From assembly GCA_009869945.1 (NCBI GenBank), contig WIXG01000048.1, positions 1 through 64,000 on the forward strand: a DNA stretch of 64,000 bases, read 5' to 3'. Of this stretch, positions 1 to 64,000 are shown in pieces. The translations under genes and the position numbers were made by a program. The notes beneath the pieces are model-generated. The model was not told the DNA's origin and searched no databases. It worked only from the letters and a program-made list of their open reading frames with translations. Each line of letters opens with the position of its first letter. The stretch's first letter is position 1. The stretch comes from Mesaphorura yosii (Eukaryota; Arthropoda; Collembola; Poduromorpha; Tullbergiidae).

Positions 1-894
1 TGAGCCAGGGCAGTCGAATTTCGATGTCAAATATTTTTTGTTAAAGTCCTTGGGGTGTAAGCTTTCGATTGATGTATGACTCGTCAATCGCGAGCGCTTG
101 GCCGAAAACAGGGCCTTAACCGGAACCATCCTTTGCAAAATTCTAATGAAAATCCTCAATCGTAAGTCACTTTTAGTTCTTCTAATCACTGAATTATAAT
201 TCTTGAAATCTATGAAGAAGTGTTAAAATATTGTGGTCCTTCTTTTAGCGAGGACAGAAAAGCACGACACAACAAAGCAAGAGCAAGTGGAAAAGGTCCG
301 CGTTTTTTTAGAGCTGGTGCTTCGGTTTCCATTCTCCTCTCCTGCTATTGGTTTTTTGACTTCGGTTTCGACGTGAGTCGCAGCAAAATCATGCCCGTGC
401 AATGATTTTACAGCAGTATGAGCGTGACACGTGACCGGCTTGATTTTGGTTTTGATTACAAGTGCGCTTACAGAAAGAGTATTAAGGAGGTAAAGCCACA
501 ACGAACCCGATTTATTTTATATACAAGAGATTACTGTTAAGGCTGAGTACAAAAATATTATTATTACATCGTACAACAGTAAAATCATGACAATAATGAC
601 GTGACAGTTGTGTAGCACGAATTATTAGTAATTAAAATGCGTAAGAGCCTACAAGGTATTCGAACCATACGCTCAACAAAAAATATTCCGAACAATGAGT
701 TACCGAAAAAAGAATGAGTAAAAAGGCTAAAACCTAAGCATAGTAATACTTACTAAGTTGTCAAATTTATGGTAAAGTAGTTCATTCATTTTAAAATAGT
801 TGATGGAAGATGCAACTGTTTAAATCGTTAAGGTGCTAAATTTGTAGATGCACCCGCAGATTAAGCTGCTGCCTTAAATTATTTCCTTTATCTC
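1..894. other. non-coding 3' flank of choline kinase
   Basis: No coding exon, RNA gene or repeat could be supported here. The open frames near 220-500 overlap on both strands, resemble no known protein, and look like chance. The stretch is AT-rich and lies downstream of the kinase gene read from the minus strand. Its right part (roughly 880-983) should be the kinase 3' UTR. Confidence 0.5.
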
Positions 895-900
895 TTTATT
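895..900 (-). terminator. putative polyadenylation signal of choline kinase
   Basis: The minus strand reads AATAAA about 85 bases after the kinase stop codon. Position and orientation suit the cleavage signal of that gene. A hexamer alone is weak evidence. Confidence 0.4.
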
Positions 901-983
901 TTCTTCAAAAAGGCCGAACTGGTGTCAAGGGGTACATATTGCACCGATACTGTTGATAGTCCACATCGAAGACTACTGCGAAC

Positions 984-3900
984 CTATGTGAATTGTTCAT
1001 TTTTCAGTTTGAAGTAGGCCTCAAGTCGACTGACCCCATACTCCTGTATTGAAGCATAAAATGTAAATTCACACACCATTCAATAAATCTACTCATCAGC
1101 AAAGTGAATGTACCCAATAGCCAAATGGAATTTTGGATATTTGAGCGTTGACAATTGCCCAAACACTCCAGAAGAAATGTGAGCACAAAGTGAATGCTTG
1201 AACTTCCTTGAGGATATGGTCTTGGTCGAACAACACATAGTATTGCTTCAAGTCAGCGTCAGGATTGTTCAACTTGTACTCCCGGCGAAGCACGTTCGTG
1301 TACGAGCGAATGAATCGGACCTGAAACAGAACGACATTCACTTTCGTCCATTGCACTTGCAGTTCGGAGTTTTAATTGAGCGCATTTGTGATTTGTACTT
1401 ACTTGCTCCTTCAGCGTTGGCATGTTTGACGCATCAAATGCGAAGTGCGGATGCTCGGCCATGTTGTAATTGTAACTCCATTCGCAAAAATGGTTGGCCA
1501 AGTCAAATCCGCGGTAATTGTACGAGCAATACTCAAAGTCAATCAGGACGAGTTTCTCATCCAGCGTCTTGGGATCGGAGCGAACGAGGATGTTGCCTTC
1601 TTGCAGATCATTGTGTGAAAACACTACCGGGCTTCCGACAGTCGGCAAGAATTTTCTAAAAACCCAGAAGTAAAAATGCATTGTAAAAAAGTAAGAAGTC
1701 GAATTGTTTTGTAAATTACGCACACGGGTTACACGAACCTTAGCCAAAGGAGTTCACTGTCGAGATTGTAATCGCGCAAGGTCGATATAATCTCCTTCTC
1801 ACGTGTGCCAACAGAGCCCGGCTTGGCCAGGTTCTCGTGAATGTTCCGCATCCACCTGAAGTAAAATCAAAGAAACACGTTGCATTAGCAGTACGCAACC
1901 TTTCGTCACTTCTGTATAACAATTAAAGCAATAAAACTGAAAATGGAACTTGTATTATAATAATAATAATTTGTTTATTTATTCTCGGCTCCTGCGTACT
2001 AAGACATAAGCCGAACAACATTCTCACGGCATTTACTTCACATGTGCTAAAAGTTAGAAAGAAATGAGAGGGCTAAATCTACAAGATGCGCTCACCCGGG
2101 CACTCGTTGAATTAAGAGTCGTTCTGTGGCGCAGAGGCACCCCAGCGAGAACGGACACCAGACCAAAGAGCCCAGCGCCGGGGGTCCGCACCTCCATTTC
2201 GGGGAATTCTTCACATTTATCATTATCATCTTAATGAGGTGCGGACCCCCGGCGCTTGGCACCAGGCACTTCAGCCCAATGCCCATCCCCGGCGGACAGA
2301 CCTCACTCCACTCGCCGAGAGAGTCGGCGCCGGAGTCGCTTGCGCTACCAGGCCGTTCGCGGGTGCCCGGGTCAGACTGTCTCAATTACTACGTGCTGAT
2401 TTGCAGAAGACGGAACTTGTATTACACTCAATATGGAAATGGTATTAATCTAGAAAACTGACCTCAATCAATAAATTAGCATGGTAATTTTTAAATTGTT
2501 CACTGAATTTTAAAAAGTAGGGCGGTTCGAGTCGCGACCGATTAAATCGTGCAACGCAAACTATGTGGGAGACTTGCCGGTCCAGCGTGCCCCACAACCA
2601 CGACGGCTCCTTGCATATCGGAATACTGAGCGAATGAATCTGTGCCACTTTCTGTGTGATCAATCTGCTCATGTCGGGATCACGCAATTCAGTCGTTAGC
2701 AATGCTCGCGCCTGCCATACCAAGGAAACATTTTCATTATACGACTATACAATTAAAAGTTCAACATTTGATGAAAAATGAAGTCTGATTGACTTGGAAC
2801 ACTTTGTACTTACCGGAATGAACTCCTCGATGCGTCCGCCGGGAAAGATTCCATGGAGTTTTGGTCCCAAATTGCGTTCGGAAAGAAGCGCAAAAACGAC
2901 CGTTTCTGACATCAGTGACTCCAGCGCATCCGCTCCGTGAACCTTCAAAGTCGTATTCAACAATTACTGGTCTGTACAACGTGCTGTAAACTTGTCACCA
3001 AAAAATCTAATTCCCCCAACTAGTGATTTAATGTTTGGGTTGACGCCCGACCGAGAATGCCAGGGAAGCCATGTTTTTGAGACGTGAATCTCTGCACAGC
3101 AACGCATTTATCCAGACATGGACCCTTCAGGTTAGTCATTTGGACTCTAGGAGTCGGCATGCCATATACCTCATTCATTCCAGCCCTGCACTAGGCAGAA
3201 ACAATAATTGAGAGCCAACACATTCATTTTCATGGTCAACCAAATTACAAATTGGCTCTCACATGACAATTTCAATGTTAGAAAGCATTTACCTGGCCAT
3301 AAAATCGAAGCAGGACTTCAATGGGCTCGTTGTCGGTTGGTGTCGTGTTCAGAGGCAGGGCACAGTGGTACAACCAGTTGCTGAGTCCACCACTAGGAAT
3401 CATTAAAAAGTTGTCACCAAAACGGTTCATTCATACTCGAGCATGGGAAGAACTAAAGACGTAATTTGCCGAGTCATTAGAATGGAATTATGAGTAAGAG
3501 GAGCATGGTCTTGCGAAATGCCAATGAGATTAAGAACTGCGGTCATGCGAATGAACTTCCTTGGACTGGGCATGAACTATGAGCAGCGTACGAGGAATGA
3601 GCACATGACAGATGAATCAATGAAATCTCGAGTCTCGCTCGAGTGATTATCCGATTAGCGATTAAATACGTCGCAGTGAGGTCATTTCACTGATTTACGT
3701 TTGCAAACCGAGTGTAAATGTGGCGTGGAGTACGTAACTCTCACAACTCACAGCAGACTTTCATAAGAGACGTAATTCGCCGCCTTATCACCACGAGTCG
3801 GTGGTCTCGCTCAAAGAAGCTGCCGGGGCTCGTAATCACACGAAATTGACCTTGTTTCGGTATTCAAAACCGCAGATGAAACGTAAACACAGAAACACTG

Positions 3901-4614
3901 AATGATCGGGGTTTGCCTCTGCAAATATTTAGGCTAAGTGTGCGTTACATGTCTCGCTCGGAACTGCGATGTTTGCGGGTGAGACAGACGCCCATTCAAT
4001 CTATTCGTGAAAGCTTTTGGCTTTTGAGTTACGCCAGCTAGCCAAGCCAATTTCTGTGTCTGGTATCGCGTATCACAAATCTTACGACATGTGGTATTGT
4101 CTATGAATCTGTTTGTACTCGCACAGATCAGATGTTCTACTTCAGGGTTATTTTTACGCGCACGTGGGTCATAAACTTGATGCGTATGTACTCGAATGTT
4201 TTCCATTTGCCAATTTCGACGAACGTAACGGGAACTTGCGTGCTGAGCCCATGGACAACATTCAAGCTTTGTTTATCTCGTATGTATCGAAAAGCAGTTA
4301 ACTAACAGTGCTTCAAAATCAGGTTATTTTGGTAGAAACTGATAAATCGAGCATGGAAAATAACTATGGTCACTGCAAAGCGTCTGGAATCTCGAATCTG
4401 CTGATGGGGCTTGTGCTATCTCTGGACGCTGAGGTCGCCTCATCTCACAGAGTACGCATTGACCGCGCATATGGTATGAAACTGTACTGACTTACCTCAC
4501 ACGCTTCAAAACGAGGTCTCTTGCGTCAATCTGTTTCCAGGCACCGTGAAGGTAGTCGCGACAGATCCGGAAGACTTTCTTCCGAATGTCAGCTGGCAGC
4601 ATGCTCGCTTCCAT
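984..4614 (-). CDS. choline/ethanolamine kinase (8 coding exons)
   Basis: Cytosolic kinase for the first step of the Kennedy pathway: ATP-dependent phosphorylation of choline (or ethanolamine) for phospholipid synthesis. Exons on the minus strand: 4614-4496, 3392-3293, 2942-2814, 2711-2463, 1855-1739, 1655-1403, 1320-1114 and 1043-984. Family motifs are clear: the nucleotide-loop segment SGGLSNWLYHC in exon 2, ERNLGPKLHGIFPGGRIEEF in exon 3, the Brenner-type catalytic motif HNDLQEGNIL and the metal-binding IDFEYCSYNYRGFDLANHFC in exon 6, and a C-terminal GYWEYGVSRLEAYF that matches the family end. About 400 residues, normal for the family. The start is the first ATG after a plausible 5'-UTR acceptor. 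All introns agree in phase except the one between exons 4 and 5, where the ends assigned give phase 0 against phase 2 (see findings). Choline versus ethanolamine preference cannot be read from the sequence. Confidence 0.93.
1945..1957. repeat. target-site duplication, left copy
   Basis: GGAACTTGTATTA, identical to bases 2412-2424; together they bracket the retroposon in the choline kinase intron. Confidence 0.75.
1958..2411 (-). mobile_element. retroposon insertion (LINE 3' end or SINE), 454 bp
   Basis: The element is bounded by an exact 13-base duplication, GGAACTTGTATTA, at 1945-1957 and 2412-2424, as expected for target-primed reverse transcription. On the minus strand it ends in GAATAAATAAACAAATT followed by an (ATT)n tail, typical of the 3' end of arthropod non-LTR retrotransposons. 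The body is GC-rich, unlike the surrounding AT-rich intron. No reverse transcriptase is encoded, so this is either a strongly 5'-truncated LINE or a SINE. It lies in the choline kinase intron between exons 4 and 5, in the same orientation as the gene. Confidence 0.75.
2174..2256. repeat. perfect 21-bp inverted repeat inside the retroposon
   Basis: Bases 2174-2194 and 2236-2256 are exact reverse complements, 21 of 21, separated by a 41-base AT-rich loop. The arms are very GC-rich. A transcript of either strand would fold into a stable stem-loop. Confidence 0.85.
2412..2424. repeat. target-site duplication, right copy
   Basis: Exact second copy of the 13-base motif at 1945-1957. It starts immediately after the last base of the insertion. 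Confidence 0.75.
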
Positions 4615-6158
4615 TGTCAAGCCTGTAATGAACGTTAGCAAGAATTTCCGAGGACAAGCCCAATTATTAGACTCGTTTTGATAGGGATACTCTCAGATGT
4701 GTGTCTATTGTATGCTGTTGCCGCCTCAGCGTGCGGTTCGTTTAGGCAGGCTTTGAAAATCAATTAACTTTTGAAGGATCAGCGTCGGTAATACAGAATC
4801 ACGATTGAGACTGCTTTCTGTTTACACTTTCGCTTTAATTTGTCTGCGTGGACTGACGGAATGTCGGCAAGCAACTGAACTGACGCTGAGCTGCAACGCG
4901 CAGAGCCCAGACTGTCACCACAATATGAAGAGTGAGTTGGAGAATAGTAGTATCATATCGTGAAACCACAACCGCTGTTAGAGTTAAATGTAGTGCTTAA
5001 GAAAGCTGTTAGTACAAACGCGCTTGATATTCTGGAGCCGCTTTGAGGTTATTCGTGCTTACGCTTGGTCTTTCTTTGTCTTTAGTCTACGCCTGTAGTA
5101 AAACTTTGACTTGCACCACACCTCTCCATTTCTCTTTCAGACTTGGATTTATATTACTCAATGTTACGGTATTCTACGCATGACCTTCGACCCATTGCAG
5201 TAAGTGCAATTACATGTCTAGAATTTCGGCTATGCCAAACTTTACTACATATATAATTAATAGTTTTAAAAGCTGCTTTGACGGGAGGGAAGCGAGCGCC
5301 GGTGTTCCTTCTGTAGCGGATTTCTCCTGCTCTGCAAAGGGGAAACGTGGCGACCATTGTGGACACTTTGCCGGCTACGCTCGACGAGATTTATCTCTTC
5401 GTTAGTTTTCATTTTATTCCTGCATAATTGTCGCACTTTAGAAATGTGTTTGTCCACGTATTTCGGAATAACACCATGCTTCTAATTTAGTGTACGTTAA
5501 TTTTCCTAATCGGAACAATAAGTTTTAAGTTGTTGGCCTTCTGTTTCGCTCATTGATCTGCAGCGTACCCTCCGCAGCGTCATTGGACTGCAGGTCTGTG
5601 AAGGCAGCGTACAATCAGTTCTTTAGCCTCCGTCCGAGTCCGGTTTGGGGTATAATTGCTCGGCGACATAGAACGGATGCTGATGCTGGTAATTCCAGAA
5701 GCCAGCAGCCGAATGATATTTGAACTTATTGCCAAACTCCGATAGGCAAAACAACAAAACCTTTGAGTTCCAGTAAACAGGATCATTACAATTCAAAAAT
5801 AAATTGGAGATTCCAGTTTCTCATACGCAAGCCTTACATTGCACACATGTCTTGAGTCAGCAGTCAGAAAGCAGTGTCTTGCGATCGCTTGAGTCTAAGC
5901 TTATCAAAGAGTTAACGAAAATTCTTGTTGGTGCGTCGCCTTTCTACTTGTCGTTTACTTATAAGAGCTGTCAGAAACAAATCATAAAATGAAGAATTTG
6001 CTGTACTGACACAGACACATGAAAACATCGCAATAGAGGAACTGTTTCAAAACACGACGAAAGGAACGTCTTGCGAGTCAGAAAATCGGCAGAGTGCGAT
6101 AAGAATGGAAAAGCCAGGAAAGAACTCACGCAGATTTTTGCACTGTTGCTGCTAAGTA
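4615..6158. other. spacer between choline kinase and MYRF
   Basis: Upstream region of choline kinase. A splice acceptor just before the kinase ATG (minus strand, ...TTACAG then GCTTGACA) suggests one or more 5' UTR exons in this stretch, but they could not be placed. The short frames at 5154-5460 overlap on both strands and resemble no known protein. No repeat was seen. Confidence 0.4.
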
Positions 6159-6164
6159 TTTATT
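6159..6164 (-). terminator. possible polyadenylation signal of MYRF
   Basis: AATAAA on the minus strand, 1.2 kb beyond the MYRF stop codon. The stretch between (6165-7381) has no coding exon and is AT-rich, consistent with a long 3' UTR. Nearer hexamers may be used instead. Confidence 0.3.
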
Positions 6165-7381
6165 CACTCCGTCAAAAGTATTGCAGGGTTGTAGCATACA
6201 TTTAACCTAAACATGCTCGCCTAAACAAATCAGCAAGATATGACAAATAAATTTTGCTGACAAATCGAATCGAGTACAATTGCACTACATTCTCGTGAGA
6301 CATAAATCGATTGTAAATCTACAGCTTAAGTACAAGGAAAAATCAGTAGGATATTCATTTCGCACATTAATCTAATTCTACCGCTTACAGCATATCTACT
6401 TTTCTTTTGTTCCTCGCCATAAATTACACTCCAACGATGCAGAACACTAAAATTTTTCCATTAAAGGGATAAATAAGAGCGATTAACACGTGTTCTACTC
6501 ATTGCTAGTTACAATGAAGTGCATTTTATAAATTATACGCCAATTTTGAAAAAATCACACACACAAGCCTAATATTACTTTGAATTGTAGACTCGATAGG
6601 ACGACCATAGCAATACTTTTTTGTTCTCTCTTTGATGCATACTCTGATTTGAAAGGATTCATTATTAGCAGGAAATTAACTGACATGAGCGTCACAGCCT
6701 CGGCTAGAGTATTTTGTACCAAATAACAAGATTAAATAAACAATACACTAAAATAAAATTCGCAATACGAACTAAACTGAGTCTGAGCACTTTTACAACT
6801 TGCAAGAAATCCTTACTCAGATTTACAAAAAATATAATTCATCTAGATTGGATGCGCATATCTTCCAAGCATGCGTACAACTGAGATTTAGAAACGTACT
6901 ACCTTTCTTGTCGGACAGAAAATAAAAATGTCATCCAATGTATCACAGCTTTACAGTAAACTTTTACTTTTTTCACATGAAAATAGAATAGAATTGTCAT
7001 ACCTCAGCGTACTAGGAATTGTCATGACCTAATTTATTTGATTGAGGTTATGTTTGACTATGAAAACGGTTGCTTTTTTGCCTTTTCACAACTTTTCACA
7101 CCTTGAAATTCATACACACGTTTGGCTATTTGTACAACGGAATCTCTGATTTCTTGGCCTTCTCAATGGCCAACCTTTAGAACTTGGACGGATGACAAAA
7201 TAAGAGCAGGAAAGACACCATGTTGTCAAATAGCATAAATGTCCTATTAACATTACGAGACATGAGCGTACATTCTCTTTGTGGATACTATTAGCACAGG
7301 TTTAAACCCAAAAGATTAGCAACGACATATAACACGATGTGTTGTCTAAGCTAAAGCTACTGTAGAGTGACAACGAAGTGT

Positions 7382-12802
<5,421 letters not shown>

Positions 12803-14529
12803 TTTACAACAGCGAGAAACAGAGATGCATAACAAAATATGTCGCAAAATGCCCCATTTGCAAGTAGCGTAGTTAAAGAAATCTGATGATCTGATTCGCT
12901 CCTTAACGTTACTCTCAAAGTTAAATCGACTATCGACTTAACATCGAAGACGGAAGGCTCTGCCAATGGTTTCTGACTTGTGAGGCACCTCACTGCTCAT
13001 GTCCTTCAATGTCAATATTTGGCGGTTGACGTTGGACGCGTACTGAGAGCGCAAGTGAAACTGAACATTTCTGAGACTGCAGTGATGCTTGATTCCTCGT
13101 AATACAGTGGGCATGTGTGTCAGGAAAGTACACAATAGAAGATGTGATAGAGATAAGGCATAGACTGAAGAGATGAGTTCCACGAGCACACAGCGCTGAT
13201 GGCAGAGATGATTAAGTTTCTATTTCCTATTAGATTCCAGGCGCAATAGGGAATGGCCCACTCGGGGAGAAAGCGACAGGATTTGTCGAACCGTTTTCTC
13301 ATGACGCCTTTCATTCAATGCATAAAGTCCAATAGAAAGCCGGGAACCCGAATTATTGACGCCGTGCACGTTTGGGAAGCACGCGTTTGGTTGTGCGTTT
13401 GCCTTCCTTAGAGAAAGTAGTCCAACAATATGTATAATGTTCAATTCGTCTGAAAGAAGTGGAGTACAAAATGCGGACATAAAATATTTCCTTCACTGAC
13501 AAGTGGTGAGTTATTCAACTTTTGAAAGATAATACCACGACGAATTACATGTGCATCATAAAACTGAAAACGGAACTCTCAACGCGAAGTTGATCTCACA
13601 CGAACACTAAGCGGTCATAAAATCTGCGTAGCTGTTTATTGTATTAAGTACTTATCAATTCGCCATTGAAGGATTTTTCATTGTCTTAGGTGACGCGAAA
13701 GTATTTTTTTGTCAAGATGAACATGCATACATGCTACATGCAGCGAATGAGTAACAAATCCGTACCTTTACATGCATGCAGAACGAAAGGATGCGATAAC
13801 AATGGAATAAGTTCCGTTATTGATTCCATAAAAACTCAAATTTACATACTTAGAAATTTAGGATTATGTACACAAGTGCAAGGAGGCAATGCGATACGAT
13901 GCGTTCGTTTCGCTTTGTTCCGTAGCTCTGACCGCGTACGTGCTACATTTTAGACGACGTCGGTAGCACGCGAGTTACTTCACAGCTTTTTATTTTTAAG
14001 GCTTGCTTTTCAGAACGCTTAATGGATGGCCGAAATTTGTGGATTTGCGAACAATTGTCAAGAATCAGCACCAGTAGCTATGATCAGTGCCAGCGTCTGA
14101 AATTTGAACACCTTCTACTTTGAGTGCGGCAGTTAATTGCTCTTCGAGATTGAAATAAGATTACTGGCGCTTGGTGTCCCGAATTTCAGGATTTCTAATT
14201 ACTGGCTCCGAACATTCCGAACACGAACAGGTCAGCGTCGGCAGATGCCAAATTCTTATTCATTTTGTATTAAAATGTGCAAAACTAGAAAGGCAAAGGT
14301 ATGATAGGTCGACACGTGTTAATGTGGACGACATTCTCATTCTGTCGAGGGATCAAGGCATCAGCGTTTAATTGGATATCGATTATTTCACCTGTGACCG
14401 TGTTCCAGAAACAGGTGTAGAAGCTCATCAAACCAAGGGTGTGTACGTAAATCACTTATACTTGTATCGTATCGTGCTACAACTTATTAAATACTATAAT
14501 GCTTCGCCAGGGCAGACAAGTATGAATTA

Positions 14530-15242
14530 CCGTATTTTACGTTTTAGAACCCCTGGGCTTGTATTGTTTCAAAGGTCAGATTTTTAAGGGCTTAGGACGC
14601 AATAGAGGCCCATGGGCTCGTAATTTGACCATGGGCCTTTATTGTCTCAAACAAAAAAAATACACTTTGCCCCTTTTGTCTCAACGGTTGTACCCGACAC
14701 ACAATCAAGCCACAAGGCAGTTTCGTCACACGCAATGATGAACCCCGAGTCGTAGTGTGTTGCCAGTCTTTGTTTACGCATGAAGCGAATAAAATTGACG
14801 ATCTTTCGGACGTATTCGGCTGGCGGCTTCTGACAAGCGGTGGTCTTTCTTCTGAGAAAAAGGTTGTGCCGCTCCATAAATCTACTCAGCCACCTCTCGC
14901 CTCCATCAAATTCAGAAGTGCCCGGTTGGTTGTGCAACTCCTCAGCTTTGAGTGGTATCATTTTACATGATACGGGCAGATTCTTCTCCCTCTATTCCCG
15001 GATTAAATTAAATTAAATTTAAATTTGCGGCCCATCCCATCGTCATCTTTTCAGAACGGCTCCATCTTTAAATTAACGTTAGTAAAGTAAAGCCAAAGTT
15101 AGTAAAATAATAATGTCACACAATCCGCACGTACATTTGCTTCCCGGCTTGCCTCCATGGGCTAGTATTCTTTCGAACACCCGATTTTTGGCAAGCTAAG
15201 ACCTCGATAGAAGCCCATGAGCTTCTAAAAGGTAAAATACAG
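14530..15242 (-). mobile_element. internally deleted pogo/Tigger-type DNA transposon (713 bp)
   Basis: The ends are inverted repeats: the left begins CCGTATTTTACGTTTTAGAA and the right, read on the minus strand, CTGTATTTTACCTTTTAGAA (18 of 20 identical). Each end is flanked by TA (14528-14529 and 15243-15244), the target duplication of the Tc1/mariner-pogo superfamily. The inside holds only part of a pogo-type transposase (14647-14961, minus strand). At 713 bp it is far shorter than an autonomous element (about 2 kb or more), so it is a non-autonomous deletion derivative. Confidence 0.75.
14647..14961 (-). pseudogene. pogo-like transposase fragment
   Basis: An open frame of 104 codons carries the CENP-B/Tc5 helix-turn-helix signature (ERWLSRFMERHNLFLRRKTT) and runs into the first part of the DDE catalytic domain (FIIACDETALWLDCVSGTTV; the D of CDET is the likely first catalytic residue). 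The closest remembered relatives are pogo elements and the domesticated vertebrate protein POGK. The N-terminal region and the rest of the catalytic domain with the second and third acidic residues are missing, so it cannot act as a transposase. It lies within the inverted repeats at 14530-15242. Confidence 0.8.
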
Positions 15243-18200
15243 TAATATGAATTATGCATGAATGTCCATGCTTTGCTCCGTGAGCTATAACTAATAAGAT
15301 TGTATCAATTTAATACAGCAATTGTTACAACAAAGTGTATTTTTCAAAGCTCATTATTACGCTGTATGATCGGCAAGGGTCGACGCGGAGGGCTCGAGGA
15401 CTCAGGAGACACACGAAAATTAAATTGCATTAGGACAGAGGACATTTTAATCTATGGAATAATTCAATAAAAGCATTATTTGCCTGTTGTTCCGGTAGGC
15501 AGTCAGTTTTTGATTGTTATATAACTCTAATTTCCATCTCATTTCATTCTCCTTTCCACTGCTTTTAATTATATCAGGCACACGTTCACGTTGGCTTCCC
15601 AAATTATCCATGAACGGTGTAAATAAGAAAGCCATTCGCCGTTCTTTGTCTCACGGTGGCTTAATGACTCAATGCGTTCTCCATCGTAATGGCTTCACCT
15701 GCGCTGCCGCGTGGAGTTGTGGACGACGTAGGCCCATTCTTCCCCATGAAACAAAAGGGTGAATTAAGTTTATGTTGGTAATAAAACAGGACGTCCATTC
15801 AGTCCTTCTACCAAGTCCTTTTCCTATGTGCCCTGACTTGTCGCGCTTTCGTCCTTGTCCACAGCAAATAAATTAAGTGAATAAAATTCCCGAATATCCA
15901 AACAACGCGAAATCCTTTATTTGTGTATTTAGCGATCGATATCACGCTCGTCATCGCCATCGTCACTTGTGACTTGCCTTCCTTTTTTATCTCGTTCGTC
16001 GCGTCGTGCGTTGTGTTGTGTTGACTTTTCATTATTCTTAATCTTTTGTCTCACGGTAATAATACCTTCAGCCGCTGCTCTGGGAAAACAGGACACACAC
16101 AGTTTCTGTGAACGCGTGTCTGCCTATCTGCCAGTCAACCTGATTTCACCGTTCACCTGCATTTTTCCATTTCTGGTGCCTCAACCCCTTTGACGCTTTT
16201 GTTTCCATTCTGATGTCTCTTCAGTTCTAAATTACAGGCAGTGATCGAGGCAGTAGCGATTTCCTAATATTCGTTTTATGACCGAGCAGGCACTGTAATA
16301 TTCAGAACCTATTATTTCCACATTTAGGCAAGAGAAATGTCATGTTTCCAGACAATTTGCTCAGCGCTAATGCTTATAATTTGTATTTGCATACAAACAC
16401 AAATAGAAAGAAAGTGAGTTTGGACAACCTTTCATCGGATTACTCGGGAGACAGTTTGTACAAAATAGTTTACCCGCAAATCTCAGCTTACCCCTCTCAA
16501 CTCCTACTTCGAAATTGCATTTTTATTTAGCTGATGGTTGCTGCCCTTCGATTTAAATCGACAATGCATAAAATGGAGAGAGAGGATCATGTCTGATGAT
16601 TATTTGTGGCAAATCAAGCTAAGGAAACACAAATTGACGCAAATACTGAACGAGCGCAATTTAACGCATGACTTGTTCAATGAGATCTAATTTTGCACCT
16701 CGTCAATACACTTTTTTGTGGTTTCTCTCCCAGAAAATTCAAGTTTACTTGCGATTGCAAATTTAAAGTAAAAGCTAAAAATGGGAATCCGCGAGTTTGA
16801 CATTGGCTCATGAAGCGTGCAAATGAGATCAACAGTGAGAACGTGAATTGGGGTATAACGTCTTCACTGCAGCGAGAAATGAGCCACTGTTTGTCATCCA
16901 CGACACTGAAAATGTTAAGACCACGACGAGCGAGATGTAATCAGGCGAAACAGGTCACTTCCAAGGCACTTGTTCACTGACACAGCAAATTTAGCAATAC
17001 ATTCTGATCAATTTGAGTAGGCAACTCGTCACTTCTATCAAAGCGCAAATCATGTGCAGCGAAAGTCAAAGTCCAATGATTAGCTTTCTATTTCACTTTT
17101 CACAGAAACGCTTATCTAATCTTGCACTTCTTCGACATCTGCCCTATTTAAGTGTGCACACTGCTTTGTCAATCCATCAAAAAACACCTTGACATGGAAA
17201 GCGACCAAGTCTCGCGATATAAATGAATGCATCCCTGACGGACGTCGTATCGAATTGGACAGCAATTGAGACTTCCGATCGCATCATGTGTGATCGGGCG
17301 GCGAATAAAATATTCATGAAGACCAAAGCTTTAGCGGGGATCGCTCTGAGGAAGCAACAATTACAGTGTAATGATACCGCTTTCATCATGTTGCAGTTGG
17401 ACAGCTAATGTGAGAATGAAAGCAGGTGATTTAATAAAAGAAACTAATTCAGACGCATTATTTTGAATAATAGTGACATTCTACAGTGACAGGGCTCATA
17501 ATCATCAAATTATACTGCCCTAAGAGCAATCGGGTCAAAACTAAACATTTCGTCTGAAATATGCTGGGTTTAATTTCTTCCGGTCTCCACTTTCCAGTAA
17601 ACTCGTCTTGTCTGTCTTGCGATGAGTTTATTCAACCAGAAGTAGGGCACAGTCCAATGGGATTCTATTCACCCACAATTCAGCTAACAACTCAGCATTT
17701 TCAAAATGGAGCCGAGTTGTTTCATTTTACAATTGCCCACAAAGCAGGACAATTTCTCTTACTTTAGTCGACCTTCTTACAACAGCCAACTGTCGTGGTT
17801 AATTTGGAGTACTTTCGAGCAATTAAAATGTTAAAGTGTTTTGTTTTAGAATTATGCAACATTATTTTGATGCACAGGTCCAACTTTTTATATTTTTCTT
17901 CAAAAGTTGTATTGTGCATGTCCGACAGAAAACGTCACGTACTTTCCGTCGTAACATGAGGAAGTGAATGAACGTATGAACAAATTTTCAAGTTATTAAG
18001 CATGCTGACTGCGTAGCGTGAGTAAGTTATGTCAGTGAAACTCGTATGAACTTGAGGCTATGAATTTTGTTATAACTAATAAAATGGAGCATTATTCTTT
18101 ACGACATGTCAATAGGTTTGCAAACGGGGAAAAAGTGCGAAATACGCACAGCGCACTTAATGCCTGGCGCTGTGGCTTGGGCCCACCTGTGAATTTAATT

Positions 18201-21016
18201 TTCTCAGCACTTTGCTGCATAATGCCGAATGGGCGCCTCAGAGCTCAGAGCACTCGGCAAAATAACGCAAACAAATTGAATTCATTCAAACCATTAACAA
18301 ACGTTTATCTCAACTTGATGCCAAACTTAATTAAAAATAATCTCTTACACTTTCGTCCTGCGCAGCCTCTCCTCAAAGAGATTCACAAAAATTCTAAGGC
18401 ATTTGTATTCCAAATTCTGCCGTCAGTCTCATGAATTGAATTACCCCTTTCACTTTATGCATCAGTCTTTTGTTCATTGGCCAGGACCCATCTCATGTTA
18501 ATAACTCTCTTTGTACGCTCAAACGGGGGTCTCAAAATTCATGTTTCTCATTACAGACTTCAATACACTGTATATTTGTCAATTAAGGAAACTTCTAGCC
18601 GAATTTTTGAAGTATGCCTTATGTAATGAATTCAAAAGTTGAATTTCTTATTAACTGGTCAACGTTAACGCAATAGCGCAAGAACATAAACACAAGCTCA
18701 AAAGGACTTCCCGTCAATCATTGCCCTCATTACTGCCTACTCTTATTTTAGTACGACATTTTTCTGAGAATGAGATACGAGTACTGCCGTACTTCGCCAA
18801 GTAATAACTGCCTCATTCGATAGCGAAAGGCCTAAGCAGCCCAGCATACGCAATTGCCCGCAAAAACTCAGCAGGACAAAGATTTGTCAAAACACTTGTC
18901 GATAATTCAATCACTTCTGCGTCCTGCGCGTATTTATCGAGTGCTAATGACAGTAATTGACCTTCATTATGCAAAATCAATTTTGCAACTTTACGTCGCT
19001 GTGCAATATTTGACTAGTAATTGCGTCCAATGCACAAGGAGAAAACAATTTGCATAATGCAAGACAGCGTTCGTAATGGTTTGGGAAACCGCACAGAGTA
19101 AAACAACTAACCGCGTAATTGTTCTGTTATGTGTCGAGTTCCTCCACAAGAGTCCAACGCTGTTTACTACTGTTTTCGGTCGGCCCTGTCACGTATGACT
19201 CATAAACATGACAAACGCTTAATTTCGAGAACTCATAAACAAAGACGTACGTAGAAACTGTGAACTGGGAATAATATCGAATTTGTTACAGAGTAGTGCG
19301 CGGTGTGAGTCAAGAAACAAGAAACCAGTTGATTTGCTCGTACAGAAAGTGTGAATTGTTTAATTGTGATTATGCAAGCTGTAAATGTCAGCTTCCTGGG
19401 TCATTTATCCACCTTTATCTCGGGAAATAATGTGATGCAAATAAGTTCCACGCAATGTGTGCACAAATTGCTAAAAGAATGTAGCCGTCATAAAATATTC
19501 CATCGAGTCCAGTCAATCAATTTCTTATCAATGTTGCTTTCTATTTGTTCATTCTTCTAATTTTCTTGAGTCATCAGATGCTATCGACGGCGTCCGCCCA
19601 CAACGATTCAGTCAATCGCTGCACTACCCCTGAACGACTGCTTGAAGTGTGAGTGTAGACGCAGGGAGCATGGAAACGAGAAACTAAGTTTGACTCAGAT
19701 TTGATAACACGCAATCACGCGATGGCGATGCAAATTGCCCGTAAACTCCGGCACGGGCGCACGGATGACGTGAGCGGCGTGTCGAGATTACCCTTTCTTC
19801 CTCTCGCGAATATTCATTTCGTTCCATCGAAAACTATTTTAATTTCGTTTCCAGCCCCGATAAAAAAACTTTTCCTGGGTCATACAAGCTTTGTCTTATC
19901 GTGAAAGGCTCCACTCGCGCAAATCGTGGCTATTAAAATAATCTCGGCGATCGTGGCCACGATAAACAAGACGGGCGAGTTTATGTCAGAAGAAAATTAC
20001 AGTTCTTCTTTCCTTTATTGCCAAACTATCGACGTCGCACTCGAGAAATTAAAGATTCCAAATTAGCGTGGACTTGTGCACAGTTTGGGAAGTGCGGTGT
20101 TCGGGTTGGCCCCACAATATTTTATGTGCAGTGTTTGCAGAAGGGGCGCGAGAGACAACTTGGAAGCCGGATGTATGAATCGAATGTGACAAAAGCGAGA
20201 CCCATTCTGCCTTCCGAATCACCTGAAAATAAATAATAACTTGCGCTTTGTTGTCACCGAGGCAGTGATAATGACAAATAACAACAATGGAAACGCGTGT
20301 CCCTCGCCAGACGCCTTGTAATTGAGCTTGCTAATAAACGCAGTCGTAAACACAAGTCAAACAGTGAAAACAAACGCATTTCGGAGCAAGGGAGGGTATG
20401 ATTCCCAAAATAGAAGACATAACAGAAATTTAATCTTACATTCTTACTCGTTCCAAATTCCCCTAACGAATGCGAGAGGGCTGGTCAATAAATGATTAAG
20501 CCACACTTTGATCTTGTCGGAAAAATATGGTAATAACAAAAAGAAGGAGAATTATCGCACACGCATAATGATATTAAGTCAAGGCATTCAAATTGAAATT
20601 AAGACTTTATTGAAAGAGTAAGACTGTGGCGAAGCTCGAGATACTCCATCATTTCCTCATATTTGGACATTCCTACCTGGTTTCTTCACGCATTTGGTTT
20701 GCATCTTACGCAATTCTGACAGTACGTGTATAATTGAGATTGAATGCAAGAGTAAATATCCTGATTTTCGCACCTGGTCCGCGTAAATGCGAAATTAACA
20801 ATGCGTAAAATGTTTCAAGTTGAAATTTGGTTGAAGTGCACCAGGAATAAGATCTCTGTCTTTCAGAAACGATGAATTTTATTAAGAAATCACACTTGGC
20901 TTAGCAACAGTTTCATGCTTTCGACTTGGCAGGTGACGTATTGCCGCGTGTAAGATGCAATAAATGCCACAATTCCAGCATATAATTAAAGGGATACAAT
21001 TGGACTGATTGTTTAC

Positions 21017-21140
21017 CTGATCTCGAGACTTGCAACTGCTGCTGTTGATGTTGATTGTGTCCTAGCACATATTGTTGCTGATGGTGCTGATGCTGATTAA
21101 CTAACGACAAATTTATCTGATACTGGTAATTCGGATCCAT
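21017..21140 (-). CDS. MYRF: probable alternative first coding exon of MYRF
   Basis: ATG in a good context (gaaccATGG) opens a 41-codon stretch rich in Gln and His (MDPNYQYQINLSL..., ...QHQHHQQQ...) that ends in a strong donor, TCAG|GTAAAC, at phase 1. MYRF exon 2 (12616-12526) accepts phase 1, and joining the two gives ...QVSRSG-REEFGGLEND in frame, so the distal exon would replace the 19 residues of the proximal first exon and give a 1171-residue protein. No other phase-1 acceptor of a recognisable gene lies between. Inferred from phase and codon content only. The exon could belong to an unrecognised gene, but a glutamine-rich start suits a transcription factor. Confidence 0.55.
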
Positions 21141-24100
21141 GGTTCACACCCGGGGTCGGTAAATACAGGCTGGGCAGATTTGAGGTTTTTCAATGTTGAA
21201 AGTTTTGATCAAGACAAACTTCACAAGCACTTTTGTAGGCGGTGGACAAATCTCAAATGTACGGTGCTGACGCTTTGGTTCTGCGACTGTTCCCTATGAG
21301 ACCCCATCCTAACGCCAGTGATCATGAATGCAAGATTAAAATCTCAAGAATGAGATCAATAAAGGTCTGCCGCTGTCTATTAAAAGTCGCAGTTACACGA
21401 GTACACTTAATTCACTGTCACAACAATAGCTTGTACTGAGTCAGTGAGTAAGTAAGGTAGTTGCAAGTGAAGGTGTATTTTTTGCTACGCCAAATTTCAC
21501 ACTACGCCAAATGGGTCGGTCATTTACACTTTCAGGCGAATTCAGCTTGTGTTAAAGGCAGCTAAACAGTTAAGCACAAAGCACACAAGTCCCTTCTGGG
21601 TTATTGCCAATTGTTACCAGTATCAATATCTCGAGCAGTTAGGTTAAACTTGCGCCTTTACGAGCAATTTCGCCAATTTCAGGCAACTGAAGTTGAATGC
21701 GGGACACATTTAGAATGATGAACTTGCCACGAAGAGTGGGGAAGGAATGGCGAATTAACCCCACAGACGCGTTCTGGGAAGGCAAAAGCAACATCAAATA
21801 CAAATTACAGGTACGAAGTATGGCGATTTTTATCGCAAAGTCTCCTGACACGAGGTGGATCCGCTCGACTCTTACATAGCCTCCATACTGATCCATACCA
21901 CGGGGTAATAATGCACAATCATAGTTGTCATACTTATCAAAATCACATCCTGATTCCATTCTTTTCCGTTTCTTTGAGGAACGAACGAATCACCGTAATT
22001 TTGAATGGAGGTCCTAGATATTTTATGTTCAGAAGCTAAATTTTGATTCCGAAAACCTCTTTTCGATGTCGACCAGTCGTCAGCACCCAATTCGCTGTAA
22101 TTTTATCACGATCTGATTGACGCAATGTGAATGTCATCGCATGCTCAAGTCTCTGCATGTATTTTACCCCAAAACGACAAAATTGAACGCGTCGAATTTT
22201 GTCTCACAACCTTCACGGTGTATCAATTGCTTTGTTGTTATCTTGCATGCAGTCTCATTATATAAGCCTTAGCTCCCATTATACACGTAATGCGTGCCTG
22301 TTTGTCTCATTCTTCACACTTGCCTAACCCAGAATGCGAACTGAGAAGCTGCCTCAGTCAAATTGCGTACAAACGGAGCAAAATGAAGGTGCAAAAGTGT
22401 AACTTGCTTCCGTTGTCTGCAGAATTGGCGACTGTGGATTTAATATGATTAAACTTGTGTCATTTTTGAACGACTTCCTCCTGTAAACAAGCGTGACATT
22501 TCTCTGAGGTTCTGAAATTCTCTATCTTTGACAAATAATGGCAACCAACTGATCAAAAACAACAACAGCAGACTATTAAGTCTTTTGTGTTGGTTGTGTG
22601 ACCCCAAACATTTTTGCTTCTTTTGAAGGAAATTCTGAAAGAAGAAATTGCTCAAAACCACAAAATGCCAAGTTTAACCTTTAAAAATAGTCTGCGACAA
22701 AACAGACGAAGTGATCCTTCTTTATTGTTTCGAATAATTAACAATTTGCTGGGATCGAGCACTTGGTTTCCTTATCTTGCAAGATGATGACGAGCTTGTC
22801 TGTGATTTTACTCGATTCATTTCCTTTTCGCGAACTTATTGGCCATGACTTTTTTTGCACATTTTGTGCTGCGTTGTGATTTTAGTTCCTGATTTACTGA
22901 GCTTAAACTTAAACTTGATTTTGAGTCCAAGTAAAATTACAAATTCGATCCAGGTGACATGTGCAAATCTTTTGTGGGATCATTATGGGACCTGTCTTCC
23001 TGAAACGATGTGGGAAAATAGCGAAATATTACCGTAAGCAGAATCAAGCAGAATCAATCAGAGATCACACGAACTTACCAGCTTTGTTGGTCGCTCTTAG
23101 CTTAGCCTTGCGGACACCAATCGTGTTCCGTGTGGACTTTTCATGTTAAGACTACCTCCCGTTAATCTAATTTTCAGGAAGACAGCCTAATTATACAAGC
23201 AACAAAGAGCGACGACAAGACTAAAGAGCTCTGTCACTCGTAATCTCAATATTTGGGCAACGTGTTATTAAATTCATGCATCTGTGACAGGTTTCGTGTG
23301 AGAACAATTTCTCCATGAATTAAACAGCAGTTCTCCCGTGTACGCGTCAGGTACGTCGGACAAAGCAATGGGAAGGGGATGCTCGTTCGGTGATGCTCTA
23401 ACAGCATTTTCCAGATAAAACTCTGAAATAACCGGAAGTAAATCCCCTCTCAACTGCCAAAATATTGAGATCCGAGCTCCGCTAGTGCAATTTAAATGCT
23501 CGGATCCTTCACACGCGTCCCGTTTCCACCTGAATTGTGAAAAAAGGCTAAGGCGTGCCTCACTTCCCAAACTTGCATTTCATAATTTATTCATTGAAGC
23601 AACGTGTGAAGTGCGGAGCTTATCATAATCTCGGACACGACGGAGAAGGTTATCGTGTTTACATGATCAGATAGGAAAATTTCAGCACAGTGGTCTTTAA
23701 CTACTTTTGAGTGTCGTCGCCTTAGTGCGATCCTAATCACATCACGCGAAATATAGACTACACGCAGTTAGAATCGGAAATTGCACATTCTCCTTTCCAG
23801 TTGAGGTGCTATTCCATAGCTTCCTGACTCTGACACCTGCCTTGCAAAACAAAGCAATTTTACGGTTAATAAATCACCACTGCTAGATTCAAATCAAGGA
23901 TCAAATCCTTAAACGTCAATTTTGCTTCATATTTCAATGAAATTTGGTAAATTATAATGTAATTATGCAAAACAATTGAACTAGCCTCAATAATGTGAGC
24001 GGAATAATCTTGAAGCTCAGCTCAAACTGAATGTTTGGCTTTGGCTTAATCGCAGCCTGTGGTAATTTCGACATGAAGGTCTTTACCATCAAAGTTCACA

Positions 24101-27100
24101 TTCAATCACTTCCCAATAATAGAGGCAAATCTGACAAAATAATATTTCGAGAATAACGGCAAAAAAAATTGTCGTTGACAATTTCACAGGCACATGTGAG
24201 TCTTGAACCAAGGCTTAATCCCAAATTAGTGGTGTTATTAAAGCGTGGTGAACCTCGTGCACAGCTTCTGCTAACTTGTCCTCATATTCGCGTACGTGCA
24301 TGCTTCTTTTTTTCGATTTACGTACATTTCTTCCCAAGCCAATTTCAATATATGACAATTCAATCATTATCTTACTTGTCGTATTAATGGCCAAATGCTC
24401 ATTTTAATGCTTTGTTGCGAATGAGCTAGGCAAAGCAATGAAACGCGCAAAATAGAAAATCAGACTTGAGATCCTGACATCTCGTTTGATACCCCAGAAT
24501 TGTGTCGGATGATGAAAGGTAAAATCATTCCGCGAATCAATAGAACGTAGAAAACGCGCAATCAAATTAGCGAGCAAACAGCGCAAGCCGTAGAAGGAAA
24601 GCAAAGAAATTTGCGTTTAGGGCAGTTTGTTCCAAAATCAGCAAACCCCCCTCCTCATCTAGCTGCTGTATTCTTTGCATTTCTGGCATATTCAACCTTG
24701 ATTAGAATGCCAATCATGAACTGGTTAGCTGTACAAATGAAATTTGCCACGTCAAATCGCTGCGCACACGAACACGCGCCGTATTCCCACTATTTTGTTA
24801 TCTGAACTCAATTTGGAACAATGTTCCAGCTCGGATCGATTTCTTCATGCATTTTATTTTCTAATCTAGCAGTGTCTGTGTGTCCTGTGTGATATTCGAA
24901 GGGAGTCCATCCCCGTGTTCATGTTGGCAGGCAGGAAAAAGAGGGCACCGTAAAAGTTTCTCTATTATTTCACCTGTTTCGCCCGTTTTCTCACATCACA
25001 AAATGAAATTGTGCAAGAAGAAAGAATTCGACAACAATAGCCTGATATGTGGTCTAGAAAAAGTTCGAGGAAATGTCGATTAATCTTATGACTGTATGAC
25101 TTTATAACAACACTTGGACTATTTGCTCATTCCTTTCTCCTCCGTAATGGAACCAGCGTTGAGAACGCAACGCCAATCTTATTTGTAGTCTCACTCTCCC
25201 CGTGTTGAATGGATCACGGCTGCAGGGAGATTCGGCTTTCAGAGAAAATATTTTATTAAATTCGTCTTTGTGCTACCCAAATTTCATATTCTACTCTCGG
25301 CCTCTGAAATGGAGCCTTTGTGCTTGGACGTTGGAATACGACAACGGCATGACCGTGGCCCGAATTCAGCATTATACATGTCATACAAGGCCTATCTTTA
25401 CGACGTTGATTATTTCCAACAATGCAATCAGCACAAAGAAGAGTGTGTACGGAGGGTTGAATACGCGTGGCATATTCCATACCATATGCCCTCTGGAGGG
25501 TCTTACTGGCCTTCCTTCCATTTCTGAAGAATTCTAGATGAGAATATCGAGAACTTCCGTTCTGAGACAAGTTTATTCTGAATACGAACGGAATTCGAGT
25601 GACGCGGACAAGTTATGCCTGTGGACACGGACAACTGACACACACGACTTCCGTGAGTTTCATTGCATGCAATTGTCATGTGAGGGTCACCTTCAAGCAT
25701 AGTTTGCGCATTCGGTGTAATGACGGAACTAATTCACCTTGATGCCAATTTCTGGCTGATCATGGATGTTTCAGCTAAAAGGTAAAAATCGCCATTCGCA
25801 TCTTTAAGTGTCAGTAACGACGTGGCGTCTTGCTTAATAGATCCAGTTCTCTTTGCTTGTTTAATAGCTGCCGCTACTGTTGCCATTCTGGGAAATTGTA
25901 CTTTAGAGAAGCGCGGCTGAAAACTTGATTTAGACCTACTACACTCATACAATGCGATGGAAATTTGCAATAAATGAAATCGTAAACAGTATACTTTCGA
26001 GGAACATCGTACACTAGAGTACGAGTGATTAGTTTACGTAACAGCAGAAGCAGGATCTCTAAATCCCTATTAGCATACTGTCAAAAATCGCCAGTGCAGG
26101 GTAAAAAATACAATTGACAATGGCCACAATGACATTAAATTCTGAGAAATTAAACTGCGCGTTATTAATTGGGGTGCTCAACGTCCAGGTCCTTACAGGG
26201 TTTTGATTTCATGTATTAACTTTAGTCCTCCTCCGAAGTTGACTTCAATTTCTACGAGTTGAATTCTTGTAATGCTTTCATGTCTCTACAATGAATTAAT
26301 TTCTGCTGTATGTGGTCACGGTTCGGAGACACTGGACAAATAGCCAGTGAATTTCCGATCTGGGAGTTGCGCTCAGAATTCCATGTGGGATTCAAAACCA
26401 GGGAATTGAGGGAATGTAAAAGCCAACCTAGTGTGTAGTTCAAGCGAGAGAAAATATTGACTGTGTACTGTACCTTCTAAATTTAGGATAGCCTGCAAGG
26501 CTTTGTCCTCATTGTCAGAGTCCGTCTCCATCCCATTTCTCTACTTGGCACACTCAGAATGGCGACTTAAAGAGACATTATTGGCAGTATTTCCGAAATG
26601 CTGGTCACTTTTAACTAAGAATTCATTAAATCTTATTATGAAATAAGTTTGAGCCAACTGGCTGTGATATGTAATGAGAGTAGTTGTTCTTCTTCCCCGA
26701 ACTATATACATGCAGAGTCCAACTATAGTGCAAAAAAGTCTACCTGTATTTCATGTCCTGTGGCTATGAAGACGATTCTTCGCATTTTGCATCCTCGACC
26801 CACAATACTGCACCATGCTCTCCATCTTTTGCTAATCCAATTACCATACCTTGTGCCGCTTCGTGTACAGATGGCCACAACAATGCTACCTACAACAATT
26901 GAAGTTCAATGTTTATGACGAACAGGTGATCATGCACAAGGTGTGTGCTCGTGTGATGAGAAATGCATACAGGAACAAACAACCAACGGCCCAGGGTAGA
27001 CCTCACAACCGCGGCCGGCTTCTTAGATCCATTGACGTAACGTAAAGCTTTCCGATTTATTACAATTAAAATCAAACGCATGTAAGCAAATACGAAAAGG

Positions 27101-27160
27101 CGGCTTCGGTGACCTTGAACCCATGCAATTTCCTAGAATAGTTTTATTGCCTAACAAGAA
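21141..27160. other. gene-poor spacer between MYRF and loqs
   Basis: Immediately above 21140 lies the presumed promoter and 5' UTR of the distal MYRF exon. No gene could be recognised elsewhere. Several medium open frames exist (21639-21959 and 25256-25570 on the minus strand; 26649-26918 on the plus strand), but they overlap frames on the other strand and show no family motif. Two stretches on the minus strand (25734-25970 and 26720-27060) look slightly protein-like and are listed as findings. Confidence 0.4.
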
Positions 27161-28481
27161 TTAATATGAATTTTTCACCATTCTGATCTGAGAAAAAAAT
27201 TTTACTACATCCATAGCTGCGTTACATTGGGCGTCTTGAGGAGTGCTACCTTCGCCGAAGAGAACGGCCGGTGGCTCTAGTGTTAGCTGGACAATAGCTT
27301 GGCACATGCCGGATACCGACTTCTCTTCAAAATCAACATACATGGCCTTAAAATTTTGTTCCTCGCCTAATTCGTCAACATATTCCATGGGATTCTCAGG
27401 TAAAAAGCTCGGATCATCACATTGGGAAATTATCGGCCCTGTCATTGCTACAAACTGCTTGATTAAATTTTCCGACACATCAGTCTTATTCTGTTTTGAC
27501 TTGGTAGGCCGTCCACGCGTTGTTCTTGCAGACTGAATTCTTTCGATGATTTTGTCATCGTCTTCATCGTAAACTACCGAACTTGACGTTTCCAGCGGCA
27601 TGTTTCTTAAGTACTCGGCCATTAAATGAGCAGCGTGTCTTTTCGCCAGCTTCTTCGATTTTCCCTTTCCCACCTGAATAAACTGGTCACCCACGGTGCA
27701 TGCCATGGCAAATAATCTCTCGTGAGGCAAACCTTCTTCTGAATGAACCTAACAAGCGGCAGGATACATAGCATACAGCACGACTGAGTTAATCACTTGC
27801 TGGTTTTCGTATTTACCCCATAAGTTGGAGGTGGATACTTCATCTTCATGCATAGTTCTTGGAGAATCCCAACCGGGTTTCCACCAGCTAAGTCTGTGTC
27901 CTCAGACGAACCTTGAGTGAGAACGGAGTCATCAGCATGGGCTGTGTGAGTCTGATCGCCCACGTCGATCAGGATGTTTGGGGCAACTTCCATCGATGCC
28001 AGCATGGCTCTGGCTGCATTATGTTTCGCTTCCTTCTTCGACTTCCCAGTTCCAGTTTCTGTAAATAGTTTTAATTTCTTCAAAATTTCTATTTACAACA
28101 ATATCTTCGAAAGAAACCATTGTTACATCTGAACTTAGCCAGCAACGCGACATTTGTAACAGCGCCTCAGCAAAACAATGTTGACTCATACCTTCGAAGG
28201 TAGTCCCATTATGCTCCAACGTGAGTCGGTACTGAAATATGGGTTCGTGGATGACGCCTTCAACTTGCAGCAAATCATATTTCGGAGTTATATTGTTTCT
28301 GGTGCAAACTTCGTGTAGCCATGATACAGGGGTCTTATTTGCCAGTCCCAAGTGATCCAAATGAGGTGCCTTGTCCAACTGAAAAGGAAGAGCATCCAAA
28401 TTGTTCAAAATCTTCAATTCCACAACCTTGTTAATAAATTGCTGAATAAGTCATTCGAAATTGTTGTGATTAGCTTACCAT
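27161..28481 (-). CDS. loqs: Loquacious/TARBP2-type double-stranded RNA-binding protein (4 coding exons)
   Basis: Cytoplasmic partner of Dicer that loads small RNAs into Argonaute. Exons: 28481-28479 (the start codon alone), 28378-28192, 28058-27817 and 27748-27161. All phases agree and give 339 residues, between PACT (313) and TARBP2 (366). Three dsRNA-binding domains are visible: about 16-87 (KTPVSWLHEVC ... TPKYDLLQVEG ... GKSKKEAKHNAARAML), about 124-192 (NPVGILQELCMKMKYPPP ... GKGKSKKLAKRHAAHLMAEYL), and a third, about 263-335, that lacks the KKxAK motif (GEGSTPQDAQCNAAMDVV). In this family the third domain binds Dicer rather than RNA. The initiator ATG sits directly against the donor (ATG|GTAAGC). 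It lies head to head with the ropporin-like gene, 1.1 kb away. Confidence 0.93.
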
Positions 28482-29585
28482 AATGCGTTTTGTTTCGGTA
28501 GAGGCTCAACCAAGACCAAAGTGTTAGGCAGGAACAATACTAGAAGAAACCCCTCTTAATTAGTTGGTCTGAATAAATGCTTCTACCACAATTAATTATT
28601 GCGTATCAATATGGCAAACTCACCTTGATTAGTAATCAGTTCAATTTTCCAGTTAGCAATCAGTGCTGAAAGCGTTCGCTTACTGCACTTGAAATTGATG
28701 AAGCCAAACAACTCATACATCCGAAAATACTGCCGCGCTTTAGTACGATTCATTCCTTGTGTACAAAAAAGACAAACAAACGGTGGGCCTATTATGCAAT
28801 CAATTCCATTTCAATTCTTAAACATTTTTCACAGTCAACAGTTTTGCGCTGAAAATCCTTTAATCGGCTGCTCAAGGAGAATCTTTGGCAGCTCCAACAA
28901 TAAATTCAATGTGAGGCATATGCGAACGTGCAAAAAAATGGGGACAGTAAGCAAATAACAGAGTCGGCCACACTCTCTGCGTCTATTGGTCAGGTTAACC
29001 TGTGAGACCCTACATTGACGGTATTTCAGAGGGCATGGAACATGACATCGGTTGGCCGTAACAGATGAACCATCAGCATCATTGTAAGTGACAGAGAAAA
29101 TGCGACACAAAATTTTTGGATGGGGTGACATCGAACATTCAGCCAAACTCCAGATTCCTTTCGAAAGCCGAAAATAACTGCGGAGTGTAATTATATCGTA
29201 TTTTAGTTAATGACATGCGCTCCGTGATTTGTCATATTTATAAAGCAGTTTATTGAACCTTCATGCCATGGACAGACCCATGCCATGCCTATATGTTGAA
29301 ATCCCAAGATAAAAATCGTTGTTCTAGTTCTAGGTGAAGGATGTCACATGACTTTATTGCCATGCAACAGGATCGGGACAACATGCGCTTTGCGAAAGAT
29401 ACGTATGGCCTGACTTGAATGAAATGAGGCCAGGACATCGAATGATTGTTTGATCGACCATTTCATTTGAGACGAAGGACAGACATAAAAAAGTTGCTTA
29501 TGAATTTCCGTATTTCAGATTCCATTGGCGTTATTTAGTTTAACAAGAGAACCAGCTCCAAAAAAGGGAGGCCACAAATTTGAAG
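28482..29585. promoter_or_regulatory. shared upstream region of loqs and the ropporin-like gene
   Basis: Divergent genes start on either side, so both promoters and 5' UTRs must lie here. An acceptor at about 29519 (CGTATTTCAG) precedes the ropporin ATG and indicates a 5' UTR intron. The minus-strand frame at 28835-29146 (103 codons) shows no family motif and was not called. No TATA box could be assigned with confidence. Confidence 0.4.
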
Positions 29586-30400
29586 ATGGAAAATCAGCGT
29601 GCAGGATTAAAGGATCTTCACTGCCAGGAGGTTACCGTTCCACCTTTACTGTCAAGCATTTTGAAGGAATACTCCAAAGCAGCGATTCGAACTCAACCTC
29701 TGGATTTGCTTCTTTGGAGCGGCGCCTACTTCCACGCATTGACTGCGGGAGACATTCTGCCAGTAAAAGACAGATGGGAATATCCGTCTGGCGAATCTGC
29801 ATGTGGGTTAACTCCCGGACTTCTGCGAGTCCTCCACAAGCAGGTAACAGCTATGTTGCGAACATTTTTCCTTAGAAATTGGAGCGAAATATTCTCTTAC
29901 GCCCAGTGTGAAATAATTTAGTTCAACAAGAAGAAATGCTTGACGGTATCCGAGATAAAAAGACACTGGGTATCACTTTGCCTGCCTCCAGCAGAAGTTG
30001 ACCGCCTTTCGTGCTCAGCCAAAATGGACATGTCTGAATTTGTCAACTGTGTCACCTTCTTAGCTCGAGCTGCGAGAACCATCGGACGCGTAAGCCTGCA
30101 AATCCTTATTATCGGACTTCGAACAGAAAGACACAGCGATTGTGTGTTTATCAGGATCTTCCTCATACGATGGTACTGATGTGCGCCGTGCTTACGGATC
30201 AGCCTGAAGGTTGTACGCCCTACATCAGGTTCTCCGTGTTCACAGACGTATACCAATACTTGGCAGATAGCGAGACTCCCAGAATTCCATCTGAACAAGT
30301 TGAGCGTGTTCAGGAGTATTTGAAAAATTGTGCGGATACAAATTTCGACCTAGTTGGTCCGCCAGATTTCGACAACGAGAATTGCCCGCCATTGCAGTAG
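29586..30400 (+). CDS. ROPN1L: ropporin-1-like protein (3 coding exons)
   Basis: Ropporins are radial-spoke/fibrous-sheath proteins of cilia and sperm flagella that dock A-kinase anchoring proteins through an RII-like dimerisation domain. Exons: 29586-29843, 29922-30089 and 30155-30400, all phase 0, giving 223 residues (human ROPN1 is 212, ROPN1L 230). The RIIa domain is plain near the N-terminus: VPPLLSSILKEYSKAAIRTQ, then PLDLLLWSGAYFHALTAGD and ILPVKDRWE, followed by LTPGLLRVLHKQ. The second half follows the ropporin pattern (CAVLTDQPEG ... SVFTDVYQYLA). The ATG is the first in frame; AATAAA at 30460-30465 lies 60 bases after the stop. Testis-biased expression would be expected from the family but cannot be seen in the sequence. 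Confidence 0.9.
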
Positions 30401-30459
30401 TTTCTTGCACATAAGAATATTAAAATTACAGAATATTGATGGAGCTTCTACAAGGAGGA

Positions 30460-30465
30460 AATAAA
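30460..30465 (+). terminator. polyadenylation signal of the ropporin-like gene
   Basis: AATAAA (in GGAAATAAAATG) 60 bases downstream of the ropporin stop codon, same strand. Confidence 0.55.
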
Positions 30466-33400
30466 ATGTGCTCCAAAATTCTGCGTGCTCATTGCGTTTA
30501 GTTCATACGAAAGGCAATTCCAAATGGGTCAGTCGATTGTCTCATTTTAATTGCTCTTTTATGTTGGTGTTGTCTGAGAATACAATAATCATCGACACAA
30601 GACGAAACTGCATTCTTATGCGGTGCATGTGAACCTGGTAAGAATGAAAACACAAACTGCCATTGAACCTTGACACTTGTTCAAGTAAAAACAAGTTTTT
30701 GTCGAGAGTCGTACTACAACGTCCAACTCGTCCCAATATTGCGATAATGAAAACTGCCCCAACTTAAATAATTTGCTGGTCTCGCTTTTATAACTGTAGT
30801 TAATATTGTCACATCGAGCGAACACCGAAACCAAGTTTAGGCTTGCGCTTTTAGTGGCAACGAAAGCTCTGCTACCAGAGTTGCCATATAGCATGGCAAT
30901 AATCAGGAAATGGGTCCCTTGAGACGTCGGGGCGGACGAATCAAACGGGCTGGGACACACATTCTGAATACATTAATATGCTTGTCATACGATTATTTGG
31001 CCCAATGAAGCGAATCCGAGCTGTCGCTTGTAATTTTATGACCATGTTCCTGCATTAACACTTGCAATTACGCCTGCGCGCAACAGTGCTGATCATAAAT
31101 AAACTAAATGCACAAATTGTTACTGCCGAATCTTGCAAACGATTTGATGTGGGCAGCATTTACGAATGCTTGCATGACCTCAGATCAGCTGGAGGCCTGG
31201 CACACCCTTCGGGCATAGATTGGGGGAGGTGGCGGCACCCCCACGAAACTGCAAATTTGCCCACAACACAGCAGAAATCTCGAGGCGCAGCTGGGAGCTC
31301 CGACGAAGTGGTGACGGCGAGACGCAGTAGTTTAGCTTAAATTTTGATGCCTAGTGTAAGAGGCTTCACCTCTGCACTGCAGATTTTTCTAATATTTATC
31401 ACTCTATATGTTCCGAATATATATAACTAATGTGATTAATTCTTGTTGGAATTAATAAAGTGACGCTATACTGTTAAAAAATGTTTAGCAATTTCCAACT
31501 CCGGCATTCACATTTAATTAGAAAGCACAAATACTGGCGTTCAGGCTCTGTCGCAATATTTATTTATATTAATACGAGGGGGAAGAAAGAAGAAACCTGT
31601 TCTTCGGACTAACTATTCGATCTGATTCGCTGCGATCGCTCTTTTTAAGGAATCTGGAGTACACCGGTGGCCCAAATTCGTATTCGTGTGCATCTTCCGC
31701 GTAGGAGCGGTAACACTGTTACAAAAAGTGCAGCTTGCTCTGAAATAATTATTGCAGTTTCTGCTAAGAAATAGTTTGTGACATGTCACGTCAGTCTTTC
31801 GCAACATTCTGCGAGTTATTTTCATACTTTCTCTCCATTCCTTTAAAGGCGAACCGAGAGCTCTTTTAAAAAGAAGTAAATAAAATGAACTGTCATCCCA
31901 TGTATGACGTTCGTGTATGTGGCTTGCGCCTGAATCAAGTACGAAAGATAAGTTATCCGGTTGTGCCGCCACCGCCACCATGTAATTGGGCCACGAAGAC
32001 CAGCAGAAAGGGCCGTGACTCCGACGTTACATCATATCCTCATATCTCATTTCACTAATCCATGGCATCATGCATACATTGAGTTCGTTTTGAACAGTTA
32101 ATAAGTTCGCATGCGTATTGTCAGCTTATTAATGCGTATTTGACAGATTTTGCATTTGCAATTTTTGTATATGATTTTTGATGTGAGTCGACGACGCTGC
32201 ACTACGAGAGGACGCGATAATTAACACACAACACCCAATAATCAGCCTTAACGCGCATTAGGGCATTTAAGTATAGTGAAATAAGTTGTCGTGAAACCAC
32301 TTCTGTACCTGTCTCTCGTGAGCAGCGGTGAGGCTGACTACATGACTCGGTTGTTTGCAACTCGCACTTGACGCGATGTATAAACTTGCCCCTGCCAGCA
32401 AATTTACTACAGTTGAAGTCTGGCTCTGGTGTAGGAAAGTAAATTAAAACCTAATGAGCTTAGAAAACGTGTGCTCGTCCACTCAGCAACTCAATAGAAC
32501 CGAAAGGCGCCCAAAGATAACTTTAATTCGAAGTTCAAGAAGCGTTATCAATGGCATTTTATCTGACTCGACCGTTGGGTTCCTCCTAGCCAGGCTCAAT
32601 CCAGCACCACACTGTGGTGTAGCGTGAGGTGACGTACTTAATGGTTGCAAATGTGTCATTCATAGTTATCCAAAGTTCACGAGTACATCATCGTTGCGTG
32701 CTTCAAATTTGAAACCGTAACAAAAGCTCTCAATCGTCGAACACCCTACACCACTCAAACAGTTTCACTGCGGTGCCGGCTCTGAAACAGACGCATTTGT
32801 GAACACGGATACAAATGTGCAATCGAGCTGACACTGATCACACCTAACGTGTAAGTGCAATCCTGTACTCGAAACGATTAAAAAAGCTTGGAAGCTTTGA
32901 GGCAAAGCAAGACGCCGGGAAAGTATCACATCCGCATCAGGAAATTGAAGTTCTGCGATGTACAGCTTCGATACCGTCATTTCGGCCACGACAAAACCAC
33001 CAGGTGAGTTTACCACTGAAGTTCTCAAATCTGTATACAAAATCATGCTGTTCAGAATTAGACATGACAATTTAATCTCTTGGCCTGATGAACTTCCAAA
33101 GACTCATGAAACACAGACACTCAATTTTGTCTGGTTCTTCTAGGAGAACGTGCGCATGAATTCGTGTGAAGCACAGGCAAAAGTGGAGAACCATTTTATA
33201 AATGCCAATAGTCAATATCGTGCCATTTCTCTTTATGAATGTCTTAAAGTTTTATCGATTCCTTTTGAGTTTCACAAGGCAATTTCAGTACGACAGCTCA
33301 AACCGGGCCCCTTTTCACCAGATCCGACTCGTGTGCCTTGTTCATGACTTTGGTGAAGGTTGATTGAGTGAGCCTGTGAGCCATTGCCGAGGAGTGACAA

Positions 33401-36400
33401 GTGCATGCAGAGGAATACATACAGAGACGACGTGATGTCAATGCCACAGAGATTTAATAGCTAATTATTTTGTAACAAGTCGTATGCCAGTTAGTCGGTC
33501 AAAACAAGACACTGCTGTCGATTGTAGAATAGTCGCATAATTTCTGCCGTAGTATCGTACGACTTTGTTGTGAGATGTGTCGTAGCGCGTGCTCGTAATG
33601 AAGTGTGAATGAAACGCTCACTTGGCAGCCAAAGCACCTGACTAATCTGCATCGCGTACCGAGTCAAAAGGTGAAAGTGGTTAATCACAAAAAAGGCCAA
33701 GCCGAGTCCAACGAAGATTCTACTTTTTATCACGGCTTCATAATGCTCATTCTCCCTTTTTTCTCGTTCGTTGGTTTTCTCCCTTTTGGTGAAGCCGAGA
33801 TGCAAATTATGGTCACTCGAGCGCGCGGCCTGCGCGACAGGTCATCGCAAAGTCTGGAATCAGCTCAGCAGCTCGCGCCATAACTGCAGATGGGGACATG
33901 ACTTATAAGTCCATGTGGTCAATCAGGCAGCAGACCACGGCCACGGCTGCGCTTCGAAAGAGAAAGTTTGATGTCGAACTTTGTCTACAAGTTCTTGCAC
34001 AATGTATGCAAGATGAGACAATAAATAAATGCAAAAATACCACAAAAGGAACAGATTCGAAAGTTCAAAGTTTGTAAAAATTATTTCATACTTGTAAATG
34101 ACTTCGAATACTGCGATACTGCGAATTACACTTTGGCCGAGTACATCATTGCGGCATTAAAGTGCAGGCTTGCACTGCGCCCAGTGGACGGTCGGAAACC
34201 GGCTTCTACGCCTTCGCACAAAATGACAATCACGGCAACTCGGCAAGTGAGTGCGGCTGAGACGAGATAATTGATCAAACTCACCAGCGCAATTAAGTCT
34301 GAGCTGATCCATATGAGCTGTACTTGTTATGCGCATCGAGTCACTCGTCCTCACACTTGTTGTAATTGGCCGATCTAATCAGCTCGGATATTTAGTTGGA
34401 ATTTGACCATTTAGTGAGAATGAGTGCACAATAGGCGATGGTGATGGTGAGTAATTCTGGCCCCACTTTCAGTAATACCATTATCAATGCAACAGGACTC
34501 ATGAAGGTCCCCAGTAACCTGATTCTTTCAACGCATTCACTCGGGACCCCTTCTCTGGCTAAACGAACTTTTGGGATTCTTAACGAACGCGTGAAGCACG
34601 TGCTGATGACGATTACATGAACTGCGCCTCTTGATCTAATTAAAGACGCTGCCGTTAAAAATGAAAATGGATTGATTTGAGCTCAGAGATAGAACAGGAT
34701 GCTATAACGGGAATGCACACGGACTTTGCTCAGTGAACCAAATTCACAATTGTTTTGAGGACTTTGGTATTTTTGAATTCAATATATCATTAACACCCAA
34801 GATAAATGTGCTATTTGTCGCCTATCGATACTGAATGGTGAAACTCATTCCAATTCGACCCTATAATAAGCAGGGCTCAGTTAAAGTGGATATGGGCATG
34901 GTCTTTAATCCTTTAATCTCTCGCTAACAGTAATTTCCTTGTGACCGTTTGAGGCCAACCGATTAGCGCTTGGTGCAGCACTGTGAGAATTGAGAAACCT
35001 TTCCGTGTTTCGAACGCCTGCACTGCTGCCTCGTGAGATGGCCAAGTCTGCTCTGCGCTGTCGAAATTTCATTTTTGCTCAGAAATTCAATTTCCAAATA
35101 TGTCGAGACAGCCGAAAATTAGCATAATCCAAATGTTGATGGTAATTTTATTAAGTCTGACCTTATTTTCATGCCGAGCAGCAAATACTTACTGGCAATA
35201 ACTGCTCGACTGTGATGACAACTTTCTTTTCTGGAATTCCAAGTCGTCATCAAGTCAAAGGACATTCACACTTGCCTTACATTGCCAGATTCCACCATCA
35301 AGCAAGTCAACGGTTCGCATAATGTAATTGGAATTGGAACACGGTCTGGGAGACACTCATAGCCAGCCAGAATGACAGCGAGAGCGGATGCGTCTCAAGT
35401 CATACATTGCACACTTTGCGATTGTGACTACGACTTAAGCATAGCAAATATGCACTCGCATTGTTTGCATTGCGACTTGTGGTGAAGATTTGCAGATAGA
35501 GCATAACTGCATTGGATACCGTCTCCGTACTTCCTGTACGACGGTGAGAACTCGTCTCAAGTGTGTGAAACCAATTCCTGTATTCACTTCACAGAGAAAC
35601 GAGATTCTTGACTTTGTTCGGTATGAGCCTGAGCGTGAACTTGACTCTTGAGCTTGAAATGCACATTTTAGACAAACCCCATTAAGAAGAAATTATGACA
35701 TTACAGGAAACTGCAGGCGCTGCTCCCTTGCACCTTTTTACCGTTTCGTGCAATTAGCGAAAGAGTAAATTACAGTTTCAGGAATAGTGTGAATGATTGA
35801 TGGCATGTGCACTTGACACAGCCGGGACCCTTCAACTCACTCCTTTACTTCTTGACCTTTGTCACTCAAATATTCAGGGTGGATGAAATTAACTTTTGGA
35901 AACTGCAGCAGGCAGAATGCAACTGCAGTTTACACATTGTTTTGAACTCGTGAAAGTCGTTGGAGTCATTACAGTGTTGAGTTTATCTATGCTTCCCTCT
36001 TGGCTGCCGCTTTAGCCTCTCGAGACAGGCATGAACGTAATTTTAAACTGTGATCATTGCATATTCATTACTCGGGTCACAAATTCGCTCATGCAAATCA
36101 GTATGCTAATTGGACAAAGAGAAGACGTTGTGATAATTGCTTCTTTGTGAACTTCCTGATTGTTATGTAACACCGACTGACTGTTCTGAAAACCACGCTT
36201 AGCATCTGACGGCAGTTAAGATTATCCTTTTTTCGAACCTCCTATTGCGCTAAGAAAAGAACTTGGACTGGATAGCTCTTTTTGACGAAAGTGTAGTGTG
36301 GAAAATTTGTTTCAGAACTGAAGTTTTTACAAAATGCAAAAGGCTTCCATGGTAGCCGCGAAATGCATCGGTGTAAGTGAGAGTCGATGAATTAAATAGA

Positions 36401-38187
36401 AGCGTCTTTGACTTTGACTACGAGCACGCACTACACCATTCTTTCTTTGAACTTAGCTGTTTCGGACCTGCAGTATTTGTTTGCAGTACTTTTGCTGTGC
36501 ATTCCTGTTGTCTGAATCGAGCCGCAAAAGGATGCAGAGCTATTCAGCTATAAACCGACGAAGTATGATGTGGTGCTATGCAATGATCGTACCCATCACA
36601 CCGCAATCGCTATTAGTCAATATTTGAAGAACGAAAGAAGAATTCGGGAAGCTTCCCGGTCTTGGGTTACTTTAATAATAGAGTAAGGCACGGACTGTCA
36701 TTTAATTACAGCTTCGACGAGTCCCACGACGTGCTTTCAGCGGTCTAAATAAATTATGGCACGATCGGCCTCGAATCGATTGGCATTTGAAGACTGGAAG
36801 AGCATTAAAACTGGCCGTAAGACAATTAACTGGTGGCCCAGAGGCATCGTGGCTTACATAATACGTTTGCATGGCACATGGGATCGGCACGGCGGCCACG
36901 TCCTTTGCAAGCGTCCGTGTCAAAGTAAAGAATCAATAAAAGGGAAGGGTTTCATTGCTGAGTTGCTGAGGTCCGTCTGAAACACGAGGACGGGTTTTGT
37001 GACTCGGCTGCGAAAAATGCTACCGTACAACAGCCTGCATTTCCAGCAAGCTGCTCCGCTTGGCAGTGAAATGAAATCACCGAATCGGTCTTTTGAATTG
37101 GTCTAACACCATTTCGGTGTTACGTGCCATAGTCATAGTCCCAGTCATGGAGTTGATGATGGGGTGATCGCTTTCGACAAGCTGAACGGTTACGTAACGA
37201 GACCGGATAGCGAGCGAAGAGTATATTTGCACAGTTGAATCACAATCACAACCTCAAATATAACCCTTGCTGGCACACAAATGCAATGCCTGCCGCATAT
37301 CTCCTCGCTGCTCTTTGCAGTACATCGTTCAGTTCAGACAGAGTGTCCGGTATGCATGAGAGTGTGAGCGTGAGCTGGAGTGACTGGTCGGCTTATTAAT
37401 TAATTGGTCAGTAGTTAAGGTGCAGGGTGGCCGGGTTCTCGCGGGGTATTGATTGATGGCTCTTCCTCCAATCAGTCATCCGCTCTGTGAAAGTCAGTGT
37501 ACAGAGTTCAATTAAGACTCAAAGCAATTCAAGTATACTAATCGAGCAAAGTGTTCAACTAATTAGTCATTCTGTTTCTAAAAGTCTGAAAACTATTCAA
37601 TTCTTATTTTTTCCGCTCACGAGTTGTGCAAGAAAATCAAGTTACCAGTAGCCATATTAAAAGTACGTTAAGGATTAAGTTGGAGGCAACTGAAGTCAGT
37701 CAACCAAGTCATTCAAGCCCAACCAAGAATAGTATTCCTTCCTAAGTTATCGTCTTGCAACTGTAGCAATAAGTAAATTCTTGATTTTCGTCCTTTTCTG
37801 TGTTAACGTCAATACATCCATAGAGTACTTTGTTGTCCGTTGTTAATTTGAGTACAATTAAGGCCAGCTCTTTCGTGCGACCTCATGAATCTGTCTTGGG
37901 CTCCTCACGGCTTCGGTGGCGTCCGTTTTCTTTGATGCCCACTGATATTTAATTTGTGGCGACAAATAATCAAACAATTTAGTCAAATTGCAATCTGTTT
38001 CTCGACCTAGGTAATTTTACGCCTGACATCTCGATTTAAAAGGTTTCACAAGATTGATTTTGAAGTAATTTGCCTTCTCTTTTCTCTTTAAGCTGACACA
38101 TTATGTAGAACAACTGAGCTGGAGCTGTGCACCGGAGTAAGATCGAGCAATAGAATAGCCAGCTTTGGTGGATCCCAAACTCCAAAT
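30466..38187. other. long spacer between ropporin and fatty acyl-CoA reductase
   Basis: Nearly 8 kb without a recognisable gene. It holds one short Ty1/copia fossil (31613-31981). The last part, upstream of 38188, must contain the reductase promoter: an acceptor at about 38091 (CTTTTCTCTTTAAG) before the start codon points to an untranslated first exon further left. Other frames (32765-33070, 33491-33805) match nothing known. Confidence 0.4.
31613..31981 (-). mobile_element. Ty1/copia LTR-retrotransposon fossil (pol fragment)
   Basis: A short remnant on the minus strand with a retropepsin-like active-site context (SFVLDSGASH) followed by sequence resembling the integrase-proximal region of copia polyproteins (LGHRCTPDSLKRAI). 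Only a few hundred bases remain. No LTRs could be delimited and the rest of the element is absent, so it is broken and probably old. Confidence 0.45.
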
Positions 38188-40571
38188 ATGGAGGAATCGG
38201 AAATCGTCAAGTTTTACCGTGATAGAAGCATTTTCGTGACCGGAGCGACTGGATTCTTAGGAAAAGCGACAGTTGAGAAGTTACTACGAACAGCCACTCA
38301 AATTAAATCCATTTACGTGCTCATCAGACCAAATAAGGCCGGCTCAGACGCTAAAGCTCGACTCGCCGAACTTGTCGACAATTCCGTAAGTAAACTCAAT
38401 TAACGTCTTGTCTTTCTTCAGCACATTAAATAATTAAAATTAACAAGATGGGGACTAGTGCAAGAAAATAGCAGTTTAGGATAGCATCGTGCATTGTAAC
38501 TTAATGGGATAAAATTTACCGCCTTGCGCAAAATCGAAGCCAGCCTCCATTCTTGTTTACAATCAAATCTCAAATGATATTATTTCGCTGTGCTTGTGAG
38601 TACTGGTATGCACGTGACTTTTGAGCATTGATCAACAATGAGAATTTGATAGTAAGATGCAAGATTCTTACGTTTGGTTCGCGCAAGCATGAATGTCTCA
38701 ACGATAGATTCTTTCGGCGTCTTCTTACTTGAGACTGTTTATGATTTCAGCTTTATGAAACGCTGAAAGTCGAGAATCCGGATGTTCTGGACAAGATCAT
38801 TCCAATAGCTGGTGACATTACATTGCCAGAGCTGGGGATATCGACCGAAGATCAAGAATTGCTGTGCAATGAGATCTCAATCGTCATTCATTCTGCTGCC
38901 ACGGTGAAGTTCGATGAGCAGCTGAAGCTCTCCATAAATGTCAATGTGAATGGCACGAAAAGATTATTAGAATTGTGCAAGAGGATGAAAAACCTTGTCG
39001 TAAGTTAAAAAAGCGCCTTTGTCACCCGGACCCTTCGCCAATATTAACTTAATTTTGTTGTTTCAGTGCTTAGTTCATGTATCAACAGCCTATGCAAATT
39101 GTGAGAGGGATGAAATCAACGAAGTAATTTATCCTCCACCGACAGATCCTCATAAATTAATTCAAAGTGTTGAATGGATGAATGATGATATTATAAATAC
39201 CATTACACCAGAGTAAGACATTTTCTTAAATTGCTAAATACTTAATATATATAAATTCGGTTTTCGGTACTTCAAACTCAGCTGGTGGTTTTTTCTCGCA
39301 GATTGATTGGTAGCAAACCCAACACTTACACTTACACCAAGGCTCTGGCAGAGCACCTTTTAAGTGAAGAGAGTGGTGTCCTTCCCATCTGTATTGTCCG
39401 CCCTTCAATAGGTAAGGAATTTCTTTTAAGTCCACTATTCAAGCACTGTAGCCATAAATAATTACAACTGGATATTTTTTATTATTCAGTTACTGCAACT
39501 TGGAAGGAGCCCGTCGCCGGGTGGGTTGACAACGTGAATGGCCCGACTGGTCTAATAGCAGCTTGCGGAAAAGGAGTACTGCGAACATTGTTGTGTCATC
39601 GTGATAAAATTGCTGATCTTGTCCCTCTGGACTTTCCAGTTAATTTAATTATTTCTGCCGCATGGCACACTGCAACTACCAGGTAACGTACCACTTATTT
39701 GACCACTTAATTTCATGCACAATTAAGTCTTCTAACTATTCTCGTCATGTCATTTCAGACCGAATAGCATTGTCGTGTACAACTGCTGCACCGGGGCTCA
39801 AAATCCATTGCTTTGGGGAGACTTGGAGCGTTGGGGATATGCACATTTAATTAATAATCCATTAAATGATGTCCTGTGGTATCCCGGGGGATCATTTAAA
39901 TCAAACAGAGTTTGGAATAACGTGAATGACTTCTTTGTTCATTACGTGCCAGCATACCTGATGGATTTAGTCGCTCGAATGTCTGGCAAAAAGCCTATGT
40001 AAGTCTACTGTGCTAGATTTCAGATTTTGGATACGCACTTGCAGCTATTTAATTCGAAATTTGACTTTTTACTTTCAGTATGCTCAGAGTGTATCAGAAA
40101 CTTACAAAGGCCACTACGTCCCTGCAATTCTTTACTACCCACCAGTGGAAGTTTAGCACCGACAACGTGACTCAGTTGTACGGAAGCATGGCTCCTTGTG
40201 ATCAGAAGCTGTTTAACTTCAATGTTAAGGAAATCAACTGGCCTAATTATATTGGGAAGTATTGTCTGGGAATGAGGAAGTACGTCTTGAAAGAAGATCT
40301 CAGTACTTTGCCAGCAGCTCGAAAACATATGAGAAAGTAGGTCACAGCCAAAATTCAAATGTTTGTTTATATGATTCTGATCGTTACATAAATTGTGCTT
40401 TTGAATTTTTGCAGGATGTACTGGGTGCATAAAATTACACAATTTTTCTTAATACTGTTCTTTTGGCGTGCCATTATGTTCCGTTCTGAGACAGCTAAGC
40501 AGTTGTGGTCAGTTATGTTCAACTTAGTCCTCAGGATGTCTCGAATGTTACCCATTGGTGAAAATAATTAG
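38188..40571 (+). CDS. fatty acyl-CoA reductase (8 coding exons)
   Basis: NADPH-dependent reduction of long-chain acyl-CoA to fatty alcohol, for waxes, ether lipids or pheromones, at the ER or peroxisome. Exons: 38188-38385, 38751-38999, 39067-39212, 39302-39411, 39490-39682, 39759-39998, 40079-40336 and 40415-40571. Every phase agrees, giving 516 residues, as usual for the family. The extended short-chain-dehydrogenase fold shows the Rossmann loop TGATGFLGK from residue 18, the [10 protein letters not shown] strand, HVSTAYANC, and the catalytic YxxxK as Y207-TYT-K211. The C-terminal FAR_C region follows ([10 protein letters not shown]) with a hydrophobic stretch [11 protein letters not shown] that may anchor it in membrane. 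The ATG follows an untranslated exon boundary. AATAAA at 41524-41529 would give a 3' UTR of about 950 bases. Arthropods have many paralogues; which one this is cannot be said. Confidence 0.95.
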
Positions 40572-43500
40572 GTCAAGATAATTAAGCCACTTTTGTCCAT
40601 TGTTAATTTGATCGTAATGATGGTTCAATAATGTCTTAGCTCATAAGTAGTAATGAAAGATCGAATGGTAACTTAATAATCATTTGCAACCCCGTTTCAC
40701 TCTACAGCCCTGCGTTTTATTTATCTTCCCTAACCCCAGCTACAGCACCAACCCACGGTCATATATTTTTATTAACCATGTACGCCATTTGTTTGTATTC
40801 CTACGTTAATTATTTTAGTTTGAGAAGATACCAATTATACGTAACCATACGCTTCGATAGAGTTTGTATTCAAGCTGCCGAAGCAAAAACTGAAGGCTGA
40901 ATGTGCTAATCCGTAAACTCAAGAAGCAAGATTTTATTATTTTTATGAAATGTTGTGAATGGAGCAGAGCAAATCAAAAGACGTGTTGTGAATTACCATG
41001 CATGGTTGTTTTACTGCAAGACATGCGGATATTGTTTCAGGTCCTTCTAGTACTAATATCTGGGACTACTAACGTTATTCATAATTTTGTAACAAGGAGA
41101 AGTACTACTTATACTAATTTACTTGTGTTTTCTGGTTTCCACCTGATTGTGGTGCTTAGAAATCGAGTCAACAAAGTATTCTTTGTTAAGTTAATCTTAT
41201 TTCAAATGCGTTGTAACTCATTTGACGACCTGGACTTGCTAGCTCACAAACAAAACAAATGCCTGACCTGCTTTCTTAGGTGGCCCAAAATTGGTGCACT
41301 GCGAAGAGCTGCCATTACTCCAACTCATGCAATTGTGTACATCGTTTTACATTCTGGACTATCTAGTTATACTCAGCAAGCAGTAGTTGCCATAAATTGC
41401 ATTCGTGTTGCGTAACTATTGTATTCTCTGCACAAGAAATGTCACACTATTAGATTGTATTTCATTAGAACATATTGAACATGAACTTGTTATGAATGAC
41501 TCAGTCAAAGCAAACAGATTCAGAATAAACAAAATTCCTTCACTGCATTAACAGCATCTACTTCCAGTTTCAGTCGAATTTCACGAGCTCATTCCGCGAA
41601 GTCCATCTATTTGTGAGTTGACCCACTTGCGTGGATGATTTTATTGCTGATATTAACTGGTTGGCAGATCCCAACATCAAAAGTTTATCGCTCTGGCGTG
41701 ACGTAATGGCTCTTCGGACATTATCTGCGCTTTGTATGACATTTCTCTTCGGATGGCATTGGCTTCAATGGAATAAAACTTATAAGTATGATGTTAATAA
41801 AATTCCATCGAATGAATGTCACAGGATTAATTTTGCGATCGTGAGTATGATTATGATTCGGATAAATGTCCTGGAAAACTCATCAACAAAGTGTTCCCAA
41901 TCATTTTGGAGCCCCATGATAGCATAGCATCAGTTCAGATACTTTTATGACGATGTGGCATACCCGTGGTAAAATTTCGCGAATATTAATTTCTGTAGCA
42001 ATTTCCACAGTATACTTTGATGGATTAATATTTGATGCGATTGTGACACAGAAATCAGGACAGCATTACGTTACCCTATTTAATCCGTCCAACTATTCAT
42101 GAGATCAAGTCCTGGCGGGATGGATGTCGTAGAAAATTACTGCCCACGGCATGGCCTTTGCTCCGAATGGAATGTTTTCATATTTTCCAATGATAATGGT
42201 GGGAGAATCGCATGACTTTCGAATTGATTCGGAAACCGAGTAGCCTATGCGTGGATGCTCAAGCACCGTCATCACTGTCAGTTTAGTTTATGAGCCCTAC
42301 TGAAGACACGATAATCATAATCCAGCGATGTTCCTTTTGAATTTTGAGAATTTATGCTGGATGTGATTGGTTTCACTCGATTTCTGGCCATTGGAACTTG
42401 ACGACTTGCAGACAATTCCCCAGAGGAATATTCTTAAATTAATCTGTCAGAACGTAGGCTCCTCTCATCCGTCATACTTCGCTGGGGAATTAGTGGGAGA
42501 CAAAATACGTAGTCAACACTCTGGACTTGTTCAAACTAAAGCCATACAATCGCAAGCGTGATTTTATTGGATAATTTTTTTCCAAACAAAAAATAAGTAT
42601 CTGCACATTTCAGCACTATTTAATGGTTATAGTCGGTACACGCATGTGGCAAGCTTCAGCTACTAAAAATGAAGAGCAATTACGAAAGGAATAAGTCAGC
42701 TAGAACAGATTAGCCAGTGGAAACTTCTGGATTTATTACAAGCTAAGAATTCTTACTATACGACAAATATTTAATCTCAAAAATAAAAAGTTATTCAAGG
42801 TAGTTTTCATTTCACATTCCAAGTTATGATTTCAGGCGCTGTCGTTTCGTTACTACATGACAGAGACTAGAGACGAGGTTCTACTTTACCCTGAACTAAG
42901 ATCAATTATACTACACACAATAAATACGTACGCTAACATGCAAGTCATTAAAGGACAGAACTAATTCACGGCAGCGGCCAGAAACAAGCAGGAATAAATT
43001 CAGGCTCCTTTGAAACTTGAGATGAGTTGAATGGATTCAAGAGTGCAGTGTGAAAGTTAAGAGGGCCAGGGTTTCGCTGGGTGGAATCACTTCGGCAATT
43101 TTAGTGACGCAGATGAATGTGATATTCTAAATGTGAGTTTCGTGAGGATGCTGAACTTGAGTAGCTCCGGGTCCCGGGTAATTTGACCCTTGAAGATTTC
43201 TGATAGGAACTTGGTAATAGTTTGACAAAGATTTCATGGGAAGATCTCATTGCCCAATTCTGCTGAATCAAAACCAAAATCCTGACTTCGAACCAAAATT
43301 CCGGAGGACGGCGGGTCAGCATCGAGCATCCATTTTGGTAGAAGCGCAATGCATGTTGGTTCGTTTTCCGTTCCGTCCAAGGTACGAAGGTGTATCAGGC
43401 AGGGGACGTTGGATACTTTCTACGTTGCTTGGTGGTTGGATACATAATTATGATGTTGAAACCAAAATTAAAAGTGAAATCCAGTATTTGGACCTGTTGA

Positions 43501-45086
43501 ATAAACAAAAGGATTAGACAAAGTTCCCGGCCTTGTGAATGAGCAATGAACGAAACTTTCGCGACAACTCTAATATCTTCATAAAACAATGCTTAATGCT
43601 TGTAATGGCGATTGTTTACGACTGTGCCATATTTTGAAGCAACGGCGATATTTCATGAGAAAATCGTTACTACATACTATATTTGGATGTCTATTGAGTT
43701 CCGGACATACCGGCGGGAAGAGCACGGAGGCTCACAATGTTTGTGGACAACTTCAGGAGACTTTTGTGTGGGTCGTCGGCAATAACGAATGTCAGAGGAG
43801 CGCCTGAGTTGGAATATGAAATATGATTTAAAAATTTTGCAACGCAGCGCAGGCAGAACTCGGGGAATGGATTCTCATGACGTAAATACTCGTTAACATT
43901 CACAAGTCACTCGAGCTTGTACTTCGCGTGGTGTATTAGCTCGAGAAGGGAGTTCCTCTCGGTTGTTTTGTGTCCGTAGGCAGAAAGCAAAGAAATTCCA
44001 CTTGAAACAGGAACATGTGGAATTAATTTTATATTCTTTGAAACATAAATATGCCATGATCTCATAAACCACATGTTCTGGCGTTTTCCGCTCCTGTTGT
44101 TTCTGCAGGTAGGCAAACATGAAGTGCAATTACATTTGCAAGAACCGCGCATGGTAATTCACTTATTCTGCACATTCGCCTGAACGCTAAGGGAAAATGG
44201 TGGAATGACGTAGTAGAGTAAGAGAAGGGCTCACGCCCAGAGTGAAAGGCGAACTCTGGCTTCGTTTCTTGTCTTCATGTCTTATGTATGAATTCAAGAA
44301 TGTATGGCAAGAAAGGCAAGGCGCAAAACGCGTATGGCGGAGGAGGAAGGGTTCTCGTCTCGAACTTGATGCTTTGGTGGTTAAATTAATCATGATTCGG
44401 TTCCTTTGCTCTAACTGCGAAATCATATCAAGTTTTTCTCATGCTAAATTTTGATGAAGTTTGAAATGTTCGGCTGTGCATTTCAGTCGCATTTTCGCAA
44501 TCGATAAAATCATTTTCTGGAAATGACTACCACGCAAATAGGAGTGACTGAGAAACTTTCTTCCTGAAGAATGATGAGAGTGGAAAACAAATCACAAGCC
44601 GTAACTCAATCAAAATCTGACTAAATTTGGTTTTGCTGCGACTCAGGCAGCCAGGTTGTTTGCTGCGCCGATATTGAGAGGAGGCTAATATAATTAATGT
44701 AGACGAACGATATGCCTATGCGAAGTTTGCATGAAGTCGTGGGCTTCCTTGCCTAGTCTGATAAAATTAGGTATTATATAAAAGTCCTCCTATTTAGTGA
44801 AAAGCAAAGTTCTTGTTCAATTGATGCCAAATGTATGAATTTCTGTGCAAATATTCAATCATGTGCAAAATTACGTTTCAGATCTTTAAAACTTATGCTG
44901 GCACTCCTGACCATGAACTTCATGCAGTTGTGTAGTAGTCACCTTTGCCTTTTATGAATGCGATTTGTGAGTCGTAATTAACCAAGAAGAATAAATTATC
45001 TAAAATCGTCATTACCTTTTTAGTTTAATCCAAAAAACAAAAATAGACCATTCTTGTTATTGTATGCCGTGATGGAGGTCAGCCCT
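40572..45086. other. 3' flank of the reductase and spacer to the neuropeptide gene
   Basis: Bases 40572-41540 are probably the reductase 3' UTR, ending near AATAAA at 41524-41529; a 170-codon frame inside it (40903-41415) begins at a non-ATG codon and resembles nothing. Between about 41.6 and 42.6 kb there are several short, protein-like but unconnected frames on the plus strand (see findings). The rest shows no gene or repeat. Confidence 0.4.
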
Positions 45087-46325
45087 TCATTTCTGGTCAA
45101 CTTGTGACTCTAAGCTACCGACGTTGCTGCTAAGAGGATGCTTCACAACGATGTCCTCCATCCACGAGTTCCAGAATTTGTTCTCCGGCGCACCGGGTGT
45201 GAAGCGAGTTGATTTCTTCCTTCGGCCTCTGCAAACAAGACGAAGCTTGAATTTTTAATTTCTGGCTACGTACATCACAGAGAGCGCGCGGAGATTAGAA
45301 GGAATTACGGGAGAAATCCCCGAAACCGAAAGACGCGTGTTGCAGAGGGCTCAAGTTGCCCCGCTAAGGTTAACATCGGATGCAGGCGGGGATGAATTCG
45401 CTTTCAAGCTGTAATGACTGTTTTGCAAGACTTATTCATTTGCTATCTCGGGCTCGGATGTATGGGCTCTCCGATTGACGTAATTCGTGCCATGCTTTCG
45501 TGGGATGGATGCATTATGTCGCCGGTCTCGAATTTCGGATGCGTAAAAGTGTTTCAACTTCACTGTTCTCGTAAACAATGACCAAAAGGCTTTTTAAGTA
45601 AAAGTCCACTGATTTTGATTTTCATTGGAAAAAGGCAGAAAGTAATTAAAGCGGAAAAAAGTTTGTCTTCGAGTTGACTCACACACTGCTTCCCACGATC
45701 GGGGATGCGTGGTGTGGTGAGGTGCGTGGCAGAGAGATAGAAACGACGTTATAATCAATTAAAGACCACGGTCCCTTGTCGCCACTATCTTCTTTCAATT
45801 ATAAAACAAAAGCAAACAGGAAAGGGAGCAAGAAAGCGGCCAAGCTACACTAAAACGTTGTTTGTCCATTTTACGCACGTATGCTCGGAAAGCAGAGGAA
45901 GACAGTGCAGATTGTCATTTGCAATTGCAATGCGTCTGATGGAGAAAGAAGCGATGCATAATTTATCAACTTACAGTTTGTCAAAGTCGATGAGACTGTA
46001 GCCAGCCCCGTTCTCTTTGAATCGTCCCCAGTCGTGGAGCCTGTGATGACCATATTTCTGTAGCGCCAACAGTGTCTCCAGTTCAGCTATCCTTTGATCT
46101 GATTGTCTTTTCTGCCTCCGACTATCAATTTTAAAAGCAAATTCGTCGATTAGAACACCGTTTGACAAATGTGCTCTCAATCTCGCTGTCAGCATGCGTT
46201 GATCATGAGAAAATCGAACTACCGATGGTATGAAAAGAGATGGACACTTACACAAGCGTGGGTCTGGATGACACGAGTGTCACGGTCAGCAGAAGGACCA
46301 AGCTGAGCACCAAGACGTGCTTCAT
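45087..46325 (-). CDS. neuropeptide precursor, parathyroid-hormone-like (iPTH family) candidate (3 exons)
   Basis: Exons: 46325-46252, 46121-45975 and 45228-45087; phases 2 and 2 agree and give 120 residues. Exon 1 is a signal peptide (MKHVLVLSLVLLLTVTLVSS). Exon 2 carries RRQKR, then a peptide starting QSDQRIAELETLLALQKYGH and ending GYSLIDFDKL. Exon 3 opens with GRRKK: glycine for C-terminal amidation followed by a basic cleavage site. The predicted product is a 44-residue amide, possibly with N-terminal pyroglutamate; the C-terminal remainder (about 46 residues) has no Cys. The xAELETLLAL helix and the ...G-Y-x-x-I-D-x-x-K-[IL]-GRR end resemble, from memory, the insect PTH-like peptides, ligands of class-B receptors. 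Exon 2 could instead begin at 46181, adding 20 residues; the chosen acceptor has a good branch-point-like CTAAT about 35 bases upstream. ATTAAA on the minus strand at 45024-45029 may end the transcript. Confidence 0.75.
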
Positions 46326-49300
46326 GGTTGATGACTACGAGTATTTCCTGTTGTTCCAAAGGAGGTCGCCCGAAGAATTCAAAAACAAACGGTTGAATGA
46401 GTCTTTTATCAGAAAGTTATGCACAGAGATAATTTGAGAGGTCGTGTGCGAAGTGTCAAGCGATAATTTCGATGCACCTTTCGCGATAACAGAGCGAAGA
46501 GATGTGTAGAAGAGTGTAGGTTAAGATTTCGCAACTTGCAAATGTAAGAAACACTTTTTCTGTGAAACGTGTATTTTCCTCCTTCCTGGTCTAGAAAATG
46601 TCAATATTTTGTGGTTTCACGTTGCTCAAGTGTAAGGTAAATGTAAAATCTTGATTTATGCAACTGATAAGCGTGGTGTTTGAGCTCGAGGTTAGAAATT
46701 GTGCTGGATTCTGTCTCGGTTAGTTGCCAGTGACTGACTGTGGTCGTTTCTGGACAATACTTCATGCTTATATAGACTCACTCCACAATTTCATCATGCC
46801 AATTAAATGCGGTGTCTCAACTTGCCCCGCCGTCGCATCATACCCATTTCTAGTTTGCTCCCATGCCCGTGAACTCCTTACATCAAGGCGATTACACACC
46901 CCTGCCCGCTTTCAGCAGTATTCCCATAATGCTAAACATACACGCAGAGCATTTGGCAAGTCACTACGCGAGTAGCTGAAACGTTATAATTCGGACTGAT
47001 TGACTCATTCGCAAAAATGAGCAGTCACAAGTTTCATTTTTTGCAGTCTACTACTATTTTTCCAAACACACTCATTCATCGCCCCGCTCTTCACACATGC
47101 CACTGCCACTACTCACAAGCTATATTTACACTGTACACATTCTCGTTCTCGTATCCATTATATAATTACCGTAGCGTGCATATAATTAGAGATTGCAAAT
47201 AACGTCAAGTATGTGGCATACCAACGTTTTGCGCATCCACTTGTCCAAGTCGTCGTCCTGCTCTGAAACTTCTGGTATGGAATGAATCTGCAATTTCGCG
47301 CATCACGTGCGACCCGAGCCCAATAACCGCAACAAAGTTCAGAGAGTCCAAGCGCAATTTCATCGCGAGAAAGATCGTCATCTCGCCATTCATTCAAGAA
47401 TTCAGCGCTGAGCTCGCCTTCCAACCTTACTCATTTACTCATTACTTCCTAGAAATCGCCCAAAGAAACTGCCTTGAACCCGGGAAAGTGCTTCGACTTT
47501 GACTGCAAAATTCCTCTGCAACGTTTTTGGGTAAATCATAATTACCAATTAAGGTGTTGTTGTTCGCGTCAAGCATTTCCCACTTGTCTGCAAAATTTAA
47601 CCGCCTTAAGCGTGATTCGGTTGAAGTACCAAAAGCTGAAGTTGTAAAAATACTTTTACGATGATTTTTTGACGTCCGTAGTTTAGCGAGCTGCAGATTG
47701 GTGTTATGAATGAAATTCAGTGTCAATGCCAGCGCTTGCTCAGCTCAAAGTCTCTCATTCCCGTCTGATCGTGAGACGAATGTTTGCTTTAGCGTAGAGG
47801 AGCAGAAGCAAGATTGAACTTGTTCGTCAGCCATTCGTTATTTTGATCTTGCTCAAATTGACTTGTGTTGGCTCAGGGTTATACATAGTGCAAAATATTG
47901 CATGAAATCTCCTCGCTAGAAAAAAAATGTGTATGATTTCATTAAAGCGGTTTGACAGCCGTGGCTCTAGTCCTGAATACGTGCGTCAAGTCACGTTCCC
48001 GCCCGGATAATTCGCAAATCGTTTTCACCGGGCTTTTATACGCAAAACATGCACACTGGACATGTGCTAACAATTCAGCCGTAAACAAGTACTAGCAGGC
48101 AACCGCTTGAAAATTCGCGAACTCGCATGTCAAACGTCAAGTGAAAGTGGGCCGAAATAAAATCTTAATGATGAAATGTTGCATTCAGGATCCAAAATCC
48201 GGGGGCTGTTCTTATTTCTCAAATTGGATTTATTTATGTGGACGCAATTCCGAATAAACCTACGTGCACGCGTCGTTGTCGGGTTCTCTTACTCAAATGT
48301 AAATATTGCATCAGGATGGTTATGTCATCAACATAATATTGTGATATGAAACTGATGTCCGAATTTCGAGTAGGGTTTTCCATCCAGCAGGAGAGATAAG
48401 CGGTCGTAGTGCGCAATTCGTGCCATACAATTGAGATTTATGGAAATTTGGAGAAATGAGAATGTCACATCAAGCACGTAATTTGTTGCAAGCCTGTCGC
48501 AAAATGCCCCAACCGAACTTTGTCAAATATTCGCAAACAGCTTTCGTTGATTTTTGCAAGCTTCATGTTCCGATTCAAATCTCGGCTTCGCGTATGTCAC
48601 TTGTTAATTCCTCTTGTCGACTCTAACCCAATTATGTTTACTGACATCATATGATACAAGGCACGCATGCGCGTTTTGCAGACATGACATATACTTACAT
48701 GCATGCTTTCGTAATTCACCGTGCGACGTGCGATCGGACACCACGTCACCATCGCATTATATTATTGAAACTATACAGGTGACGGTCAGCCCGCCCGAAT
48801 TGTGAATCAGATGTCAACTCGTAAAATCGATGCTATATTGGGAAAGAGAAGTGGCAAGTACCTGCCAAGTCTATGTTTACCATTGTCGTGAGTGAATGAA
48901 AGGAAAGACGGGTGACGCTGACGCAGACGTTCTGCATTTCAACGCATGCATGCCAAATTCGTGGAAGCATGACTGCATGATTCATGATGAGGTTGATGAA
49001 ACTTCGCACCTTGAACTACCTAACGCGAGAATGGCGAGACGATGGACAGGACGGACGATAATCCTTGGAGGATTATCCCATGATCTATCAGTTCCTGATT
49101 GCTCGCACGATCACGGCACCCAACACCCATACAATGTGTGCTCGTCACCAATCAATTAACTCACGCCATGCCGTGGTGGCTGACGTCCTTGCCAGCGCTT
49201 AAACTCAGTTGTGTAAGTCCAGGATTCTCTTGGCCAGGCCAGCGAAATGAATGGAAGCATGAAATGATGATTTTACACCCTGCTTTGTATCTGCGATTTG

Positions 49301-52300
49301 CGAAATTGTGACCATGCAGCACAAGCACAATGAAGCCTTATGAGGCTTATCCACCTGTTGCCTGATGCAACAGCATTTTTACGTGGCAATTTGTGATTAG
49401 ACTGTCATGCGATGCCAAGTCAAATCTAAAGTCCACGTAAGTTTACACCAAAAAAGTCGGAGGAATTCCATACCTCAGACCTTACTCACTCAGCTTCAAA
49501 TTCCAGATTGTCCATGCTTTTGCCTTACTTTGCGCGAAGTGAAAAGACCTCGAGTTAGACTAGACAGTGACTTACTACTCACGACCGCAGGACCGTCTTG
49601 CTGATCTTCAATCTATCATAAGGATCTTGTGACCTTATCGAAATGTGATGATCAAAGCACATGTCATGTCAGTCTGAAGCAAGCAAGCGCTAAAAATAAT
49701 CACATGCTAAAAATGGAACTTGCGATACATAATTTACATAAGAAAATAAAATGATGCAACATTTGCATTTGATTTCAAGTTCATTAACATGGTTAAGAGC
49801 CGTCCTATTCCGTAATCACGTACGGAATCGTCCAGCGAATGGAGGGCTGGAACTGTGATAATTTTATGCGATAATTAAATAGCCTGGATTGTATTCTTTG
49901 TCACTGTGCCACAGTTTATACATCATCTTTGAATCGTTCACAATACTCATCGGCGTAAAGGGTAAAGCACACATTCTCGCTGATATGTTAACTGATCTTG
50001 TGAGCAAAATATAGCAGTCAATAATCATTGACATGTTATAGCGCTAACGCTCACAGAAAAACTCAGCTGAATTTGAATGATCAGGAATGGAGGTCTCGTG
50101 AGCTAATCTGCTGCGCAATATCTAACAACTCGATTGGTTATGTCAGTATCGGCGTACACGTGAGCGAGATCGGCCGCCGGTGGCCTTGTCCATTGTCAAG
50201 CGCACAGAGATTAAGGACGCTCACGCTGTCACGTTTCAGACTGCCATAATCACACAATCAGCAATGAATGTATTCATTTTGTGCTCTGTTGCGTGCTGAA
50301 AATGTGAGAGGCACAAAGTCCACTTTGGTTTACCACTACACATACTATTTTGCAAAGTTTGAGCCGTCCGTCATAAATCTTTCAAATATTCCTTTGGAGG
50401 AGATTTTGTGACAGCTCGATACTCTGAGATATAAACGCATGTGGTAATGATTTACGTCTTTGATTGGCAGTGTCCAGTTGACAGGTCCAAAAGGTTAATG
50501 GTTCGTATACGGGAGTGGGAACGAGTTGTGGCAACTATACAATGTAGCAGCGGTATCAGAATAGCTCCCTTTCGTCTGGGTTCACGACTTTGGTATGGCA
50601 AGTGGCAGGCTCCTCGAATTTACACTTTTTAAAAATGAATGACTCGGGTAATTATAGCGCCCAGTGTCAACTGTGTACCCTGAGATAAGTGGCAAATACT
50701 GCGTCTTTAAACCAAGTATTCGCCACGTTGCGCATCATCACAGGGCGTGTGGATGCCACGCATTGTCATTGTGATCCTTGTCTGCCGCAATGGTCTATGT
50801 CTGGTTTTGTATTTTCACGACATGGCAAATTACCTTGAACTTGCCCGCATTCCTCTCGTGTTGTATTAAATTACAGCCAGCGCAATTAGTTAACTCAAGC
50901 AGATGCCAAACCGAATTCCAAGACTTAGTTTATATTGCCATTTAATTCTTTTTCTCTCCCTCTGAATAAGTAAATTCATCTTCTGCGCACCACACGATCA
51001 TTTAGCATGCATTGCATGCTCCTGGGAATTCTCCATTCATTACCGGCTCAAATTCATTCGAGACCTTTGGAACTTAGGCCGATGAGTCGTGAAGTCATGA
51101 TGCTTGAGCCTGTCGTCGATGTGACGCAGAAAACAACCTTTAAAGTATGCCGTATTTGAGTTATTCGGCTATTTCCAGGCTTACTGGTACTCAGGTACGG
51201 TCGCTCCAAGTAAATGAGCAGAAAATTACTGGGCAGATCGTGATTAATCAAATTCAGCTGGGATGTATGACAATGTCCGCAATAGCGATTTTAGAACACC
51301 ACAAGACACGAATATGGCCTGGACTGGCATAGATTCATAATTGGGGCAATATGAGGACAAACTTGCAAGCACATCTTTATCTTCTTGAACCTGAGAATCC
51401 ACGTTGTGTTCGTTACGATCGTGATAGAGGTTGACTGACAAACCTATTCCCTTCCCTGTCATTATGCAAAGTTGATTCTTGGCCTAATCCCTTTCCAAGA
51501 AAGCTCTAATGTTTACTCACTTATCAACGCTTTGAGGAAGGAGAAAATGACCTGACACGTTGACATTCGTGAAGTGTCAACTCAAAACACCTCTCAACCT
51601 GCGTCTTCTCAAGCTGCTTGCACTGCAGCTTTGATTAAAGCAACACTTCACGTGATGTGCCAGACCGACAGGAAGCCGAGACTCTTTTGACAAGATTCCG
51701 AAACATAATACATAAACAAGCTGTTTGCTAAACCACTTCAACCCAGCAAAATCCAGACAGCAAATGAGAAACTGAGTAACCGAATCCGAATTCAGGGCCA
51801 CGTCGACCATGATTTTAATCGTTTGTCGTCGGCATTAATAATTTTTCTATTACCCTACGCCGGTAAACAAGGAAATGAACCTTCGACCATGACGCTTCAT
51901 TACAATAATGCCTTGTAATTCGGACACAATCAAAACAAGTCGCCTCACCAGGTTCCTTCCTCTCAGCATATTTAATGTGTGCAGTGAAAGCTTTCTTTCG
52001 GTATTGGAAATTCATTTCAACTCGAATAAATGATTCAAGGGTGGACAAACAAACAAAATAGAGGCAGCGGTAGCGCCTCGAGTTCTCGGAACGGGACGCG
52101 GGTAAAATAAGTTCCTGCTTTTGCTTCCCAATTGTTACCAAAGTCACTCACAACGGAATAAAAAGTTAAACCGAAGCCTTGCAAGAAGGTCAAACATGAA
52201 ATTGTAACTCGGTTCGACTCATTTTCCTCGTGCAAAGTGTTGGCAAAAATAAATCACAGCCTCGGCACCTGAGCTCCGGCACAGTGCTCGGAGGGGATGG

Positions 52301-53940
52301 AGAGATTGTTTATGTGAGAATTCTAATGGCTTCCGAATTTAATCACAAAATTACTTGCGCCAGGACCTTTTCATTCAAACGAAATCAAATATTTGGAAGT
52401 TTTTGCAAGCGACGGTATATCACCTCTTCAGACGCGTGCAGCATTAGCAATCGCGTCAGAATAAGAACTAATGTTAATTGAGTTTTCAACCGAAAAGCCT
52501 TAAAAATCACTTTCGGTCAATCAGAAAAAATCAGAATCAAGAATGTGAGCGGCCGAAGTTTGACTGCGATTGATTGAAGTTCAACCTATTCATTGCCTAT
52601 TGTTGGCTCTGACCTTTCGCATTACAGGTGGATAAGAATTCTGAAAGAGTTTATCCCGTGGTGGTGGATCTGTATTTTTATGCGTTGCTGGCGAGGTGAA
52701 AGTAACTTGCATAATTTCCTGGGACTTGTCACCCTTGAAATGCCAAGATCCTTCCCAATGCACAATTCCTCTAAAATTTTGTTGAAACTATTCTATATTG
52801 AGCGTTGCTGGCGGAAATATGGGCTTGTAAATGAAAAGATGCAGAAATATTGCCGAGTGACTTCTGACTTTCACTCGGTATAAAGCGGAAACAGATATCC
52901 TGAAAAATATGACTTACCCTTCTTACAAGTGCAATGCCAGAGACGCTCAGACAGGTTCTTCTAGTTAACTTGGGGGTTAATTCGAGTACGAGACGAGACC
53001 GCTTGGCCTGCAAGGCCCTTTGTCAGCTTCCGAAGTCTGTTGAGAAGTCAAAGCGAGCAAGTTTATACGGCAAGATTTGGTCAAATGGACGCTCTGAGTG
53101 AAGTGAGATTTGAAGAAAGCCAAATGCGACCTCAAACAAAGGTGGTTTCAGTTTCCGACGCTGAGCTGAACTTTCATTTCCTTTTATACCGTGGCCGGGA
53201 CGTCAACAGGTTGTGGTGACTTGTATCGAGAGAAAGTACACTACAAGACTTGACTTAGAGCCAGCGCGTGGAAGAAAGTTATACGAGTTTTATGTTATCG
53301 TTTTTCTTCATTTTGGGGTAGCTAGTTTCAGTTTCAGTCAAGACAAGACCGCTTTTGTCTACTCAGGGCGGAGATACGGACACTGCTAAGTAAAGGCTCT
53401 GCCCCTCCACCGACATTATTGAACACTTTTACGGGTCGTCAAATGCTGTAAAACTGTGTAATTTCAAACAGAGTTTGAATGAACTTTTATTACATTTTCT
53501 ATTTATCATCTCACATGCTCAAAGGCACAATGTTGGGTTTAAAAAACGCTGATAAAGTCGAACTGCGCGTCCAAACTCAGACAATTGTGGACGCATTCAA
53601 ATCTCATGTGTACAAATGCAAACTGGCCAATTTCCATAAGTTGATGATTAATCAGCGTATCAGTTGTAATTAGCATGCAGATCAACCTTGTGAACCAGTT
53701 CTATAGTATTGTTCCGGGATGTCCGGGAAATGCATTCGATCGGCCTACTTGACTATAAAATACAAACTCATGAATATTCATTAGACCGCAATCGATAAGT
53801 TCTCGAGGAAAGCGGCTATCGGGCCATGTACTTTAAGAATCTACACAGATGTTGCAAGCAACACAAAGTTATCCGACCATCCAACAACAATTTAATCAAA
53901 TACACCGTGAAGTTTTAGGCTCTGAACATAAATGAACTTC
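46326..53940. other. long spacer between the neuropeptide gene and RpS3A
   Basis: About 7.6 kb with no recognisable exon, RNA gene or transposon. The first part (46326 upward) must hold the promoter and 5' UTR of the neuropeptide gene, read leftwards. Frames such as 47442-47726, 51815-52147 and 52593-52883 were read and show no family motif. A small inverted pair of TAATCC sites lies at 49059-49075. Confidence 0.4.
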
Positions 53941-53946
53941 TTTATT
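53941..53946 (-). terminator. polyadenylation signal of RpS3A
   Basis: AATAAA on the minus strand, about 30 bases after the stop codon; a very short 3' UTR is normal for ribosomal protein genes. Confidence 0.65.
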
Positions 53947-53974
53947 CAAGTAAAAATTACAGTATCATAATGAT

Positions 53975-55398
53975 TTAAACCGATTCTTGAACAGGAGGTT
54001 CATATTGATCAGGCTTGTCAACTTTTTCTCCCAAATCTTCACCAGCTGTTGTTTTGCCTCCTCCATCTCCGTGCAAGTCCAAAAGCTTAGATAAATCAAA
54101 TCGTGGCTTTTTCAGGACTTTCACCTGGAATAGAATTCCGTAGCAATTAGTTTTCGGCTTAGTACATTTCCTTGCACCAGCGAGCTATTGCTTTTCCATT
54201 ACTCATGTCATACCTTGCGAATATACACGTCGTGCAACGGGTAAATTCCATGACAAGCCTTAGTGATGTCAGTGGCGATGGAATCCGGAATTAACATATT
54301 GACGACATCTTTCATGTCGTGAGTGGTGACTTCCTTGGTGATGATTTCCACCATCTTCTTGCGGATCGCCTTGACCTGAAATAAATTAATTTCGTTTAAA
54401 ACTCTGAATCACAACGATAGAATTGATATTCCGGATTTTTAAAATGATTCATTATTTCTGCGTAACAAATGGGAAATTTTCGAAAGCAAGGACTTTACCT
54501 GGGTGTGCTGCGCATAGCACGTCTTCTTTTTGGAAGCCTGGTCCTTGTGAGTATAGCCAATACAAAATACTCTCAACAAATAGCCATCCGTAGTCTTCAC
54601 GTCAACGTTGGCTTCAATAAGCGTCTGCCATTTCTTGACCATTGATCTCAATTTGTCGGTTGTCAAGTTCATTCCGTGAAAATTCGTCAGCACATTGTGG
54701 CCTTGGACATCTTCCGAAATTAGCTTGAACTTTCGGAACGACCTCTCGGCGTCATTCTCCTTCTGCAGGTCTGCCAATGATACCTCAAACACTCTGCCCT
54801 TCAGGCCCTCCGAAGCGATTTCTGAGACAAACACCAGTCAATTAGATTTGGGTTTACGCAGAAGGAAAATTGCAGTGGTACAGTCAACATACTCGTTCCT
54901 TGTGTACGATTGACCAAGGTTTTCCCCACTTGACGGACAGTAAAGATAGATGGTGCCTTGACGTCGTACCAATCCTTTCGGGTGAACGGGTCAATGCTGA
55001 AATTAACATAAAATGTTCATTATCCATAAATAATAGTGCAGCAACTTGACAACATTTCCAACTACAGACATAATTGAAGAAAGTATTCCAAGAAAGAATC
55101 AGTATCTTCAGTCTGGTAACTTGACCATTAAATATGGTAGGATGCATATGCAGTTTAATCGTTATCGCCAACCATGAAAGGCCGCTATTGAACGTAAGCA
55201 GCTGACTACAATCAAAAGCCTAGACTACTTTAGGCCCATTCTTATCAATCTAAACGAAGGAAAAGGGAATCAAAGGTATGGGCCTATGGCCGGCATTTTC
55301 CCGGCAAGTTACAGTTGTTAAGATATTTGCACTTACATCTTCTTCTTCGCACCCTTCTTTCCGACCTTGGACAGGCCCTTGTTCTTTCCCACTGCCAT
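53975..55398 (-). CDS. RpS3A: 40S ribosomal protein S3a (eS1), 5 coding exons
   Basis: Structural protein of the small ribosomal subunit near the mRNA exit site. Exons: 55398-55337, 54996-54893, 54821-54499, 54375-54214 and 54124-53975; all phases agree, giving 266 residues (human 264). Near-identical family blocks are seen in order: [106 protein letters not shown], and the C-terminal YEPPVQESV. The bases before the ATG contain a likely acceptor (AAATCACAG), so a 5' UTR intron is probable and the TOP-type promoter would lie further right, about 55.5-55.7 kb. The introns were searched by eye for box C/D snoRNAs and none was convincing. Confidence 0.97.
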
Positions 55399-56365
55399 AC
55401 TGCTCACTGATTTTAGAGACTGTGATTTAAATTAGAAAATACTTCACTAATTAACTGGACTAACACTCCGAAGCCCGATTGACTACTGTAGGAATACGAA
55501 TGCAAATGCACGGTCAACCGAGAACAGTGCAGTCGTCTGCCTGTACGCTACAACTCACATATTGCAGAGAGGAGCACGCCGTGTTCCTGTTTCAAAGACC
55601 CGTGCATCAAGAAGCATGGACAGCAAGAGAGAGGCCGGTTTTTGCCTTGTGTTGCCTTTGAGAGATGTGTCTATCTCTGCGAAGGTGTCGCCACAATGCG
55701 CTTCACGAGTGTCTTGCCTCGCATTGCCCCGTGCAAGCAGATGTCTCAGGCTTGAGTTCTCAGGAATTTGAGACTGGCTGACACAGCAGTCAAAATCAAA
55801 ATATTGACAACAAAAAGTGAATTAGAAGAGAACAGTTAATTGTTAGAGAATAAGTAACTTGAATTAACTGCACCTGGTTTTCAGTCAACTCTGGCCAGTA
55901 GCCTAAACTGATACTGAAAGTTAACAAGAATTGAAGATATACTTTGGTGAAATTAACTTTGGTGATAAGCGTTGTTGTTGGTCTCATTGGCTGCGGGAAC
56001 TTCGAATTGAATACTCACGTAAAGAACACTTTCTGATCTGTAAATTATTTGCTTGTAAATTACCTGGCTTCGGTTGAAAAATAGCGTAAAAAGTTGTGTG
56101 GACTTCGTCTAGCGCTCCTGAAATCCCCATATTTCAAGAATCTCTCCCGATCACTTGCTCATCATGCAGTGCAACTATCAACTACTGTGACTGACTGACT
56201 GGGCACAAACTATCGTCTAACGGAATGACAAGGGCTAATTTACCAAGAAGATGGGCAAGAATCGAACCAGGAAGACTAGATATTAGTAAATGTTAACATG
56301 TTAACACTCTGTATGATGGTTTACTGATCGAGGATTGATACCTCCTGCGTCTGGGGTTCCTGACC
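55399..56365. promoter_or_regulatory. divergent upstream region of RpS3A and TMEM185
   Basis: RpS3A is read leftwards and TMEM185 rightwards from this 970-base stretch, so both promoters should lie here, together with at least one untranslated RpS3A exon. The short frames at 55479-55771 are GC-richer than their surroundings but resemble no protein. No TATA box was assigned. Confidence 0.4.
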
Positions 56366-57785
56366 ATGAACGTTGAAAGGATGTGCCACGATTTCAATCC
56401 AAGGTACTTATTTAGTTCAGTTTGTAAATACAATGCCTGCAGGCCTGACTAACTGGTGTTCACTAACCTTTTGTTTTAATTTGCAGTAAATTTTTGGTGC
56501 ATTCGTCTTTATTTGCTTTCACAATCCTGTTCGCATTGAGATTAGATGAAACAATAGGATGGAGTTATTGGGTCGTATTTGCACCCATTTGGTTCTGGAA
56601 TTTGATGGTGCTAATTGGGTCCACGGTTGGAAGTATTGCATTTTACTTGTACCCGCATTTTAGGTAAGCTGGATGAAGTAATACAGTTATTTTCTTTCAT
56701 TCTGTCTTCGTCTATAAATATTTCAATCCATTTACAGAATCGAGAATGAAGCATACGTCCAGTATAAAGCCATGATGATTACATTAGCACTGCACTTACT
56801 TCTGCTCATGTTTGAACTGCTGGCATGTGATAATCTGGAGGCAGATCGCCATGCTTGGATCCTTGTTTTCATCCCACTAATTTTTATCTCCATCATATCA
56901 ATCGCAATCTGCATCTGGGCAGTCAAGAACGATCGCTCATTCGATGTAAGTTCAAGCTCATTACTTTGGTCACCCTGGTGGAGTTTTAATTAGTAAATTA
57001 CTTTGCTTGTTGACATTTCAGATGGAACTCTTTTGTTCTGTCAACATACTTCAATTTGTTTTTCTCGCACTGAAACTGGATCATTTTATTAATTGGGAGT
57101 GGGAAATTGTATTTGTGCCATTGTGGATACTGCTCTGCGTTTCGCTCGTCGGGGTCTTGTACAGTATTATCTTCGCGGGTATCCTCCTGCGCGCTCCGGA
57201 AATAAATGCTGAACAACGTAGGAATTCGACAAATTCTGCGATAAGCTACACGTTTCTCGTCATACCAATTTTAGTATTTCAGGTGCGCATATTTCAATCT
57301 TCAAACGCTTATAGAAGAGCGCAGGGGTGAATGAAAATGAAATTAATTGCTGGTGGGTTTCAGGTTTTACTTACGAATAAGCTGGACAACAACATCGAGA
57401 TCAAATTTATCGGAGTTGTCTCACCATTGTTCCTCACTTACACGCAACTCATTCTCATGTCATTCAACAACAGGAAGAATAACAAATGTAAGATGACTGA
57501 GACATTAATTTAACTTATGATTTGCTCGCAATTTTATCACAATTTTATTTGACAGGGTGGTTTGGAATTCGCAAGAGCTTTTGCCTGTTTTTATTCGACA
57601 TGTGTCCCTGCTTCGAGGAGTACTGTAATATTTCGTACACGACTCAGCGTAATCGTTTACCTCAGCTTCAACCAGAATCCACTCGGGATGAAGCCTCTAA
57701 CAGAAGACACACCATTAACAAGATAACCTGCAAACTTAATTCAAAACCCGTCATTCCCATTGTATCGATTGATATGCCGGATTGA
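56366..57785 (+). CDS. TMEM185A: TMEM185 family multipass membrane protein (6 coding exons)
   Basis: Conserved membrane protein of unknown biochemical function (human TMEM185A/B). Exons: 56366-56403, 56487-56663, 56738-56945, 57022-57282, 57364-57487 and 57556-57785; all phases agree, giving 345 residues (human 350). Family blocks: DFNPSKFLVHSSLFAF, GWSYWVVFAPIWFWNLMVL, ALHLLLLMFELLACD, ELFCSVNILQFVFLALKLD, VPLWILLCVSLVGVLY, NNKWWFGIRKSFC, and the very end DMPD. Six to eight hydrophobic segments are evident. The hydrophilic tail after EEYCNISY is short and poorly conserved, as in relatives. AATAAA at 58004-58009 lies about 220 bases past the stop. The start is the only ATG that leaves the conserved DFNPSK block intact. 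Confidence 0.95.
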
Positions 57786-58003
57786 ATTAGCTCCCTTTCC
57801 TACTCGTAACTACGCACCCGCACGCAATTATCGTTTGTCGTTGTATTTATCAGTTATAATAGTAAGAATATAAATAAGGACTATTACTCAATGGAATCAG
57901 AATTCGATCTGATCATATTTGAAACTTGCAAGTTGAATGTTTCGATTAATTTATAGTTTTTATCTCATCATTCTGTTTTGAGTGTTATAATTCTTATGAA
58001 GGC

Positions 58004-58009
58004 AATAAA
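58004..58009 (+). terminator. polyadenylation signal of TMEM185
   Basis: AATAAA (GGCAATAAACTG) about 220 bases after the TMEM185 stop codon and about 330 bases before the next gene on the same strand. Confidence 0.5.
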
Positions 58010-58341
58010 CTGACCTCTGATATTAATTTAATGACTGGTTGACTCAATTTCCCAGAATTTCTGATTAAGCAGCATCGAACCTTCTCCTTTTCTTCAAGCC
58101 TGTCGCATATGCACTTGCGAACATCCTTTTATGTCGTCACTCAACGAAAAAGCCGCGAGTCAAATGTGCGGGGCAACAAAGTCAAAATTTTACTGGAATT
58201 ATTGAGTGCTTGCTTCTAGCTGTAATCTAAGATTTATGTGCCGGTGTTTTTAGCAAATCAAATTCTAGTATCGTCCAAATTTGTGTTGGTAATTTCCTGT
58301 TTTTGAAAGCCTACCAAGTTCAAAATCCCAAATACTTCAAG

Positions 58342-60874
58342 ATGAAGCTGATGGATGCAAGGAAGGTGGGAACTACTGACTTTCCAGTTCTGGTTAGTTG
58401 GTCACCGAAGTCAGACGTTTTTGCAATTGTCTATCAAAATGGTAAGTATTCATCAGTACATCTTAACATTAACGTCCACTGAATGTGTGCGATAGAGAAT
58501 GAAAATTTGATTTTCAGCTCACGTTTCTCTCCATCGCATAAATTGGCAAAAGGTTTTCGACTGCGGCTGCCTGAAGGAGGGAGTGCCTGACCATATTACT
58601 TGGCATCCAGAGGGACGGTACATTTGCCTAGTGATCAGTAAGCAATCAGTACCCAATATACTCTTCTCAACGAATTCTTTTCACTTCATTTCGTCCCATT
58701 TCTTGCAGGAAGGGTGGTGTACATTTTGGAAGTGGATCGTGGTCGTTTGATGTCAAAATACAATATACCTGATGAGGTGTCTTGGTTGAAATGGCGTCCG
58801 ACCAGTTACGAAACGGTCAATACCGATAAGGTAAGCAGCCTAGTATTTTTTCTATCGTTCTTGCTTTTGGGACCAAACATGATCCAGGCTTGTCTAACAG
58901 AAAACTGAAGCGGATTGCAAACCGAGGACTAGTAAACAACAAATTGAGCAGAAATTGTCGTTGCTGATATTTGGCTGTAAAAATGGGAGCATTCACGTAT
59001 ACGCTGGAGGCCATGTTTTGTTATATCAGATTAAAGCTCCGTCGTCAATTCCTCGGCCTAGAATCTTAGCTGCAGATTTAAGCGATGACTTGCAGTGCCT
59101 TGAAACAATAGGGTACAGAGTTAAAAAGTCGGAAGATTCAGAAGGCACTGATTTCATATTCAAGCACTACAGAAATTTCATCACACCAGCCTTAACCGAC
59201 ACCATCGGGAATTTGATCTTCCGATTCAGTTCATTAAGAAGTACATGGAAACAAACTATAGGGCAATTAAATGCCTTGTCTGACTCTTGGGCTAAAATAT
59301 ATGATGTCTACAACTTCTACATCAGTCACGGACGGGATAAGCCACTTGAAGATGCACTTGCACAGTATTATGAACTCGCTTTAAACCGCGTGGATTCAGC
59401 CGAAATTAACATGTTTCTATCCGCTGGTGGTAGAGACAAAGAAGTGAAGAAGAAACTGCCAACTATCACAGCCAATTCAAAGAGTCTGGCTGAATCAATT
59501 CCATCCATCAAAATTAACATTACACGGTGTGCCTACGATATTCAGGCAATCTGTAATTTCATACGACGGTACTCGCCCGTAAGTACAGATAAAGTCAAGA
59601 TCAGACTCCTGAAAAAGGCAGAACTTGCGTTTCAGGAACTCACTACCTTCATCCACCACTTTCACTGTCTGTCGCAAACATTTGCGGATGATTTGATCCA
59701 GTTCATGTTGCTGATAACCTACACGATTCACACGTTCAATTCTACTGATTACATCACCGAGATGTTCGATATACGAAAAGTGTTGCGATTATTGGACTCA
59801 AAAGTTTCTAAAAATGTGTTTGAATATTATCTCCTGAACCACAGTTTCGCGACACAACATCCCGACGAAAAAGAGGAAAATAAGAAATCGCCCAGTGCTC
59901 AGATGCAAAATATGCTTGCGTCATTGAGTAGAGAGAAGTTAACACCAGAACAGTCAAGCGAGCCGGAAGAGGCATCCAAGTTGGAGACACCGCCTGCGAG
60001 GTCACCACCGAAGAAGAGAAGAAGCCCTCGAGTGTCCTCCGGCTCAGAATCCAGCCCCAATTCCAGTGATTCCAGTCCCAGCTCCAGCCCAAGAAAGAGC
60101 GGCTCACCGGAAAAGAGCGGCCATTCAAAAGCAGATTGTGATTTCTTGAGAAACGTGTTTCGGAGTTTGGGTGGTCCTAACCAGAGCATTTTCATTGACA
60201 AATTATTGGATGGCGTATTTAAAATCCCGCTAGTGGACCCAGACTTCGTATACGCCCCTTACGTCCTGTTCGACGTGGAAGACATAGCAGTCAAAGTGGT
60301 TGCCAGCGATATCTGGATGGACCCGGAAACACTGAAAACCCGAATTTTCGTACAACTTGACAGTCGACAAATGTACTTGTTTGAGGTTGATTGCAATCAG
60401 AATTCACCGACATTTAAGTCAGCGTGTTTAACGTTCTCGCGAGAACTCACAACGACCGTCTTCTTTTCTACCGATTATTTGACGACGGTGAGCTACGATC
60501 CTAAAGACAAGAAAGAGCAGCACGTGCATGGGCGCTCAATCGTGTGCCAGCTCTACATCTCTGAGGCCCTGGCAAACTGTGTCAAGAAAGAACTGGGACA
60601 CATGGTCATCGAGGACGGCGATCTTTGCTACACCTTACCAGCGCCCAGCCCTGTGGAGGTGCACGTGCCAGTTGCAGTTGAGAAAGCAGGCCCGTCGCTG
60701 TCTCCCATCTTGAGTCATGTGCTGCCAATGGAAAATATATGCCCTAAACAAATTGCGGTCAGCGGTGCTAGAAAAGTGGGTATTCTACTGAATAAAGATA
60801 AAAATCGAATATTGTTACTCGATTTGGATCTTGCTACTGCTTGCGATGAGGAGGACACAGAAATATTTTATTGA
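58342..60874 (+). CDS. ANAPC4: anaphase-promoting complex subunit 4 (4 coding exons)
   Basis: Scaffold subunit of the APC/C ubiquitin ligase, which links the platform to the TPR lobe and helps drive cell-cycle exit. Exons: 58342-58441, 58518-58637, 58709-58830 and 58901-60874; phases agree, giving 771 residues (human 808). N-terminal WD40 repeats: VLVSWSPKSDVFAIVYQN, HVSLHRINWQKVFDC, ITWHPEGRYICLV, VSWLKWRP, IFGCKNGSIHVYAGG. A central APC4 helical domain follows (for example QAICNFIRRYSPVS and a block around IQFMLLITYTIHTFN). A Ser/Pro/Lys-rich linker (about residues 440-500: PPKKRRSPRVSSGSES...) is unusual, probably disordered and phosphorylatable, and precedes a C-terminal beta-propeller part. 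The first three exons are small and the fourth is 1974 bases without interruption. The 3' end converges on NUP98. Confidence 0.88.
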
Positions 60875-60965
60875 TCATCTTGCACTTTAAAAATCGTACA
60901 CATTGGCAACAGAAGCAAACAGAAAGAGACAGAGGCAAAATGTGTGAGGAAAAGTAGTAGTAGAG

Positions 60966-60971
60966 AATAAA
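60966..60971 (+). terminator. polyadenylation signal of ANAPC4
   Basis: AATAAA about 90 bases after the ANAPC4 stop. The opposing NUP98 signal lies only 40 bases further on. Confidence 0.5.
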
Positions 60972-61010
60972 ATTGATACATGTCACAGAAATTCAAGTGC
61001 ATTCATTCAA

Positions 61011-61016
61011 TTTATT
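61011..61016 (-). terminator. polyadenylation signal of NUP98-NUP96
   Basis: Minus-strand AATAAA about 50 bases after the NUP98 stop codon; the transcript end should fall within the ANAPC4 3' end region. Confidence 0.5.
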
Positions 61017-61067
61017 TCAATTAGCAAAATTAAGATTTTATGAAATTTTCACATATTATCATGAAGT

Positions 61068-64000
61068 TTAAAAGGGCTTATCTAGTTGGACACCAGCCTC
61101 GTTGAAGCGGAGTTGCTTGAAATATTCTTCCAAACGTCTGGGATATCGGCTCAAATCTGGAGCAGGACTTGGAAATTCTAGTGCTTTCATCTGATCAATC
61201 AAATGTAGGGTGTCAGCGGGCGGGCGGTCAACTACAACTTGCAAAAGATATTTGATTATGAAACCCATGGCAACGACGAGTTGGCTGAAAAACACAAAAA
61301 CACATGAGTTCAATTTATTTACCGTGCTTGACTTGCATAAACTGAACTAAAACTGTGATATGTATTGCTTACTAATCGATAGCATCTTGCGGGCAAATTC
61401 TTCCGAATGATGCAACGGCCTCTGGCAGGGCTGGAAAAAGACGCTCGCGAGGAAAATCAGCTTCTCCGTCAACTTCCTCCACCGCCTTCAGTAGATTGTA
61501 CAAAGCGCCTCCATATCCCTCCCAATTATGTATTTGGTGGGAAACTTTCGCCATTTCTTCTAGGAGAGTGAATATGCTGCCCATTTTTTCTAAATTCAAA
61601 GAATACATCAGTTTTTGCTCTTTATTCGTTTTCTTAGAACACGAAACATTACTTACTGGGTGATAGGAAGCTCTTTCGGGATTTAGTGACAAAGACTTGA
61701 TACGCTTCATTGTAGCGTCCGCTTTTGAGCAAATACCATACTTCTTCGTAGCAGCTGCGATAATGATTGTAGATATTAAATAGCCCTTGGTATCAATTAT
61801 ATATATATTCAACCAAGAAACCGAAGCTTACCTTTGTTTCTTAACTGCAGCTACTACCTTGGCCTCCCAGATTGCCTTTGGATTTACGCCAAATGATGCG
61901 ACAAATTTTTCCAGCTGAACATCGTCGGATTTGAACACATTTCTTTCCAGAATTCTTTTGATTAAGCACGTTGTTTCTTCGGACGGATCACAGTGTTGGA
62001 GAACAAATACAGCCCATTCAAAACAATCAAGTGCTTCCAGCTGACGGGCAAAGCTCTGGCTAACATCGTTAAACAAATCAGTCTCCACGTCAAATCCAAA
62101 TCGTATCACATTGTTCATGAGCAACCACGACACTTTGTAGTCAAGAGCATCCGGGCTGCGAATCCTCGCAGAGAGCAATTTCTTGACGGGGTATCCAGAG
62201 CAACTGTACGCCTTCAATAGGTTGACGCATAAATTAGCTGCTGTTGGTTCCTCGTGAGTCGAGGCAGGGAAGTTCAGATCGGACGTATCACAATCAGCAG
62301 GAACGATAGCCATCTTGATGAACCGATGATAAAGTTCGACGACTCGAGGAATGCTCTGGTTGATCGGAGCCAAGTACCAGATGTAGACGGCGAAGTGTTG
62401 AAGCCATTCCGTCGTGGTCATGTGGCAGAGATTAAGTCTAGCCCAAATTGGGCAGCCAGAACACACTTGATACAGTTCTTTCAGATCAGGAGACAAAAAG
62501 TCCTCAGCGTTGCAAATCTCCCACTTGAGCATCTGCACATCTGTGGTCTCTTTAGCGTCATAGCTGTTCTGTGCCATGCATAATGCCAGCGTGCAGTTGT
62601 CTTGTTCTACGGCTTCTTCGCAAGCTTTCAGTTTCTCTCCTCGACGAACAAGGGCAGTTACAGAATTGTCGGAACGCGAGTCCCTGAACACTCCAATGCC
62701 GTCGGCAACGAGCCATTGAGTAAGTGCTTGTCGTTGATAGTAGCAAAATCTTCGATCAAGTCTTCCCGTAAATTTTTTCTCAACTTGGTCCTCCGGCCAC
62801 AAAATCTTGCAAAGATTCCACATGTGCTCCTCTTCCTCCAACAGTTCGTTGTTGTTCCGTGGCCCAGTCCCACTCGCTGTTGCTGCTTTGTGTCGCAAGT
62901 CCTTCAATGCTTCTGCATGTGATGCAACGTTGCCGAAAGGACATGGTGCAAATTTGCCTTCGTGAAGCAACTCAGAACTTTGCCGCTGTAATTCTAGTTG
63001 TCGTTTTAAGGCTTGAATTGTTTTGACGGCCGTTTTCTCTGTTTCCAATTTCTCGAAGTATGGCTGCAGTCGCATGACGTTTACTTGTCCAAGGTAGCCT
63101 TTGGGCCTAGTGGTTCTTACATTCCTGATTCGAAGATAGTGTCCACCGGGGCCAAATCCGACACGGCCTCCTCGGTTTGAACGGGACGGAACACAAGGTG
63201 GTTCTTCATACAATTCAGCAAACATGTCTTCTGGACGTTTGATTGCGATAAGAGGCGGCTGTCTTCTCTTTATGACTTTACGTACTTGCATGCGTGGTTT
63301 GATCATTCGACCAAATCTGTCCTCTATAATGCTATCCTCAAGTGTAAGCTGTTGGAGTAGCTGTCGCGGACGAAAGTCATTTCCTGATTTGAGTTCTGTA
63401 GAATACCCCTTCGGCTGCACAATCAAAGTACCACCAGATGTCAGCTGAATGGATGGAGTGGGCGTTTTCTGAACAAATGATGGTGTCATACTTTTCGTAG
63501 CCATGCTGAATTCTGAGTCCGTGTCAGGACTCACTCCAACATCCGCATATTTTAAGATCCTTCTCGGTGCTGGTGGAGGACTTTCCAAGAAAGAAAGTGT
63601 GGCATCAAAATCCTGCTTGACTGGTAGCGCTGACGGTCTGCCTCCCCATTTTCCGCTCTTGATACTCAAAGCGTACATGGAATCAGACTCCTTTCGGCCC
63701 CATCTTGACTCGGGCGTTCTTTTGGAAGACGCAAAACGAGGAGGTCGAGACTTCTTCGCAGGAGCGATTTCTATACAGCATATAAAGATAAATTCATTAT
63801 GCCGTGCTCTTCATATGTAGTAACATTCTAGTGAATAGAATGCGATGAAAAGACAAAGCAAAAAGCAACTGAGGTGCAAATAGTTTATTTCGCCATCGAA
63901 TTTAGAATTTTACTACTTGCGAGCTTCGCTTTACCGCATGATTCTGTGTTCTATTAAATGTAGAGTATTTAGAGCCATTTACCATCAACACTTTCATCAA
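61068..64000 (-). CDS. NUP98: NUP98-NUP96 nuclear pore precursor, Nup96 half (partial, continues beyond the window)
   Basis: Nup96 is a scaffold nucleoporin of the Y (Nup107-160) complex, made by self-cleavage of a NUP98-NUP96 precursor. Exons seen: 64000-63983 (partial), 63770-61832, 61754-61657, 61589-61373 and 61284-61068; phases agree throughout. Matches to the Nup96 alpha-solenoid domain include YQRQALTQWL, LALCMAQNS, CPIWARLNLC, HFAVYIWYLAP, DALDYKVSWLLMNN, FEWAVFVLQHCDPSEE and KAIWEAKVVAAV. The N-terminal part of the large exon (about the first 250 residues) is the less conserved linker, rich in basic residues. The GLFG/FG repeats, the Gle2-binding site and the HFS autoproteolysis site of Nup98 are not in the window and must lie to the right. 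A stop codon of the minus strand ends the protein with DKPF. Confidence 0.9.

Follow-up and report, generated by a model that had tools for sequence, protein, structure and literature searches.

Three short open segments on the minus strand raise the question of whether they together encode an amidated neuropeptide precursor and, if so, to which hormone family the product belongs. The segments lie in what is referred to here as the window, which is the whole 64 kb stretch of DNA analysed, and which makes up the opening 64 kb of contig C48 in a genome of 93.0 Mb and 1127 contigs that was itself searched. When the three predicted exons are joined (Table 1), a frame of 363 nt is obtained, made up of 120 codons and a stop, and no internal stop was found across it. 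Both introns of the neuropeptide gene are of phase 2, run from GT to AG and possess the same donor, GTAAGT. An in-frame stop stands four codons before the ATG.

Read from its N-terminus, the precursor contains the leader MKHVLVLSLVLLLTVTLVSS, the segment RPTLV, an RRQKR site, the 44-residue peptide QSDQRIAELETLLALQKYGHHRLHDWGRFKENGAGYSLIDFDKL, a GRRKK site and a tail of 41 residues, and is entirely free of cysteine. The leader is a candidate signal peptide on the basis of its hydrophobicity, with cleavage presumably falling after VSS in line with the −3/−1 rule. The dibasic site RRQKR is immediately N-terminal of the 44-residue peptide, which opens with the residues QSD and, at position −4, carries Phe rather than Pro. 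Intron 2 interrupts the codon for the last residue of the peptide, and the glycine required for amidation is encoded on exon 3. For the amidated 44-mer the predicted [M+H]+ is 5167.66, and that of the pyroglutamate form is 5150.63. The preliminary description of this DNA had put forward a three-exon model with matching phase 2 introns, and this is borne out at the positions given in Table 1 as an intact 120-residue frame; the layout of signal peptide, RRQKR, 44-residue peptide and GRRKK also reads as it had claimed, with the leader judged by hydrophobicity. Its two further remarks, that the peptide and its amidation site are on different exons and that no single frame reveals the gene, hold equally. 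In the latter case, the open frame containing exon 2 (45971–46279, 102 codons) starts inside exon 1 but out of frame with it, reads across intron 1 and ends in the second donor.

Table 1. Positions of the predicted neuropeptide gene, its putative control signals and the candidate receptor gene. Positions are those of the window, except for the receptor gene, which is on contig C15
Feature	Position	Strand	Description
TATA box candidate TATATAAG	46767..46774	-	Single copy on the minus strand in the window, one more on the plus strand; putative function
TCAGT initiator-like motif	46733..46737	-	Its A follows the first T of the TATA box candidate by 39 bases; putative function
Probable 5′ untranslated region/promoter-proximal stretch	46326..46764	-	Without ATG; gap of 440
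Exon 1	46252..46325	-	74 nt; start codon, predicted signal peptide (residues 1-20), RPTLV; phase 2 end, followed by GTAAGT
Intron 1	46122..46251	-	130 nt; GTAAGT..TAG; predicted from sequence
Exon 2	45975..46121	-	147 nt; RRQKR site and 44-residue peptide minus the last base of its final codon
44-residue peptide QSDQRIAELETLLALQKYGHHRLHDWGRFKENGAGYSLIDFDKL	45974..46105	-	Encoded by the unspliced reading of the stretch
Intron 2	45229..45974	-	746 nt; GTAAGT..CAG, pyrimidine-rich 3′ end; predicted from sequence
Exon 3	45087..45228	-	142 nt; GRRKK amidation/cleavage site, 41-residue C-terminal tail, stop TGA
Polyadenylation signal candidate ATTAAA	45024..45029	-	57 nt past the stop; putative function
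PTH-type class-B1 receptor gene	C15:240062-246471		Exon pieces joined by eye

The family with which this precursor has most in common is that of the arthropod PTH-like peptides (iPTH), formerly known as PXXXamide (Tribolium castaneum; PMC7224569). As set out in the iPTH passages of that paper, the precursor consists of a signal peptide, KR, the peptide, GRR and a C-terminal extension; an SD near the N-terminus is highly conserved, the GXX strictly so, and a Pro at −4 mildly so (PMC7224569). The window peptide resembles this description in its preceding dibasic site, its SD near the N-terminus, its glycine plus basic residues and its C-terminal extension, and it shares with Tribolium iPTH a C-terminus of the form I-D-x-x-[RK]-[IL], in its case predicted to be amidated. 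It departs from the description in having Phe in place of Pro at −4, and in its middle portion (HHRLHDWGRF), which has no counterpart in the iPTH text of PMC7224569. Because the Pro is only mildly conserved according to that text, it is not strictly family-defining. Precursor length speaks for the family as well, with 120 aa for the window gene and 110 aa given for two tenebrionid beetles (PMC9552230). Beyond the arthropods, the QSamide/QSGamide and PXXXamide peptides of molluscs, annelids, nemerteans and others are considered iPTH-related or orthologous (PMC8557429, PMC8398477), and the legend to one alignment of the family lists a sequence from Daphnia pulex (PMC8398477).

Direct comparison with iPTH was made against one 14-residue C-terminal stretch from Tribolium, the antigen TMPVGGGRIDPGRI-amide (PMC7224569), aligned without gaps at the amide. 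Three of the 14 residues are identical, for a BLOSUM62 score of 5: the two sequences have in common the G at −10 and the I-D at −6/−5, and are similar at the end through R/K and I/L. A score of 5 is reached by 0.57 % of 100000 shuffles of the 44-mer. The window has 52 unspliced G[KR][KR] sites that follow 14 open residues, and not one of them attains this score. On its own the comparison with TMPVGGGRIDPGRI proves nothing, because 449 of the 64017 14-mers in the six frames of the window score equally high, with a top score of 33. The best such 14-mers (33 at 56237–56278, and lower) were considered as candidates in their own right and rejected; a glycine plus basic signal follows none of the 15 best, and they are therefore attributed to chance, which in turn reveals the weakness of so short a comparison.

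Wider searches returned little that resembles the product. Against Pfam, the precursor gave a single coiled-coil match, no better than chance (E 0.17; 11.9 bits, with the cut-off at 35). Vertebrate PTH, PTHrP and TIP39 are helical ligands, and their receptors belong to the same class-B1 group as those of iPTH. A PDB search with the window peptide yielded no match at E up to 10, to these ligands or to any other protein. Tribolium iPTH itself is less than 12 % identical to the human peptides (PMC7224569). A genome search at E up to 10 likewise returned no second copy of the peptide, its two hits being exons 2 and 3 themselves.

A further line of evidence comes from the receptors encoded in the same genome. 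Counting exons separately, there are 51 matches to the class-B seven-helix domain (E up to 0.001) and 17 to the hormone-receptor domain (E up to 0.01), 11 of the latter being above the family cut-off. For the gene on contig C15, the best PDB match is human PTH1R (1e-65, 225.6 bits), followed by PTH2R, VIPR2 and the calcitonin receptor (208.8, 203.2 and 176.4 bits, respectively), as judged from the best 60 of 89 matches. In the opposite direction, searching the genome with human PTH1R (E up to 0.001) produced 10 matches, with pieces of the C15 gene ranking first (47.5 bits), second (37.4 bits) and ninth; matches on C145 (37.2 bits) and C50 (35.0 bits) fall just below the second C15 piece, the gap to C145 being 0.2 bits. 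The controls covered the class-B receptors on C145, C101 and C165, each of which found calcitonin-type receptors best (142.6, 153.2 and 143.3 bits, respectively), with a CRF receptor next for C165 (135.5 bits). The C145 control was empty at the stricter threshold, and its result derives from a looser one. With human PTH1R as both its best and its reciprocal match, the C15 gene is, as far as its sequence can tell, a PTH-type class-B receptor.

In published work, receptors of cluster B (the PTH/GCG/secretin group) number one in Daphnia pulex and two in Tribolium (PMC3961327, Table 2). Synthetic iPTH activates two receptors in Tribolium, with EC50 values of 63 and 413 nM; receptor RNAi in this beetle affects cuticle maturation, eclosion and egg numbers, and RNAi against the ligand is described as giving no phenotype (PMC7224569). 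The preliminary description had assigned the peptide to the PTH-like family, and had named a PTH-type class-B receptor in the same genome as a means of checking this. The receptor is found on C15, reciprocal with human PTH1R, and the assignment is supported by it and by the SD head and the G-plus-basic site, both of which, Pro apart, fit the iPTH description of PMC7224569.

Other class-B receptors in the genome display a variety of arrangements. Those on C145, C50 and C389 (L016, L018, L022, L023, L032, L033, L037 and others) are mutually similar; C50 and C389 are alike by eye, and C145 is calcitonin-type. They perhaps represent an expansion of the DH31 receptor. Separately, class-B seven-helix domains on C464, C202, C80 and C1040 (L002, L010, L005 and L006) occur in stop-free frames of 371 to 845 codons, and so differ from the many-exon hormone receptors.

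With regard to the identity of the locus, the reading that we prefer makes it a genuine neuropeptide gene belonging to the arthropod iPTH (PXXXamide) family, the peptide of which would activate the C15 receptor; to this we assign a probability of about 0.78. Taken separately, its parts differ in strength: the locus is very probably a real neuropeptide gene, and that gene is probably a member of the iPTH family. Of the competing explanations, the one that survives best retains an authentic amidated neuropeptide gene, but places it in a lineage-specific or other family, such that the SD and the ID..KL-amide would be convergent and the receptor would be another class-B or a rhodopsin-type protein. 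Identity of 3/14 to the Tribolium stretch is weak, the middle of the peptide is without parallel in the iPTH text of PMC7224569 and Pro is missing from −4, whilst the genome contains several further class-B1 receptors. Set against this, the published iPTH description (PMC7224569) accommodates the overall layout as well as the two ends of the peptide, no second similar gene was recovered from the genome in a search at E up to 10, and a PTH-type receptor is present. Membership of another family is thus improbable, albeit with some weight still attached to it. The C15 receptor has no alternative ligand gene in this genome that we are aware of.

It is far less likely that the locus specifies a short secreted product without hormone function, such as a peptide involved in defence or related to the cuticle, in which the basic sites are incidental, for although a signal peptide and short length are compatible with such a product, the precursor is cysteine-free, has no Pfam match near the cut-off, and displays R-x-K-R just before and G-R-R-K-K just after the 44 residues, flanks that constitute the layout of an amidated prohormone.

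The remaining alternative is that the model is a chance join of open segments, with no gene present. A strict layout search of both strands, specifying GT[AG]AGT donors, a hydrophobic N-terminus, a dibasic site, 28–60 residues, and a G[KR][KR] ending at or past roughly the second junction, recovered one model in the window, the gene itself. At least one such model arose in just 3 of 1500 dinucleotide-preserving shuffles, a figure to be taken as a rough guide because the strict criteria were drawn up with the gene in view, having been fixed only once it had been seen. An earlier strict run gave a model in 0 of 100 shuffled windows. When donors and leader were treated loosely, the window contained 17 models from 5 start codons, and shuffles contained at least one model in 49 of 60 cases and reached 17 in 4 of 60; splice models of the loose kind are abundant in shuffled sequence, and therefore carry little meaning.

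Three features that were outside the layout search criteria are the ATG-free gap, the TATA box candidate and ATTAAA. The 440 nt without ATG that lie 5′ of the start codon form the second longest of 1185 ATG gaps on the minus strand, and ATG-free windows of 415 bases make up 16 of 12717 sampled on that strand and 5 of 12717 on the plus strand. On its 5′ side the gap is closed by an ATG lying directly after the sole TATATAAG of the minus strand. Spacing between a TATA box and its initiator is usually shorter, making the 39 bases seen here somewhat long; another TCAGT is present at 46667. Codon usage, scored with a training set of 1788 codons from the window, leaves exons 2 and 3 unseparated from open non-coding segments, as scores at or above theirs are reached by 19.2 and 17.6 %, respectively, of 3000 open segments drawn at random. 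Scans of the window for Rfam families and tRNAs returned no matches, and a DNA pattern scan gave 5 matches, a chance level given that 36 of 100 shuffles had equally many. Although the undecided codon usage and the many spurious models that loose criteria yield, in shuffles as well, would suit a chance join, the rarity of the strict model in shuffles, together with an ATG-free leader, a TATA box candidate and a poly(A) signal candidate that all lie outside the model, renders it scarcely credible.

Returning to an iPTH-type neuropeptide gene, its product would be expected to follow the route established for prohormones. The leader would direct the precursor to the secretory pathway, where convertases would cleave after RRQKR and at RRKK, R-x-K-R being a furin/convertase-type site. 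A carboxypeptidase would then trim the basic residues and the exposed glycine would be converted to a C-terminal amide, with possible cyclisation of the N-terminal Gln to pyroglutamate. By analogy with Tribolium iPTH, the released peptide, probably mainly helical, would activate the C15 class-B1 receptor, and may act on the nervous system, the gut or the cuticle. When the 44-mer is modelled with single-sequence AlphaFold2, helices are placed at residues 2–32 and 38–42, and the top model of five has a mean pLDDT of 87.5; this helical model is a hint only, because the other four have values of 58.5–65.3. The hydrophobic moment of residues 2–18 is low (0.057) and is reached by 96 % of shuffles, and lends no support.

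The surroundings of the gene contain a range of unrelated sequences. Between 33000 and 54000 the window is apparently gene-poor besides the neuropeptide gene, the longest listed open frame being 173 codons. On the minus strand, a ribosomal protein S3Ae exon lies at 54442–54837 (2.3e-40), and a long exon with a Nup96 domain (4.6e-40) at 61831–63810 probably belongs, on this match, to a Nup98-96 gene. Between these, on the plus strand, a 658-codon frame at 58898–60871 has only a weak DUF693 match, below the Pfam cut-off, and is one that we take to resemble a Mediator subunit. At the other end of the window, again on the minus strand, double-stranded RNA binding motifs occur in two open stretches at 27164–28450, the first of which has a weak Staufen C-terminal match below the cut-off. 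A Tc5-type transposase DNA-binding domain (14650–14991, 1.9e-8), part of a transposon, and a choline/ethanolamine kinase exon (1262–1753, 1.3e-30) are found on the same strand, as is, within 9713–11694, an exon with an NDT80/PhoG-like DNA-binding domain (7.1e-13). The residues that follow this domain resemble myelin regulatory factor; the frame beside it, 11002–11694, gave no Pfam match. Across the genome, there are 66 matches (E up to 0.001) to the Chitin_bind_4 cuticle domain, an arthropod marker, and three of these proteins resemble, by our reckoning, the RR-1 and RR-2 proteins of pancrustaceans. COX1 gave no match in the assembly at E up to 0.001, and a fatty-acid-binding protein, judged from the best 60 of its 243 matches, was of no help in telling arthropod groups apart.

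The iPTH family and its receptor are already published, many insects and other arthropods possess them, and the PTH-type system is kept by many arthropods, with the exception of Diptera and Lepidoptera (PMC7224569). The window gene leaves this picture of the arthropod PTH-type system unchanged. The predicted peptide stands out in two respects, the divergence of its middle and its Phe at −4. If the iPTH reading is right, a diverged member would be added to a ligand family deorphanised in 2020, along with a matched receptor candidate from the same genome, and a direct receptor assay would therefore show which portions of the sequence are family-defining. Gene finders readily overlook small prohormone genes of several exons, because no exon displays a domain. 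More tentatively, and with rather less confidence than attaches to family membership itself, the gene may represent an iPTH-type ligand that has lost the PXXX-amide signature, has acquired a new middle segment, and has been kept with its PTH-type receptor in a compact arthropod genome of 93 Mb. Were this the case, the SD head and the ID..KL-amide tail would be essential contacts, separable from a dispensable middle.
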